From NCBI RefSeq assembly GCF_007644045.2, contig NZ_VMDW02000047.1, forward strand, positions 1 through 64,000: DNA of 64,000 bases, in the 5' to 3' direction. The notes under the pieces are model-generated. The model made no database searches and was not told where the DNA came from. It saw only the letters and a program-made list of their open reading frames with translations. The translations under genes were made by a program, and so were the position numbers. Source of the DNA: Vogesella urethralis. Its GTDB lineage: Bacteria; Pseudomonadota; Gammaproteobacteria; Burkholderiales; Chromobacteriaceae. Positions 1 through 64,000 of this stretch are shown here, piece after piece. How positions within the stretch are numbered: position 1 is the stretch's first letter; each line of letters starts with the position of its first letter.

Positions 1-57
1 GGGCTGTCACCGGTAGAGTACGAGAAGCAGTATTTCCAACGGCTCAAGAGTGTCTAG
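1..57 (+). pseudogene. IS3-family transposase OrfB, C-terminal tail
   Basis: The first 18 codons of the window read in frame as the end of an IS3-family transposase (LSPVEYEKQYFQRL followed by KSV and a stop). The motif LSPVEYE is the usual C-terminal signature of the rve integrase domain in IS3/IS1222-type OrfB proteins. The rest of the gene lies outside the window, so whether it is intact cannot be judged. The sequence ending in gattca near 75 could be the outer end of the element, but no inverted-repeat partner is visible. Confidence 0.75.
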
Positions 58-192
58 AGAAGCTGGGGCGATTCACTTCAGAGGTTAGCAGACCTAGGAT
101 CGGTCCTTTGCACAAGACAGCTCTGGCCGAAAAGCTCGGTGGCGACACGAGATTGCCGCCACCTGCTGGAAAAGTGTTGCAGTAACGACTAC

Positions 193-381
193 CTAAATTT
201 CGATCTGCTCAGAAATTTCCAGAGCATCATCGACTTCGATCCCGAGATACCGCACCGTGCTTTCTAACTTGGTATGACCAAGCAAGATTTGCACCGCTCG
301 CAGGTTCTTTGTCTTCAGAGGGGGCTTTTGGCCAATCAGCTTGCCTTTGTTCCATGCTTCACGTTTCTGAGTGGTGCCCAT
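193..381 (-). pseudogene. Internally deleted tyrosine recombinase (phage-integrase family), 62 aa
   Basis: This open frame joins the extreme N-terminus of a well-known small tyrosine recombinase family (AWNKGKLIGQKPPLK) directly to its C-terminus (NLRAVQILLGHTKLESTVRY, then LGIEVDDALE). Members as I recall them are a little over 200 residues, so about 150 residues are missing from the middle, including the catalytic arginines. The box-II histidine (LLGHTK) and the nucleophile tyrosine (VRYLG) remain. The join falls at a KTK/RTK-coding stretch, consistent with an in-frame deletion by microhomology. It cannot be an active recombinase. It lies between two transposase remnants, so decay is the simplest reading. 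Confidence 0.75.
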
Positions 382-631
382 GACAGACTCCTTTTTGGTG
401 GAAAGGAATCTGATTATTGGTGGCTACGCAGTACGACGAGGCGGAGACCGCGGATCGGCCTTAGCTACCATAGAGAGACGTGCGCCGTCGTGTCCGTTTG
501 CTGCGGTAAATCGGACTCGCACAGTCAAGCGACTGATTCGCCTGATCGCAGGGCAGAGTTGCCTACGAGAGCCGAGGCAGCCCAGACAATACAGCAAAGC
601 CTTCCGCAAATTGCATGCTATACATCATCTA
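382..631. other. Short gene-free stretch between integrase remnant and IS
   Basis: About 250 bases with no convincing gene, promoter or repeat. Open frames on both strands here overlap each other and match nothing I recognise. Probably leftover sequence between mobile-element remnants. Confidence 0.5.
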
Positions 632-1435
632 GGCTTTGTTGCATAAATCAGCCGCAGGTCGAACTACCCCAATCCCCAGACGGATTTATCCCATACGGAC
701 CGTTTGCGGCGCGCCCAGGGCTGTGAAGCGATTCAAAATCGCGGCACAGATTTGAAGCCCCGCCACCTGCCGGTCAAAGTCCCGTGACTTGACGTGGTCC
801 GCCAGTAACTTGAAGCAGTGCATCTTCGTTTCGACCAGACTGCGGCGATGGTAACCACTCCACTTTTTCCAGAGCGTGCGCCCCAGATACTTCACTGAGC
901 GTAGCGACTCGTTGCGAGCCTGATTGCCCGGTGCATTCCCTTTCCAGAACTGGCCGTTTCGACGCGGAGGAATGATGGCCGCAGCCCCTCGCTCCGCTAT
1001 CGCTGCGTGACACAGACGTGTGTCGTATGCGCCATCCGTGGTCACCGTCACCAACTTCTCGGTCGGTGGTATTTGCGACAGCAGCTCCGGCAGCATCGTG
1101 GCATCGCCCGTACGATTATCGGTCACTTCCATTGCCCGGATTTCCAGCGTTTGCGCATCTATGCCCAGATGCAGTTTGCGCCATTGGCGGCGGTAGTCAG
1201 CGCCGTGAGACAGAACTGGATGGCAGCATAGGAGAAAGTGGGCTGCCGTCCGCGTCTACCGGTGGCCACAGCCTGCCAGTTCATATCCTTGTCGAGCCAG
1301 AGAAGAAGCTGCCCTCGCTGCTTGAGGGACTGGTTGTAGGCCTGCCAGTTGATAGTTTGGTACTTGGGAGGGAGGGGCTTGCTCATGCGGTCATTCTACC
1401 GGACAGGCGCAAGCCCTGATTTGTGCAACAAAGCC
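632..1435 (-). mobile_element. IS5-family insertion sequence, internally deleted, with both terminal inverted repeats
   Basis: The left end GGCTTTGTTGCATAAATC (632-649) is matched by the inverted right end GATTTGTGCAACAAAGCC (1418-1435), with one mismatch in 18. The element is 804 bp, shorter than typical members at roughly 1.0-1.2 kb, because the transposase gene has lost its middle. No clear target-site duplication is visible next to the ends. Because the ends are intact, the copy could still be mobilised in trans by a full-length relative, in the manner of a MITE. Confidence 0.85.
686..1386 (-). pseudogene. IS5-family transposase, broken by internal deletion and frameshift
   Basis: The N-terminal part (1386 down to about 1200) reads MSKPLPPKYQTINWQAYNQS and continues to SYAAIQFCLTALT, typical of the IS5 DUF4096-like start. 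After this the frame shifts. From about 1200 down to 686 a second frame gives RRQWRKLHLGIDAQTLEIRA and then the C-terminal half. Roughly 100 residues are missing between them, including the region that carries the first catalytic Asp (LLIDSTG in relatives). The second Asp (TTDGAYDT) and the Glu (LVETKMHC) of the DDE triad remain. The gene cannot encode a working transposase. Confidence 0.85.
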
Positions 1436-2593
1436 TTGGTTTGCCACAAAATATGGCACAGAGGCACTTTCTATCAAGCAACAGTGAATTCCTTGAAGAA
1501 GTGACGCATACCAATGCGTTTTAGCATCCAGCGGGAGCAAGACTGAATCGCGGCGGCATTTATCTGATACCTCCAGGCTGCTTTACCGGCCATAGTGGAC
1601 GAGATCCACGATACTTGCGTTCGTCCGCTATGGCCGACGATCTACCATGAGAGCTCACCTGCTCGGTTGCAGGTTAAATCGTACGATGTGCCTGCCCAAC
1701 TACCTAGAATTGCTCGGTAGTTGCCGCTGCCCTTGTCGCTTGGTAGGTCATTAGACTGAGCCTGTCATTGTGACACCGGAAAGTAGAATGCCCTTCGACA
1801 CCCCGTTACACGAGGAAATTGGTGGTGATATACTTCGCTTCATAGACACAGGGTTTTCCGGAAACGGTCGTGCCCTGTACTTTGAGGAAAAGCCCGCCCC
1901 GAGCGGGCTTTGGCCTTTCTGAGGCCCCTCGTGTTGGCCTAGCGCTATGCAGAACTCGTGCATTTGTTGCACAAGTTGGGATAGTACGCCCCCACCCAAA
2001 GCAATGTGCAAAGAATGCACACATCTGCCAGCCCCATCCGTCAGAAGCATAACGCCTATCAGTATGTGCACATACTGTGCCTCACCTGACCTAACTTCAA
2101 GCGTTTTCCGCTTCAACTACCAACTCATACGCGGCTTTACGCTTACCGTGAAGAAGCGTCTATTGAGACCAGGTGCCATGACATTACTATGTGGGAATAC
2201 ATAATTATTTTCACAACAGAATTGCTGTTCTTAATAGCATTTCAGAGGAAACATGGTCATAACTATGTAAATTTACCCACAATACAGCAAGTGATGATGA
2301 TGGCCAGTACCCCGTCGCTGAAGGCTTCCAGCCTGGTTTTTCCCATGATGACTCCCCTTGGTGTGTGGTGTGGCCAGTATAGGCAGCCGCGGCAAAGGGG
2401 ATTAACGAAGCACATAGCCATTTTGCAGTGCAACAATCATGCATATTTCATACAATGGACATACGCACTGCCGACAATGCAAACAAGCCGGCAGTTGGCC
2501 GCGCCACATGCCGGCCAGGGCGCAGGCAGACAGCGTAGCAGCAGGCCATGCCACAGCAGCGTTGACGGACCCTCACCAGACAGGAGCCATACC
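1436..2593. other. Gene-poor 1.16-kb stretch downstream of the IS
   Basis: No recognisable gene. A minus-strand frame ending near 1491 reads plausibly at its C-terminus (RWMLKRIGMRHFFKEFTVA), but it is closed by a stop about 55 codons upstream and has no family I know, so it may be the decayed tail of a gene. A 121-residue minus-strand frame at 1751-2116 has no recognisable domain and is not called. A GC-rich hairpin lies at 1890-1911. The last 150 bases before 2594 should hold the promoter of the esterase gene. Confidence 0.45.
1890..1911. terminator. Hairpin, possible terminator
   Basis: AAGCCCGC, a short loop and GCGGGCTT form an 8-bp GC-rich stem flanked by short A and T stretches on both sides, so it could act in either direction. 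No gene clearly ends into it. Confidence 0.4.
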
Positions 2594-3658
2594 ATGCAGC
2601 AAGTGTCGTCCCAGATCGTGCCCTTGGCACAATACGCGGTAGCAAAAGGGGAAAGTTCGGTGTCCGGTCTGTCGTCCGGCGCCTTCATGACCGTACAGCT
2701 GCACCTGGCGCATTCGGCCAGCTTCGCCGGTGCCGGCGTGGTGGCCGGCGGCCCCTACCGCGGCGTGGAAACCTTTCGCGGCGCCGCCTGGCTGGCAGAA
2801 GACGCCTACGAACTGAACGCGCTGCAACTGTGCATGGCACCGCTGACGCCGGAGCTGGCCCCGCCGGCGCGGCTGTCGGTAAAGCTGGCGCAAGAAGCCG
2901 AGCGCGACGCGCTGATCGACCCGCTGTCCAACCTGGCGCGGCAGCGCGTGTACGTGTTTACCGGCAGCGCCGACAGCGTAGTGAACAGCGCGGTGGTGGC
3001 GCAAACGCGCGACATGTACCGCCTGCTGGGCGTGCCCGACAGCCAGCTGGCCTACGACGACCAGCTGCCGGCCGGCCACTCGCTGATTACCGACAACCCG
3101 GAAGACTCGCCGCTTGGCAGCAACCAGCCGCCCTACCTCAACAATGGCGGCTTCATGCAATCGCACCGCATCCTGCAGCACATCTACCCCGGGCTGGCCG
3201 CCCCGGTTGCGCAAGCCAGCGGCCAACTGCTGCGTTTTGACCAGCGCGAATTCTTTGGCAACGACCCGCACGCTAGCATGGCCGATTTTGGCTACGTGTA
3301 CGTCCCGCAAGCCGTGCTGGATGGTGCCCCGGCACGCGTGCATATCGCCCTGCACGGTTGCAAGCAAGGCTACAGCTACGTCAGCTACACGCTGGGTCAG
3401 GCCGATACCGCCACCCAGCCGCCGTACGGCAACCGCTACATCACTACCACCGGCTACAACACCATTGCCGACAGCAACAACCTGATCGTGCTGTACCCGC
3501 AAGCCGCCGGCAGCGACAGCACGCTGGCGCAAAACCCGGACGGCTGCTGGGACTGGTGGGGTTACACCAGCCGCAGCGCCGACTACCCCGACTATTACTC
3601 GCGGCAGGCACTGCAGATCCGCGCCATCCACGCCATGCTGCAGCGCCTGGGCGGCTAA
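2594..3658 (+). CDS. PHB/PHA depolymerase-like esterase (type 2 catalytic domain)
   Basis: A 354-residue serine esterase resembling short-chain-length polyhydroxyalkanoate depolymerases with a type 2 catalytic domain, in which the lipase box lies near the N-terminus. The visible catalytic set is Ser27 in GLSSG, Asp127 in FTGSADSVV, His162 in PAGHSL and the oxyanion-hole cysteine 256 in LHGCKQ. This is the same order as in the fungal Penicillium funiculosum enzyme. The open frame extends upstream to 2189, but 2594 is preceded by AGGAG at good spacing, and the upstream part has no homology-like sequence. No signal peptide is visible at this start, which is unusual for an extracellular depolymerase. 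It may act on intracellular granules or short esters. A phasin-like gene follows 41 bp downstream. Confidence 0.8.
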   Translation: MQQVSSQIVPLAQYAVAKGESSVSGLSSGAFMTVQLHLAHSASFAGAGVVAGGPYRGVETFRGAAWLAEDAYELNALQLCMAPLTPELAPPARLSVKLAQEAERDALIDPLSNLARQRVYVFTGSADSVVNSAVVAQTRDMYRLLGVPDSQLAYDDQLPAGHSLITDNPEDSPLGSNQPPYLNNGGFMQSHRILQHIYPGLAAPVAQASGQLLRFDQREFFGNDPHASMADFGYVYVPQAVLDGAPARVHIALHGCKQGYSYVSYTLGQADTATQPPYGNRYITTTGYNTIADSNNLIVLYPQAAGSDSTLAQNPDGCWDWWGYTSRSADYPDYYSRQALQIRAIHAMLQRLGG

Positions 3659-3699
3659 GCCCGTACGCCCGGCCCCACCCACTACCGAGAGGACACACC

Positions 3700-4131
3700 A
3701 TGACCCACGCCGACCACGCCCTGCCGCAGGCCGCCGCCCTGCCCGCTCACGCCCCCCGCCACGGCCAGCTGCTGGGCAACCTCGCCAGCCGCCACCAGCA
3801 CAACCTCGGCGCCAGCCTGGCGCTGCTGCCGGCGCTGCTGCACACCGATACCTGGCTGGGGCTGGCCCAGCTGCAAGCGGCCAGCCTGCAAAAGCTGCTA
3901 GCGCAGCAAGACAGCTGGCTGGCGCAATGGCAGGGTTGGCTGCACAGCGCCAGCCAGCTGGGGCAGGCCAATACCGTCTCCAAGCTGATGGAACAGGAAG
4001 TGAACCTCACGCTGCGTGCGGTGCAGATCCTGGGCCAGCAAGCCGTTGACCTGGCCAGCCTGCAAGAAAACCTGGAAGTGAACTACGGCTACTGGGCCAG
4101 CCTGCAGGCACCACGCACCGAAGCGCGCTGA
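3700..4131 (+). CDS. Small helical, phasin-like protein
   Basis: 143 residues, rich in Ala, Leu and Gln, predicted to be almost wholly helical from about residue 25 (LLGNLASRHQHNLGASLALL) to the end (NLTLRAVQILGQQAVDLASL). No signal peptide or membrane segment is present. The size, the amphipathic helices and the position directly behind a PHA-depolymerase-like gene suggest a phasin or other granule-associated protein. This is inference: I do not recognise a clear family signature. GAGAGGACACACC supplies a weak ribosome site just before the ATG. Transcription probably ends at the long hairpin at 4209-4252. Confidence 0.6.
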   Translation: MTHADHALPQAAALPAHAPRHGQLLGNLASRHQHNLGASLALLPALLHTDTWLGLAQLQAASLQKLLAQQDSWLAQWQGWLHSASQLGQANTVSKLMEQEVNLTLRAVQILGQQAVDLASLQENLEVNYGYWASLQAPRTEAR

Positions 4132-4208
4132 ATGGCCGGCGCGGGCGCTGCCACGCCTAGCGGCGGCAGACCCGCGCCAAGGGTTGGCCGCCCGCTGCCT
4201 GCCCATGG

Positions 4209-4252
4209 ACAACACAACGCCAGTTTGCACTTGCAAACTGGCGTTGTGTTGT
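4209..4252. terminator. Perfect 21-bp inverted repeat between convergent genes
   Basis: A left arm ACAACACAACGCCAGTTTGC plus A is followed by two bases and the exact complement. The result is a 44-base near-perfect palindrome between the phasin-like gene (plus) and the solute-binding-like gene (minus). It most likely acts as a bidirectional terminator, although it has no clean U tract. A copy of the GGTTGGCCGC motif lies just before it (4182-4192). Confidence 0.65.
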
Positions 4253-4300
4253 ACGCCGGCTTCGCGCCACGGCGAAGCCTGTCATTACCGCAAGCCCGCG

Positions 4301-4996
4301 TCAGGGCTCGCGAAACCGCCCCATCAGTTGCGTCAGGCGGCCGCTACGCAGCAGGTGCTGCAACTGCCAGCCCAGGCTGTCCGCCAGCGCCTGCTGCCCC
4401 GGCGCCAGCCACAGATAAACCGGCTGCGCCTCCACCCGGCGCCACGCCAGCGTTTGCGCGTAAGGCGCCAGCGCCGCTTCCATTTGCGGCCGGTAATGGA
4501 ACAACAAGCAGTAGCGCACGCGGCCGGCTTCCACTTTTTTCAGGCAGGACTCATCGCTGGGAGAAGCCTCGCGCCGCAGCATGCCCTCGGTACGCTGCTG
4601 CAAGATCAGGATGCCGTGGGTGTAAGCCAGCCGCTCGCTGCCGACATGCGCCAGCTGGCGGGGCAGGCTGTCGCCACGGCGTGCCACCAGGTACAGCCAG
4701 GCCGTACTGAGGTAGGGCTGTACCCGAATCGCGTCTGGCACCAGGCTGCCGTACAGCGCGATGCGGCTGATATCCCCCACCACCTGGCCGCCAGCCAGCG
4801 CCTCCAGCGCCCGCTTGGGCGGCAGGTACTGCAAACGGTAGCTATCGGGCAATGGCGCAAACGCCTGATCAAGCACCTGCTTCAGGCGCGCCACGTGCGG
4901 CTCGTCCAGTGGCAAGGGCGACACCAACACCAGCGGTTCGGCGCTGGCATAGCCAAGCAGCCCGCACAACCAGGCACACAACACACGGCGCATCAT
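4301..4996 (-). CDS. Periplasmic solute-binding-like protein, family 3 type
   Basis: 231 residues. The start MMRRVLCAWLCGLLGYASA is a signal peptide, with probable cleavage after ASA, so the protein is likely periplasmic. The rest has the look of a bacterial extracellular solute-binding protein of the family 3 fold (short two-lobe, about 210 residues mature). The stretch PPKRALEALAGGQVVGDISR resembles the first lobe, and the AYTHGILILQQRTEG region the hinge. It has no permease or ATPase neighbours. Like many such orphans it may have a sensory or uncharacterised role. A GGAGGG ribosome site precedes the ATG. It lies in tandem with a similar gene upstream at 5224-5979, but the two are not close copies. 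Confidence 0.65.
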   Translation of the reverse strand: MMRRVLCAWLCGLLGYASAEPLVLVSPLPLDEPHVARLKQVLDQAFAPLPDSYRLQYLPPKRALEALAGGQVVGDISRIALYGSLVPDAIRVQPYLSTAWLYLVARRGDSLPRQLAHVGSERLAYTHGILILQQRTEGMLRREASPSDESCLKKVEAGRVRYCLLFHYRPQMEAALAPYAQTLAWRRVEAQPVYLWLAPGQQALADSLGWQLQHLLRSGRLTQLMGRFREP

Positions 4997-5223
4997 CCGA
5001 CCCTCCCCGCAAGGCTTTTACCCAGCGTAGAAGCCGCCATTGCCCACGGCAAGCTATCGCGTGTTTTTATCGAAAAGTGGCCGCCCCACCCCGCTGCAGC
5101 AGCGCTCAGTGCCGCACCCGGCGGGCGTGTCCGTCGCGGCAGGCGGACACGCCAGGCGGACGGGTGTGCCGCCGTCATGGCGGATGGCCGCGCAGCAGGC
5201 CGCGCCCTGCCGGCAAACCGTGG
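4997..5223. other. Intergenic between two solute-binding-like genes
   Basis: 227 bases. No gene, and no clear terminator or promoter that I can point to. The stretch is long enough to hold a separate promoter for the downstream (4301-4996) gene. Confidence 0.4.
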
Positions 5224-5979
5224 CTACCAGCCACGCGGGCAGGCCACCCCTTTCAGCAAGCGGGCATACTCGGCGCTGGCCTTAAGCCGCTGCAGGCCGC
5301 GATTGAAATCCGCCAGCAAGGCGGCGCTGCCCGGCAACTTGCGCGGCAGCAGCAGATGGGTAGTGAATTTGTCGGTCAGCAAGCGCGGATGCGCCTGCAG
5401 CTTTTCGGCCTCGGCCACCGAAAAGTGCCTGGCCAGCAGATAACACGCCACATTGCGCTCGATCGGCACCAGGTCTACCCGATGCGCCAGCAGTTTGCGC
5501 AAGGCCAGCAGGTCATCCGGCGTGGCGTCGCCTCGCAATTTGCCCTCGCGCAGCCCTTGCCACAGCTCGGGCGTGTACGTGTAATTGGCGATGATGGCCA
5601 GCCGGTACGGCTGCAGATCAGCCAGCGTTGTCCAGTCGAACGCGGTATCGCGGCGATGCACGAACACCCACTGCTCGGTCAGCACCGTGTCGCTTACCAG
5701 AAAGCGGCGGTTACGCGCCTCGCTGAAGCCCCAGTACGCGGTAGCATCCCAGCGGCCATTGGCCGTCTCTTCCAGCGCCCGCGTCCACGGCATGAAGTGG
5801 TACGTCACCGTATGCCCGGCCAAGGCAAACGCCTGGCGCACGATCTGCAACGCCACGCCCTGGTCGCCGCGCTCTTGCGTGGCGTAGGGCGGCAGCTCGC
5901 CGGTGGCAATACGCAAGGCATGCCCCTGCGCCAACGGCAGTAACAGCAGCAGCAACAGTACACACAGGGTCTTGGGCAT
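5224..5979 (-). CDS. Periplasmic amino-acid-binding-like protein (family 3)
   Basis: 251 residues starting with a signal peptide rich in leucine (MPKTLCVLLLLLLLPLAQG) and probable cleavage near GHA. Mature sequence features typical of family 3 solute-binding proteins are LRIATGELPPYA at the start, then FMPWTRALEETANGRWDATA, a classic first-lobe motif, and later PYRLAIIANYTYTPE. No transporter genes adjoin it, so the ligand and partner are unknown. Orphans of this type often occur in tandem in Neisseriales and pseudomonads. A pseudo-operon with the 4301-4996 gene is possible but the gap is 227 bp. Confidence 0.7.
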   Translation of the reverse strand: MPKTLCVLLLLLLLPLAQGHALRIATGELPPYATQERGDQGVALQIVRQAFALAGHTVTYHFMPWTRALEETANGRWDATAYWGFSEARNRRFLVSDTVLTEQWVFVHRRDTAFDWTTLADLQPYRLAIIANYTYTPELWQGLREGKLRGDATPDDLLALRKLLAHRVDLVPIERNVACYLLARHFSVAEAEKLQAHPRLLTDKFTTHLLLPRKLPGSAALLADFNRGLQRLKASAEYARLLKGVACPRGW

Positions 5980-6165
5980 GGCGCGATCCGGATGACATCC
6001 GGGTGCATCATATCGAAATTTTGCCGCCGCATCACATTACCCTGCCCCGGATACGCCCAGCCTGTTGTGGAGCGGCTGCGGCCAACCTTGCGCGGCATGG
6101 GGTAGATAGCGCCTTGTCATTCAGCTGCAAGCTGCAGGCCACACCCTAACCTAACCGGTTCCGGT
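5980..6165. other. Intergenic with one copy of the TGCGGCCAACC motif
   Basis: Contains the recurrent motif at 6077-6087 (TGCGGCCAACC). Otherwise nothing recognisable. It separates the solute-binding gene promoter side from the 3' end of the RAYT gene. Confidence 0.5.
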
Positions 6166-6702
6166 TCATTCAATCCAGGCGGCACACCGGAGCTCACCCT
6201 CGTCGACACCACACCAATCTGGCGGATAGATGCCAGCTGCCACATAACGATGAAAAGACGATAACGGCCAATTCGCCACACACGACACCAGGCCGTGCTT
6301 TAGCGGGTTGCGATGGATGTAATCGACGTGACGGGAAAAATCTTGCTCGTCGCGCAGGGCATGCTCCCAATATCGGCGCTGCCACACCCCACGCTCCCCC
6401 TTGCTGATACGGCTTGCCGATGGGGGCAGCAGATCACCAACACAACGGGAAAAACCGGCCTTGATACGACGCCAGCGCTGCGGGTACGCCGTATCTCCCT
6501 GCGGCAGCGTCCAGATACAGTGCAGATGGTCCGGCATAATCACCACTGCCGGCATCTCGAAGGGAAAATCACGCATCACCACACGAAAAGCAGCACGCAG
6601 ATGATCCACATGCCGCACCAGCGCATCCGAACGGCGATCCACCAACGCCACCGTGAAGAAATAGCTGCCACCGGGCACATAATAGCGACGGTAATTGGTC
6701 AT
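6166..6702 (-). CDS. REP-associated tyrosine transposase (RAYT, Y1/HUH family)
   Basis: 178 residues of the IS200-like Y1 transposase superfamily. The N-terminus NYRRYYVPGGSYFFTVAL is typical of RAYTs. The HUH metal site is HLH in VIMPDHLHCIWTLP, and the catalytic tyrosine is expected in HVDYIHRNPLKHGL. RAYT enzymes are thought to nick and move REP hairpins. Directly upstream of its start (6735-7237) lies an array of REP-like units, the expected partner arrangement. The gene is complete and shows no frameshift. Flanks show no IS-type inverted repeats of their own. Confidence 0.9.
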   Translation of the reverse strand: MTNYRRYYVPGGSYFFTVALVDRRSDALVRHVDHLRAAFRVVMRDFPFEMPAVVIMPDHLHCIWTLPQGDTAYPQRWRRIKAGFSRCVGDLLPPSASRISKGERGVWQRRYWEHALRDEQDFSRHVDYIHRNPLKHGLVSCVANWPLSSFHRYVAAGIYPPDWCGVDEGELRCAAWIE

Positions 6703-6734
6703 CGATTACCTCCACAACGCAGTCCGCCGGAAGC

Positions 6735-7237
6735 CGTAGGATGGGTGCAGCGCAGCGGAACCCATCACCACACATGCACCGGCATTCGATGGCATAGCGC
6801 CAGCACCCGCACACCCCGCAGTACAAGCCGCAGGAAACGTAGGATGGGTGCAGCGCAGCGAAACCCATCACCACACATTCACCGGCATTCGGTGGTACAG
6901 CACCAGCGCCCGCACACCCGGCAGCACAAGCCGCAGGAAACGTAGGATGGGTGCAGCGTAGCGGAACCCATCACCACACATTCACCGGCATGCGGTGGTA
7001 CAGCACCAGCGTCCGCACACCCCGCAGCACAAGCCGCAGGAAAACGTAGGATGGGTGCAGCGCAGCGGAACCCATCACCACACATTCACCGGCATTCGGT
7101 GGTACAGCACCAGCGCCCGCACAAGCCGCAGGAAAACGTAGGATGGGTGCAGCGCAGCGAAACCCATCAACACATATTCACCGGCATTCGCCAGCATTCG
7201 ATGGGTTACGGCGCCAGCGCCTCCACCCATCCTACGC
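6735..7237. repeat. REP array: five direct units and one inverted unit next to RAYT
   Basis: Units of about 32 bases with the core GTAGGATGGGTGCAGCG and a downstream CCCATC occur at about 6735, 6838, 6941, 7045 and 7137, a period near 103 bases, each able to fold as GATGGGT/ACCCATC. The spacers (ACCACACATTCACCGGCATT and on) are themselves repeated, so the array grew by tandem duplication. An inverted unit closes it at 7199-7237 (GATGGGTTACG to CACCCATCCTAC). The core is the widespread proteobacterial GTAGGATGGGT REP family, here beside its likely transposase. Confidence 0.85.
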
Positions 7238-7240
7238 GGT

Positions 7241-7360
7241 TTGGCGACGCAAAAGAAAGTACCCCGCCGCCGCGCGGAAAGCGGCAGATCATCACGCCGC
7301 GCAACGGCACGCAAAACAAAAAGGTTGGCCGCAATATCGTGACAGCATGCGGCCAACCTT
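7241..7360. repeat. 120-bp dispersed repeat, copy A
   Basis: Begins TTGGCGACGCAAAAGAAAGT, continues through a GC-rich stretch and ends in an inverted pair of the GGTTGGCCGCA motif. Nearly identical to copy B at 7968-8087, in the same orientation. Confidence 0.8.
7319..7360. repeat. Inverted pair of GGTTGGCCGCA motif (hairpin)
   Basis: GGTTGGCCGCA at 7323-7333 and TGCGGCCAACC at 7348-7358 form a stem extended by flanking A/T to about 14 bp, followed by Ts. It may serve as a terminator. It belongs to the motif family discussed in the findings. Confidence 0.7.
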
Positions 7361-7526
7361 TCATTTTGTCGTGCAATCACATGACAGGTCTTGAATCCGC
7401 TGCGCGGATGATGATTACAGCCGGTTCCGCCCGGCAGGCAGGAAGGGGGCGGGTCGCCGCCCCCTTTCATCCCCCCTCGCCCCCGCGGTCCGCGAAACCC
7501 CGGCAAAAAGCCCACCGCAAGGCGCT

Positions 7527-7905
7527 GCCGAACTCGCCCTTCGCTAACGGCTCCGGGCTCAAACAAATCGGCCGCTTGCGCGTGCGAATTTTCGATTCGC
7601 CCAGCACAATCCTTGCGGCAGACTTTTTACCGGCGCTCCCCAAGGGGGCATGGGTCGCAGCACAAAGTTGGCCGCAGTAACGTAAATGTTTGCGGCCAAC
7701 CGCACAGGGTACGGTAAACGTTAGGCTTCACTTACGTGGTGGGCACAACCTCCGGTTTTGCCCACCCTACGTCAAACCACTACCGCACCGGCGCCGCCCT
7801 GTCCCGTTGGCGCGAGCCGGGTAAAACGGTTTGCCCCAGGTTTTAAGCAGCCGATTTGTTTGAGCCCCGCGCCGTTAGCAAGGGGCGAGTTCGGCGGCGC
7901 CTGGG
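7527..7905. repeat. Inverted copies of a GCCGAACTCGCCC element
   Basis: The sequence from about 7527 (GCCGAACTCGCCCTTCGCTA and on to CTCAAACAAATCGGC) reappears inverted at about 7848-7905 (GCCGATTTGTTTGAGC to GGGCGAGTTCGGC). About 250 bases lie between the two arms, with another inverted motif pair at 7667-7701. I recall this element as a common dispersed repeat in beta- and gammaproteobacterial intergenic DNA. Confidence 0.65.
7665..7703. repeat. Inverted pair of GTTGGCCGCA motif
   Basis: GTTGGCCGCA at 7667-7676 faces TGCGGCCAACC at 7691-7701 across a 14-base loop. Same arrangement as at 7319 and 8048. Confidence 0.65.
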
Positions 7906-7967
7906 GCGGGCCGTTTGACACGGGGTTTCGAGCAGCCCCGGGTCGCCTTTTCTTTGGGTACTTTCTT

Positions 7968-8087
7968 TTGGCGACGCAAAAGAAAGTACCCCGCCGCCGC
8001 GCGGAAAGCGGCAGATCATCACGCCGCGTAGCGGCACACCAAACAAAAAGGTTGGCCGCAATACCATAAAGGCATGCGGCCAACCTT
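7968..8087. repeat. 120-bp dispersed repeat, copy B
   Basis: Near-identical to copy A at 7241-7360. Here the start is preceded by its own complement (ACTTTCTTTTG before GCGACGCAAAAGAAAGT), making a further hairpin at about 7960-7987. Ends in an inverted motif pair, GGTTGGCCGCA at 8050-8060 and TGCGGCCAACC at 8075-8085. Confidence 0.8.
8048..8087. repeat. Inverted pair of GGTTGGCCGCA motif (hairpin)
   Basis: A 13-bp stem formed by AAGGTTGGCCGCA and TGCGGCCAACCTT with a 14-base loop, inside repeat copy B. Confidence 0.7.
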
Positions 8088-8118
8088 GCGGGGCGTGGCA
8101 ACCGTGGGGATTCGGAGC

Positions 8119-8219
8119 GTAGCCCGGATAAGGCGCAGCCGCATCCGGGGAATACTTCCAACCACCGCGTACCAGATAATAACCAACCCCGGATGCGCCG
8201 TTGGCTTATCCGGGCTACG
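8119..8219. repeat. Inverted pair of GTAGCCCGGATAAGGC-type REP
   Basis: GTAGCCCGGATAAGGCGCAG and on to CATCCGGGG at 8119-8150 faces CCCCGGATGCGCC to CTTATCCGGGCTAC at 8187-8219. This is the widespread CCCGGAT REP family in a BIME-like head-to-head pair, immediately downstream of the AT-rich cassette. It is unrelated in sequence to the RAYT-adjacent GTAGGATGGGT units. Confidence 0.75.
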
Positions 8220-8243
8220 CACTAGGGGCTAAAATTTCAAAAA

Positions 8244-9266
8244 TTACTTCCGGCCTTTAAACATCACAAATCCAATTAAAAGCAAACCAATAAAAGCCAC
8301 AAAAAATGCCAAGAACCTAGAAAGCAACTCAAAGTCACTAAAGACCTTCAGGATACCATCTTGCCCATAAAGACCATAAATAAAACCAAAAGCTATTAAA
8401 AAGAATCCATACACAATTATTATTCTGTCTCGCAAGCCAAAATACTGCAAACGACTTTCAATAGCAGATGGCGCCAGAGCCCTTCTCTCAAAACGAATCC
8501 TACCCGTAAAACCCTCTTTATCGACCAGCCTATTCCAAACCTGCGCCAATGCTTCTTTGTAAAGAGTCCTAGAGATTTCATCCCAAAAATTCTTAGTCCC
8601 GAAGCTGCGCATAACATCCATATCAAATGGTATATTACCAAGGTGTGTTATACCCCCAGACAACGACGACCCTTCACTTTTGTTAGTCACCCTGTAAATT
8701 GGCGAATCAGAATCCAACCTCAGCTGTTCAATTAAGTTATCTGTAGTTATTTTTGATATATCGTCTGGCTCTTCAACACAAATTGTCACATCGGAATACA
8801 AATGACTAGCTGCAATCAATTCATCATAACCAGCTCTACTGTCGAGAAAAATATAATCATAATCACCATCAATCTTATCAATCAACCCTGATAACAACCT
8901 ACCAGCCTCGGCTTTACTGTCCGGCATTAAATCCTGAAATTTAAGAATTTCATCAACTCGAGCAACGGATGGAAGAACATTAAAATTCCTGTATCGCGAA
9001 ATGGAAAATTTACTTTTACCTGAGCGATCAACATCACCTTTATCTATAAAATATTCAGAAACCGACATTTCATCAATATCTGTCAGCTGAATGCGCTCTT
9101 TCTTATGAAAATATAGCAGTGCTGTCAATCCTCTCACAAAAACATCAAGATCAACAACAACAACAGAGTGATCCTCCGCACCCAGCATATCAGCCATGAC
9201 TGCAGTCAACAGAGTTTTCCCTGTACCACCCTTACCACTAACTATATTGATAATTTTTGCAGCCAC
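8244..9266 (-). CDS. ParA/MinD-type P-loop ATPase with C-terminal membrane hairpin
   Basis: 340 residues from a GTG start at 9266, which follows the upstream stop by one base and has AGGGGC as ribosome site inside the upstream gene. An earlier TTG at 9290 is less likely. Deviant Walker A GKGGTGKT (11-18), Walker A' region VVVVDLDVF (Asp39) and Walker B YIFLDSRAGYDE (Asp142) place it in the SIMIBI ParA/MinD class. The DSRxG form recalls the KGGVGR-variant ATPases found in conflict systems. Residues about 281-300 and 317-336 are two membrane segments with a lysine-rich end, an unusual tail for this class. The composition is strikingly AT-rich against its neighbours, suggesting transfer. Function unknown. 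It is probably translationally coupled to the small membrane protein. Confidence 0.75.
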   Translation of the reverse strand: MAAKIINIVSGKGGTGKTLLTAVMADMLGAEDHSVVVVDLDVFVRGLTALLYFHKKERIQLTDIDEMSVSEYFIDKGDVDRSGKSKFSISRYRNFNVLPSVARVDEILKFQDLMPDSKAEAGRLLSGLIDKIDGDYDYIFLDSRAGYDELIAASHLYSDVTICVEEPDDISKITTDNLIEQLRLDSDSPIYRVTNKSEGSSLSGGITHLGNIPFDMDVMRSFGTKNFWDEISRTLYKEALAQVWNRLVDKEGFTGRIRFERRALAPSAIESRLQYFGLRDRIIIVYGFFLIAFGFIYGLYGQDGILKVFSDFELLSRFLAFFVAFIGLLLIGFVMFKGRK

Positions 9267-9267
9267 G

Positions 9268-9606
9268 CTATTTGCCCCTATAAATAACAAAGATAGAAAT
9301 CAAACCTTGAAAAAAAACCCCAAGAACTAAAACAATAGGAGCAAGCACTTCCAAAGCCGCGTAATTAACCGCACCCCAATCGCCCCAGTATTTATACAAA
9401 ACAATTGGCAATAAAAAGAATGAAAACCAAATCAGTCCGACAGAAATTTTCCCATAGTTGTTATCAACCATCGACTTTCTTTTAGTTAGCTTGGCAAAAA
9501 ATTCAAAATAAACATAAATCCACAAATGCCCAGAAAAGAAAGCCATAATCAATACCGCCGGCGCAGTCACAAAGCCAAATATATACTCAATCGCTTTCTT
9601 TTCCAT
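9268..9606 (-). CDS. Small multi-pass membrane protein of the AT-rich cassette
   Basis: 112 residues with three likely membrane segments: about 9-32 (FGFVTAPAVLIMAFFSGHLW), 55-72 (VGLIWFSFFLLPIVLYKY) and 82-108 (ALEVLAPIVLVLGVFFQGLI). A short charged loop (AKLTKRKSMVDNNYGK) separates the first two. I recognise no family. It is the first gene of a two-gene unit: its stop is one base from the start of the ParA-like ATPase. Both genes share an AT-rich composition unlike valS on one side and the REP region on the other. The pair probably works together at the inner membrane. Role unknown. Confidence 0.65.
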   Translation of the reverse strand: MEKKAIEYIFGFVTAPAVLIMAFFSGHLWIYVYFEFFAKLTKRKSMVDNNYGKISVGLIWFSFFLLPIVLYKYWGDWGAVNYAALEVLAPIVLVLGVFFQGLISIFVIYRGK

Positions 9607-9628
9607 TTAAATCTCATTTGTCATTTTC

Positions 9629-9670
9629 GGAAGTGAATTTAAAGGGCTTTCGCCCTTTAAATTCACTTCC
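9629..9670. terminator. Perfect 19-bp hairpin between valS and AT-rich cassette
   Basis: GGAAGTGAATTTAAAGGGC at 9629-9647, loop TTTC, and its exact complement at 9652-9670. It lies between the 3' end of valS (minus) and the start of the AT-rich cassette (minus), so it should end valS transcription. It may also mark one edge of the inserted cassette, because the stem itself is AT-rich. Confidence 0.7.
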
Positions 9671-9678
9671 CAGATAGG

Positions 9679-12501
9679 TTAAACCAACTTGGCGAGCTGC
9701 ACCTTGATCTTGTCCAGCTTGTCATTCAGCTCGGCCAGCTGCGCCTTGTCGCGCTCTACCAGGTGCGCCGGGGCTTTATCGATGTAGCCCGGTTTCTCCA
9801 GTTTGGCGGTCAACTTGGCCAGCTCTGCTTCCACCTTGCCCTGCTCTTTGGTGAGGCGGGCGGTTTCGGCGGCTTTGTCCACTTCCACCTTCAGCATCAG
9901 GCGGGCGTCGCCGGACATGGCTACCGGGGCGTCGTCGGCCGGCAGTGCCGCTACGATGCTGCCTTCGGTCAGGCGGGCCAGCAGCTTCAGGTACGGCACG
10001 AAGTCGGCCACCGAGGCGTCGGCGGTTTCGATGAACAGCGGCGCTTTTACCGCCGGGCCGATGCCCATTTCGCCGCGCAGGTTGCGCACGGCGTTCACCA
10101 TGTCCTTGAAGGCATCCATGCGCGCGTTGGCGGCGGCATTGATCTTCTCCGGAACGGCTACAGGCCACTGCGCCAGCATGATGCTGTCGGTGTGCTTGGC
10201 GTTGGCCAGCGGGGCCACGGTTTGCCACAGTTCTTCGGTGATGAACGGCATCAGCGGGTGGGTGAGGCGCAACGCCACTTCCAGCACGCGCACGATGGTG
10301 CGGCGGGTGGCACGCTGCTGTGCTTCGTTACCGTTTTGCAGCTGTACCTTGGCCAGCTCCACGTACCAGTCGCAGTACTCGTTCCAGATGAATTCGTAGA
10401 TCACCTGGGCGGCGAGGTCGAAGCGGTAGGTTTCCAGCGCGTTGGTGACGTCGGCTTCGGCTTGCTGCAGGCGGCCGATGATCCACTGGTCAACAAAGCT
10501 GAATTCCAGCGGCAGGGTTTCGTCCTGGCCGCAGTCTTTGCCTTCCACGTTCATCATCACGAAGCGGGTGGCGTTCCACAGTTTGTTGCAGAAGTTGCGG
10601 TAGCCTTCGGCGCGTTTGAAGTCGAAGTTCACCGAGCGGCCCAGCGTGGCGTAGCTGGCCATGGTGAAGCGCAGCGCGTCGGTGCCGTAGGCCGGAATGC
10701 CGTCCGGGAACAGCTTTTCGGTGGCTTTGGCGATGGCAGGGGCTTTTTCCGGGCGGCGCAGGCCGGTGGTACGTTTTTCTACCAACGGGCCCAGGGCGAT
10801 GCCGTCGATCAGGTCGACCGGGTCGATGACGTTGCCTTCCGACTTCGACATCTTCTTGCCTTCGTGGTCGCGCACCATGCCGTGGATGTAAACGTCACGG
10901 AACGGTACTTTGCCGGTGAAGTGCTTGGTCATCATGATCATCCGGGCAACCCAGAAGAAGATGATTTCGTAACCGGTTACCAGCACGTTGCTGGTAACGA
11001 AGGCGTTGAGGTCCGGCGTGTCTTGCGGCCAACCCAGGGTGGAGAACGGCACCAGAGCCGAGCTGAACCAGGTGTCCAGTACGTCCTGTTCGCGGCGCAG
11101 GGTCTTGCCCGGCGCTTTGGCCTGGGCTTCGGCTTCGGTGCGGCCAACGTAGATGTTGCCGTCTTCGTCGTACCAGGCCGGAATCTGGTGGCCCCACCAC
11201 AGCTGGCGGCTGATACACCAGTCCTGGATGTTGTTCATCCACTGGTTGTAGGTGTTGACCCAGTTTTCCGGGATGAAGCGCACTTCGCCACTGGCCACGG
11301 CGTCGATGGCTTTCTGGGCGATGGACTGGCCGGTGGCGTCGCCGTCACCCACTTTGCTCATCGCCACGAACCATTGGTCGGTCAGCAGCGGCTCGATCAC
11401 GGTACCGGTACGGTCGCCGCGCGGCACCATCAGTTTGTGCGGTTTGGTTTCCAGCAGCAGGCCCTGGGCTTGCAGGTCGGCCAGCATGGCCTTGCGTGCG
11501 TCGGCGGTGCTCAAGCCGGCATAGGCAGCCGGCAGCTCGATGCTGCCCTGGGCGCTGCCGTCAAAGCCGAATACTTGCGCTTTGGTCAGGATGGTGGCGT
11601 CCAGGCTCATCACGTTGATCAACTGGGTGCTGTGGCGCTTGCCGACTTCGTAGTCGTTGAAGTCGTGGGCCGGGGTGATCTTGACGAAGCCGGTGCCGAA
11701 TTCTTTGTCGACGTACTCGTCGGCAATCACCGGAATCTGGCGGCCGGTAAGCGGCAGCTCGACCAGCTTGCCTACCAGGTGGGCAAAGCGTTCGTCGGTG
11801 GGGTTCACCGCCACGGCCACGTCGCCAAGCAGCGTTTCCGGACGGGTGGTGGCCACGGTGATGAACTCGTCGCTGCCCACTACCGGGTATTTGATGTGCC
11901 ACATATGACCGTCTTCTTCCTCGGAAACCACTTCGAGGTCGGAGATGGCGGTGCCCAGCTTGGCGTCCCAGTTGGACAGGCGCTTGCCACGGTAGATCAG
12001 GCCTTGCTCGTACAGGCGCACGAACACTTCGGTCACCACGTCGGCGCGCACGTCGTCCATGGTGAAGTATTCACGGGTCCAGTCTACCGAGCAGCCGACA
12101 CGGCGCATCTGGCTGGTGATGGTACCGCCGGATTTTTCTTTCCATTCCCATACCTTGGCGGTAAAGGCGTCGCGGCCCAGGTCGAAGCGGCTGATGCCCT
12201 GCTCGGCCAGCTGGCGCTCTACCACGATCTGGGTGGCGATACCGGCGTGGTCGGTACCCGGAATCCACACCGTGTTGTCGCCCTTCATGCGGTAGTAGCG
12301 GGTCAGGCCATCCATGATGGTCTGGTTGAAGGCGTGGCCCATGTGCAGCGTACCGGTCACGTTGGGCGGCGGCAGCTGGATGGCAAAAGACGGCTTGGTG
12401 GTGTCCATGTGCGGCTTGAAGTAGCCGGACTGTTCCCATTGATCGTACCAGCGACGTTCGATGTCGCCCGGCTCGTAACTCTTGGCAAGTTCCATGGTCA
12501 T
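9679..12501 (-). CDS. valS: Valine--tRNA ligase
   Basis: 940 residues, full length for a bacterial class Ia valyl-tRNA synthetase. The HIGH-type motif is in [16 protein letters not shown] near the N-terminus and the KMSKS motif in KKMSKSEGN. The editing domain and the C-terminal coiled coil (ending [10 protein letters not shown]) are all present. It charges tRNA-Val in the cytoplasm. Several starts are possible: TTG at 12525, ATG at 12501 and ATG at 12495. The last two fit family N-termini ([20 protein letters not shown]) and no strong ribosome site decides between them. A copy of TGCGGCCAACC lies inside the gene at 11024-11034. Confidence 0.97.
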
Positions 12502-12693
12502 GGTGTGAATTCGATAGTGAGGCAAAAATGGCTGAAATTATAAACCGATCTGCTGCACTGCGTCCTGCCCGCTGCCAAGAACGTCTTGCAAACCGCACAA
12601 ACGATGCGACAACGGACATGAAAGCCATGTATATATGGAAGTGATCCCCACTTTTTTGGCACGGTTGGCCGCAACGCGGCCGTGCAGACACGC
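12502..12693. other. Divergent promoter region, valS / diguanylate cyclase
   Basis: 192 bases that must hold both promoters. It carries one copy of GGTTGGCCGCA at 12663-12673, close to the cyclase start. No ribosome-binding consensus is evident directly before 12694. Confidence 0.5.
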
Positions 12694-13911
12694 ATGAGCA
12701 ACAAAATCCTACTGGTAGAAGATAACACCGCGGTGCTGCGCACCATGCAGCGCATCATCGAGAACGACGGCTTCGAGGTGGTGTGTGCCACCACGCTGGC
12801 CGAGGTGCAGGCCATCCTGCAGTACGACGCCGATTTCATGGCCTGCGTACTGGATTACTGCCTGCCCGATGCACCGGACGGCGAGGCACTGCCGCTGGTG
12901 CTGAAACAGCAGATCCCAACCATCGTACTGACCGCCCGCAGCGACATGGAAACGCGCGAGAAAGTGTTGCTGCAGCCGGTGGTGGACTACGTGCCCAAAG
13001 ACACGCCAGCCGCCTTCGAATACACCATCAAGATGGTGCGCCGCATTAAGGCCAACCCCGGCATCCGCGTGCTGGTGGTAGACGATTCGGCCACCATCCG
13101 CGGCTATCTGCGCCAGCTGTTGCGCCGCCATCGTTACGAAGTGCTGGAGGCAGCCGAGGCCGATACTGCGCTGCGCATGTTGCGCGACGACCCCAGCATC
13201 CGCCTGGTGCTGTCCGACCACGACATGCCGGGCAAGAGCGGCGTGGTGATGGTGAGTGAAATCCGCCGCTTCCGCAGCCACGAAGAGCTGGCCATCATCG
13301 GCATTTCCGGCAGCCAGGACCCGGCCATGACCGCCCGCTTCATCAAGGCCGGCGCGGACGACTACCTGAACAAGCCGTTCAACCACGAAGAGTTCTTCTG
13401 TCGCGTTACCCGCAACATCGAGTTCGTGGAAAACTTGCGTGCGCTATCGCGTGCGGCCAACGAAGACCCGCTGACCGGGCTGCCGAACCGCCGCTATTTC
13501 TTTGAAAACGTGCTGAAGCAGACACGGCCGTTTGGCGTGGCGATGGTGGACATCGACCACTTCAAGGCCATCAACGACCAGTTTGGCCACGATATCGGCG
13601 ACCTGGCGCTGAAACTGCTGGCCGACCTGCTGCGGGCGCACTTCCCCGGCCGCCACATTGCGCGCTTTGGCGGCGAGGAGTTCGTGATCCTGCTGCAGGC
13701 GGAACGCGAGCAAGACATGCAGCCGGCGCTGGAAGCCTTCCGCGAGCAGGTATCGCAGATGGTCTACCCCACCGCCATGGGCGACTTGCGCTTTACGTTA
13801 AGCGTGGGCGTGGCCGCCGGCCAGAACGACATCAGCGCGCTGCTGAAGCTGGCCGACGACCGCTTGTACAAGGCCAAGCAACAGGGCCGCAACCGGGTGT
13901 GCATGGACTGA
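12694..13911 (+). CDS. Diguanylate cyclase with two receiver domains
   Basis: 405 residues. Receiver 1 (about 4-120) has the acidic pair in LLVEDN, phospho-Asp54 (CVLDYCLPD), Thr80 and Lys102. Receiver 2 (about 125-245) has LVVDDS, Asp175 (VLSDHDMPG), Ser205 and Lys227. A GGDEF domain follows (about 255-405) with an intact RFGGEEF (326-330), so it should make cyclic di-GMP from two GTP. The RxxD inhibitory site usually found five residues before GGDEF is not present (FPGRHIA instead), so product inhibition may be absent. The layout resembles PleD but with active-looking residues in both receivers. ATG at 12694 is chosen over a GTG at 12682. It starts 192 bases from the divergent valS. No kinase is adjacent. 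Confidence 0.9.
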   Translation: MSNKILLVEDNTAVLRTMQRIIENDGFEVVCATTLAEVQAILQYDADFMACVLDYCLPDAPDGEALPLVLKQQIPTIVLTARSDMETREKVLLQPVVDYVPKDTPAAFEYTIKMVRRIKANPGIRVLVVDDSATIRGYLRQLLRRHRYEVLEAAEADTALRMLRDDPSIRLVLSDHDMPGKSGVVMVSEIRRFRSHEELAIIGISGSQDPAMTARFIKAGADDYLNKPFNHEEFFCRVTRNIEFVENLRALSRAANEDPLTGLPNRRYFFENVLKQTRPFGVAMVDIDHFKAINDQFGHDIGDLALKLLADLLRAHFPGRHIARFGGEEFVILLQAEREQDMQPALEAFREQVSQMVYPTAMGDLRFTLSVGVAAGQNDISALLKLADDRLYKAKQQGRNRVCMD

Positions 13912-13936
13912 ACACCCACGGTCGTCTTGTAGAAAA

Positions 13937-13963
13937 CAAAAGCCCGCAGATTGCGGGCTTTTT
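13937..13963. terminator. Rho-independent terminator, bidirectional
   Basis: AGCCCGCA, a three-base loop and TGCGGGCT, flanked by A and T runs. It lies between the convergent diguanylate cyclase and SDR genes. The motif TGCGGCCAA follows at 13971. Confidence 0.85.
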
Positions 13964-13981
13964 GCTGGGCTGCGGCCAAGC

Positions 13982-14815
13982 TCAGGCAGCCTTGTTCAGC
14001 ACCCAATCCAGCCAGCGCGTAGGCAGCAGGCGCTTCAGGTACCAGAACACCTTGGTCGGCGTGGTCACCCGGTAGCGTGCCGCCGGCCGTGGCGAGGCCA
14101 GCGCCTTTTCCACTACCGCCAGCACGGCAGTGCCCGGCAGCGTGAACGGCGCGGCGTGGCCTTCTTTCTTCAGCCGTGCCAGCTGCTTCTGGTAGCTGTC
14201 GCGGTGGGCGCTGGCGTCGATGTCCACATTGGCCAGAAACTTTTGCAGCGCATTGGGGCGGAAACGGCTTTCGATCGGGCCCGGCTCGATCAGGCTGACA
14301 TGGATACCGGTGCCAGCCAGCTCCAGCCGCAGCGTGTCGCACAGGCCTTCCATCGCATACTTGCTGGCGTTGTAGGCGCCACGGTATTTCATGGCGGCAA
14401 AACCCAGTACCGAGCTGTTGAACAGGATGCGGCCACTGCCCTGGCGCCGCATGACCGGCAGCACGGCGTTGGTGAGTTCCCAGGCGCCGAACAGGTTGGT
14501 TTCAAACTGGGCGCGCATGGCCGGGCGCGAAATGTCTTCTGCCGCACCGGGCTGGCCGTAGCCTGCGTTGTTGAACAGCGCTTCCAGTCGGCCACCGCTA
14601 CGGCGCAGTACCTCGTCCAGCGCCTGGCGAATACTGGCGCTGTCGTCTACATCCAGTAGCAGGGCATCGGCAAAACCGTCGGCCTGCAGGCGGGCAACGT
14701 CTTCGGCACGGCGGGCGCTGGCAAACACACGCCAGCCTTGCTGCTGCAGGCCGCGTGCCACGTCCAGGCCGATACCGCTGGAGCAGCCGGTGATGAGGAT
14801 GTTTTTTTGCGCCAT
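13982..14815 (-). CDS. Classical short-chain dehydrogenase/reductase (SDR)
   Basis: 277 residues, a cytoplasmic NAD(P)-dependent oxidoreductase of the classical SDR fold. The cofactor loop is TGCSSGIG near residue 9, NNAG follows near residue 87, and the catalytic Ser...YNASK is near residues 135-154 (FNSSVLGF and AYNASKYAMEG). The C-terminal part after residue 185 resembles YbbO-like and other lipid- or sterol-type SDRs (LIEPGPIESRF). The substrate cannot be told from sequence. It is a single gene, convergent with the cyclase gene and sharing its terminator. Confidence 0.85.
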   Translation of the reverse strand: MAQKNILITGCSSGIGLDVARGLQQQGWRVFASARRAEDVARLQADGFADALLLDVDDSASIRQALDEVLRRSGGRLEALFNNAGYGQPGAAEDISRPAMRAQFETNLFGAWELTNAVLPVMRRQGSGRILFNSSVLGFAAMKYRGAYNASKYAMEGLCDTLRLELAGTGIHVSLIEPGPIESRFRPNALQKFLANVDIDASAHRDSYQKQLARLKKEGHAAPFTLPGTAVLAVVEKALASPRPAARYRVTTPTKVFWYLKRLLPTRWLDWVLNKAA

Positions 14816-14962
14816 CAGTGAACCTGTGAAGAAAGGGGTGAGTCAAATTCGCGCATATGTAACAATATGTACATCGCAGCCGGACAGTACGCATGATTAA
14901 CAAAACCGGCAAATAATAACAAATCCGCAACCACTGCCTTCACTCAAGGAGTATTCAAGACA

Positions 14963-15934
14963 ATGGAACAGGCCCTCCCCTCGATCGGATCGCCTTTCTT
15001 CTACACGGTGTTCTTCGTGGCCGTGCTGATCATGATCGTCATCGATATGGTGGCGCTCAAGCAGAGCGGTTCGCACAAAGTCTCCATCAAGGAGGCCGCC
15101 ACCTGGTCGGCCATCTGGGTTGCCGTGGCGTGTGCCTTCGGCGGCTGGCTGTGGTGGTACCTGGCCACCGACCCGGCCTATGGCGAAGCCGTTGCCAACC
15201 AGAAAACCCTGGAGTTCTTTACCGGCTACGTGATTGAAAAATCGCTGGCGGTAGACAACATCTTCGTGTTCCTGATGATTTTTGCCTTCTTCAAGGTGCC
15301 GGCGGAATACCAACGGCGCGTGCTGCTGTACGGCGTATTCGGCGCCATCATCCTGCGTACCATCATGGTGTTCCTGGGCGCGGCGCTGGTGAAGGAATTC
15401 AGCTGGATCCTGTACGTGTTCGGCGCCTTCCTGCTGTTTACCGGCCTGAAGATGATGCTGCCGGAAAAGGACGAAGAGCAGGACCTGGCCAACAACGGCC
15501 TGCTGAAGTTCCTGCGCAAGCACCTGCGCATGACCGACGAGTACCACGGTGAAGCCTTCTTCGTGGTGAAAAACGGCCTGCGCTACGCTACCCCGATGTT
15601 TGTGGTACTGGTGTTCGTCGAGCTGTCGGACGTGGTGTTTGCCGTAGATAGCATTCCGGCCATCTTCGCCGTCACCATGGACCCGTTCATCGTGCTGACG
15701 TCCAACATCTTTGCCATCCTGGGCCTGCGAGCGATGTTCTTCCTGCTGGCCGACGTGGCCGACCGCTTCCACCTGCTGCGCTACGGCCTGGCCATCGTGC
15801 TGTCGTTCATCGGCATGAAGCTGCTGCTGCTCAAGGTGTACCACATCCCGGTAGCGATCTCGCTGGGCGTGGTGTTCAGCGTGATTACCGCCTCGGTCAT
15901 CGCTTCGCTGATGTTCCCCAAGAAAGCCGGCTAA
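14963..15934 (+). CDS. TerC/Alx-family membrane protein
   Basis: 323 residues with about nine membrane segments. TerC signatures are VIDMVALKQSG, the conserved EKSLAVDNIFVFLMIF with its acidic residues inside the membrane, and ELSDVVFAVDSIPAIFAVT. Family members such as Alx are linked to manganese export and to metalation of secreted enzymes, and TerC itself to tellurite resistance. The soluble loop in the middle (PEKDEEQDLANN) is typical. AAGGAG stands ahead of the ATG. I looked for a yybP-ykoY manganese riboswitch in the 147-base leader and saw no convincing match. A terminator follows at 15941. Confidence 0.88.
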   Translation: MEQALPSIGSPFFYTVFFVAVLIMIVIDMVALKQSGSHKVSIKEAATWSAIWVAVACAFGGWLWWYLATDPAYGEAVANQKTLEFFTGYVIEKSLAVDNIFVFLMIFAFFKVPAEYQRRVLLYGVFGAIILRTIMVFLGAALVKEFSWILYVFGAFLLFTGLKMMLPEKDEEQDLANNGLLKFLRKHLRMTDEYHGEAFFVVKNGLRYATPMFVVLVFVELSDVVFAVDSIPAIFAVTMDPFIVLTSNIFAILGLRAMFFLLADVADRFHLLRYGLAIVLSFIGMKLLLLKVYHIPVAISLGVVFSVITASVIASLMFPKKAG

Positions 15935-15940
15935 GCCCGA

Positions 15941-15964
15941 GCCCCCGCCCCGGCGGGGGTTTTG
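15941..15964 (+). terminator. Rho-independent terminator after terC-like gene
   Basis: CCCCCGCC, two bases and GGCGGGGG followed by TTTTG. A strong GC stem with a short T tract. Confidence 0.85.
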
Positions 15965-16072
15965 CTTTGGGCCGGCCGTATCGCGTGCATGTCATGCAGG
16001 TTGCCGCTTTGTTGCGAAGCGGAAAACCCCTACAATGGCGGCCAACCTTATCGATGCAGAAGGACAAGCGCC

Positions 16073-16306
16073 GTGGCCAAAACCGCCAAAGCCCAGGCCA
16101 GCTTCGAAAGCGCGCTGGCGCAGCTGGAAGACATCATCCAGGCAATGGAAGGCGGCGACCTGCCGCTGGATACCGCCCTGACCTCGTACAAGCAGGGCAT
16201 CGAACTGATCAAGTTCTGCCAGGGCAAACTGGCAGACGCCGAACAACAGCTGCGCGTGCTGGAAAACGACGAACTCAAGCCGCTGGACCTCACCGATGGC
16301 CAATAA
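16073..16306 (+). CDS. xseB: Exodeoxyribonuclease VII small subunit
   Basis: 77 residues, the usual size for XseB, the small subunit that binds the XseA nuclease. Family pattern: SFESALAQLEDIIQAMEGGD, then LPLDTALTSYKQGIELIKFC, then C-terminal DAEQQLRVL. The start is GTG at 16073, with AGAAGGA at suitable spacing; the open frame upstream of this is not part of the gene. It overlaps ispA by 11 bases, and dxs follows, the usual xseB-ispA-dxs operon. A copy of GCGGCCAACC lies in its leader at 16038-16047. xseA is not in the window. Confidence 0.95.
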   Translation: MAKTAKAQASFESALAQLEDIIQAMEGGDLPLDTALTSYKQGIELIKFCQGKLADAEQQLRVLENDELKPLDLTDGQ

Positions 16307-17192
16307 CCCCTTTACCGGCTGGATGACCCACACCCAGCAAACCGTGGAAAGCACGCTGGAAGCGCTGCTGCCTTCCGCCGAGCGCGCACCGCAGGTGCTG
16401 CACGACGCCATGCGCTACAGCACGCTGCAAGGCGGCAAGCGTGTGCGCCCGCTGCTGGCGTTTGCCGCCGGCGAGCTCACCGGCGCCGACGCGGCCAACG
16501 TGGCACGCGTGGCCTGTGCCGTGGAGATGATCCACGCCTACTCGCTGGTACACGACGACATGCCGTGCATGGACGACGACGTACTGCGCCGCGGCAAGCC
16601 CACCTGCCACGTGCAGTACGACGAAGCCACCGCCCTGCTGGTGGGCGACGCGCTGCAAACGCTGGCCTTCGACGTGGTAGCCACCCCGCTGCCGGGCGTA
16701 GACGCCAGCCGCCAACTGGCGATGGTGAAACTGCTGGCCCATGCCAGCGGTCACGCCGGCATGGCCGGCGGCCAGGCCATCGACCTGGCCAGCGTCGGCA
16801 AGGCGCTGGAGCAACCGCAGCTGGAATTCATGCACATGCTGAAAACCGGCGCACTGATCCGCGCCGCCGTGCTGTTGGGTGCCTACTGCGGCCAGGCAAT
16901 GAGCAGCGCAGAACAAGACGGCCTGGACCACTTTGCCAAGCGCATGGGGCTGGCTTTCCAGGTGGTGGACGACGTGCTGGACTGCGAAGCCGATACCGCC
17001 ACGCTGGGCAAGACCGCCGGCAAGGATGCGGCCAACGACAAGCCTACCTATGTAAGCCTGATGGGCCTGGGCGAGGCCAAACAGTTTGCCCGCGACCTGT
17101 ACGACGACGCGCTGGCGGCGCTGGCGCCGTTTGGCGACCGTGCCGAACGCCTGAAACAGCTGGCCGACTACATCGTGGCCCGCTCGTTCTGA
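16296..17192 (+). CDS. ispA: (2E,6E)-farnesyl diphosphate synthase (geranyltranstransferase)
   Basis: 298 residues, a short-chain trans-prenyl diphosphate synthase that condenses IPP with DMAPP and GPP to form FPP. The first aspartate-rich motif is [17 protein letters not shown] and the second is [25 protein letters not shown] and KTGALI are also typical. In the cytoplasm it feeds quinone and undecaprenyl synthesis. Coupling with xseB by overlap and position just before dxs give the standard operon. Confidence 0.95.
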
Positions 17193-17211
17193 CCATAACA
17201 AAAGCAAGATC

Positions 17212-19065
17212 ATGACTACATTGCTCGACACCATACAGAGTCCCGCCGACCTGCGGAAACTGGACCGCAGCAAGCTGCCGCAGCTGGCAGACGAGCTGCG
17301 CGCGTTTCTGGTTGATTCGGTCAGCAAGACCGGGGGCCACTTTGCCTCCAACCTGGGCAGCATCGAGCTGACCATCGCCCTGCACTACGTGTTCAACACG
17401 CCGGACGACCGCCTGGTGTGGGACGTGGGGCACCAGACCTACCCGCACAAGATCCTGACCGGTCGCCGCGAACAGATGCACACCATGCGCCAGAAAGGCG
17501 GCCTGGCCGGCTTCCCCAAGCGCGACGAGTCCGAGTACGACACCTTCGGCGTCGGCCACTCGTCCACCTCTATCGGTGCCGCGCTGGGCATGGCGGTGGC
17601 CGCCAAGCTGCAGAACCTGCCGCGCAAGAGCATCGCCATCATCGGCGACGGCTCGATGACCGCCGGCCAGGCGTTCGAGGCGCTGAACAACGCCGGCGCG
17701 ATGGACACCGACCTCTTGGTGATCCTGAACGATAACGACATGTCGATCTCGCCCAACGTGGGTGCGCTCAACAACTACCTGGCCAAGCTGATGAGCGGCC
17801 GCTTCTACGCCGCCGTCAAGGAACGCAGCAACAAGGTGCTGGGCATGGCCCCCCCGCTGCGCGACATCGCCAGCAAGATGGAAGAGCACGTGAAGGGCTT
17901 CTTTACCCCCGGCACGCTGTTCGAAGAGTTCGGTTTCAACTATATCGGCCCGATCGACGGTCACGACCTCGACGTGCTGGTGGATACGCTGAAGAACATC
18001 AAGAGCCTGAAAGGCCCGCAGTTCCTGCACATCGTCACCAAGAAAGGCCAGGGCTACAAGCTGGCCGAGAACGACCCGGTGAAGTACCACGGCGTCACCA
18101 AGTTCGACCCGGCCTGTGGCCTGGCCGGCAGCAAGACGGGCGGCAAACCGCAGTACACCCAGGTGTTCGGCGACTGGATCTGCGACATGGCCAAACTGGA
18201 CCCGCGCCTGGTGGGCATTACCCCGGCCATGCGCGAGGGCTCCGGCCTGGTACGCTTTGAAAAAGAACACCCGGACCGCTACTTCGACGTGGCCATCGCC
18301 GAACAGCACGCGGTGACCTTTGCCGCCGGCATGGCCTGTGACGGGCTGAAGCCGGTGGTGGCGATCTACTCCACCTTCCTGCAACGCGGCTACGACCAGC
18401 TTATCCACGACGTGGCGCTGCAGAACCTGCCGGTGGTATTTGCCATCGACCGCGCCGGCCTGGTGGGCGCCGACGGCCCTACCCACGCCGGCTCGTTCGA
18501 CCTGTCCTACCTGCGCTGCATCCCCAACATGACGGTAATGGCACCGTCGGACGAAAACGAATGCCGCCAGATGCTGTACACCGCGTTCAGCCTGGACACC
18601 CCCACCGCCGTGCGCTACCCGCGCGGCACCGGGCCGGGCGCCAGCATCGAACAGGCGATGGCCGCACTGCCGCTGGGCAAGGGCGTGCTGCGCCGCCAGG
18701 GTAACGGCAAGGTGGCGATTCTGGCCTTCGGCAGCATGGTGCAGCCGGCGCTGGCCGCGGCCGACGCGCTGGACGCTACCGTCGCCGACATGCGTTTTGT
18801 CAAACCGCTGGACGAGGCGCTGATCCGCGAGCTGGCCGCCAGCCATAGCCTGCTGGTGACCGTAGAAGAAAACGCCATTCTGGGCGGTGCCGGCAGCGGC
18901 TGTGCCGAAGTGCTGGCGGCAGCCGGCCTCTGCGTGCCGATGTTGCATCTGGGCCTGCCGGATGACTATGTTGAACATGGGGACCCGGCCGGGCTGCTGA
19001 GCGATTGCGGCCTGGACGCCGCCGGCATCCGGCACAGCATCGAAACGCGGTTGGCCGCAGGCTAG
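17212..19065 (+). CDS. dxs: 1-deoxy-D-xylulose-5-phosphate synthase
   Basis: 617 residues, a complete thiamine-diphosphate enzyme that joins pyruvate and glyceraldehyde 3-phosphate in the first step of the MEP isoprenoid pathway. TPP binding is seen in [20 protein letters not shown], the early histidine in [13 protein letters not shown], and the transketolase middle domain in [16 protein letters not shown] and [15 protein letters not shown]. It lies 19 bp after ispA, whose product uses the pathway's output. The last codons contain GGTTGGCCGCA (19049-19059), and a terminator follows. Confidence 0.97.
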
Positions 19066-19081
19066 CCTGCCGCTGCCCGAC

Positions 19082-19113
19082 AGGCCTGCCGCCCTGCGCC
19101 GCAGGCCTTTTTC
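19082..19113 (+). terminator. Rho-independent terminator after dxs
   Basis: AGGCCTGC and GCAGGCCT stem around an 11-base loop, followed by TTTTTCTTT. Confidence 0.85.
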
Positions 19114-19154
19114 TTTGCCGCGGGCCGCAACACTACCGTCAACAGGAAACAATC

Positions 19155-20447
19155 ATGACAAGCCTGGACGTCAACCAGTGGCTACAACTGGACAACACCC
19201 CGTACGCCGCGCTGCCGATGCTGCTGTCCAGCCTCGGCATCGGCTTGCTGATCGGCGTGGAGCGCGAACGCAAGCGCCGCGTGCTGGCCGGTATTCGCAC
19301 CTTTCCGCTGGTAAGCCTGCTGGGCACCATGCTGGCGATGCTTGCGGCGCAAACCACGCTGCCGTGGCTGATGCCGGCCGGGCTGCTGGCGGTGGCCATG
19401 CTGGGCTTTCTTCCGCTGGGCAACGGCGGCGGCGAAAGCCCGGGCCCGGAGCCGCGCACCACCTCGGTGATCGCGCTGCTGATTGCCTACACGCTGGGGC
19501 TGATGGTGGGGCTGGGCAATACCGAACTGGCCATCGCGCTGGGCATCATCACTACCGGCCTGCTGTACCTGAAGCCGGAGCTGTCCAACTTTTCCAACCA
19601 GCTGGAGCGGCAGGATCTGCTATCGCTGCTGCAGTTTGCCGCACTGACCTTCATCATCCTGCCCATCCTGCCCAACCAGGGCTTCGGCCCGTACCAGGCC
19701 TTCAACCCGCACCGCATCTGGCTGTTGGTGGTGCTGATCGTCGGCGTTGGCCTGGCGGGTTACCTGGCGGTGAAAATTCTGGGCGAGCGCGTGGGCGCGC
19801 CGGTGCTGGGCATTCTGGGCGGCCTGGTATCCACCACCGCCACCAGCCTGGTGTACGCGCGCGAGGCGGCGGCCAACCCTGGTTCGCTGCGGCTGTGTAC
19901 CAAGGTGATCTTGCTGGCCAATATGGTGCTGTTTGTGCGCCTCAGCCTGCTGGCACTGGCCATCGCGCCATCTGGCGCCCGTAGCGTGGCCGGCATGATG
20001 CTGCCGGCGCTGCTGGCGGGCCTGGCCACCATTTTCTTGCTGGGCAAACGCAGTGCCACCCCGGAAAACACGCCCGAGCTGACGCTGAAAAACCCGGCCA
20101 AACTCAGCATTGCGCTGGGGTTTGCCGCCATGTTTGCCGTGGTGATGCTGTGCTCGGCCTGGCTGCGCGACCTGTTTGGCGAAAGCGGCTTGTACGTGGT
20201 GGCCATCGTATCCGGCCTCAATGACGTGGACGCCATCAGCCTGACCGCGCTGGAGCTGTTCGGCCAGCAGCAGTTGGCGCTGACCCCGCTGCTGGTGAGC
20301 ATGGCGCTGGCCGTGTTCACCAATACGCTGTTCAAGTTTGGCCTGATCGCCAGCATCGGCGGCCGCGACCTGGCCCGCGCCTGCGCGCCGGCACTGGGTA
20401 TGTCGATGCTAGGCCTGCTGCTGGGGCTATGGTTGGCCGCAAGCTAG
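19155..20447 (+). CDS. MgtC/SapB-family membrane protein with DUF4010 domain
   Basis: 430 residues with about 12 membrane segments. The N-terminal third carries the MgtC signature GIGLLIGVERERKRR followed by GIRTFPLVSLLG. The remainder (from about residue 180) is the DUF4010-type membrane region, for example GLVSTTATSLVYAREAA and VSGLNDVDAISLTALEL. This fused form is common in proteobacteria and is distinct from Salmonella virulence MgtC. Its role is not established. CAGGAAACAATC precedes the ATG. It is a single gene with a terminator after dxs before it and its own terminator after it. The last codons contain GGTTGGCCGCA (20431-20441). Confidence 0.85.
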   Translation: MTSLDVNQWLQLDNTPYAALPMLLSSLGIGLLIGVERERKRRVLAGIRTFPLVSLLGTMLAMLAAQTTLPWLMPAGLLAVAMLGFLPLGNGGGESPGPEPRTTSVIALLIAYTLGLMVGLGNTELAIALGIITTGLLYLKPELSNFSNQLERQDLLSLLQFAALTFIILPILPNQGFGPYQAFNPHRIWLLVVLIVGVGLAGYLAVKILGERVGAPVLGILGGLVSTTATSLVYAREAAANPGSLRLCTKVILLANMVLFVRLSLLALAIAPSGARSVAGMMLPALLAGLATIFLLGKRSATPENTPELTLKNPAKLSIALGFAAMFAVVMLCSAWLRDLFGESGLYVVAIVSGLNDVDAISLTALELFGQQQLALTPLLVSMALAVFTNTLFKFGLIASIGGRDLARACAPALGMSMLGLLLGLWLAAS

Positions 20448-20474
20448 CCGCCGCAGTCACTCACCACCCTATCC

Positions 20475-20504
20475 AGCCCGCCCTGCACTGCACGGCGGGC
20501 TTTT
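20475..20504 (+). terminator. Rho-independent terminator after mgtC-like gene
   Basis: AGCCCGCC and GGCGGGCT stem followed by TTTTCTT. Confidence 0.8.
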
Positions 20505-20540
20505 CTTATCCGTTTGCCGTAACTATCCATCGATGGCAAT

Positions 20541-20557
20541 ATGTTATACAGTAACAT
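20541..20557. promoter_or_regulatory. Zur-box-like operator before folE2
   Basis: ATGTTATACAGTAACAT is a near-palindrome (ATGTTA, five bases, TAACAT) resembling the Zur operator core GTTATAnTATAAC of proteobacteria. It lies 20-36 bases before the proposed folE2 start, where it could overlap the promoter. FolE2, the zinc-independent GTP cyclohydrolase, is a known member of Zur regulons, which supports the call. No search was run. Confidence 0.65.
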
Positions 20558-20576
20558 TTTTAATCGAATGCCGATC

Positions 20577-21374
20577 ATGACCGCGCTTGCCATTCCCGAC
20601 GTACAAAACCACCCCGACCTGCGCCGCATCCCCATCCGCGAAGTGGGCATCAAGGGCCTGCGCCACCCGTTGGCCATCCGCCAGCCGGACGGCCAGCTGC
20701 AGCACACCATTGCCGACTGCCAGCTCACAGTGGCGCTACCCGCGACGCAGAAAGGCACCCACATGTCGCGCTTTGTGGCGCTGATGCACGAGCAGCAGGC
20801 CGCGCTGGACGCCGAGGGCTTCGAGGCGCTGGTGCGCGCCACGGCAGCGCGGCTGGAAAGCGACAGTGCCCGCATCCGGCTAAGCTTCCCCTACTTCCGC
20901 CACAAGACGGCGCCGGCATCGGGTGTGGTTAGCTTGCTGGACTATCAGGTATGCCTGGACGGCAGCCTGCAACACGGCCACTACCGTTACCGGCTGCAGG
21001 TGACGGTACCGGTGACCAGCCTGTGCCCGTGCTCCAAGCAGATTTCGCGCTACGGGGCACACAACCAGCGCTCGCACATCATCATCGAAGCTGAAGCCAA
21101 CAATAGCCTGAACGCCGACACGCTGATTGAATTAGCCGAGGCGCAGGCGTCGTGCCAGCTGTACGGCCTGCTAAAGCGCAGCGACGAAAAAGTGGTGACC
21201 GAGCAGGCGTACGACAACCCCAAATTCGTGGAAGACCTGGTACGCGACGTGGCTGTCGCACTGCAAGGCGTGGCCGGTATCCGCCACTTTGTGGTGTCGT
21301 CGGAAAACTTCGAGTCCATCCACAACCACTCGGCCTACGCCCGCATCGACAGCCGCGACCTGCAGGCCAGCTGA
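20577..21374 (+). CDS. folE2: GTP cyclohydrolase FolE2 (GCYH-IB)
   Basis: 265 residues, the COG1469 type of GTP cyclohydrolase I, which makes 7,8-dihydroneopterin triphosphate for folate and queuosine-type synthesis without requiring zinc. Family motifs are RRIPIREVGIKGLRHP, the metal-binding cysteine region VTSLCPCSKQISRYGAHNQR and the C-terminal SSENFESIHNHSAYA. ATG at 20577 is chosen because the alternatives at 20568 and 20541 run into the operator-like palindrome. No ribosome site stands out. The Zur-like box suggests it is switched on in zinc shortage as a stand-in for FolE. No folE is in the window. Confidence 0.93.
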   Translation: MTALAIPDVQNHPDLRRIPIREVGIKGLRHPLAIRQPDGQLQHTIADCQLTVALPATQKGTHMSRFVALMHEQQAALDAEGFEALVRATAARLESDSARIRLSFPYFRHKTAPASGVVSLLDYQVCLDGSLQHGHYRYRLQVTVPVTSLCPCSKQISRYGAHNQRSHIIIEAEANNSLNADTLIELAEAQASCQLYGLLKRSDEKVVTEQAYDNPKFVEDLVRDVAVALQGVAGIRHFVVSSENFESIHNHSAYARIDSRDLQAS

Positions 21375-21376
21375 GC

Positions 21377-22168
21377 TCAGCCCGCCTGCAATAGATTGAG
21401 CACGAACGCGGCGCTGGCCTGCGGCTGCTCCATCGGGAACAAATGGCTGCCGGGGTGCCAGTGAATGCGGGCGCCGAAGTGCTTTTGCATGAAGGCCAGA
21501 TCACTGGGGCCGGTAACATCGCTGCCTGCGCCGGCCACGTAGTGCATCGGCACCTGCAGTTGGCCGCGCAGCTGCCAGTAATGGTGCGGCAGCGTGCCAT
21601 AGATATCGTGCTCCACCTGCGGGCGGAATAGCAGGCGGCGGCCACCCTGGCCGTTGTCTTCGGTACCCAGCTCGGCGTAGTCGTGCAGCACTTCGGGCGC
21701 CCAGCGCGCAAACGCGGCCTTGCGCGCAAAGTAGTCGTACACCGACGCCACGCTGGCCCAGTTATCGCGCCGCTTCAGGGTGCCGGTACCGCCGGGGGTC
21801 ACGTTCTGGATAAAGCCCAGCCGCTTGGCCAGCCAGATGCCGAAGGCGCGCTGTGGCGACAACAGCGGCGAATCCAGCAACACCACGCTGCGAAAGCGCT
21901 CGGGGGCACGGATGGCCGCCAGGAACAGCAATATGCCGCCCAGCGAATGCCCCACCGCGTGCACCGGGCCGTGATAGCGCGCCTGCATGAAGGCCAGCAT
22001 TTCGTCCACCAGCTGCGGCCAACCATCGCTTACCGGATAGCGCGGGTCGTGGCCGCTGCACGGCAGATAACCCACCTCGTAACCGGCCTGCTGCCACACC
22101 GCGTGCAACTGGCGGTACATCGGCGCCGGAAAACTGTTGGCGTGGGCAAAGTGAATGGTCTTATCCAT
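21377..22168 (-). CDS. Alpha/beta hydrolase
   Basis: 263 residues with the alpha/beta hydrolase fold. The nucleophile elbow is VGHSLGGILL (Ser near residue 91), a likely acid is Asp in VAGAGSDVTG, and the histidine is in PGSHLFPME. The N-terminus IHFAHANSFPAPMY is typical of small soluble hydrolases that are generally annotated only as alpha/beta hydrolases. The start at 22168 has AGGAG at good spacing, so the upstream extension to 22207 is dropped. It is convergent with folE2, and the two stops are two bases apart. Substrate unknown. Confidence 0.85.
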   Translation of the reverse strand: MDKTIHFAHANSFPAPMYRQLHAVWQQAGYEVGYLPCSGHDPRYPVSDGWPQLVDEMLAFMQARYHGPVHAVGHSLGGILLFLAAIRAPERFRSVVLLDSPLLSPQRAFGIWLAKRLGFIQNVTPGGTGTLKRRDNWASVASVYDYFARKAAFARWAPEVLHDYAELGTEDNGQGGRRLLFRPQVEHDIYGTLPHHYWQLRGQLQVPMHYVAGAGSDVTGPSDLAFMQKHFGARIHWHPGSHLFPMEQPQASAAFVLNLLQAG

Positions 22169-22321
22169 ATTGTTCTCCTCTGACGCGACATTAGCATAAG
22201 CAAACACTCGTTTAAACGCCTGCTGCCACCACGGTACGGTGGCTGTGATAAGCTGCGTCGCGCCGGAACGCCCTGCTGCCGGCGTGGTCTACCCCTGTTC
22301 ATTTGTCTGCCCGAAACCATC

Positions 22322-24070
22322 ATGCCCGCATTGTCGCGTCTGTTTCACTGGCTGTTCCCCTTGCTGCTGCTGTTGGCCGCCCTGCCGGCCAGCGCGCTGG
22401 ACCCGAACGACCTGCTCCCTCCCGAAAAAGCGTTTGCCGCCCGCTTGGAACAACAGGGCCAGCAACTGCTGGTGCACGTGGATATCGCCCCCGGCTACTA
22501 CCTGTACCGCGACCGCACCCGCATCGGCAGCGAGCCGGCCGGCGTGGTGGGCAGCCCGCAGCTGCCCGCCGGCGAAGCCAAGCAAGACCCGTACTTCGGC
22601 TTGCAGCAGGTGTACCACCAGCGTGTGACCTTCACCGTACCGATCACCCGCGCGCCGCTACCGGACAACTTCACGCTGCTAGCCACCATCCAGGGCTGTG
22701 CCGACGCCGGCCTGTGCTACCCGCCGTACACCCACAAGCTGAAGCCGGGCGACGGCCGCCTGGCCGACTGGCTGGCCCCGGCTGCCAGCGCTGACGACGC
22801 CGCCCCGACGCTGAGCCGGCAGCAATGGCTGGGCACGCTGCTCACCTTCCTGCTGGCCGGCATCGGCATGGCGTTTACCGCCTGCATGTACCCGCTGCTG
22901 CCGATTGTTTCCAGCATGGTGGCCGGCCAGGGCCAGCGCCTCAACAAGACGCGCGGCTTTGTGCTGACCTTTGCCTACGTGCAAGGCCTGGCGCTCACCT
23001 ACACCGCCGTCGGCGTGATTGCCGGCAAAACCGGTAGCCTGCTCACGGTCTGGTTGCAGCAGCCAGCGGTGATTCTGGCCGCCAGCGCGCTGATGGTGGT
23101 GTTTGCGCTGGGCATGTTCGACCTGATTACCATCCAGCTGCCGTCGGCGCTGCAAAGCCGGCTGGCCAACCACAGCAACAAGCTGGGCGGCGGCCGCCTG
23201 GCCAGCGTGTTTGCCATGGGCGCGCTGTCGGCGCTGCTGGTCGGCCCCTGCGTGGCACCGCCGCTGGCGCTGGCGCTGGGCTACATCGGCCAGACCGGCG
23301 ACGCGCTGCTGGGCGGGGCCGCGCTGTACAGCATGGCGATGGGCCTGGGCCTGCCGCTGCTGCTGGTGGGCACTTTTGGCGGCCACATCCTGCCGCGCGC
23401 CGGCGCCTGGATGCAGCAAGTGAAATACACCTTCGGCGTGGTAATGCTGGGCGTGGCCATCTGGATGGCAGGCCCCTTCCTGCCGGTCTGGCTGACCATG
23501 CTGCTGTGGGCGTCGCTGGCGCTGGGCAGCGCCTGGTGGCTGCTGCTGAGCCGGCAGCGGCCAACAGCACGCGGCGCCGGACGCTGGCTATTGAGCGCCA
23601 TTGCCACCATGCTGACGCTGGCCGGCCTGCTGCAAATCGTCGGTGCCGCCACCGGCGCGCCGTCGCCGCGCTTGCCGCTGGCCGCTATCTGGCAAGGCCA
23701 ATTGGCCGCCAAGCCGGCGTTCCAGCGCATTGCCAATAGCGCCGAGCTGGACGCCGCGCTGGCACAGGCCAAAGCTGCCGGCCAGCCGGTGTTGCTGGAT
23801 TTTTACGCCGACTGGTGTGTGAGCTGCATCGAGATGGAAGAAACCACCTTCCGCCACCCCGACATCGCCGCCCGCATGGGCAAGCTGCGGCTGCTGCAGG
23901 CCGACGTAACGGCCAATAACGCCGAACATCAGGCGTTGCTGAAACGCTTCGGCCTGTACGGCCCGCCGGGCATCATGCTGTACAACGCACAGGGCGAGCT
24001 GGTGCACAAGGTGATTGGCTACCAGGACGCCGGCGACTTTGCCGCTTCGCTGGACAAGGTTGGCCGCTGA
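22322..24070 (+). CDS. dsbD: Thiol:disulfide interchange protein DsbD
   Basis: 582 residues. Signal peptide MPALSRLFHWLFPLLLLLAA to SALD, then the periplasmic alpha domain with the cysteine pair in GCADAGLCYPP, then eight membrane segments of the beta domain with Cys in FTACMYPLLPI and VGPCVAPPLAL, and finally a thioredoxin-like gamma domain with CVSC in DWCVSCIEMEE. The enzyme moves electrons from cytoplasmic thioredoxin across the inner membrane to DsbC, DsbG and cytochrome maturation proteins. It stands alone, and its last codons carry GGTTGGCCGC at 24059. Confidence 0.95.
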   Translation: MPALSRLFHWLFPLLLLLAALPASALDPNDLLPPEKAFAARLEQQGQQLLVHVDIAPGYYLYRDRTRIGSEPAGVVGSPQLPAGEAKQDPYFGLQQVYHQRVTFTVPITRAPLPDNFTLLATIQGCADAGLCYPPYTHKLKPGDGRLADWLAPAASADDAAPTLSRQQWLGTLLTFLLAGIGMAFTACMYPLLPIVSSMVAGQGQRLNKTRGFVLTFAYVQGLALTYTAVGVIAGKTGSLLTVWLQQPAVILAASALMVVFALGMFDLITIQLPSALQSRLANHSNKLGGGRLASVFAMGALSALLVGPCVAPPLALALGYIGQTGDALLGGAALYSMAMGLGLPLLLVGTFGGHILPRAGAWMQQVKYTFGVVMLGVAIWMAGPFLPVWLTMLLWASLALGSAWWLLLSRQRPTARGAGRWLLSAIATMLTLAGLLQIVGAATGAPSPRLPLAAIWQGQLAAKPAFQRIANSAELDAALAQAKAAGQPVLLDFYADWCVSCIEMEETTFRHPDIAARMGKLRLLQADVTANNAEHQALLKRFGLYGPPGIMLYNAQGELVHKVIGYQDAGDFAASLDKVGR

Positions 24071-24090
24071 CAGCATGGGTGGCCAAAGAC

Positions 24091-24120
24091 GCAAGGGCCG
24101 GTGCACGCACCGGCCCTTGC
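24091..24120. terminator. Palindromic hairpin, copy 1
   Basis: GCAAGGGCCGGTGC, two bases and GCACCGGCCCTTGC: a perfect 14-bp stem. Probably ends dsbD transcription. Confidence 0.65.
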
Positions 24121-24261
24121 CAGGCTGCACACAACTTACCCGCCAAAGCGTTACCGGCCCCGGCAAAGCCGGGCCGCACTCCATCGGCTGTTGAATTGGC
24201 AGCCTTACCGTTCACAACACAAAGCCCGTGTGCATGGCAAACAGGCTTTGTCTGCCATATC

Positions 24262-24291
24262 GCAAGGGCCGGTGCACGCACCGGCCCTTGT
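24262..24291. terminator. Palindromic hairpin, copy 2
   Basis: The same 28-30-base palindrome as at 24091, with one terminal mismatch. It is placed 42 bp beyond the 3' end of the convergent acyl-CoA dehydrogenase gene, so each gene has its own copy. Confidence 0.65.
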
Positions 24292-24332
24292 CACGTCTGC
24301 CCTGCGGCCAACCCTGGCCGCCAGCCCGGCAC

Positions 24333-25475
24333 TTAGCGCAACGCGTCTTCCAGCGCCCGCGCAATCACCAGCTTCTGCACGTCCGACGTGCCTTCGTAAA
24401 TCTGCGCCACGCGCACGTCGCGGTAGATGCGCTCCACCGGGTAGTCGCTCAGGTAACCGTAGCCGCCCAGCGTCTGGATGGCCGCCGAGCACACTGCCTC
24501 GGCCATTTCCGACGCCATCAGCTTGGCCATGCTGGACTCCTTCAGGCAAGGCTTGCCGGCGTCTTTCAACGCGGCAGCGTGCCACACCAGCTGGCGGGCC
24601 GCCTCCAGCCGCGCTGCCGCCTCGGCCAGACGGAAACCCACCGCCTGATGGCGGATGATGGGCTGGCCAAAGGTGTGGCGCTCGGTGGCGTAGCGGGTGG
24701 CAAACTCTAGCGCCGCCCGTGCCATGCCCAGGCACTGTGCGGCAATGCCGATGCGGCCGGATTCCAGGTTGGCCAGTGCGATCTTGTAGCCCTCGCCTTC
24801 CGCCCCCAGGCGGTGGCTGGCCGGCACCCGTACGTTATCGAACACGATCTGGCAGGTGTCCGACGCGTGCTGGCCCAGCTTGTCTTCCACCTTGGCCACG
24901 GTGTAACCCGGGGTGGCGGTCGGCACCAGAAACGCACTGATGCCCTTCTTGCCGGCTGCCGGGTCGGTTACCGCAAACACGATGGCCACGTCGGCGTGCT
25001 TGCCGTTGGTGATGAACTGCTTGACGCCGTTGATGACGTAATCGTCGCCGTCGCGCACGGCGCGGCTGCGCAGGTTGGCCGCGTCGGAACCGGCGTCCGG
25101 TTCGGTGAGGCAGAACGCCGACAGCCATTCGCCACGGGCGATGCGGCGCAGGAAAGTATCCTTCTGCCAATCATTACCGAAGCGCTCGATCGGGCCGCAC
25201 CCCACCGAGTTGATGACCGAAATGATGGTGGACAGCGCGCCGTCACCGGCAGCGATTTCCTCGATCACCGCCGCCAGCGTCAGGTAATCGAAGCCGGCGC
25301 CGTCCCAGTCCGGCGATACCGTCAGGCCGAAGCAGCCCAGCTCGCCCAGCCCGCTCAGCGCCTGGCGCGGAAAGCTGTGCTCACGGTCCCACGCCGCCGC
25401 ATGCGGTGCGACCTCGCTGGCCACGAAACGGCGTACCGCGTCCACGACCTGTTCTTGTTCTGTTGTCAGCAACAT
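24333..25475 (-). CDS. Acyl-CoA dehydrogenase (short/branched-chain type)
   Basis: 380 residues, a flavoprotein that oxidises acyl-CoA to enoyl-CoA and passes electrons to ETF. Motifs: FCLTEPDAGSDAANLRSRA (FAD-binding region), KQFITNG, and IQTLGGYGYLSDYPVERIYR near the C-terminus with the catalytic Glu in QIYEGTSDVQK. Overall it is like short-chain and branched-chain enzymes. The 2-methylbutyryl-CoA or butyryl-CoA substrate is inferred from the neighbouring thiolase and LiuR control. It probably shares an operon with the thiolase gene upstream, separated by a CACGAAAA repeat, and is thus under the operator at 26876. Confidence 0.88.
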   Translation of the reverse strand: MLLTTEQEQVVDAVRRFVASEVAPHAAAWDREHSFPRQALSGLGELGCFGLTVSPDWDGAGFDYLTLAAVIEEIAAGDGALSTIISVINSVGCGPIERFGNDWQKDTFLRRIARGEWLSAFCLTEPDAGSDAANLRSRAVRDGDDYVINGVKQFITNGKHADVAIVFAVTDPAAGKKGISAFLVPTATPGYTVAKVEDKLGQHASDTCQIVFDNVRVPASHRLGAEGEGYKIALANLESGRIGIAAQCLGMARAALEFATRYATERHTFGQPIIRHQAVGFRLAEAAARLEAARQLVWHAAALKDAGKPCLKESSMAKLMASEMAEAVCSAAIQTLGGYGYLSDYPVERIYRDVRVAQIYEGTSDVQKLVIARALEDALR

Positions 25476-25545
25476 GCTGATTCCTTTGCTTTTCTATGCG
25501 TACTAGCGGCCAACCCTGCCTGTGCAGGCAAAGGCAAACCCTTTT

Positions 25546-25624
25546 GCCACGAAAGACACGAAAACCACGGACAAAACCTCCACAAGAACGCCGCCCATTT
25601 GGTGTTTTTCGTGGATTTCGTGGC
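25546..25624. repeat. CACGAAAA-type palindromic repeat, unit 1
   Basis: Starts GCCACGAAAGACACGAAAAC and ends GTGTTTTTCGTGGATTTCG then TGGC, so the two ends are imperfect inverted repeats. It sits between the thiolase and acyl-CoA dehydrogenase genes. Preceded by GCGGCCAACC at 25506-25515. Confidence 0.75.
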
Positions 25625-25666
25625 TAAAAGATATCGGCCTGCGTGCCTTCCGTGGCAGAAAACAAG

Positions 25667-26851
25667 TTACACCAGCTCTACCGCCAGGGCGGTGGCTTCG
25701 CCGCCGCCGATACACAGGCTGGCCACGCCGCGCTTGCCGCCGCGCGCCTGCAGCGCCGCGATCAGCGACACCACGATACGGGCGCCGGACGCGCCGATCG
25801 GGTGGCCCAGCGCGCAGGCACCACCGTTGACGTTGACCTTGGCGTGCGGCAGACCCAGGTCGTGCATGGCGGCCATGGTCACCACGGCAAACGCTTCGTT
25901 GATCTCGAACAGGTCGACGTCGTCCGCCGTCCAGCCGGTTTGGGCAAACAGCTTTTGCATGGCGCCCACCGGGGCGGTGGAAAACCACGCCGGCTCGTGC
26001 GCGTGGGTGCTGTGGCCAACAATGCGCGCCAGCGGGGTCAGACCCTGCGCCAGCGCGTCGCTTTCGCGCATCAGCACCAGCGCGGCAGCACCGTCGGAAA
26101 TGGAGCTGGCGTTGGCCGGCGTCACGGTACCGTCCTTGCGGAAAGCCGGCTTCAGCGTGGGGATCTTGTCCAGGTTGGCCTTCAGCGGCTGCTCGTCCAC
26201 GCTCACCACCTCGTCGCCCTTGCGGCCGCTGATGGTGACCGGTGCAATCTCGCCGGCAAATGCACCGCTTTGGATGGCCTGCTGTGCACGGGTCAGCGAC
26301 GCGATGGCGTATTCGTCCTGCGCGGCGCGGCTAAAGCCGTACTTGTCTGCGCAGGCTTCGGCAAACACCCCCATCAGCTGGCCCTTGTCGTAGGCGTCTT
26401 CCAGGCCGTCGAGGAACATGTGGTCCTTGATCTCGCCGTGGCCCAGGCGCAGGCCACCCCGTGCTTTCGGAATCACATACGGCGCATTGCTCATGCTTTC
26501 CATGCCGCCGGCCACCATCACCTTGGCCGCACCGGCTTTCAGCAGGTCGTTGGCCAGCATCAGCGCCTTCATGCCGGAACCGCACATCTTGTTGATGGTG
26601 GTAGCACCCGCCGCCAGCGGCAGCCCGCCCTTGATCGCTGCCTGGCGCGCCGGCGCCTGGCCTTGCCCGGCAGGCAGCACGCAGCCCATGATCACCTCTT
26701 CCACCGCATCCGGCGCAATGCCGGCACGTGCCACTGCGGCGCGGATGGCGACCGCGCCCAGGTCGCTGGCGCTCTGGCTGGCAAATACGCCCTGAAACCC
26801 ACCCATGGCCGTACGGGCCATACCGACAATCACGATCGCTTCGTTGTGCAT
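25667..26851 (-). CDS. Acetyl-CoA C-acyltransferase (thiolase)
   Basis: 394 residues, a complete thiolase. The acyl-accepting cysteine is Cys90 in INKMCGSGMKA, and the C-terminal active-site residues are the His in GGACALGHPIGASG and the second Cys in SLCIGGGEATA. NEAFAVV is also present. It cleaves or forms 3-ketoacyl-CoA. Together with the acyl-CoA dehydrogenase downstream it suggests the last step of isoleucine or short-chain fatty-acid breakdown, but an acetoacetyl-CoA role cannot be excluded. The perfect LiuR-type palindrome lies 25-42 bases before the ATG. Confidence 0.9.
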   Translation of the reverse strand: MHNEAIVIVGMARTAMGGFQGVFASQSASDLGAVAIRAAVARAGIAPDAVEEVIMGCVLPAGQGQAPARQAAIKGGLPLAAGATTINKMCGSGMKALMLANDLLKAGAAKVMVAGGMESMSNAPYVIPKARGGLRLGHGEIKDHMFLDGLEDAYDKGQLMGVFAEACADKYGFSRAAQDEYAIASLTRAQQAIQSGAFAGEIAPVTISGRKGDEVVSVDEQPLKANLDKIPTLKPAFRKDGTVTPANASSISDGAAALVLMRESDALAQGLTPLARIVGHSTHAHEPAWFSTAPVGAMQKLFAQTGWTADDVDLFEINEAFAVVTMAAMHDLGLPHAKVNVNGGACALGHPIGASGARIVVSLIAALQARGGKRGVASLCIGGGEATALAVELV

Positions 26852-26875
26852 GATTCACGCCTCCGGTTAGATAAC

Positions 26876-26893
26876 GTTTACGTTAACGTAAAC
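26876..26893. promoter_or_regulatory. LiuR-type operator 1
   Basis: GTTTACGTTAACGTAAAC, a perfect 18-bp palindrome 25 bases before the thiolase start. The same sequence recurs at 29871-29888, with near copies at 30911 and 40022. A MerR-family LiuR is encoded at 29327-29731. Assignment to LiuR is by this co-occurrence and by recall that LiuR of beta- and gammaproteobacteria binds such ACGT-rich palindromes. Confidence 0.8.
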
Positions 26894-26988
26894 ATGGCAA
26901 TCTTTTCAAGCCCGACACGGTACGCTGTGGCGTAGACACCGCAGCACAGATGGCATCATCATGATGCAGACAAAACAAGGTGACTACC

Positions 26989-27414
26989 ATGCAAATCGAC
27001 ACCCTGGCCCAAGCCGAAGCCGCACAGCCACTGTTACACGCCGCCGGCCTGCCCTGCGACGATGTTTTCAGCCGCCCGGATCTCACCCTGTTCGGCATCC
27101 AGCAACACGGTCAATGGCTGGCGGTGGCCGGCATCGAGCGCCACCGTCACGACGGTTTGCTGCGCTCGGTCGCCACCGCGCCTGCCGCGCAAGGCCAGGG
27201 CCTGGCCAGCCACTTGTTGCAGCACGCCGAGCAGTGGGCCAGACACCAAGGCATGACCTCGCTTTATCTGCTGACGACCAGCGCCGCCCCCTACTTTGCC
27301 CGCCACGGCTACCAGCCACAGGTGCGCGAACAAGCACCGCAGGCCATCCGCCACAGCAAGCAGTTTGCCGGCCTGTGCCCGGCCAGCGCCACGCTGATGC
27401 ACAAGACGCTGTGA
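26989..27414 (+). CDS. GNAT N-acetyltransferase, ArsN2-like
   Basis: 141 residues, a GCN5-type acetyltransferase. The acetyl-CoA loop is RSVATAPAAQGQGLASHLL, followed by LYLLTTSAAPYFARHGY and the C-terminal SKQFAGLCPASATLM, which closely resemble proteins annotated ArsN2 that are found near arsenic genes. There are no arsenic genes here, so the substrate is uncertain. ATG at 26989 is chosen over an upstream GTG at 26980. It probably forms a transcription unit with the VOC gene 31 bp downstream. Confidence 0.78.
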   Translation: MQIDTLAQAEAAQPLLHAAGLPCDDVFSRPDLTLFGIQQHGQWLAVAGIERHRHDGLLRSVATAPAAQGQGLASHLLQHAEQWARHQGMTSLYLLTTSAAPYFARHGYQPQVREQAPQAIRHSKQFAGLCPASATLMHKTL

Positions 27415-27445
27415 CACGCGGCCCCCCACCCTGCGGAGAAAAACC

Positions 27446-27874
27446 ATGTTTTCGCACATCTGCATCGGCATCAACGACTTCGACCGCGCCCTCGCCTTCT
27501 ACCGCCCGCTGATGCAGGCGCTGGGCATTCGCGAACGCTTTTGCGACCCGTCGCGACCGTGGGCCGGCTGGCAAAGCGAACCCGGCCCGCGGCCGTTGCT
27601 GCTGATCGGCAAGCCACTGGACGGCCAAACCGCCACGCCCGGCAACGGCCAGACCATCGCCCTGCTGGCGGCCACACGCAGCCAGGTGGACACAGCCTAC
27701 CAGGCCGCACTGGCACACGGCGGCCGCTGCGAGGGCGCTCCCGGCCTGCGACCGCACTACCACGCACATTATTACGGCGCCTACTTTCGCGACCCGGACG
27801 GCAACAAATTGTGCGTGGTATGCCATGAGGCCGACGCCACCGCGACAGTCGGGCCAGACCGGACCACAACCTGA
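27446..27874 (+). CDS. VOC-family (glyoxalase/bleomycin resistance-like) protein
   Basis: 142 residues of the vicinal-oxygen-chelate fold. N-terminal FSHICIGINDFDRALAFYRP and C-terminal YYGAYFRDPDGNKLCVVCH are typical of the small single-module lyases/dioxygenases, with His and Glu/Asp metal ligands expected in SHICIG and HAHYYGAYF. The actual reaction cannot be assigned. CGGAGAAAAACC precedes the ATG. The stop is followed at once by TGCGGCCAACC at 27877-27887. Confidence 0.8.
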   Translation: MFSHICIGINDFDRALAFYRPLMQALGIRERFCDPSRPWAGWQSEPGPRPLLLIGKPLDGQTATPGNGQTIALLAATRSQVDTAYQAALAHGGRCEGAPGLRPHYHAHYYGAYFRDPDGNKLCVVCHEADATATVGPDRTTT

Positions 27875-27934
27875 CTTGCGGCCAACCCCGCCGCGACCAG
27901 CCCCTCCAACAGCCCTGCCCCGTGAAGGAATGCC

Positions 27935-29248
27935 ATGCTTTCATCTCAAAAACACACTCTGACACTGCTGGGCAGCCTGCTACTGGCCAGTACCGCCCAT
28001 GCCAGCAATACCCCGCCCGATGCCGCCGCCAGCGACCCGGCCACCTTGGGCTGGATGGTGGGTTCGCCACCACCCGCCGACAAGATCATCCGTTTCGAAG
28101 ACGGCAGTTACTTCCGCTTTCCGCAAATGCGCTGGAGCGTGTCGCACTTTCGCCAGCTCATGCCCACCGTCAACATCTCGCGCGGGCTGGGGGCCACCAC
28201 CACGCTGCCACGCGCACTGCGCAGCGATATCGACACGCTGACCTTCACCCCGACCGGCAGCAAGCAGCCCATCAGCTGGCAACAGTCGCTGGCGGCCAAC
28301 TACACCGACGGCATGCTCATCCTGCACAAGGGCAAGGTGGTGTACGAACGCTACTTCGGGGTACTGAAGGCCGACGGCCAGCACGGTGCGATGTCGGTGA
28401 CCAAAACCTTCATCGGCACCCTGGCCGCCCTGCTGGCGGCCGAAGGCAAGCTGGACCCTAGCCGCCAGGTAGCTCACTACGTACCGGAGTTGGCCGCATC
28501 GGCCTTTGGTAACGCCACCGTACGGCAGCTGATGGACATGACCACCGGCATCCGTTTCAGCGAAGACTACGCCGACCCCAAGGCCGAGGTCTGGGCGCAC
28601 GCCGCAGCCGGCAACCCGCTACCCAAACCGGCGGACTATAGCGGGCCGCGCAGTTACTACGAATTTCTGACGACCGTACAGCCCGAAGGGCAACACGGCG
28701 AGGCCTTCCACTACCGCACCGCCAATACCGACGCGTTAGGCTGGGTGCTGACCCGTGTCAGCGGCCGCAACGTGGCCGATTTGCTGTCCGAACGCATCTG
28801 GCGGCGGCTGGGTGCCGAGCAAGACGCCTACATGAGCGTGGACAGCACCGGCACGCCGTTTGCTGGCGGCGGCCTGAATGCCGGCCTGCGCGACCTGGCG
28901 CGCTTTGGGCAGATGATGTTGCAGCAAGGGCAATACAGCGGGCAGCAGATCCTGCCGCGCAGCGTTATCGCCGACATCCGCCGTGGCGCCAGCCAGGCCG
29001 ACTTTGCCAAAGCCGGCTACAGCCAGCTCACCGGCTGGAGCTACCGCAATATGTGGTGGGTCAGCCATAACGCCCACGGCGCGTACATGGCACGCGGCGT
29101 GCACGGCCAGGCGCTGTATATCGACCCGACAGCCCAGATGGTGATTGCGCGTTTTGCCAGCCACCCGGTAGCCGGCAATGCGGCCAACGATGCCACCTCG
29201 CTGCCGGCCTACCATGCCGTGGCCCGTCATTTGATGGGGCTGCACTAG
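27935..29248 (+). CDS. Periplasmic serine hydrolase, NylB (6-aminohexanoate-dimer hydrolase)-like, beta-lactamase fold
   Basis: 437 residues with a signal peptide (MLSSQKHTLTLLGSLLLAST to AHA), so probably periplasmic. Class C beta-lactamase/penicillin-recognising fold: the SxxK motif is in GAMSVTKTFIG and a Tyr in FHYRTANTDALGWVL. The order YTDGMLILHKGKVVYERYF, SVTK, QLMDMTTGIRFSEDY, ANTD, GGLNAGLRDLARFGQMML and GVHGQALYIDP matches the NylB family, which hydrolyses 6-aminohexanoate dimers and carboxyl esters, better than true AmpC. Substrate is not known; an esterase is possible. A terminator follows, shared with liuR. Confidence 0.78.
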   Translation: MLSSQKHTLTLLGSLLLASTAHASNTPPDAAASDPATLGWMVGSPPPADKIIRFEDGSYFRFPQMRWSVSHFRQLMPTVNISRGLGATTTLPRALRSDIDTLTFTPTGSKQPISWQQSLAANYTDGMLILHKGKVVYERYFGVLKADGQHGAMSVTKTFIGTLAALLAAEGKLDPSRQVAHYVPELAASAFGNATVRQLMDMTTGIRFSEDYADPKAEVWAHAAAGNPLPKPADYSGPRSYYEFLTTVQPEGQHGEAFHYRTANTDALGWVLTRVSGRNVADLLSERIWRRLGAEQDAYMSVDSTGTPFAGGGLNAGLRDLARFGQMMLQQGQYSGQQILPRSVIADIRRGASQADFAKAGYSQLTGWSYRNMWWVSHNAHGAYMARGVHGQALYIDPTAQMVIARFASHPVAGNAANDATSLPAYHAVARHLMGLH

Positions 29249-29272
29249 GGTCGGTACGCGCTGGCCAACAAC

Positions 29273-29301
29273 AAAAAGCCGCAGCACCCGCTGCGGCTTT
29301 T
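29273..29301. terminator. Bidirectional rho-independent terminator
   Basis: AAAAAGCCGCAG, a short loop and CTGCGGCTTTT between the convergent NylB-like and liuR genes, with A and T runs on both sides. Confidence 0.85.
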
Positions 29302-29326
29302 GCATGCCTACCACGATCAGGCCGGC

Positions 29327-29731
29327 TTACTCCGGCAAGCCGCCGCTGCGCTTTTCCATCCAGTGCTCGCACTGTGCCTTCAACTGGCCGATTTCGCGCA
29401 GCACCAGCTGGATGTCCTGCATCTGCTGCGTCAGCTGCTGTTCGCGGCGGGTCAGGATATCGACAAACTTCATCAGCTGCGGCTCGTCGTTGTTGGCCGC
29501 ATCGTACAGCTCGAACAGCTCGCGGATTTCCTGCAGCGACAGGCCGATGCGCTTGCCGCGCAGCGTCAGCATCAGGCGCACGCGGTCGCGGCGCGAGTAG
29601 ATGCGGCGCTGGCCCTGGCGCTCCGGGGTGAGCAGCCCTTCCGACTCGTAAAAGCGGATGGCACGGGTGGTCACGTCGAACTCCTGTGCCAGTTCGGAAA
29701 TGCTGAATGTGCGGTCTGCTGCTGCAGTCAC
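29327..29731 (-). CDS. liuR: MerR-family transcriptional regulator LiuR
   Basis: 134 residues. Winged-helix start FSISELAQEFDVTTRAIRFY, ESEGLLTPERQGQRRIYSRR, then a dimerisation coiled coil (DILTRREQQLTQQMQDIQLV). The protein lacks the cysteine set of metal sensors and matches LiuR, the MerR-type regulator of branched-chain amino acid and short-chain acyl-CoA catabolism. Four matching palindromes in this window lie ahead of catabolic operons, one of them in the divergent region shared with the 3-hydroxyacyl-CoA dehydrogenase gene, which suggests it also controls itself. Confidence 0.87.
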   Translation of the reverse strand: MTAAADRTFSISELAQEFDVTTRAIRFYESEGLLTPERQGQRRIYSRRDRVRLMLTLRGKRIGLSLQEIRELFELYDAANNDEPQLMKFVDILTRREQQLTQQMQDIQLVLREIGQLKAQCEHWMEKRSGGLPE

Positions 29732-29932
29732 GTCGTCTCCTGATTCTGTGCGGACGGTGAAAAAAGCCGATGAAGCGTCGCCATATTGTAATACGGCGAC
29801 GCCAAGCCGGCACGCTGCCAGCCTGCCGCCGCAACAAACCGAAACACGACCTGCTTGCGATGGCCAATAAGTTTACGTTAACGTAAACTAGAACTTATTG
29901 CCAGATCGGCAACATCCGAAGGAGAGCAAGCA
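29732..29932. other. Divergent control region liuR / 3-hydroxyacyl-CoA dehydrogenase
   Basis: 201 bases holding both promoters. The operator-like palindrome lies 45 bases ahead of the rightward gene and about 140 bases ahead of liuR. Confidence 0.6.
29871..29888. promoter_or_regulatory. LiuR-type operator 2
   Basis: GTTTACGTTAACGTAAAC, identical to the copy at 26876 and a perfect palindrome, located between liuR and the 3-hydroxyacyl-CoA dehydrogenase gene. Confidence 0.8.
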
Positions 29933-30781
<849 letters not shown>

Positions 30782-30789
30782 TCAAGCCG

Positions 30790-30822
30790 TTCCGTCACCG
30801 CGCCGCCGGCGTTGTGACGGAA
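30790..30822. terminator. Hairpin after the dehydrogenase gene
   Basis: TTCCGTCAC and GTGACGGAA form a 9-bp stem around a GC-rich loop. No T tract, so it may be a weak or Rho-assisted terminator. Confidence 0.5.
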
Positions 30823-30910
30823 GCGCCACATGGCGCAGTGCAATATCCGTCTATCCTATTGCAACCCTGTTGCATAAAACTGAGCGCTTGCTTTAGCTTA
30901 CACCCATCAA

Positions 30911-30928
30911 GTTGACGTTTACGTCAAC
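30911..30928. promoter_or_regulatory. LiuR-type operator 3
   Basis: GTTGACGTTTACGTCAAC, the same ACGT-rich palindrome with changes in both arms that keep symmetry. It lies 160 bases before the CoA-ligase gene. The leader between carries a TGCGGCCAAC motif (31054-31063) and nothing else recognised. Confidence 0.7.
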
Positions 30929-31088
30929 GACAAGGCCACAAGCCTTGCATCACCTGCGCAGCCCACCCCCCGCTGCCGCCCTGTTTGTCCCGGTTTGATT
31001 GCTGCACTACCCGCAAAGCCCCGCCAGAGGGCTGCTTGTACCCCGGCTGCGCTTGCGGCCAACACAAGAACCCAGGAGACACAAAGAG

Positions 31089-33071
31089 ATGGCAAAGCCT
31101 GAAACCCTTCGCCCTGCCGCTGCCCAGGAAAGCGTGCCCGACACCTTTCCCAAGCTGCTGCAAGCCCACGCCGCCCAGCGCGGCAAGCGCCCCGCCATGC
31201 GCGAGAAAGACCTCGGCATCTGGCAAACCTGGACCTGGGAACAGGTAGCCGCCGAAGTGCGTGCCCTGGCCCTGGGCCTGGCGGCCAAGGGCTTCAAGCG
31301 CGGCGACCGCCTGGCGGTTGTAGGCGACAACCGCCCGCGCCTGTACATGGCGATCATGGCGGCACAAAGCATGGGCGGCATTCCGGTACCGCTGTACCAG
31401 GACGCGGTGGCGGAGGAAATGGTGTTTGCGCTGGCCGATGCCGGGGTGGCAATGGCGGTGGTGGAAGACCAGGAGCAGGTAGACAAGCTGCTGGAAATCC
31501 GCGACCGGCTGCCGGCGCTGCAGGCCATCGTCTACGACGACCCGCGCGGCATGCGCCACTACCAGCACGATGGCGTGTACGACATGGCCGAGATCCTTGG
31601 CGCCGGCCGCATCCATCACGACGAGCACCCGCTGTTCTACCAGAGCATGCTGGAAATGGGCCGCGGCAGCGACCCGGCCATCATGCTGTACACCAGCGGC
31701 ACCACCGGCAACCCCAAAGGCGTGCTGCACACCTACGACAGCATGATCATCACCGCGCGCAATGCGGCCAACCTGGAAGGGCTGACCGAGCACGAAGAAG
31801 TGCTGGCCTACCTGCCGATGGCCTGGGTGGGCGACAACCTGTTTTCCTACGCCCAGTCGCTGGTGACCGGCTTTTGCGTGTCGTGCCCGGAAAGCAGCGA
31901 CACGGTAATGACCGACATGCGCGAGATCGGCCCCAGCTACTACTTTGCCCCACCGCGCGTGTACGAAAACCTGCTGACCCAGGTGATGATCCGCATGGAA
32001 GACGCCGGCCGCTTCAAGTACTGGCTGTTCCATTACTTCATGAACCACGCCCGCCGCGTGGGCACCGACATCCTGGAAGGCAAGCCGGTAGGCTTCTGGG
32101 ACCGCCTGGGCTACAAGCTGGGCGAATACCTAGTGTACGGCCCGGTGAAGAACGTGCTGGGTTTCACCCGCCTGAAGCTGGCCTATACCGCAGGCGAAGC
32201 CATCGGCCCCGAACTGTTCGACTTCTACCGCGCCATCGGCGTCAACATCAAGCAGCTGTACGGCCAGACCGAGGCCTACGTGATGGTGTGCGTACACCCC
32301 AACGACAAAGTAAAGCCGGACACCGTGGGCGTGCCGGTGCCCGGCGTGGAAGTGAAAATTGCCGACAACGGCGAGGTACTGTTCCGTGGCCCCGGCACCT
32401 TCCACAGCTACTGGCAGCGCCCGGACGCCACCAGCGAAACCCGTAACGACGAAGGCTGGGTGTTCAGCGGCGACGCCGGCTACTTCGACGAAGATGGCCA
32501 GCTGAAGATCATCGACCGCGCCAAAGACGTTGGCCGCCTGCGCGACGGCAGCCTGTTTGCGCCCAAGTACCTGGAAAACAAGCTGAAGTTCTTCCAGCAC
32601 ATCAAGGAAGTTGTCGCCTTCGGCGACGGCCGCGACTACGCCACCGCCTTCATCAACATCGACCTCACCGCAGTAGGCAACTGGGCCGAAAAACGCGGCC
32701 TGGCCTACACCGGCTACACCGACCTGGCCGGCCAGGAGCCGGTGTACGAGCTGATCCGCGAGTGCATCGAGAAAATGAACGCCGACCTGGCGCGCGACCC
32801 CAAGCTGCACGGCAGCCAGATCAAGCGCTACCTGATCCTGCACAAGGAGCTGGACGCCGACGACGGCGAGCTCACCCGCACCCGCAAGGTACGGCGCAAG
32901 TTCATCGCCGAACGCTACGCACCGCTGATCGAGGCCCTGTACGACAACAGCCGCGAGTGCAGCATCGACACCGTGGTGAAATTCGAAGACGGCCGCAGCG
33001 GCCAACTGCGCGCCACGCTGCAGATCCGCGACGCCCGCACCTTTAGCGCCATCAGCCAGGAGGCCGCATGA
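31089..33071 (+). CDS. AMP-dependent acyl-CoA synthetase (fatty-acid--CoA ligase family)
   Basis: 660 residues of the ANL adenylating superfamily. ATP loop YTSGTTGNPKG (201-211), core motif YGQTEAYVMV, and GWVFSGDAGYFDEDGQLKI with DRAKDVGRLRDGS; the last lysine region is in KVRRKFI. Size and the RLRDGS form match long or medium-chain acyl-CoA ligases. It activates an acid to its CoA thioester. The actual substrate is unknown; branched-chain or aromatic acids are possible given the partner transporter. AGGAG precedes ATG 31089. It overlaps the ABC ATPase gene by four bases (ATGA), so import and activation are translationally coupled. Confidence 0.87.
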   Translation: MAKPETLRPAAAQESVPDTFPKLLQAHAAQRGKRPAMREKDLGIWQTWTWEQVAAEVRALALGLAAKGFKRGDRLAVVGDNRPRLYMAIMAAQSMGGIPVPLYQDAVAEEMVFALADAGVAMAVVEDQEQVDKLLEIRDRLPALQAIVYDDPRGMRHYQHDGVYDMAEILGAGRIHHDEHPLFYQSMLEMGRGSDPAIMLYTSGTTGNPKGVLHTYDSMIITARNAANLEGLTEHEEVLAYLPMAWVGDNLFSYAQSLVTGFCVSCPESSDTVMTDMREIGPSYYFAPPRVYENLLTQVMIRMEDAGRFKYWLFHYFMNHARRVGTDILEGKPVGFWDRLGYKLGEYLVYGPVKNVLGFTRLKLAYTAGEAIGPELFDFYRAIGVNIKQLYGQTEAYVMVCVHPNDKVKPDTVGVPVPGVEVKIADNGEVLFRGPGTFHSYWQRPDATSETRNDEGWVFSGDAGYFDEDGQLKIIDRAKDVGRLRDGSLFAPKYLENKLKFFQHIKEVVAFGDGRDYATAFINIDLTAVGNWAEKRGLAYTGYTDLAGQEPVYELIRECIEKMNADLARDPKLHGSQIKRYLILHKELDADDGELTRTRKVRRKFIAERYAPLIEALYDNSRECSIDTVVKFEDGRSGQLRATLQIRDARTFSAISQEAA

Positions 33072-33856
33072 ACCCGCACCGCAAAATCGGCGACGTCATC
33101 CTGCAAGCCGACGCCATCTCGCTGTCGTTCGGCGGCGTGAAAGCGCTGACCAACATCAGCCTGGAAGTACGCGAGCACGAGATCCTGTCCATCATCGGCC
33201 CCAACGGTGCCGGCAAGAGCTCCATGCTCAACGTGATCAACGGCGTCTACCACCCGCAGCAGGGGCGCGTGGTGTACCGCGGCCAGGCGCGCGAGCGCAT
33301 GCGCCCGCACCAGGCAGCACGGCAAGGCATTGCGCGCACTTTCCAGAACATCGCCTTGTTCAAGGGCATGAGCGTGCTGGACAACATCATGACTGGCCGC
33401 AACCTGAAGATGCGCGCCAACTTCATCCAGCAGGCGCTGTACTGGGGCCGCGCCCAGCGCGAGGAAATGGCCCACCGCGCCTACGTGGAAAAGATCATCG
33501 ACTTCCTGGAAATCCAGCACATCCGCAAAACCCCGGTCGGCCGCCTGCCCTACGGCCTGCAAAAACGGGTGGAGCTGGCGCGCGCGCTGGCCGCCGAACC
33601 CAGCCTGTTGTTGCTGGACGAGCCGATGGCCGGCATGAACGTGGAAGAAAAGCAGGACATGTGCCGCTTCATCCTCGACGTCAACGACGAGTTCGGCACC
33701 ACCATCGTGCTGATCGAACACGACATGGGCGTGGTGATGGATATCTCCGACCGCATCGTGGTGCTGGACTACGGCAAAAAGATCGGTGACGGCAGCCCGG
33801 ACGAAATCCGCGTCAACCCCGACGTGATCGCCGCCTACCTCGGCGGCAGCCACTAA
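33068..33856 (+). CDS. ABC transporter ATPase, LivG-like
   Basis: 262 residues, cytoplasmic ATPase of a branched-chain-amino-acid-type (HAAT) importer. Walker A IGPNGAGKSS, signature LPYGLQKRVELARAL (a variant of LSGGQ), Walker B LLLLDEPMAGMN and the switch His in IEHDMG. The LivG-like length and the insertion after Q-loop (RTFQNIALFKGMSVLDNIMT) fit. It overlaps the ligase gene and is followed by LivH- and LivM-like permeases, a binding protein and a LivF-like ATPase, a full set. Confidence 0.9.
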   Translation: MNPHRKIGDVILQADAISLSFGGVKALTNISLEVREHEILSIIGPNGAGKSSMLNVINGVYHPQQGRVVYRGQARERMRPHQAARQGIARTFQNIALFKGMSVLDNIMTGRNLKMRANFIQQALYWGRAQREEMAHRAYVEKIIDFLEIQHIRKTPVGRLPYGLQKRVELARALAAEPSLLLLDEPMAGMNVEEKQDMCRFILDVNDEFGTTIVLIEHDMGVVMDISDRIVVLDYGKKIGDGSPDEIRVNPDVIAAYLGGSH

Positions 33857-33966
33857 CCCCCCAGCCTGCAGCCCAACCCGTGCCCGCGCGGCACGGACGC
33901 CCTCGCCTTGCCGGCAAGCAAGACAGGGGCATGCAAGATTGGCCGCAGACATGAAAGGAGCAAGTC
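33857..33966. other. Short intergenic within the ligase-transporter operon
   Basis: 110 bases with one GATTGGCCGCA motif at 33938-33948 just before the permease start. No terminator seen. Confidence 0.5.
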
Positions 33967-34854
33967 ATGGAATGGCAGTTTTTTCTGGAGGTGCTGGTGG
34001 GCGGCCTGCTTGCCGGTGTGATGTATTCGCTGGTGGCGCTGGGCTTCGTGCTGATTTACAAGGCGTCCGGCGTGTTCAACTTTGCCCAGGGCGCGATGGT
34101 GCTGTTTGCCGCGCTGTCGTTCGTGTCCATCCAGGCGATGGGGGTGCCGTTCTGGCTGGCGCTGCTGCTGACGCTGGTGCTGATGGTGGCGCTGGGCGTG
34201 GGCATCGAACGCGTGGTGCTGCGCCCGCTGGTGAACCAGCCGCCGATCACCCTGTTCATGGCCACCATCGGGCTGTCCTTCTTTCTGGAAGGCATGGCGC
34301 AGATGGTGTGGGGCACCGACGTGCACGGCTTGGAGCTGGGCATTACCGACGAACCATTCGACGTAGCCGGCGTGTTCATTTCCAAGTTCGACCTGTTCGC
34401 CGCTGCCGTCGGCGGCACGCTGGTAGCGGCACTGGCGCTGTTCTTCAGCAAGACCAAGCTGGGCCGGGCGCTGCGCGCCGTGGCCGACGACCACCAGGCC
34501 GCGATGTCGGTCGGCATTCCACTGAAACACATCTGGGCCATCGTGTGGGGCGTGGCCGGCTTTGTGGCGCTGGTGGCCGGCTTACTGTGGGGTTCGCGGC
34601 TGGGCGTGCAGTTTGCGCTGACGCTGGTGGTGCTGAAGGCCTTGCCGGTGCTGATTCTGGGCGGCTTTACCTCGATTCCGGGCGCCATTGTCGGCGGCCT
34701 GATCATCGGCGCCGGCGAGAAGCTGGCAGAGGTGTACCTGGGGCCGTTCCTGTCCGGCGGCATCGAAAACTGGTTCCCGTACATGCTGGCGCTGCTGTTC
34801 CTGCTGGTACGTCCTGAAGGCCTGTTCGGCGAAAAACACATCGAGAGGGTGTAA
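33967..34854 (+). CDS. ABC transporter permease, LivH-like
   Basis: 295 residues, about eight membrane segments, of the branched-chain amino acid permease family. Typical stretches are VMYSLVALGFVLIYKASGVF, NFAQGAMVLFAALSFV and LKALPVLILGGFTSIPGAIV, the last being the EAA-like cytoplasmic loop that contacts the ATPase. One of the two permeases of this second Liv-type system. Three bases separate it from the LivM-like gene. Confidence 0.9.
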   Translation: MEWQFFLEVLVGGLLAGVMYSLVALGFVLIYKASGVFNFAQGAMVLFAALSFVSIQAMGVPFWLALLLTLVLMVALGVGIERVVLRPLVNQPPITLFMATIGLSFFLEGMAQMVWGTDVHGLELGITDEPFDVAGVFISKFDLFAAAVGGTLVAALALFFSKTKLGRALRAVADDHQAAMSVGIPLKHIWAIVWGVAGFVALVAGLLWGSRLGVQFALTLVVLKALPVLILGGFTSIPGAIVGGLIIGAGEKLAEVYLGPFLSGGIENWFPYMLALLFLLVRPEGLFGEKHIERV

Positions 34855-34857
34855 ACC

Positions 34858-35922
34858 ATGTTCTACCGTGAATCGGGGCAGTTCAAGAGCAGCTACGCGG
34901 CCGACGCCGCCATCTTTACCATCGCACAGGACCGCAGCTTCATGCTGGCGCTGCTGGCGCTGGCCTTCGTGGCCGTACCGGGGCTGGCCAGCGACTACCT
35001 GCTGTCCGGCATCCTGATCCCGTTCCTGATCCTGTCGCTGGCGGCGCTGGGGCTGAACATCCTGACCGGCTACGCCGGCCAGCTGTCGCTGGGTTCGGCG
35101 GCCTTCATGGCGGTGGGGGCGTTCGCTACCTACAACTTCATGATCCGCATCCCCGGCATGCCGCTGCTGCTGGCGCTGTTCCTGGGCGGGCTGTGCGCGG
35201 CGCTGGTGGGGGTGGCGTTCGGGCTGCCGTCGCTGCGCATCAAGGGTTTTTACCTGGCGGTGGCCACGCTAGCCGCGCAGTTCTTCATCGAGTGGGTGTT
35301 CACCAAGTTCAGCTGGTTCAGCAATGACAGCAGCTCCGGCGTGATCAGCGCCCCGGCGATGCAGATCTTCGGCTACGCCATCGACACCCCGGCCAGCAAA
35401 TACCTGCTGACGCTGTCCATCGTCGCTTTCATGGCGCTGGCGGCCAAGAACATGGCCCGCGCCAGCATCGGCCGCGCCTGGATGGCGGTGCGCGACATGG
35501 ACGTGGCCGCCGAGGTGATCGGCATCCGCATGCTGCGCACCAAGCTGCTGGCGTTTGCCATCAGTTCGTTCTACTGCGGCGTGGCCGGCGCGCTGTACGC
35601 CTTCGTGCTGCTGGGCACGGTGGACGCGCAAGCGTTCGACCTGCACCGCTCGTTCCAGATCCTGTTCATGATCATCATCGGCGGCGTCGGCAGCATCCTG
35701 GGGTCGTTCCTGGGCGCCGCCTTCATCGTGCTGCTGCCGATCTGCCTGAACCTGGTCGGCCAGCTGTTTCACGGCGCCATCAGCACGCAGTTTCTGGCCA
35801 ACCTGGAAATGATGCTGTTCGGCGGCCTGATCATCTTCTTCCTGATCGTAGAACCGCACGGCCTGGCGCGGCTGTGGCAGATCGCCAAGGAAAAACTGCG
35901 CGTGTGGCCGTTCCCGCATTGA
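34858..35922 (+). CDS. ABC transporter permease, LivM-like
   Basis: 354 residues with about ten membrane segments of the LivM family. LAALGLNILTGYAGQLSLGS, AAFMAVGAFATYNF and FQILFMIIIGGVGSILGSFL are conserved-type blocks. A roughly 30-residue N-terminal soluble part (MFYRESGQFKSSYAADAA) precedes the first segment. Partner of the LivH-like protein. Start ATG at 34858, three bases after the LivH-like stop. Confidence 0.9.
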   Translation: MFYRESGQFKSSYAADAAIFTIAQDRSFMLALLALAFVAVPGLASDYLLSGILIPFLILSLAALGLNILTGYAGQLSLGSAAFMAVGAFATYNFMIRIPGMPLLLALFLGGLCAALVGVAFGLPSLRIKGFYLAVATLAAQFFIEWVFTKFSWFSNDSSSGVISAPAMQIFGYAIDTPASKYLLTLSIVAFMALAAKNMARASIGRAWMAVRDMDVAAEVIGIRMLRTKLLAFAISSFYCGVAGALYAFVLLGTVDAQAFDLHRSFQILFMIIIGGVGSILGSFLGAAFIVLLPICLNLVGQLFHGAISTQFLANLEMMLFGGLIIFFLIVEPHGLARLWQIAKEKLRVWPFPH

Positions 35923-35931
35923 TTGCTCTTT

Positions 35932-36025
35932 GCCACAGAAAACACAGAAAAACACAGACATAGCCACTTCAGTGCCGCCAACACCTGACGGCCAACCCTT
36001 CCATGTTTTCCGTGGATTCTGTGGC
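35932..36025. repeat. CACGAAAA-type palindromic repeat, unit 2 (CACAGAAA variant)
   Basis: GCCACAGAAAACACAGAAAA at the left and ATGTTTTCCGTGGATTCTGT then GGC at the right are imperfect inverted ends. Sits between the LivM-like and binding-protein genes. It also holds CGGCCAACC (35989-35997), and a GGTTGGCCGCA follows at 36043-36053. Confidence 0.7.
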
Positions 36026-36098
36026 AGAAAAAGTATTTGAAAGGTTGGCCGCAAACCAGCCACCCAGCAGCAACACAACAACATCCGGAGAGATCACC

Positions 36099-37406
36099 AT
36101 GAAACAGACCATCATCGCCGCATCCCTGGTACTGGCCACCGTGGCCGGCAGCGCCATTGCTGCCGACCAGTTCATCCCCATCCCCAGCTACCGCGTGGGG
36201 CCGTACGCGTCCGGCGGCGCCAAGTTCTACGGCGGCATGATCGACTACCTGAACTACGTCAACCTGAAGGAAGGCGGCGTCGGTGGCGTGAAGCTCACCT
36301 ACGAAGAGTGCGAAACCGAATACAAGAACGACCGTGGCGTAGAGTGCTACGAGCGGCTGAAGGCCAAGAACGGCGGTGCCAGCGCCTTCAACTTCATGTC
36401 CACCGGCATTACCTACGCAGTGATGGATCGCGCCGACAAGGACAAGATCCCGCTGATGACCATGGGCTTCGGCCGTGCCGACGCGCAGGATGGCCGTGCC
36501 TTCAAGTACACCTTCCCGCTGATCACCAGCTACTGGAGCCAGGCCACCGCCAAGATCCAGTTCATCGGCCAGCGCCTGGGCGGCATGGACAAATTGCGCG
36601 GCAAGAAGATCGTCAACCTGTACCACGGTTCGGCCTACGGCAAGGAAACCATTCCGGTGCTGGACGCCATGGCCAAGAAGCACGGCTTCGAGCTGAAACA
36701 CATCGAGGTGCCGGCGCCGGGCACCGAACAACAGTCGCAGTGGCTGGACATCCGCCGCGAGCGCCCGGACTTCGTGGTACTGCGCAGCTGGGGCGTGATG
36801 ACGCCGGCAGCGCTGAAATCGGCGCAGAAAGTGGGCTACCCGCGTGAGCAGATCGTGTCCAACTGGTGGGGTGGCTCGGAAGAAGACGCCATCGCCGCCG
36901 GCGACGCCGCCAAGGGCTACATTGCCGGCAGCTTTGCACTGGACGGCAAGCAGTTCCCGGTGATCCAGGACATCGAAAAAGTGGTGTACGGCGCCGGCAA
37001 GGGCAACCTGTCGGACAAAGGCTTCATCGGCACCGTCAACTACAACCGCGGCGTGGTCAGCGGCATCCTGATGGTGGAAGCCATCCGCGCCGCGCAGAAG
37101 AAATACGGCGCCAAGACGCTGAACGGCGACCAGATCCGCTGGGGCATGGAAAACATCAACATCGACGCCAAACGCCAGCAGGAGCTGGGCGTGAGCGACA
37201 TGTTCCCGCAGGTGCGCACCAGTTGCCAGAACCACGAAGGCAGCGGCTACACCCGCTTCATGCAATGGGACGGCAAGGACTGGAAACCGGTATCGGGCTG
37301 GATCAAGGCCGACACCAGCGTCACGCTGCCGCTGATCAAGGCCTCGGTCGAAAAATACGTGCAGGAAAAAGGCATCACCCTGCGCGATTGTGCCGCCGAG
37401 AAGTAA
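36099..37406 (+). CDS. Periplasmic substrate-binding protein of Liv-type ABC transporter
   Basis: 435 residues. Signal peptide MKQTIIAASLVLATVAGS to AIA, then a type I periplasmic binding protein fold (Peripla_BP_6-like) of about 410 residues, longer than LivJ. PSYRVGPYASGGAKFYGGMI near the start and NYNRGVVSGILMVEAIRAA near the end are notable. The ligand is not identifiable; the CoA ligases in the same operon suggest an acid rather than an amino acid. CCGGAGAGATCACC is the ribosome site. A strong hairpin follows at 37429. Confidence 0.87.
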   Translation: MKQTIIAASLVLATVAGSAIAADQFIPIPSYRVGPYASGGAKFYGGMIDYLNYVNLKEGGVGGVKLTYEECETEYKNDRGVECYERLKAKNGGASAFNFMSTGITYAVMDRADKDKIPLMTMGFGRADAQDGRAFKYTFPLITSYWSQATAKIQFIGQRLGGMDKLRGKKIVNLYHGSAYGKETIPVLDAMAKKHGFELKHIEVPAPGTEQQSQWLDIRRERPDFVVLRSWGVMTPAALKSAQKVGYPREQIVSNWWGGSEEDAIAAGDAAKGYIAGSFALDGKQFPVIQDIEKVVYGAGKGNLSDKGFIGTVNYNRGVVSGILMVEAIRAAQKKYGAKTLNGDQIRWGMENINIDAKRQQELGVSDMFPQVRTSCQNHEGSGYTRFMQWDGKDWKPVSGWIKADTSVTLPLIKASVEKYVQEKGITLRDCAAEK

Positions 37407-37428
37407 GCCACCCCCACCAGACCCACCC

Positions 37429-37450
37429 GGCCGGGGCAGCTGCCCCGGCC
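37429..37450. terminator. Perfect 22-bp palindrome after the binding-protein gene
   Basis: GGCCGGGGCAG and its exact complement with no loop beyond a few unpaired bases. No T tract. Placed between the abundant binding protein and the LivF-like ATPase gene, it probably stabilises the upstream mRNA or partly stops transcription. Confidence 0.6.
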
Positions 37451-37467
37451 CCGGAAGGAGCCACGCC

Positions 37468-38286
37468 ATGCAAGCAACGCCTACGCCCTACCTGCTGTCG
37501 GTCAACAATATCGAAGTCATCTACAACCACGTGATCCTGGTACTCAAAGGCGTGTCGCTGGACGTACCGGAAGGCCAGATCGTGGCGCTGCTGGGCGCCA
37601 ACGGTGCCGGCAAAAGCACCACGCTGAAAGCCATCTCCACCCTGCTACGCTCGGAACGCGGCGACGTCACCAAAGGCAGCATCGAGTTTCGCGGCCAACG
37701 TATCGACGCGTTGACGCCGGACCAGCTGGTGCGCCAGGGCGTGGTACAGGTGATGGAAGGCCGCCACTGCTTTGGCCACCTCACCGTGGAAGAAAACCTG
37801 CTGACCGGCGCCTACACCCGTGCCATCAGCCGCAGCGAGATCAAGCTGGCGCTGGAGCGCATCTACCATTACTTCCCGCGCCTGAAAACCCGGCGCCAGA
37901 GCCAGGCCGGCTACACCAGCGGCGGCGAGCAGCAGATGGTGGCCATCGGCCGCGCCATGATGGCCGACCCGCGCATGATCCTGCTGGACGAACCGTCGAT
38001 GGGGCTGGCGCCGCAGATCGTGGAGGAAATCTTCGAGATCGTGCGCGAGCTGAACGAAAAGGAAGGCGTCAGCTTCCTGCTGGCCGAGCAGAACACCAAT
38101 GTGGCGCTGAAATACGCCCACTACGGCTACATCCTGGAAAACGGCCGCGTGGTGATGGACGGCAGCGCCGACGACCTGCGCAGCAACGAGGACGTGAAGG
38201 AGTTCTACCTGGGCCTGGGCGGCGACGGCCGCAAGAGCTTCCGCGACGTCAAGCACTACCGCCGCCGCAAACGCTGGCTGGCGTGA
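37468..38286 (+). CDS. ABC transporter ATPase, LivF-like
   Basis: 272 residues. Walker A LLGANGAGKST, signature YTSGGEQQMVAIGRAMM, Walker B RMILLDEPSMGLAPQIV, and switch region LLAEQNTNVAL. It is the second ATPase of the importer. The C-terminus (GDGRKSFRDVKHYRRRKRWL) is longer and more basic than E. coli LivF. ATG at 37468 follows GGAAGGAGCC; the open frame upstream is not used. A phenylacetate-CoA-ligase-like gene follows after a repeat. Confidence 0.9.
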   Translation: MQATPTPYLLSVNNIEVIYNHVILVLKGVSLDVPEGQIVALLGANGAGKSTTLKAISTLLRSERGDVTKGSIEFRGQRIDALTPDQLVRQGVVQVMEGRHCFGHLTVEENLLTGAYTRAISRSEIKLALERIYHYFPRLKTRRQSQAGYTSGGEQQMVAIGRAMMADPRMILLDEPSMGLAPQIVEEIFEIVRELNEKEGVSFLLAEQNTNVALKYAHYGYILENGRVVMDGSADDLRSNEDVKEFYLGLGGDGRKSFRDVKHYRRRKRWLA

Positions 38287-38618
38287 TGTTTTGCCACGGA
38301 AGCAACGGCTAACCTTTTGCCACGAAAAACACGAAAGACACGAAAAACCCGGCAAACCAAGAACGCCATGCGCGTATCGCTGCGGCGCTAGCGGACCGGG
38401 CGGCTGCCGGATGCCGTTCGTGAGATGCCTGACGAAGCATGCATGGCTTCATGCCGTGCCATCCTGCAGCAGCGTCGTTCCCGCACCCTGCATGCGGTGC
38501 ATCACGCGGCCTGGTGACACCTGGGGTTGGCTTTTGTTCGTGTTTTTTCGTGGATTTCGTGGCCAGAAACAGCTGCCGCGACGGCCACGACGCATCCATC
38601 AACCAGGAAACCGCCACC
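38287..38618. other. Intergenic with large CACGAAAA repeat
   Basis: 332 bases, mostly occupied by repeat unit 3 (38319-38563). The rest holds the ribosome site ACCAGGAAACCGCC of the next gene. No gene seen. Confidence 0.6.
38319..38563. repeat. CACGAAAA-type palindromic repeat, unit 3
   Basis: GCCACGAAAAACACGAAAGA at the left and TTCGTGTTTTTTCGTGGATT ending in TCGTGGC at the right, about 245 bases apart, the longest unit. The interior is unrelated to that of the other units, as if the ends can carry different cargo. Confidence 0.7.
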
Positions 38619-39854
38619 ATGCCCCATCTCGACGCACTGGAAACCCGCGCCCACAGCGACCGGCTGGCTGCGCTGCTGGCACGCCTGCCGGCCCAGCTGG
38701 CGCACGCCAAAACCCATAGCCCGGCCTACGCCCGCCTGCTGGCCGACGTAGACTGCCAGCGCATCACCAGCCTTGCCGCGCTGGCCACGCTGCCGCTAAC
38801 GCGCAAATCGGCGCTGTTGGCCGCACAGCAGGCCAGCCCGCCGTTTGGCGGCTTTGCCACGCTGCCCCCCGGCCAGATGGCGCGGCTGTTTGCCTCGCCC
38901 GGCCCCTTGTACGAACCCCAAGGCCAACACGGCAACGGCTGGCGCCTGCAGCGCGCCCTGTACGCCGCCGGCTTTCGCGCCGGCGACGTGGTGCACAACG
39001 GCTTTTCCTACCACTTCACCCCCGGCGGCTGGATGATGGACGCCGGCGCCCGCGCGCTGGGTTGCGCGGTGTTTCCCGGCGGCACCGGCCAGACCGAGCT
39101 GCAAGTGCAGGCCATGCGCGACCTGGGCGCCAACGGCTACACCGGCACGCCATCGTTCCTGAAACTGATCCTGGAAAAAGCCGAACAGCTGGGCGTGGCA
39201 CTGCCGCGCCTCAACAAGGCACTGGTCAGCGGCGAAGCACTACCGGCCAGCCTGCGCGCCTGGTTTGCAGAACGCGGCGTCACCGTGTTCCAGTGCTACG
39301 CCACCGCCGACCTGGGGCTGATCGCCTACGAAAGCCAGCCCGGCGCCGGCATGGTGGTGGACGAAGACGTGCTGCTGGAGCTGGTCAGCCCCGGCAGCGG
39401 CCAACCCGTCGCCGACGGCGAGGTCGGCGAGGTGGTGGTCACCACCTTCGACAGCGCCTACCCGCTGCTGCGCTTTGCCACCGGCGACCTGTCGGCCACG
39501 CTGCCCGGCCCGTCGCCGTGCGGGCGCAGCAATGTGCGCATCCAGGGCTGGCTGGGGCGCGCCGACCAGAGCGCCAAGGTAAAGGGCATGTTCGTACACC
39601 CGGAGCAAGTCCACACGGTGGCCGCCCGCCACCCGCAGCTGGGCCGCGTGCGGCTGGTGATCCGCCAGCTCGACCACCAGGACCAGATGACGCTGCACGC
39701 CGAGTGCCCTGCCCCGCACGACGCCGCCACCCTCGATAGCGTGGCCGCCACGCTGCGCGAGCTGACCAAGCTGCGCGGCGAGGTCTGCCTGTGCGCGCCT
39801 GGCAGCTTGCCGGCCGACGGCAAGATCATCGCTGACGAGCGCAGCCTGGCCTGA
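38619..39854 (+). CDS. Phenylacetate-CoA-ligase-like AMP-binding enzyme
   Basis: 411 residues of the PaaK-like branch of adenylate-forming enzymes, a little shorter than PaaK (about 430). Motifs AFRAGDVVHNGFSYHFTPGG, GTPSFLKLILEKAE, ATADLGLIAYES and LLRFATGDLSA correspond to the PaaK core. The canonical glycine-rich ATP loop is poorly kept (FASPGPLYEPQG). It probably activates an aromatic or branched acid. It belongs to the ligase-transporter gene set, giving a second CoA-ligase candidate, but the 332-base gap leaves operon membership open. Not called paaK because no other paa genes are here. Confidence 0.75.
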   Translation: MPHLDALETRAHSDRLAALLARLPAQLAHAKTHSPAYARLLADVDCQRITSLAALATLPLTRKSALLAAQQASPPFGGFATLPPGQMARLFASPGPLYEPQGQHGNGWRLQRALYAAGFRAGDVVHNGFSYHFTPGGWMMDAGARALGCAVFPGGTGQTELQVQAMRDLGANGYTGTPSFLKLILEKAEQLGVALPRLNKALVSGEALPASLRAWFAERGVTVFQCYATADLGLIAYESQPGAGMVVDEDVLLELVSPGSGQPVADGEVGEVVVTTFDSAYPLLRFATGDLSATLPGPSPCGRSNVRIQGWLGRADQSAKVKGMFVHPEQVHTVAARHPQLGRVRLVIRQLDHQDQMTLHAECPAPHDAATLDSVAATLRELTKLRGEVCLCAPGSLPADGKIIADERSLA

Positions 39855-39864
39855 TCGGCTAGCT

Positions 39865-39919
39865 GCTGGCCGGTGTGCGGGCGATGGCAGCATCGCTCTC
39901 CGATACCGCACCGGCCAGC
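39865..39919. terminator. Branched hairpin, likely terminator
   Basis: 11-bp outer stem and 6-bp inner stem after the PaaK-like gene; no T tract. Confidence 0.55.
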
Positions 39920-40021
39920 ACGGCTGTACCACTACCGCCACACGCCCCTTGTTTTCCGCCTGCGGCCAACATGCAAGGTGGAAAAAACCAAGCACTTGCT
40001 TTAATTTGATGCTTAATTGAC

Positions 40022-40039
40022 GTTTACGTTAACGTATAC
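40022..40039. promoter_or_regulatory. LiuR-type operator 4
   Basis: GTTTACGTTAACGTATAC, one mismatch from the perfect palindromes at 26876 and 29871, 37 bases before the mmsA start. CTTGCTTTA 25 bases upstream is shared with the region before operator 3 and could be part of the promoter. Confidence 0.78.
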
Positions 40040-40076
40040 TCAAACCGTGCCCACACGGCCTCACAGGAGAACACCC

Positions 40077-41576
40077 ATGTCGCACCTGCCCACCGTCAAG
40101 CTGCTGATCGGCGGCGAATTTGTCGAATCGCGCACCACCGAATGGCGTGAGGTCGTGAACCCGGCCACCCAGGAAGTGCTGGCGCGCGTACCGATGGCCA
40201 CCGCCGACGAAGTGGCCGCCGCCATCGCTGCCGGCAAGACCGCGTTTACGCGCTGGAAGAAAACCCCGATCGGCACCCGCGCCCGCATCTTCCTGAAGCT
40301 GCAGCAGCTGATCCGCGACAACATGAAAGAGCTGGCCGCGCTGCTTACCGCCGAACAGGGCAAAACCCTGGCCGACGCCGAGGGCGACATCTTCCGCGGG
40401 CTGGAAGTGGTGGAACACGCGGCCAACATCGGCACCCTGCAGCTGGGCGAGTACGCCGAAAACGTGGCCGGCGGCGTGGACACCTACACCGTGATGCAGC
40501 CGCTGGGCGTGTGCGCCGGCATTACCCCGTTCAACTTCCCGGCCATGATTCCACTGTGGATGTTCCCGATGGCCATCGCCACCGGCAACACCTTCGTGCT
40601 GAAGCCGTCGGAACAGGACCCGCTGGTGACCATGCGGCTGGTAGAGCTGGCGCTGCAGGCGGGCGTACCGGCTGGCGTGCTGAACGTGGTGCACGGCGGG
40701 CCGGACGTGGTGAACGCGCTGTGCGACCACCCCGACATCAAGGCCATCAGCTTTGTCGGCTCCACCCGCGTCGGCACCCACGTGTACAACCGCGCCAGCC
40801 TGGCCGGCAAACGCGTGCAGTGCATGATGGGCGCCAAAAACCACGCCATCGTGCTGCCGGACGCCAACAAGGAGCAGGCGCTGAACCAGCTCACCGGCGC
40901 CGCCTTTGGCGCGGCCGGCCAGCGCTGCATGGCGCTGAGCGTGGCCATCCTGGTGGGCGAGGCGCAACAGTGGCTGCCGGACCTGGTGGCCAAGGCACAA
41001 AGCCTGCGCGTAGGCGCCGGCATCGACAACCCGGACCTGGGCCCGGTAATCAGCTGCGCTGCGCGCGAGCGCATCCACGGCCTGATCGAACGCGGCGTCG
41101 CCGAAGGCGCCACGCTGGCGCTGGACGGCCGCCAGGTCAGCGTAGCCGGCTACCCGCACGGCAACTTTGTCGGCCCCACCATCTTCAGCGACGTGAAGCC
41201 GGGCATGAGCATCTACGACCAGGAAATCTTCGGCCCGGTACTGTGCCTGATGGCCGCCGACACGCTGGACGAGGCCATCGAGCTGATCAACGCCAACCCC
41301 AACGGTAACGGCACCGCCATCTTCACCCAGAGCGGCGCCGCCGCCCGCCGCTTCCAGGAAGACATCGACGTCGGCCAGGTGGGCGTCAACGTACCGATTC
41401 CGGTGCCGGTGCCGCTGTTCAGCTTTACTGGTTCGCGCGCCTCAAAGCTGGGCGACCTGGGCCCGTACGGCAAGCAGGTGGTGCTGTTCTACACCCAGAC
41501 CAAGACCGTCACCAGCCGCTGGTTCGACGACGACGCCAGCAGCGGCAAGGTGCAGACCACCATCTCGCTGAAGTAA
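40077..41576 (+). CDS. mmsA: Methylmalonate-semialdehyde dehydrogenase (CoA-acylating)
   Basis: 499 residues, an aldehyde dehydrogenase of the MMSDH type: oxidises methylmalonate semialdehyde to propionyl-CoA in valine breakdown. Catalytic Cys284 in [11 protein letters not shown]; the typical MMSDH N-terminus [20 protein letters not shown] and [19 protein letters not shown], and it lacks the ordinary ALDH catalytic Glu, as the family does. ACAGGAGAACACCC precedes the ATG. It is first in a row of five valine-pathway genes on the same strand and has the LiuR-type operator directly upstream. Confidence 0.95.
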
Positions 41577-41641
41577 GTGCCGTCGCGCAGCGGGCAATAC
41601 AGCCTGCTGCGCTTGCAATAGATCAGGCAAAAGGAAACACG

Positions 41642-42802
41642 ATGGACTTTGCACTCAGCGACGAACAGCTGGCCTTCCAGGACAGCGCCCGCGAGTTTGC
41701 CCGCTGCGAGCTGGCGCCGCACGCCGCACACTGGGACGAACAGGAAATCTTCCCGCTGGACGTGCTGCGCCGCGCCGGTGAAATGGGCTTCTGCGGCCTG
41801 TACACCCCCACCGAATACGGCGGCCTGGGCCTGCCGCGACTGGACGCCGCCATCATCTTCGAGGCGCTGGCCGCCGGCTGCACCAGCACCACCGCCTACC
41901 TCACCATCCACAATATGGTGAGCTGGATGATAGGCAGCTTTGCCCGCCCCGACGTGGCGGCAGAATGGGTACCGGCGCTGGCCGCCGGGCACAAGTTTGG
42001 CAGTTACTGCCTCACCGAGCCGGGCGCCGGCTCCGACGCGGCCAACCTGCGTACCCGCGCCGAGCGCGACGGCGAACACTACGTGCTGAACGGCAGCAAG
42101 GCCTTCATCAGCGGCGCCGGCAGTACCGACGTGCTGGTGGTGATGGCACGCACCGGCGGGCCGGGCGCCAAAGGCATCTCGGCACTGGTAGTGCCGGCCG
42201 ACCTGCCGGGCATCCAGTACGGCAAGAAAGAAAAGAAAATGGGCTGGAACAGCCAGCCCACGCGCACCATCACCTTCGACAACGTGCGGGTGCCGGCGGC
42301 CAACCTGCTGGGGCAGGAAGGCCAGGGCTTCACCTTCGCCATGAAAGGGCTGGACGGCGGCCGCATCAACATCGCCACCTGCTCGGTGGGCACCGCCCAG
42401 GCCGCGCTGGAAGCCGCCACCCGCTACGTGCAGGAACGGCAGCAATTTGGCCAGCCGCTGGCCGAGCTGCAAAGCGTGCAGTTCCGCTTGGCCGACATGG
42501 CCTGCGAGCTGATTGCCGCGCGCCAGATGGTGCGCCTGGCCGCCTGGCAGCTGGACAACGGCAGCCCCGACGCCACCGCCTACTGCGCCATGGCCAAGCG
42601 CCTGGCCACCGACACCGGCTTCAAGGTGGCCAATGAAGCGCTGCAACTGTTTGGCGGTTATGGCTATATCAAGGAGTACCCGCTGGAACGCTATGTACGC
42701 GACAACCGCGTGCACCAGATTCTGGAAGGCACCAACGAGATCATGCGCGTCATCACCGCCCGCCGCCTGCTGCAAGACGGCGCGCTGGACAGCCTGCGCT
42801 AA
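41642..42802 (+). CDS. Isobutyryl-CoA dehydrogenase-like acyl-CoA dehydrogenase
   Basis: 386 residues. FAD region YCLTEPGAGSDAANLRTRAE, NGSKAFISGAGSTDVLVVMA, and C-terminal LFGGYGYIKEYPLERYVRD with the catalytic Glu in HQILEGTNEIMRV. The GSTD after the substrate loop is typical of isobutyryl-CoA dehydrogenases. With mmsA, enoyl-CoA hydratase, HIBCH and mmsB it gives the valine path from isobutyryl-CoA to propionyl-CoA. Sixty-five bases after mmsA. Confidence 0.9.
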   Translation: MDFALSDEQLAFQDSAREFARCELAPHAAHWDEQEIFPLDVLRRAGEMGFCGLYTPTEYGGLGLPRLDAAIIFEALAAGCTSTTAYLTIHNMVSWMIGSFARPDVAAEWVPALAAGHKFGSYCLTEPGAGSDAANLRTRAERDGEHYVLNGSKAFISGAGSTDVLVVMARTGGPGAKGISALVVPADLPGIQYGKKEKKMGWNSQPTRTITFDNVRVPAANLLGQEGQGFTFAMKGLDGGRINIATCSVGTAQAALEAATRYVQERQQFGQPLAELQSVQFRLADMACELIAARQMVRLAAWQLDNGSPDATAYCAMAKRLATDTGFKVANEALQLFGGYGYIKEYPLERYVRDNRVHQILEGTNEIMRVITARRLLQDGALDSLR

Positions 42803-42812
42803 AGAGCAAAGG

Positions 42813-42999
42813 CAGATTGGCCACGAAAACACACAAAAGGCACAAAAAAAACGAGGGCAAGCCGGGCAGATCACACAACAGCAGCCTGCCTTTTCCGTGC
42901 CTTCGGTGCATTCCGTGGCAAAAGAGAAAACGCACTGTTACTTAGCCACAGCGAGCCCTTTCGTGTTTTTTCGTGGGGTTCGTGGCCAACAAGCAGATG
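42813..42999. repeat. CACGAAAA-type palindromic repeat, unit 4
   Basis: GATTGGCCACGAAAACACAC at the left and GTTTTTTCGTGGGGTTCGTG then GCCAAC at the right are inverted ends. Directly duplicated 24 bases downstream. Confidence 0.8.
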
Positions 43000-43023
43000 C
43001 CGTACCGAGGTTAAAGGCAAAAA

Positions 43024-43208
43024 CAGATTGGCCACGAAAACACGCGAAAGGCACGGAATAAACGAGGGCAGCCCGAGCTAATCACACAACAGCGGCCGCC
43101 TTTTCCGTGCCTTCGGTGTCTTCCGTTGCAAAAACAAAACGCACTATTACTTAGCCACAGCGAGCCCTTTCGTGTTTTTTCGTGGGGTTCGTGGCCAACA
43201 ATCAGATG
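43024..43208. repeat. CACGAAAA-type palindromic repeat, unit 5
   Basis: About 185 bases, nearly the same as unit 4 throughout, including the interior (ATCACACAACAGC and CCTTTCGTGTTTTTTCGTGG). A recent tandem duplication. Confidence 0.8.
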
Positions 43209-43251
43209 TTACTTAGCTAGCAATTCGACAGCACAATCAGGAAACCACACC

Positions 43252-44031
43252 ATGTCCTACACCAACCTCAACGTGGAAAAGATCGGCCACACCGCGCTGG
43301 TCACCATCGCTAACCCGCCGGCCAATACCTGGACGCTGGACAGCCTGCAGGCCCTGCAGCAGCTGGTGGCCGACCTGAACGCCGACCGCAGCATCTACGC
43401 ACTGGTAATCACGGGCGAAGGTGAAAAATTCTTCAGCGCCGGCGCCGACCTCAAGCAGTTTGCCGACGGCAACAAAGGCCACGCCGCCAGCGCCGCCATG
43501 GCCTTCGGCGCCGCCTTCGAGGTGCTGTCCGGCTTCCGTGGCGTCAGTATTGCCGCCATCAACGGCTACGCCATGGGCGGCGGGCTGGAGTGCGCGCTGG
43601 CCTGCGATATCCGCATTGCCGAAGAGCAGGCGCAGATGGCGCTGCCGGAAGCCGCCGTCGGCCTGCTGCCGTGCGCCGGCGGCACGCAGAATCTGCCGTG
43701 GCTGGTGGGCGAAGGCTGGGCCAAACGCATGATCCTGTGCGGCGAGCGGGTAGACGCCGCCACCGCGCTGCGCATCGGCCTGGTGGAAGAAGTGGTAGCC
43801 AAAGGTGGCGCCCGCGACGCAGCGCTGGCGCTGGCCGACAAGGTTGGCCGCCAGTCGCCGGTGGCGGTCAGCGCCTGCAAGACGCTGGTGCAGCGCGCCC
43901 GCTACGCGCCGCCGGCGGCCAACCTGATCCACGAGCGCGAGCTGTTTACCCAGCTGTTCGACAGCGAAGACCAACGCGAAGGCGTGAACGCCTTCCTGGA
44001 AAAACGCACGCCGGTGTGGAAGAACGCCTGA
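43252..44031 (+). CDS. Enoyl-CoA hydratase (valine pathway)
   Basis: 259 residues of the crotonase family. Oxyanion loops EKFFSAGADLKQFADGN and INGYAMGGGLECALACDIR; Glu residues at AEEQAQMALPEAAVGLLPCA, the two usual catalytic acids. It hydrates methacrylyl-CoA (or tiglyl-CoA) to the 3-hydroxyacyl-CoA. ATG at 43252 follows CAGGAAACCACACC; the frame upstream reads into repeat unit 5 and is not used. Confidence 0.9.
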   Translation: MSYTNLNVEKIGHTALVTIANPPANTWTLDSLQALQQLVADLNADRSIYALVITGEGEKFFSAGADLKQFADGNKGHAASAAMAFGAAFEVLSGFRGVSIAAINGYAMGGGLECALACDIRIAEEQAQMALPEAAVGLLPCAGGTQNLPWLVGEGWAKRMILCGERVDAATALRIGLVEEVVAKGGARDAALALADKVGRQSPVAVSACKTLVQRARYAPPAANLIHERELFTQLFDSEDQREGVNAFLEKRTPVWKNA

Positions 44032-44040
44032 TCTTTTTTT

Positions 44041-44154
44041 GCCACGAAAAACACGAAAAGCACGAAAGTAAAACCAACCCGGCTACCGTTGGCAGACAGT
44101 AAAAAACCTGAGCCATGCGGAGAAATGTTTCGTGTCTTTTGTGGTTTTCGTGGC
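44041..44154. repeat. CACGAAAA-type palindromic repeat, unit 6
   Basis: GCCACGAAAAACACGAAAAG at the left and TTTCGTGTCTTTTGTGGTTT then TCGTGGC at the right; 114 bases, between the enoyl-CoA hydratase and HIBCH genes. Confidence 0.75.
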
Positions 44155-44198
44155 AAGACGGTTTTCGTATCAACACCTCGCCATTACCAAGGAACCCC

Positions 44199-45320
44199 AT
44201 GAACGAGCTTGTGCTGTTTGACGAAATCGCCACCACCGCCGGCATGCGCCTGGGCGTGGCCACGCTGAACGCCGAAAAGGCGCTGAACGCGCTGAACCTC
44301 GACATGATCCGCTTGCTGGACGCGCGGCTGTCGATCTGGGATGCCGACGACGGCATCGCCGCCGTGCTGCTGCGCGGTGCTGGCGACAAGGCCTTTTGCG
44401 CCGGCGGCGACGTGCGGGCGCTGCGCGACGCGCTGCTGGCCGACGACTGCTACCCCAACCCGGTGGCCGAAGACTTCTTCACCCGTGAGTACGCGCTGGA
44501 CTACCGCATCCACACCTATCGCAAACCGCTGCTGGTATGGGGCAGCGGCATCGTGATGGGCGGTGGCCTGGGCCTGATGGCCGGCGCCAGCCACCGCGTA
44601 GCCACCGCCAGCACCCGCATCGCGATGCCGGAAATCACCATCGGCCTGTACCCGGACGTGGCTGGCAGCTGGTTCCTGCAACGCATGCCGGCCAAGAGCG
44701 GCCTGTTTCTGGGCCTGACCGGTGCGCCGCTGAACGCCCGCGACGCCCTACTGGCCAACCTGGCCGACCACATCCTGCCACAAAACGGCTGGGACACGCT
44801 GCTGGCGGCGATGGCTGCCAGCCACTGGCAGGCCGACCCGGCGGCCAACCATGCCCGCCTCACCGCTTTGTTGGGCGAGCTGGAAAACCTCAACGCCGAC
44901 AGCGTGGCCGAGAGCGCACTGCAACGCAATCTGCCGGCCATCCACACGCTGATGAACAAGGGCTCGCTGCACGCCATCGACCACGCGCTGCGCCACACGG
45001 CTTTCGAAGACCCGTGGCTGGCCGCAGCCGCCAAGACCTACCTGGCCGGCTGCCCCACCAGCGCCGCCGTCACCTGGGAAATCTTCCGCCGCGCCCGCCA
45101 CCTGTCGCTGGCCGAGGTCTTCCGCATGGAGCTGGCGCTGTCGCTGAACTTCTGCGCCGGCCCGGAATTCCGCGAAGGCGTGCGGGCGCTGCTGGTAGAC
45201 AAGGACCGGCAGCCGAAGTGGGCCCGCCCCACGCTGGCCGACGTGGACAACCACACCGTGGCCGGCCACTTTACCCAACCCTGGCGCGCTGCCGACCACC
45301 CGCTGGCCGCGCTGGCCTGA
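44199..45320 (+). CDS. 3-hydroxyisobutyryl-CoA hydrolase (HIBCH)
   Basis: 373 residues, a crotonase-superfamily thioesterase that releases 3-hydroxyisobutyrate from its CoA ester in valine degradation. KAFCAGGDVRALRDALLADD, GIVMGGGLGLMAGASHRVA and MPEITIGLYPDVAGSWFL are the family's core; the length above 350 and the C-terminal extension (RRARHLSLAEVFRMELALSL) separate it from enoyl-CoA hydratases. AAGGAACCCC precedes the ATG at 44199. 21 bases before mmsB. Confidence 0.92.
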   Translation: MNELVLFDEIATTAGMRLGVATLNAEKALNALNLDMIRLLDARLSIWDADDGIAAVLLRGAGDKAFCAGGDVRALRDALLADDCYPNPVAEDFFTREYALDYRIHTYRKPLLVWGSGIVMGGGLGLMAGASHRVATASTRIAMPEITIGLYPDVAGSWFLQRMPAKSGLFLGLTGAPLNARDALLANLADHILPQNGWDTLLAAMAASHWQADPAANHARLTALLGELENLNADSVAESALQRNLPAIHTLMNKGSLHAIDHALRHTAFEDPWLAAAAKTYLAGCPTSAAVTWEIFRRARHLSLAEVFRMELALSLNFCAGPEFREGVRALLVDKDRQPKWARPTLADVDNHTVAGHFTQPWRAADHPLAALA

Positions 45321-45341
45321 TCACCGAAGCAAGGACACAAA

Positions 45342-46229
45342 ATGACGCATATCGCATTTATCGGCCTGGGCAATATGGGCGGCCCGATGGCGGCCAACCT
45401 GGTGAAAGCCGGCTACACCGTCAACGGTTTCGACTTATCGGCTACCGCGCTGGAACACTTTGCCGCCGCTGGCGGCCGCCCGGCAGACAGCGTGGCCCAC
45501 GCCACTGATGGCGCCGAGGTCATCATCTCGATGCTGCCCGCCGGCCAGCACGTGGAAAGCCTGTACCTGGGCGAAAGCGGTCTGTTTACCCGCCTGCCGC
45601 CCGGCACGCTGGTGATCGACTGCAGCACCATCGCCGCCCACACCGCGCGTGGCGTGGCCGAAGCCGCCGCCGCGGCTGGGCTGCGCTTTCTGGACGCGCC
45701 GGTGTCCGGTGGCACCGCCGGTGCCGCCGCCGGCACCCTCACCTTCATGATCGGCGGCGATGCGGCCAACGTGGAAGCCGCGCGCCCGCTGCTGGCCAGC
45801 ATGGGCAAAAACCTGTTCCACGCCGGCGCTGCCGGTGCCGGCCAAACCGCCAAGGTGTGCAACAACATGCTGCTGGGCATCCTGATGGCCGGCACCGCCG
45901 AAGCGCTGGCGCTGGGCGTACAAAACGGGCTGGACCCGGCCGTGCTGTCGCAAATCATGGGCAATAGTTCTGGCAGCAATTGGGTGCTGGACCGCTACAA
46001 CCCGTGGCCCGGCGTGATGGACACGGCCCCCGCCAGCCGTGGCTATAGCGGCGGTTTCATGAGCGAGCTGATGCTGAAAGACCTGCGCCTGGCCAGCGAA
46101 ACCGCCAGCCAGAGCCAGGCGGCCAACCCGATGGGCAGCCAGGCGCAGCAGCTGTTTGAGCAGCACGTGGCGGCCGGCAACGGCAAGCTGGACTTCTCCA
46201 GCATCGTGCAGCACTTCACCGCACGCTAA
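45342..46229 (+). CDS. mmsB: 3-hydroxyisobutyrate dehydrogenase
   Basis: 295 residues, beta-hydroxyacid dehydrogenase family. NAD loop IAFIGLGNMGGPMAANLVKA, substrate loop FLDAPVSGGTAGAAAGTLTF, catalytic Lys in GAGQTAKVCNNMLLG. It oxidises 3-hydroxyisobutyrate to methylmalonate semialdehyde, the substrate of MmsA. Last gene of the valine set; a hairpin follows. Confidence 0.95.
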   Translation: MTHIAFIGLGNMGGPMAANLVKAGYTVNGFDLSATALEHFAAAGGRPADSVAHATDGAEVIISMLPAGQHVESLYLGESGLFTRLPPGTLVIDCSTIAAHTARGVAEAAAAAGLRFLDAPVSGGTAGAAAGTLTFMIGGDAANVEAARPLLASMGKNLFHAGAAGAGQTAKVCNNMLLGILMAGTAEALALGVQNGLDPAVLSQIMGNSSGSNWVLDRYNPWPGVMDTAPASRGYSGGFMSELMLKDLRLASETASQSQAANPMGSQAQQLFEQHVAAGNGKLDFSSIVQHFTAR

Positions 46230-46494
46230 GGCGCCGGCCACGCACCGGCATACGGCTGCCAAGCTGCCTTGATGGCGCTGGGCAGCCGTTGCATTTTGAA
46301 TATTTGCTATAAAACCATGCGGTTTGCTCACATGGCAGCGCTATTCAATGTACACTTGCATCTTCGCGTCCCCACCAATCAACGCGACACCCCTCTGGCC
46401 AGGCAGCCTGCCGGCCCACCCCTTGAACTAATTGATTTGTCCGCCCGGATTGGTATTGCCATTGCAATGGGCAGACACCCTGATTGCACAATAA
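46230..46494. other. Intergenic mmsB / rhlE
   Basis: Holds a hairpin (46252-46260 ACGGCTGCC with 46281-46289 GGCAGCCGT) that likely ends the mmsB transcript, then about 200 bases that must include the rhlE promoter and leader. A long leader is common for DEAD-box helicases. No gene seen. Confidence 0.55.
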
Positions 46495-48234
46495 ATGTCC
46501 GAACTGACTTTTGACGCACTAGGTCTGGCCGAGCCGCTGCTGCGTGCCGTGGCCGACACCGGTTACACCAGCCCCACCCCGATTCAGGCGCAAGCCATTC
46601 CGCAGGTGCTGCAAGGCGGCGACCTGTTGGCCGCCGCCCAGACCGGCACCGGCAAGACTGCCGGCTTCACACTGCCGCTGCTGCACCGCCTGATGGACAA
46701 ACCGTCCAAACAGAAAGGCCGTCCGCGCGCGCTGGTACTGACCCCCACCCGCGAACTGGCCGCCCAGGTTGAAGAATCGGTCCGCGAGTACGGCAAATAC
46801 CTGCCGCTGAAATCGATGGTGATGTTCGGCGGTGTCGGCATCAACCCGCAAATCGCCGCCCTGCGCAAGCCGGTAGACATCCTGGTGGCCACCCCGGGCC
46901 GCCTGCTGGACCACGCCGGCCAGAAAACCGTCGACCTGTCTGGCGTAGAGATCCTGGTGCTGGACGAAGCCGACCGCATGCTGGACATGGGCTTCATCCA
47001 CGACATCAAGAAAGTGCTGGCCCTGCTGCCGGCCGAACGCCAGAACCTGCTGTTCTCGGCCACATTCTCGAAAGAGATCAAAACCCTGGCCGACAAGCTG
47101 CTGAACCAGCCCAAGCTGGTAGAAGTGGCCCGCCCGAACCAGACTAACGAACAGATCACCCAGAAGGTGCATCTGGTGGACCGTGACCGCAAGACCGAAC
47201 TGCTGATCGAAATGATCAAGGCCGGTGACTGGCACCAGGTACTGGTCTTCACCCGCACCAAACACGGCGCCAACCGCCTGGCCGAGAAACTGGAAAAAGC
47301 CGGCATCGCCAGCATGGCCATCCACGGCAACAAGAGTCAGGGTGCGCGCACCAAGGCGCTGGCCGGCTTCAAGGACGGCAGCCTGCCGGTACTGGTCGCC
47401 ACCGATATCGCCGCCCGCGGCCTGGACATCGAAGAACTGCCGCACGTGGTGAACTACGAGCTGCCCAACGTGCCGGAAGACTACGTACACCGCATCGGCC
47501 GTACCGGCCGTGCCGGCTGCCAGGGCGAGGCCATCTCGCTGGTATGCGTCGACGAGCTGGGCTTCCTGCGCGATATCGAAAAGCTGACCAAACAGAGCAT
47601 CGAACGCTTTACGGTACCGGGCTTCGAAGCGGACCCGGACGCCGAGCCGCAAGCCATCGAAATCGGCCTTGGCCGCTACATCCACGGCGCCCTCACCCCG
47701 ACCACCGCCCCCAAAGGCGGTAGCAACAACCGTCGTGGCGGCGGCAACAACAACCGCCAGCGCCAGGGCAAACCGGCTGCCGACAAGGCAGAAGGCCAGG
47801 CGCAAGAAAAACGCGCCCCGCGTGCTGCCAAACCGGCAGGTGAGCAAGCAGCACAAGGCGCCCGCAAGCCCGCTGGCCAGAACGGCGAAGGCCGTCGCAA
47901 CGGCCAGGGCGGCAAGCCGCGTGGTGATGCGCAGCCGCAGCAAGCCAAGGCCGCCGACAAAGCGCGCCAGCGTCAGGAAAAACCGCGCAACAAGCAGCCG
48001 CAGGGCGAGCCGAACGGCAACTTCTACTACGATGACGGCCCGCGCCAACCGACGCTGACCATGCACGAACTGGGCATGGGCACGCTGCCGACGCGCAAAC
48101 CGCGCCAGCAAGCCGGCAACGGCATGGGCCAGCCGGCGCGCAACCAGGGCGGCCAAGGCTTCGGCAATGGCCGTGGTGGCAAACCGCGCCAGCAGCAATC
48201 GGCGCTGTTCAGCGCGCCGAAACGCAAGCCGTAA
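46495..48234 (+). CDS. rhlE: DEAD-box ATP-dependent RNA helicase, RhlE-type
   Basis: 579 residues. Q motif then [13 protein letters not shown] (motif I), [12 protein letters not shown] (Ia), [14 protein letters not shown] (II, DEAD), [10 protein letters not shown] (III), [19 protein letters not shown] (V), [10 protein letters not shown] (VI). From about residue 400 the tail is basic and low in complexity ([16 protein letters not shown] and repeated Gln/Lys/Arg-rich runs) with a further conserved patch near the C-terminus ([20 protein letters not shown]). Unwinds RNA in ribosome assembly, RNA decay or cold adaptation. The start ATG has little ribosome-site consensus. Confidence 0.9.
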
Positions 48235-48254
48235 GCAGCGGCGGCACACGCCAC

Positions 48255-48292
48255 AAAAAACCCCTGACAGCGATCGCGGTCAGGGGTTTTTT
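48255..48292. terminator. Bidirectional rho-independent terminator
   Basis: AAAAAACCCCTGAC, a ten-base loop and GTCAGGGGTTTTTT between the convergent rhlE and TPR genes. Confidence 0.9.
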
Positions 48293-48343
48293 CATGCCAC
48301 AAGCACAGGCGGGTTTGTCTGCCCTGCGCTCAGCTCGTGCAGG

Positions 48344-48943
48344 TTAGCGGTAATCGCGATCGGCACCCGGCAAGCGCTGCAGCGCTTGCTGACGCAAACC
48401 CTCACCCAGCCTGGCCAGCGCAAGGCCTTTGCCGTACAGCGCCCGCATATGCTGCGGGTTGGCTTGCAGCGCGGCTTCGAAATCCGCTAGGGCATCCGCG
48501 TCCCGCTGCAGCAGCAACCAGGCCTGCCCGCGCGACACCAGTGCGTTGGCCGCATTACCGGGCTGCGCCAGTGCCTGCTGGCAGTCTGCCAGCCCGGCCT
48601 CGGCCTGCCCGGCTTGCACTCGGACCACGCAACGCGTACCCAGGTAGCGGGCATTGCCCGGCGCATTCGCCACCGCGACGTCGAGATCGACCAGCGCAGG
48701 TGCCAGCTTGCCTTGCCCGCGCAGCAGCTCGCCACGGTTGAAACGCGCGGCGGCGTGCTGTGGCTGGCTGGCCAGCACGTTCTCCAGCAACGGCAGCGCG
48801 GCTTCCGGCTGGCCTTGCTCCAGCAGATGGTGAGCTTGCTGTACAAGCGTATCTGGCGTATCGGCTGCAACAGCATGGCTAGCAGCCAGCATGCAGAGCA
48901 GGCTGGCAAGCGCGTATCGGTGTAATGAAACGGAGTGGGACAT
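48344..48943 (-). CDS. Periplasmic tetratricopeptide-repeat protein
   Basis: 199 residues: a signal peptide (MSHSVSLHRYALASLLCMLA to AVA), then about four TPR-like helical repeats, for example QAHHLLEQGQPEAALPLLEN, ARFNRGELLRGQGKLAPALV, TRCVVRVQAGQAEAGLADCQ and SRGQAWLLLQRDADALADFE. The protein probably acts as a periplasmic scaffold or partner; no specific function is apparent. The 152-base gap to rsgA leaves its own promoter likely. Confidence 0.8.
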   Translation of the reverse strand: MSHSVSLHRYALASLLCMLAASHAVAADTPDTLVQQAHHLLEQGQPEAALPLLENVLASQPQHAAARFNRGELLRGQGKLAPALVDLDVAVANAPGNARYLGTRCVVRVQAGQAEAGLADCQQALAQPGNAANALVSRGQAWLLLQRDADALADFEAALQANPQHMRALYGKGLALARLGEGLRQQALQRLPGADRDYR

Positions 48944-49095
48944 GGGGCGCCTCGTAGAAAATTGCTGGCTGGCTCACCCACGGGTTGGCTGGCTAAGGCC
49001 AGCATTATTGCAAATGACATAAGCAGAAACAAGCCAGACACCGTGGCACAGCATACGGGCAGCACGCGGTAACGCACCGCCCGCCTGTGTCAGCT

Positions 49096-50148
49096 TTATT
49101 CCAGCTTCTGCTTTTGCCGCATCGCCTTGCTGCGCCGTTTCCATACCGCTTGCTGAGCCTTGCGTTGCAACAGGCTTTCCTCGCCGCGCTGCGCCTCGCG
49201 CAGCAGCTTGAAGTAGTTGTGCAGCCGGTCAGCATCCACCGCATTGCGCACCGCACAGCCAGGCTCTTGCTGATGGCGGCAATCGCGGAACTGGCAATGC
49301 GCCGCCAGCGCCTGGATATCGGCAAAGCTGTCGGCCAGCTGCTCAGCATCCAGGTCGGGCTGCAGCGTACGCACGCCAGGGGTATCGATCAGGCACCCTC
49401 CGCCCGGCAGGCAGTGCAAGCTGCGCGCCGTGGTGGTGTGCCGGCCACGGCTGTCGCCCTCCCGCACCGCACCGGTTTGCTGGCGTGCGTCGCCCAACAA
49501 TGTGTTGCCCAGCGTGGACTTGCCGGCACCGGAGCTACCCAGCAGCACCAGCGTCTGCCCTGCCCCCAGCCACGGCGCCAGTTGGCCGCAACTGGCAGCA
49601 TCGGTGCCGTTCAGCGCCAGCACGTGCTGGCAGTGCGGTATACGCTGGCGCACCGCCTGGATGGCCGCGTCGGGGTCGGCACACTGGTCGGCCTTGCTCA
49701 GCACCACCACCGGGCTGATGCCGGCGGCCTGCACCATGCTCAGGTAGCGCTCCAGCCGGCGCAGGTTGAAGTCGCCATCCAGCCCCATCACCAGCAAGGC
49801 CGTATCGATATGGCTGGCAATGCGCTGGCGCTGACCGTGGCTGTCGCGCCGCGACAGTGCCGCCGCCGGGGCAAAACGCTGCAGCAGCCACCAGCCGCCG
49901 TGGCTATCGCAACGGGCCAGTGCCCAGTCACCCACTGCGATGCCGTCGTCGGCTTGCAGGGCTTGCCACAGGCCGCTACCCAGGCGGCAAACGTGCTCGT
50001 GTTCGCCATCATGGACGGTAATGACATCTCGCTGCACTTCACTGACACGGCACAGGGTGGCGTCGTATTGCGCCTGTTGCAGCAGCGATTGCAACAGCGC
50101 GGGCGTCAGGCCGATGGCGGCCAGACGGGTAAAATCGAATGTAAACAT
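49096..50148 (-). CDS. rsgA: Ribosome small-subunit-dependent GTPase A
   Basis: 350 residues. An OB-fold N-terminal part, then a circularly permuted GTPase with motif order G4 (VLSKADQ), G1 (LLGSSGAGKSTLGN), G2 (SRGRHTTTARS) and G3 (LIDTPGVRTL), then a zinc-binding knuckle (CQFRDCRHQQEPGCAVRNAV). It helps the last steps of 30S assembly. The C-terminal tail is basic (AVWKRRSKAMRQKQKLE). ATG at 50148 is chosen since it gives the family's normal N-terminus; the frame opens upstream at 50190. It lies behind a leader containing a 13-codon reading frame. Confidence 0.9.
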   Translation of the reverse strand: MFTFDFTRLAAIGLTPALLQSLLQQAQYDATLCRVSEVQRDVITVHDGEHEHVCRLGSGLWQALQADDGIAVGDWALARCDSHGGWWLLQRFAPAAALSRRDSHGQRQRIASHIDTALLVMGLDGDFNLRRLERYLSMVQAAGISPVVVLSKADQCADPDAAIQAVRQRIPHCQHVLALNGTDAASCGQLAPWLGAGQTLVLLGSSGAGKSTLGNTLLGDARQQTGAVREGDSRGRHTTTARSLHCLPGGGCLIDTPGVRTLQPDLDAEQLADSFADIQALAAHCQFRDCRHQQEPGCAVRNAVDADRLHNYFKLLREAQRGEESLLQRKAQQAVWKRRSKAMRQKQKLE

Positions 50149-50306
50149 GAAGGTTTCCGTGACGGGCGCGCGTGCAGACACGCGAGCCATGCCCGTAAAG
50201 GGCCTACGCTGCAGCCAGGCTGCAGCACCGGTATGAGGTAGCCGGTGACACGGAATGAGGGGTAAAGCAGGATGCGCGTGGCGCAGGGGAACAGCGTGAT
50301 ACCCGC

Positions 50307-50348
50307 TCAGACGGTGACCGGCACGGTGGCAATATCCATTTTTTCCAT
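50307..50348 (-). CDS. Possible 13-residue leader peptide upstream of rsgA
   Basis: MEKMDIATVPVTV followed by TGA. The ATG has an unusually good ribosome site (AAGGAG eight bases before it), better than that of rsgA itself. No family recognised. It could be an expressed micropeptide or a translation-based control element for the downstream GTPase gene. Weak: a strong ribosome site alone may arise by chance. Confidence 0.35.
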   Translation of the reverse strand: MEKMDIATVPVTV

Positions 50349-50418
50349 GTCGGTCTCCTTGGCGGTATTTATCGAAGTGCCAGTATGGTCAGCACGATGG
50401 CGTGCGGTCAAGCACAGC

Positions 50419-50450
50419 AAGGTTGGCCACGGCGGTGGCGGCCAACCTTG
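50419..50450. repeat. Inverted pair of GGTTGGCC(G)C motif, possible terminator
   Basis: CAAGGTTGGCC and GGCCAACCTTG form an 11-bp stem; the left arm reads CAC in place of CGC after GGC. Lies between the MoaB-like gene's 3' end and the rsgA leader, both on the minus strand. Confidence 0.65.
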
Positions 50451-50463
50451 TGGCGATTAGCAC

Positions 50464-51216
50464 TCAGTCCTTGGCCTGCACGGTATAGCCCTTGGCTTGT
50501 AGCGCTTTTTGCCATTCGCTCAGTGCGATGTCCACCAGCGCCGGCTGGCCGCTGAAACCGAACTCGATATGCATCTGCGCAATACGCTCGTTGCCGAAAC
50601 TGGGCAGGCTGGACAGGCGCAAGGCCGGGTAGCAGGCGACAAAGTCCTGCATCAGGCTGATCAGGTCGCCTTCGCGTGCGTCCAGCGCAATGCAGCCGCG
50701 CTCGACGTCCGGGCTGTCGCTGAACAGCTGACGGTAGTGGTTATCCAGCACCCACTCCACCATCGGCCACGCCATATTCGGGAAGCCGGGCACAAAGTGC
50801 ACGTTGGCGCAGCTGAAGCCGGGAATCTGGTTGACCGGGTTAGGAATGATGCTGGCGCTGGCCGGGAAGGTGCCCATATTGATGCGGTGCGGGTAGGCTT
50901 CGTCGCCAAAACGGCCTTCGATCAGTGCGCGGGCCTCGGGGTGCACGGTCAACGGCTCGCCCAGCGCCGCCGCGGCACAGGCGCGGGTGTGGTCGTCGGG
51001 GGTGGCGCCGATGCCGCCAAAGCTGAACACCAGGTCGCCGCTGGCAAACGCACGACGCAAGGCGGCTTCGATACGTGCCGGGTCGTCGCCCAGGTACTCG
51101 GCCCACGCCAGCTTCATGCCGCGCGCGGCCAACATGCGGATCAACGACTGCATGTGCTTGTCCTGGCGTTTGCCGGACAACAGTTCGTCACCAATGATCA
51201 AGGCACCGGTTTTCAT
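50464..51216 (-). CDS. Molybdopterin-binding (MoaB/Mog/CinA-N-like) domain protein
   Basis: 250 residues. The N-terminal two-thirds is a MoaB/MogA fold typical of CinA N-terminal domains: TGALIIGDELLSGKRQDKHM, FSFGGIGATPDDHTRACAA, NPVNQIPGFSCANVHFVPG. There is no C-terminal CinA amidase. Stand-alone proteins like this are common in betaproteobacteria and their role is not settled; ADP-ribose pyrophosphatase-type activity has been shown for related CinA domains. Start ATG at 51216, with GGAAG a little far upstream. Five bases from the YdcF-like gene. Confidence 0.75.
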   Translation of the reverse strand: MKTGALIIGDELLSGKRQDKHMQSLIRMLAARGMKLAWAEYLGDDPARIEAALRRAFASGDLVFSFGGIGATPDDHTRACAAAALGEPLTVHPEARALIEGRFGDEAYPHRINMGTFPASASIIPNPVNQIPGFSCANVHFVPGFPNMAWPMVEWVLDNHYRQLFSDSPDVERGCIALDAREGDLISLMQDFVACYPALRLSSLPSFGNERIAQMHIEFGFSGQPALVDIALSEWQKALQAKGYTVQAKD

Positions 51217-51220
51217 GGTT

Positions 51221-51994
51221 TCAGCTTCCAAGTTGTTGACGGATTGTATAGTACAACATTCCAACAAGCTCGCGCAGTGCCTGATGCGTTTCCTGCATCG
51301 CCACGCCGGAAGGCAGCCACAGCACCAGGCCTTGGCCGTCGTAACGCACATAGCCGGTGGACCCCGGCAACACCTGCAGACCGGTCTGGGTAAAGAACGG
51401 CAACGCCCGCGACATGTGCCAGGCCTGGGTGACCAGCACGATACGCTGTATGCCGTCACGCGCCAACAGCGCCTGGCTATAACGGGCATTTTCGAGTGTG
51501 GTGCGCGACGCCGGCTCCTGCCAGCGCGCAGTCAGCCCGTAGTGCTGCTGCAGTACCCGCGCCATCACCACCGCCTCGGGCTCGCCCCCCAACGGCGCGC
51601 CACCGGATAGCAGTAAAGGCAGGCCGGTCTGCCGCGACAGCCAGGCGCCGTATTGCAGGCGCTGGTTAGCCGCGCCGCTCAGCACGTTGGCCGCGTACTC
51701 CGGCGCCGGCTTGACGCCGCCGCCAATCACCACGATGGCCTGGGCCGTACGCGCTTGCGCCAGCGTCAGCGGCGGGTAGCGCTCCAGCCAGCCGTTCAGC
51801 CACAACGCCGTTACCGGCAGGCTGAGCAGGTAGGCCAGCAGCGCCGTCATGCCCAGCACGCCGTATTGCAGCAGTGGGCGGCGGCGCAAGCAGAGTACGG
51901 CAGCCAGCGCAGGCAGCAGGTAAACCAGTGGCGGCAATATCAGCGCGCCCAGCAGTTGGTGCCACAGCACCAGGGTGTCGGTTTGAGCAGTCAT
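51221..51994 (-). CDS. YdcF/ElyC-like DUF218 membrane protein
   Basis: 257 residues. Two hydrophobic segments in the first 60 residues (GALILPPLVYLLPALAAVLC and GMTALLAYLLSLPVTALWL), then a DUF218 domain starting AQAIVVIGGGVKPAPEYA with LLLSGGAPLGGEPEAVVMAR and ENARYSQALLARDGIQRIVL and TQAWHMSRALPFF. Relatives include ElyC and SanA, which affect envelope and peptidoglycan assembly. Probable inner-membrane protein with a periplasmic or cytoplasmic enzymatic domain. Confidence 0.85.
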   Translation of the reverse strand: MTAQTDTLVLWHQLLGALILPPLVYLLPALAAVLCLRRRPLLQYGVLGMTALLAYLLSLPVTALWLNGWLERYPPLTLAQARTAQAIVVIGGGVKPAPEYAANVLSGAANQRLQYGAWLSRQTGLPLLLSGGAPLGGEPEAVVMARVLQQHYGLTARWQEPASRTTLENARYSQALLARDGIQRIVLVTQAWHMSRALPFFTQTGLQVLPGSTGYVRYDGQGLVLWLPSGVAMQETHQALRELVGMLYYTIRQQLGS

Positions 51995-52047
51995 CAGGCT
52001 TTCCAGACATCAGGCTGCTGCATGATATCGGCAGTGCCGGCCGCAGC

Positions 52048-52081
52048 ACAAAACAAAAACCCCCTGCCTGGGCAGGGGGCT
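52048..52081 (-). terminator. Rho-independent terminator after livF
   Basis: CCCCCTGCC, two bases, GGCAGGGGG; on the minus strand followed by TTTTTGTTTTG. Confidence 0.88.
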
Positions 52082-52100
52082 TGGGGACAGGCAGTGCTGC

Positions 52101-52811
52101 TTAGTCGCCGAGGTAGGCGTTACGCACGCGCTCGTCGGCCAGCAGCTCTTGCGCCGGGCCGCTCATGGTGATGCGGCCACTTTCCATTACGTAACCGCGC
52201 TGAGACACCTCCAGCGCCAGCTTGGCGTTCTGCTCTACCAGCAGCATGGTCACGCCTTCCTTGGCCACCATCTGGATGATCTCGAAGATCTTTTCCACGA
52301 TCAGCGGGGCCAGACCCATCGACGGCTCGTCCAGCAGCAGCAGCTTGGGCTGGGAGATGATGGCACGCGCCATCGCCACCATCTGCTGCTCGCCACCGGA
52401 CAGCGTACCGGCCAGCTGCTTCTGGCGCTCCTTCAGACGCGGAAACAGCTCGTAGCCGCGTTCGATGTCGCGCTGGATGCCGTCCTTGTCGTTACGGTGG
52501 TAGCCACCCATCTGCAGGTTTTCCTCGACGGTCAGCTTGCCGAAGATGCCACGGCCTTCCGGTACCATCACCAGACCGTTACGCACGAAGTTATAGGAGG
52601 CGATGCTGTCGGTTTCCTTGCCATCAAACGTGATGGAGCCACCGGACTTTTTCACCATCCCCACCAGGGTCTTCAGCGTGGTGGTCTTGCCGGCGCCGTT
52701 GGCACCGATCAGGGTCACCAGCTCGCCCTTGTTGATATGAAAATCGATGCCACGAACGGCCTGAATGCCGCCGTAAGACACTTGCAGGTTTTTGACGTCC
52801 AACAGGCTCAT
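52101..52811 (-). CDS. livF: Branched-chain amino acid ABC transporter ATPase LivF
   Basis: 236 residues. Walker A LIGANGAGKTTTLKTL, signature LAGTLSGGEQQMVAMARAII, Walker B LLLLDEPSMGLAPLIV, switch VEQNAKLALEV. Second ATPase of the import system for leucine, isoleucine and valine. Its start overlaps the livG stop by four bases (ATGA). Last gene of the livHMGF unit; a terminator follows. Confidence 0.93.
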   Translation of the reverse strand: MSLLDVKNLQVSYGGIQAVRGIDFHINKGELVTLIGANGAGKTTTLKTLVGMVKKSGGSITFDGKETDSIASYNFVRNGLVMVPEGRGIFGKLTVEENLQMGGYHRNDKDGIQRDIERGYELFPRLKERQKQLAGTLSGGEQQMVAMARAIISQPKLLLLDEPSMGLAPLIVEKIFEIIQMVAKEGVTMLLVEQNAKLALEVSQRGYVMESGRITMSGPAQELLADERVRNAYLGD

Positions 52812-53578
52812 GAGTGTGCCGCTCCCAGGTAAGCTTCAATGACTTTCGGATCCTTGCGCACCACTTCCGGTACGCCTTCGGCGATCTTCTTGCCGTAATC
52901 CAGCACGGCAATACGGTCGCACAGGCCCATCATCAGCTTCACGTCGTGTTCGATCAGCAGCACGGTCACGCCGTCGTTGCGGATCTTTTCCATCAATACC
53001 TTCAGGTCTTCGGTTTCCTTCGGGTTCATACCGGCTGCCGGTTCGTCCAGCGCCAGCAGCTTGGGCTCGGTCGCCAGCGCACGGGCAATTTCTAGACGAC
53101 GCTGGTGGCCGTACGACAGGTTGCGGGCACGCTCGTGCGCCACATCGTCGATACCCACGTACTTCAGCAGTTCCCAGGCTTTGGCCTCGATGGCTGCTTC
53201 CTCGTCACGCGTGGCTTTGGTACGCAGGATGGCACCCAGCGCACCCGCCTTGGAGCGGATATGGCGGCCAACCATCACGTTTTCCAGCGCCGTCATTTCG
53301 TGGAACAGACGGATGTTCTGGAAGGTACGGGCAATACCGCCCGCTACCACGATGTGCGGAGGCGCACGGAACATGTCCTTGCCGTCGAAGGTGAACACGC
53401 CTTCATCCGGCGTGTACAAACCGGTCAGCACGTTGAACATGGTGGTCTTGCCGGCGCCGTTCGGACCGATCAGGCCGTAGATCTCACCTTTATTGATATG
53501 CAGCGCCACATTATTCAGCGCGTGAAGGCCACCAAAGCGTTTGTGGATGCCTTCGATTTTCAGCAGTACTTCAGCCAT
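52808..53578 (-). CDS. livG: Branched-chain amino acid ABC transporter ATPase LivG
   Basis: 256 residues. Walker A LIGPNGAGKTTMFNVLTG, signature ARNLSYGHQRRLEIARALA, Walker B LLALDEPAAGMNPKETEDL, switch His in LLIEHDVKLMM. The typical LivG insertion is in ARTFQNIRLFHEMTALENVM. Three bases after livM, overlapping livF. Confidence 0.93.
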   Translation of the reverse strand: MAEVLLKIEGIHKRFGGLHALNNVALHINKGEIYGLIGPNGAGKTTMFNVLTGLYTPDEGVFTFDGKDMFRAPPHIVVAGGIARTFQNIRLFHEMTALENVMVGRHIRSKAGALGAILRTKATRDEEAAIEAKAWELLKYVGIDDVAHERARNLSYGHQRRLEIARALATEPKLLALDEPAAGMNPKETEDLKVLMEKIRNDGVTVLLIEHDVKLMMGLCDRIAVLDYGKKIAEGVPEVVRKDPKVIEAYLGAAHS

Positions 53579-53581
53579 GGC

Positions 53582-54640
53582 TTAACCTTTCTTGGCATCT
53601 TCAAACTCGGCCTTGCGGCGCTTGGACGGCCACATGCCTTCCGGACGGGTCAGCATCATGATCACCATGGCCAGACCGAACAGCAGCATACGGGCGTTTT
53701 CCGGGTCGACAATCATCTTGCCGAAGGCGTGCATCTGCAGCGGGCCAATCACATCACGCAGGATTTCCGGTGCAATGGTCAGTACCACCGCGCCCAGAAT
53801 CACACCCGGGATGTGACCCATGCCGCCCAGTACCACCATGGCGAGGATCATGATCGACTCCAGCAAGCCGAACGATTCCGGCGAGATGAAGCCCTGGAAG
53901 GAAGCAAACAGGCCACCAGCCACACCACCGGACAACGCGCCCAGGGCAAAAGCCAGCAGTTTGATGTTGCGGATGTTCAGACCCATCGCCGAGGCGGCAA
54001 TCTGATCTTCACGCATGGCTACCCAGGCACGGCCGATACGGGAGTACTGCAGACGGTAAGCCATGATCACCACGCCCACGGTCAGCACCAGGAACAGGTA
54101 GTAGTACATGTGTACCGGGTTCAGCGCGAAGCCAGCCACGTCGATGGTTTTGCCCATCGAGAAGCCACCGATCTGGATCGGGTCGATCAGGTTGATACCC
54201 TGCGGGCCGTTGGTGATGTTCACCGGCGCGTTCAGGTTGTTCATGAATATACGGATGATCTCGCCGAAACCCAGGGTCACGATGGCCAGGTAGTCGCCCT
54301 TCAGCTTCAGCACCGGCGTACCCAGCAGCAGGCCGAACAAGGCAGCGCACAGCGCACCCAGCGGAATGCTGATGTAGAACGGCAGGTGGATGTCGAAGTG
54401 CGGCGAACCCAGCAACGCGAAGGTGTAGGCACCCACGGCATAGAAGGCGATGAAGCCCAGATCGAGCAGACCGGCAAAGCCCACGACGATATTGAGGCCC
54501 AGCGCCAGCATTACGTACAGCAAGGCGAAGTCGATGGTGCGAACCCAAGAGTTACCCAGGGTGCTACCCACCACGAAAGGCAGCACTGCCAGCACGATGG
54601 CCGAGGCAATGAACACGCCGAGTTTTTTGTTGGTATTCAT
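53582..54640 (-). CDS. livM: Branched-chain amino acid ABC transporter permease LivM
   Basis: 352 residues, about ten membrane segments. ALGLNIVVGFAGLLDLGFIA, FYAVGAYTFALLG, LGFGEIIRIFMNNLNAPVNI and LAMVVLGGMGHIPGVILGAV (the ATPase-contact loop) are typical LivM. The C-terminal tail is charged (TRPEGMWPSKRRKAEFEDAK). One of two permeases. Confidence 0.93.
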   Translation of the reverse strand: MNTNKKLGVFIASAIVLAVLPFVVGSTLGNSWVRTIDFALLYVMLALGLNIVVGFAGLLDLGFIAFYAVGAYTFALLGSPHFDIHLPFYISIPLGALCAALFGLLLGTPVLKLKGDYLAIVTLGFGEIIRIFMNNLNAPVNITNGPQGINLIDPIQIGGFSMGKTIDVAGFALNPVHMYYYLFLVLTVGVVIMAYRLQYSRIGRAWVAMREDQIAASAMGLNIRNIKLLAFALGALSGGVAGGLFASFQGFISPESFGLLESIMILAMVVLGGMGHIPGVILGAVVLTIAPEILRDVIGPLQMHAFGKMIVDPENARMLLFGLAMVIMMLTRPEGMWPSKRRKAEFEDAKKG

Positions 54641-54658
54641 AGCGAAACGTACCCCGTG

Positions 54659-55588
54659 TTAAGCGCGATCGGCCATCTTTTCGCCCAGCAGGCCGGACGG
54701 ACGGAAGATCAGCACAGCAATCAGCACCATGAAGGCAAAGATGTCCTGATAGTGCGAGCCCAGGAAACCACCGGTCAGATCGCCGATGTAGCCGGCGCCC
54801 AGACTCTCGATGATACCCAGCAGGATACCGCCGGCTACCGCGCCACCCAGGTTGCCGATGCCACCCAGTACCGCTGCGGTAAACGCTTTCAGACCGATCA
54901 TGAAGCCCATGTAGTAGTGGGCCTGGTCGTAGTTGGTTGCCACCATCACGCCGGCGATGGCGCCAAGGGCGGAACCCATCACGAAGGTAGCGGATACGAT
55001 GGTGTTGACGTTAACCCCCATCAAGCCGGCAACTGCCGGGTTCTGGCTGGTGGCCCGCATGGCGCGGCCCAGCTTGGTTTTTTCTACCACCACCAGCAGG
55101 CCAGCCATCAACGCGATACACAGCACCACGATGCCGACTTGCAGCTGGGTGATGGTGGCACCGAATACGTCGATGGTGTCATGGCTCAGGATGGGCGGGA
55201 ACGGAATGTAGTTACGGCCCCAGATCAGGATGGCAGCCTGCTGCAGCACGATGGACAGGCCGATCGCAGTAATCAGCGGTGCCAGCTTGGGCGCATTGCG
55301 CAGCGGGCGGTAAGCCACGCGCTCGATCACGAAGCCCAGCAGCATGCACGCCGGAATCGCAACCAGAAGACCGATCAGCACCAATGCGGGGCCAGGCAGC
55401 CCGACACCGGCGTTGGTCAACGCGGTGATGACGGTGATGGTAACCATGGCGCCAAACATCACCACTTCGCCGTGCGCGAAGTTGATGAGGCCCATGATCC
55501 CGTACACCATGGTATAGCCAAGTGCAATCAGGGCATAAATACTGCCCAGCACAAGGCCATTCAGGATCTGTTGCAGAAAAATGTCCAC
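54659..55588 (-). CDS. livH: Branched-chain amino acid ABC transporter permease LivH
   Basis: 309 residues, about eight membrane segments. LNGLVLGSIYALIALGYTMV, YGIMGLINFAHGEVVMFGAM and LKAFTAAVLGGIGNLGGAVA. The start is GTG at 55588, with AAGGAG close before it. First gene of livHMGF. No binding protein (livJ/livK) is encoded next to it, so one must come from elsewhere; the binding protein at 36099 belongs to the other set. Confidence 0.93.
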   Translation of the reverse strand: MDIFLQQILNGLVLGSIYALIALGYTMVYGIMGLINFAHGEVVMFGAMVTITVITALTNAGVGLPGPALVLIGLLVAIPACMLLGFVIERVAYRPLRNAPKLAPLITAIGLSIVLQQAAILIWGRNYIPFPPILSHDTIDVFGATITQLQVGIVVLCIALMAGLLVVVEKTKLGRAMRATSQNPAVAGLMGVNVNTIVSATFVMGSALGAIAGVMVATNYDQAHYYMGFMIGLKAFTAAVLGGIGNLGGAVAGGILLGIIESLGAGYIGDLTGGFLGSHYQDIFAFMVLIAVLIFRPSGLLGEKMADRA

Positions 55589-56084
55589 GGTGGGATCTCC
55601 TTAGATTGATGGTCCCGATAGCTTTTTTGGGGGTTTACCCTCTATATGCCATCTTGTTGGCTTACCACTACAGACTGTCAACTCCAGCAGTAAGCCGAGC
55701 GGATTATGTAGGTGTATCCAATTGACTGTCAATCTTCCAGAAAGCCAGTTTTCACCTTTTTGGCCATTTTTTTTAATTTTTTGCAAGTTATTGATTTTAT
55801 TGATTATTTTTAGTCGAAATGGCGCCACAGCAATATATTGCAGTGCAAAATATTACGCATTTGGGATGTTATTTTTGTAAAAGCTGAATTTCACAAATTT
55901 TCGTTTTCCAACCAATTGAACGCAGTAAATATTCCTTTCCGAAAATTCATGTTGCGATGGCGTTTCGTTTAGCACCTAGGTTCGCAAACGATATTCTGTA
56001 TACAATCTACCGTATTCGGTTTTGATCGCAGCATGAAAAAAGCCGCAGCCCGGAGGCTGCGGCTTTATCGGCCGGTGGCGACGC
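55589..56084. other. AT-rich intergenic, livH promoter region and astB terminator
   Basis: 496 bases, markedly AT-rich between about 55740 and 55960 (runs such as TTTTTTTTAATTTTTTGC). Likely holds the livH promoter and possibly sites for regulators; I cannot define them. A terminator for astB is at 56033-56066. No gene. Confidence 0.55.
56033..56066 (-). terminator. Rho-independent terminator after astB
   Basis: AAAGCCGCAGCC, CGGA loop, GGCTGCGGCTTT; on the minus strand followed by TTTTTT. Confidence 0.9.
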
Positions 56085-59918
<3,834 letters not shown>

Positions 59919-59922
<4 letters not shown>

Positions 59923-60956
59923 GCTTGTACTCTCCCGTGTTCCGGCAACAGCGGCACCGCGCACAGGCGCTGGCCATTGCCGACGCCCAGTGCTCGGGCG
60001 GTTTCCTGGGTAATGAAAATCACGTCGCCCACCACGCTGGCGTGGGCCTGGGTGGCGGCAAACTGGCCACTACGATGGTTGGACAGCAGCATTTCCTGGC
60101 TACCCGACGGCAACGACGGGCCGGCTTCCACCGCGTAGGTGTGTTGCTGGCGCAGGCTGAACAGCTGGTCTACCTCGGCGGTCAGCACCGCGCCGCCGTC
60201 GAAGATATCGATGTAGTCGTCGGCTTCGAAACCCTCGCGCGACAGGATGCTGAACGGGCGCTCGAAGTCGGGGTGAATCTGGCCGATGGCGTTCTGCGCC
60301 TGGTCTGGCAGCAGTGGCACGTAGATCGGGTAAGTCGGCATCAGCTCGGCGATGAAGGTTTTGCTGCGCTGGGCGAAGGCCTGCTCCACCTGCGGGAAAT
60401 CCATATTGAAGAAGCGGCGACCGATGGCGTCCCAGAACGGCGACTGGTTGTCGGCATCCAGCATGCCCTGCATTTCCACCAGGATGCGGCGGCCAAAGCG
60501 CTCGCGGGCAGCGGCCATATACAGCAGACGGGCACGCGACAGCAGCTCGTAAGCGCGCATTGTGTACTGCGGGTCGCAGTAGAAACCGCACAGCTGTACC
60601 AGGCCGGTCAGGTCGTGACACATGGTCAGCACGTGGATGCGGTTGTTCACCTTCAGTGCACGCGACGCGTGCACCATGGTTTCGCTGCGGTAGCTGTAGA
60701 ACGGCTCTTCAAAGCCGGCGGATGCGCTGATGGAGGCGGTACCGACCACGCGGCCTTCGTCCTCCAGCACAAACATGTAGTACTCGCGTCCGGTACCCGC
60801 AATCGCCTCGTGTTCGAAGGCGCCCAGCGAGTTCTGGATCTTTTCGTAAAGCTTTTCCCGATTGTTCGGCAAGCTGGTTACGCCGATTCCGCTCTCCACC
60901 GCCATGTGTTCCACATGCGGCAGATCGGAAATGCGTACAGGGCGCACGATCAGCAT
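59919..60956 (-). CDS. aruF: Arginine N-succinyltransferase, alpha-type subunit
   Basis: 345 residues, AstA family: LIVRPVRISDLPHVEHMAVE, SGIGVTSLPNNREKLYEKI, CHDLTGLVQLCGFYCDPQYT. Homologous along the whole length to the following gene. By position the AruF-like subunit. In pseudomonads the pair also acts on ornithine. Start ATG 60956; the open frame upstream to 61007 lacks family similarity. Confidence 0.88.
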
Positions 60957-61061
60957 GTCAGCCTCTCTCTCGTTGTAATGTGAATGCAGGCGCAGGGCAG
61001 CCCGCACCGCTGCCCAGGCAGGCAGCGGCGTTCCTTTGTATTGGGATGAAACGGGACGAAC

Positions 61062-62807
<1,746 letters not shown>

Positions 62808-63791
62808 ATGGCCGAAGCCAGGTTGCTGATCGTCGAAGACAGCAAGACGCAGCGCGCATTCTATGGCAGCGTTTTCGAGGGCCATTACACGCTGCGCTTT
62901 GCCACCAACGGCAAAGAAGCACTGGACTGTGTGGCAACGGAAGTGCCCGATGTCATCCTGCTGGACGTGGAAATGCCCGAGCTGGACGGTTACGCCGTGT
63001 GCCGCCAGCTGCGTGCGCAGGAGCACGAAATGCCGATCCTGTTCGTATCGGCCCACGTGGAGCTGTCCGACCGGCTGCAAGGCTACGATGTCGGCGGCAA
63101 TGATTTCCTGTGCAAACCGATCGACCCGCGCGAGCTGGTACTGAAAGTGGAGCTGGTGCTGCGCCAGCGCGAAGAACAAATGCGGCTGCAGGAAACCGGC
63201 CGCACCGCCTTCTCGGCCGCCATGACCGCGATGAGCGCCATGTCGGAAATGGGCGTGCTGATCGACTTCATCCGCAACGTGTCCAAGCTGGGTAACTATG
63301 TGGACATCGCCGGCGCCATCTGCACCACACTGGAAGCGTACGGCCTGCACGGCTGCCTGCAAATCTACGGCACCGAAGGCGAACACCTGCAATCCACCGA
63401 CGGCCAGGCCACGCCGCTGGAAGCCAGCATCATCGCCAACGCCCGCACGCTGACCCATATTTATTCGTCCGGCAGCAACACCTCGTTCAACTACCCGCAT
63501 TGCTGCCTGGTGATCCGCGACATGCCGCTGGAAGACGAAGACCGTTGCGGCCGCCTGCGCGACCACCTGGCCATCCTGGCCGAAGTGGCCGCCACCCGCG
63601 CCCAGGCATTGGACGAGCTGCACCGCGAGATCAAGCAGCTGGAAGCCCGGCTGCAAGACCAGCAAGCCGCGCTAGTAGCGCTGCGCCGGCGCTTGCCGGC
63701 CGCCAGCGCCACGCTGGGCCTGAACCCGGACCAGCAAACCGGCCTCGGCCGCATCTTCGACCAGTTGCTGATCACCGCCCCCAGGGATTGA
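62808..63791 (+). CDS. Response regulator with unrecognised output region
   Basis: 327 residues. Receiver domain 1-120: LLIVEDSKTQRAFYG, phospho-Asp in VILLDVEMPELDGYAV, Ser in ILFVSAHVELSD, Lys in DFLCKPIDPRE. Then a region of about 130 residues (TAFSAAMTAMSAMSEMGVLI onwards) with no output domain I recognise, containing YPHCCLVIRDMPLEDED, and a coiled coil near 265-295 (ELHREIKQLEARLQDQQAAL). GAAAGGAGACCGGC is the ribosome site. No adjacent kinase. It may act through protein contact rather than as a DNA-binding regulator. Confidence 0.82.
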   Translation: MAEARLLIVEDSKTQRAFYGSVFEGHYTLRFATNGKEALDCVATEVPDVILLDVEMPELDGYAVCRQLRAQEHEMPILFVSAHVELSDRLQGYDVGGNDFLCKPIDPRELVLKVELVLRQREEQMRLQETGRTAFSAAMTAMSAMSEMGVLIDFIRNVSKLGNYVDIAGAICTTLEAYGLHGCLQIYGTEGEHLQSTDGQATPLEASIIANARTLTHIYSSGSNTSFNYPHCCLVIRDMPLEDEDRCGRLRDHLAILAEVAATRAQALDELHREIKQLEARLQDQQAALVALRRRLPAASATLGLNPDQQTGLGRIFDQLLITAPRD

Positions 63792-63885
63792 GGCGCAAGG
63801 TGCTGTAGCCACTGGCCTACAGCGCGCTTTTGCGGCAAGCTCTGCCTCCCTGCCCGCCGGCGCGGCCCCTGCATGGAGAGCAAGC

Positions 63886-64000
63886 ATGACTACCCCCCTC
63901 AACGTCGCCCTGATCGGTTACGGCTACGCCGGCCGCACTTTTCACGCGCCGCTGCTGCGCGCCGAACCGCGTTTCCGCCTGCACACCATCGTCAGCAGCA
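63886..64000 (+). CDS. Gfo/Idh/MocA-family oxidoreductase, N-terminal part
   Basis: Runs off the window. 38 residues visible: a Rossmann NAD(P) start VALIGYGYAGRTFHAPLLRA, typical of the Gfo/Idh/MocA family with the YdgJ-like start. GGAGAGCAAGC precedes the ATG. The substrate cannot be predicted. Confidence 0.8.
   Translation, partial: MTTPLNVALIGYGYAGRTFHAPLLRAEPRFRLHTIVSS

Follow-up and report, generated by a model that had tools for sequence, protein, structure and literature searches.

MinD/ParA-type spatial-switch ATPases are familiar above all from cell division and the partition of plasmids. MinD, FlhG (FleN) and ParA proteins end freely or in an amphipathic helix, and they carry a D-P-A-G motif. 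RexAB-like systems combine a sensor with a membrane effector in a two-gene layout that includes a small membrane protein. MinD/ParA-like effector domains, predicted to be inactive, also occur in the multi-domain VMAP-type conflict systems, as described in the accessible part of PMC7159879. Exchangeable prophage loci have been described as reservoirs of anti-phage systems (PMC9122126), and the defence hotspots of P2-like phages lie at the gpA-gpQ and fun loci (PMC9122126, PMC9519451), in the portions of these papers available to us.

Here, we compare with these systems a pair of adjoining genes in a 64 kb stretch of Vogesella urethralis DNA, which was analysed as a whole and is called the window below. 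The pair encodes a MinD/ParA-type ATPase and a small membrane protein. Unlike MinD, FlhG (FleN) and ParA, this ATPase has two predicted integral membrane helices at its C-terminus and DSRAG in place of D-P-A-G, and the pair differs further in its constant small membrane partner and its carriage by mobile elements. As in the VMAP-type systems, a MinD/ParA-like domain occurs in a conflict setting, but where the VMAP domains are multi-domain parts predicted to be inactive, the ATPase of the pair keeps its motifs in a compact two-gene unit (comparison with the accessible part of PMC7159879). With the P2 hotspots, the pair shares the exchange of small units between conserved phage genes, although its prophage copies lie between genes read as gpS and gpV and the hotspots described in the available portions of PMC9122126 and PMC9519451 lie at gpA-gpQ or fun. 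Compared by description, RexAB-like pairs have in common with it the two-gene layout and the small membrane protein; they differ in that the partner here is a MinD-type ATPase, and the small protein matches no PADLOC model. Neither the pair nor the chromosomal slot after valS that holds it is mentioned in the accessible parts of PMC7159879, PMC9122126, PMC13092281, PMC9519451 and PMC12824646, and the pair was not found described among the matches listed in the open-access literature. On balance, sequence comparison suggests that the pair is probably a mobile two-gene module directed against phages or other mobile elements, and we put it forward as a candidate for a so far undescribed system.

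The gene pair and its products

Both genes are on the minus strand. The first, at 9268..9606, encodes the small membrane protein (112 aa, ATG start), and the second, at 8244..9266, encodes the ATPase (340 aa, GTG start), with a single base between them in a unit of 1.4 kb. At 0.38 G+C, the pair stands out from the window (0.627) as its sole AT-rich patch: all 23 scan windows below 0.47 G+C overlapped it (1363-base scan windows, step 50 bases). A preliminary description of this DNA had read it as a low-GC cassette of two adjoining genes between high-GC flanks, encoding a 112-residue membrane protein with three segments and a 340-residue P-loop ATPase with GKGGTGKT, DSRAG and two C-terminal membrane segments. 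Each of these readings was confirmed, the segments as predictions.

Within the ATPase, the deviant Walker A motif GKGGTGKT with its signature lysine (residues 11-18; 9213..9236, minus strand) was read from the sequence and is invariant in an alignment of all eight ATPase sequences, as expected of the MinD/ParA class, and the nucleotide domain likewise has the MinD/ParA fold. DSRAG (residues 142-146; 8829..8843, minus strand) aligns to D-C-P-A-G of archaeal MinD. A C-terminal membrane hairpin is predicted at residues 278-336 (8259..8435, minus strand), where hydropathy places hydrophobic segments at about 282-300 and 318-336 and the predicted model places helices at 278-300 and 313-336, the models of the two proteins being weak (mean pLDDT 60.8 and 63.2). 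Hydropathy predicts two such segments in 8/8 sequences, a layout unlike that of MinD proper, which has an amphipathic C-terminal targeting helix and no integral segment. The MinD equivalog model TIGR01968 gave 44.4 bits against a cut-off of 212.9, so that by score, too, the protein is not MinD proper. Pfam matches above cut-off were AAA_31, ParA and CbiA, and PHROGs returned ParA-like partition at 70.5 bits. No NCBIfam model matched above cut-off; the best was NF047398, the KGGVGR-motif variant AAA ATPase (residues 4-159, 59.5 bits, cut-off 90), from which the protein differs in keeping the P-loop K-T (KGGTGKT). PADLOC-DB 2.0.0 held no full-length match, the best being PDC-M28B at 27.7 bits over the P-loop only (residues 7-53).

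The small protein of the window has three predicted membrane helices by hydropathy, with which its weak predicted model agrees. Across the eight small proteins, of which several have uncertain start codons, hydropathy at the cut-off used gave three segments in six and two in the other two. Homologues in the seven other loci, all upstream of the ATPase gene, are 24-33% identical to the window's protein and clearly related to it (E 4e-13 for the one from Vibrio europaeus). Nothing in Pfam scored above cut-off for the small protein (best Fig1, 13.3 vs 25.3 bits), nor was there a match in PADLOC, NCBIfam or PHROGs. The preliminary description could not match the pair to a described system, and here, too, neither protein fits a named system in these four collections; a described operon was sought and not found.

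A perfect 19-nt hairpin (9629..9670; arms 9629-9647 and 9652-9670) lies between valS and the pair, and a REP-like inverted pair (8117..8220; 8117-8150 and 8187-8220, 34 nt, 85% complementary) lies downstream of the ATPase gene. Both were seen in the preliminary description as flanking the cassette, and both exist, but the hairpin does not mark an element end: it has a terminator-like position, and congeners have other hairpins at the same place right after valS. As a RAYT-like gene lies in the window, the REP-like inverted pair probably belongs among the ordinary repeats of the genome. That gene was identified by reading at 6166-6702, and noted with it (6800-8240) were dispersed GGTTGGCCGCA hairpin halves, 15 on both strands of the window. 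An IS5-like transposase was also read, in two open frames at about 686-1390.

Distribution and mobile settings of the pair

The pair is known from eight loci, and in all eight the genes are adjacent, the small membrane gene is directly upstream of the ATPase gene, and the composition is AT-rich. The junction is a 4-base overlap in four loci (L016, L022, L023 and L024) and a gap of 1-2 bases in the window, L003, L017 and L018. A profile of the small protein alone recovered only ATPase-bearing loci (3/3 viral contigs; 3 of 118 Vibrio genomes). Co-occurrence elsewhere, which the preliminary description had proposed as a check, was therefore found throughout, and failure to co-occur was sought without being found. 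For the L022-L023 comparison (NG86), dN/dS was 0.040/1.96 and 0.155/1.49 for the two genes, with a dS near 2 being close to saturation; in this comparison, the sole one with dS estimable for both, the two genes seem to evolve under purifying selection, and four other ATPase comparisons were saturated.

Beyond these loci, the ATPase is hard to find. None of the other 60 family genomes holds a relative at E <= 1e-10, and a scan of genome contigs returned one, from V. europaeus, with 59% identity over residues 3-340. Strong matches number 4 for the Vibrio genus (196 genomes), 4 for its family (329) and 1 for its order (394). Three viral contigs (L022-L024) carry the ATPase, and further viral scans returned the same three contigs or none. 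Among 300 order and 369 class genomes (E <= 1e-25) and 150 phylum genomes (E <= 1e-14), the genome of the window alone matched; these absences are limited in that most genome sets are samples of larger groups and some searches scored the best 5-10 candidates per genome. Searches of 72,556 plasmid records and 50,697 phage records gave no match to the ATPases of the window and L022. The L003 ATPase and the window's small protein matched nothing in the plasmid records, and the L003 and L022 pairs nothing at the DNA level in E. coli genomes. Two extra Vibrio-genus matches (E ~1e-9, covering at most residues 2-175), which resemble ordinary ParA/MinD relatives, were left out of the count. Since the wider samples and the phage, plasmid and E. 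coli searches added nothing, the ATPase family is, as judged from sequence searches, rare and sharply bounded, the proteins of the seven other loci being 54-59% identical to the window's, with no intermediates at the thresholds used; a rare family seen in eight loci is easily misjudged. With the same pair in 8/8 loci, no relative of the ATPase at E <= 1e-10 in the 60 other family genomes and no fit of either protein to a named system, the earlier proposal of a laterally gained, membrane-bound two-gene unit holds.

The seven other copies occupy five kinds of mobile setting, namely an integron cassette, three different Vibrio elements and, for three copies, P2-like prophages. The V. europaeus copy (L003) makes up exactly one two-gene cassette, flanked by attC sites at 5211-5332 before it and 6834-6957 after it and containing the pair alone at ORFs of 70 aa or more. 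There are 14 attC-like sites in 15 kb here, query site included, and the contig also encodes an integron integrase above cut-off. This copy only is an integron cassette: no attC sites of the V. europaeus type were found in the window, L016, L017 or L018, and a cassette in the window itself was rejected for want of any site resembling them. Two cruder attC pattern scans were blank in the window, one of them also blank in L003 and hence uninformative, the other finding just three L003 sites. Elsewhere in the genome of the window, positions 1-10000 of L019 (contig C86) read as a remnant: tet-type efflux and repressor genes lie there together with an IS6-like transposase and Tni-like genes, and an integron integrase is matched over 67 residues (120.5 bits).

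At L016, the pair lies near genes read as a PM2-like provirus, and a full-length ThsB-type TIR protein (423 bits; 9884-10579) is encoded 183 bases upstream of it on the same strand. By reading, no ThsA was recognised among the ORFs near this ThsB. A Thoeris-like team of the pair and ThsB was considered and set aside, as neither reading of the genes around the other copies nor the scan of neighbours revealed a further ThsB. The element at L017 includes an integrase and HipA, with smpB and a second integrase adjoining by reading. At L018, the pair is near a type I-B retron and near PDC-S21, from which a single unmatched ORF separates it; the PDC-S21 candidate and then the retron (RT and ATPase-Toprim) span 10554-16352 of one element with the pair. 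In L022-L024, the pair lies on the opposite strand between genes which, like those of L016, were named by reading, here as gpS and gpV of P2-like prophages. This gpS-gpV cargo site (L022 7600-9060, L023 1030-2430, L024 7600-9030) coincides with neither of the two P2 defence loci given in the accessible portions of PMC9122126 and PMC9519451. Among ten neighbour proteins scanned in the Vibrio loci, four matched defence models and six did not, the latter including both from L017 and both from L003.

The slot after valS and its exchanged occupants

In the window, the pair lies in a slot whose left flank is valS (valyl-tRNA synthetase, named by reading; 9679..12525, minus strand), a gene found in 58/61 family genomes. 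We examined the slot in 31 genomes and found that it starts with an AT-rich unit in 21. Among congeners, a unit of one or two AT-rich genes follows valS in 11/12 (window included; none in G060), and nine of the 11 slots are readable to the far side, G056 running into a contig end and G051 nearly so. In other genera, read for about 1.5 kb, 10/19 slots start AT-rich and 9/19 do not, one of these with just 341 bases; a mean G+C of at most 0.42 over the first two 250-base blocks counted here as AT-rich. The right flank of the slot in the genus has a conserved GC-rich block (7991..8013), present in 10/10 congener loci, window included, and not seen in loci of other genera or in G060. The slot's right end also has a hairpin (8049..8087), whose motif was found by pattern in 9/10 congener loci, window included, and is dispersed in the window.

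The occupants are mutually unrelated except for two cross-genus pairs, HEC-04 (81% identity) and dCTPase (57%). Besides that of the window, there are 20 AT-rich occupants, some with reading frames cut by the end of the stretch, and 13 of them reach 50 bits against a PADLOC model and 10 reach 100 bits, lines that were set after the scores were known and so serve as a guide and not a rate. At 100 bits or more are HEC-04 (twice), dCTPase (twice), Drt9, PD-Lambda-5_B, Orf5/GmrSD, NsnA/PD-T4-2_A, RTasSLATT and, as a second gene, PDC-S15; PDC-S31, PDC-M18A and PDC-S33 fall at 50-100 bits. Several of the matching models (PDC, HEC) are themselves mere candidates. In a control, 0/10 conserved genes reached 50 bits, one having two weak matches (best 24.8), which gives a Fisher p of 0.0006; such p-values overstate the contrast because the controls are conserved neighbours, housekeeping by reading, and not AT-rich accessory genes. 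Three proteins scanned from slots without an AT-rich start (L068, L054) had no match.

Two further occupants have suggestive Pfam domains, putAbiC in one and AAA_15 in the other, whose unit looks broken. Five had neither a PADLOC match at E <= 0.001 nor a Pfam match (L039 518-1273; L041 487-1236; L042 544-1383 and 1380-1799; L063 2459-3199; L067 380-1498), and we regard these as candidate new defence genes. Two occupants appear by reading to be broken into two frames (L045 506-2287, L047 8628-9440), suggesting decay of occupants alongside replacement.

Function of the pair and rival explanations

The preliminary description had guessed at a possible defence role. Copies in an integron, mobile elements and prophages, together with the defence-rich valS slot, raise candidate defence status from a guess to a well-supported one, and the occupied slot and some of the neighbours elsewhere strongly support it as evidence of association. 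The pair is likely to be defence or conflict cargo, although association cannot separate defence from other cargo: 7/20 other occupants lack a PADLOC match at 50 bits. A mechanism with an ATP switch and a membrane output is possible, and its details are offered tentatively. The ATPase would be a MinD/ParA-type switch anchored in the inner membrane through its own C-terminal helical hairpin, with ATP driving its dimerisation and hydrolysis resetting it, and the small three-helix protein may be its fixed membrane partner and probably the output. An infection cue would shift the nucleotide state of the ATPase, upon which the complex might disturb the membrane, causing abortive infection, or block a step of phage entry or assembly there.

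That both products are predicted membrane proteins, and that three copies sit in P2-like prophages, would also suit superinfection exclusion or another envelope block, in which the pair keeps the DNA of competing phages out of a cell that survives. Most known exclusion proteins, however, are single small proteins without an ATPase, and the pair is also found beyond prophages, in an integron cassette and a chromosomal slot, which makes this explanation unlikely. An addiction module, in which the ATPase restrains a toxic small membrane protein and so stabilises mobile elements, is consistent with a small membrane protein encoded first and tightly coupled to a second gene, and large integrons carry many addiction cassettes. 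Yet of the two proteins it is the ATPase that is better conserved (identity to the window's protein 54-59%, against 24-33% for the small protein), and its active-site motifs are invariant; so intact an enzyme would be unusual for an antitoxin, and we consider this distinctly unlikely.

The ParA/MinD fold and the PHROGs match at 70.5 bits would fit a ParA-like protein with a role in the segregation or positioning of a mobile element or of a surface structure, but this is very improbable. The ATPase has no relative in the 72,556 plasmid records and has a membrane hairpin instead of a free C-terminus, and the L003 cassette, being these two genes, holds no ParB-like partner. In ORF lists read around the loci, the membrane gene is the sole constant neighbour and no ParB-like partner was recognised beside the ParA-like gene; such a partner could be encoded elsewhere. 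Surface organisation, the other option of the preliminary description, found nothing in its favour among the window's neighbouring genes, where by reading there was no exopolysaccharide or secretion operon. Defence could also be directed against plasmids or conjugation instead of phages, as the ATPase and the window's small protein lack relatives in the plasmid records searched and the slot's other occupants include matches to general defence models. The pair is nevertheless carried by prophages, whose exchangeable loci are described in the accessible part of PMC9122126 as anti-phage reservoirs, and an anti-plasmid role is quite improbable.

Returning to anti-phage defence, the pair could represent a new type, in which a MinD-type ATPase, held in the membrane by its own helical hairpin, switches a dedicated small membrane protein upon infection, and which is one occupant of an undescribed, family-wide valS defence slot whose unmatched occupants are further new defence genes; we rate this a little short of an even chance. 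If confirmed, it would bring the spatial-switch ATPase class into the bacterial immunity toolkit, in a unit small enough to dissect fully. For the family, the valS slot is itself useful for discovery: most of its AT-rich occupants match defence genes, whether known or candidate, and those that match nothing are therefore well-motivated candidates.
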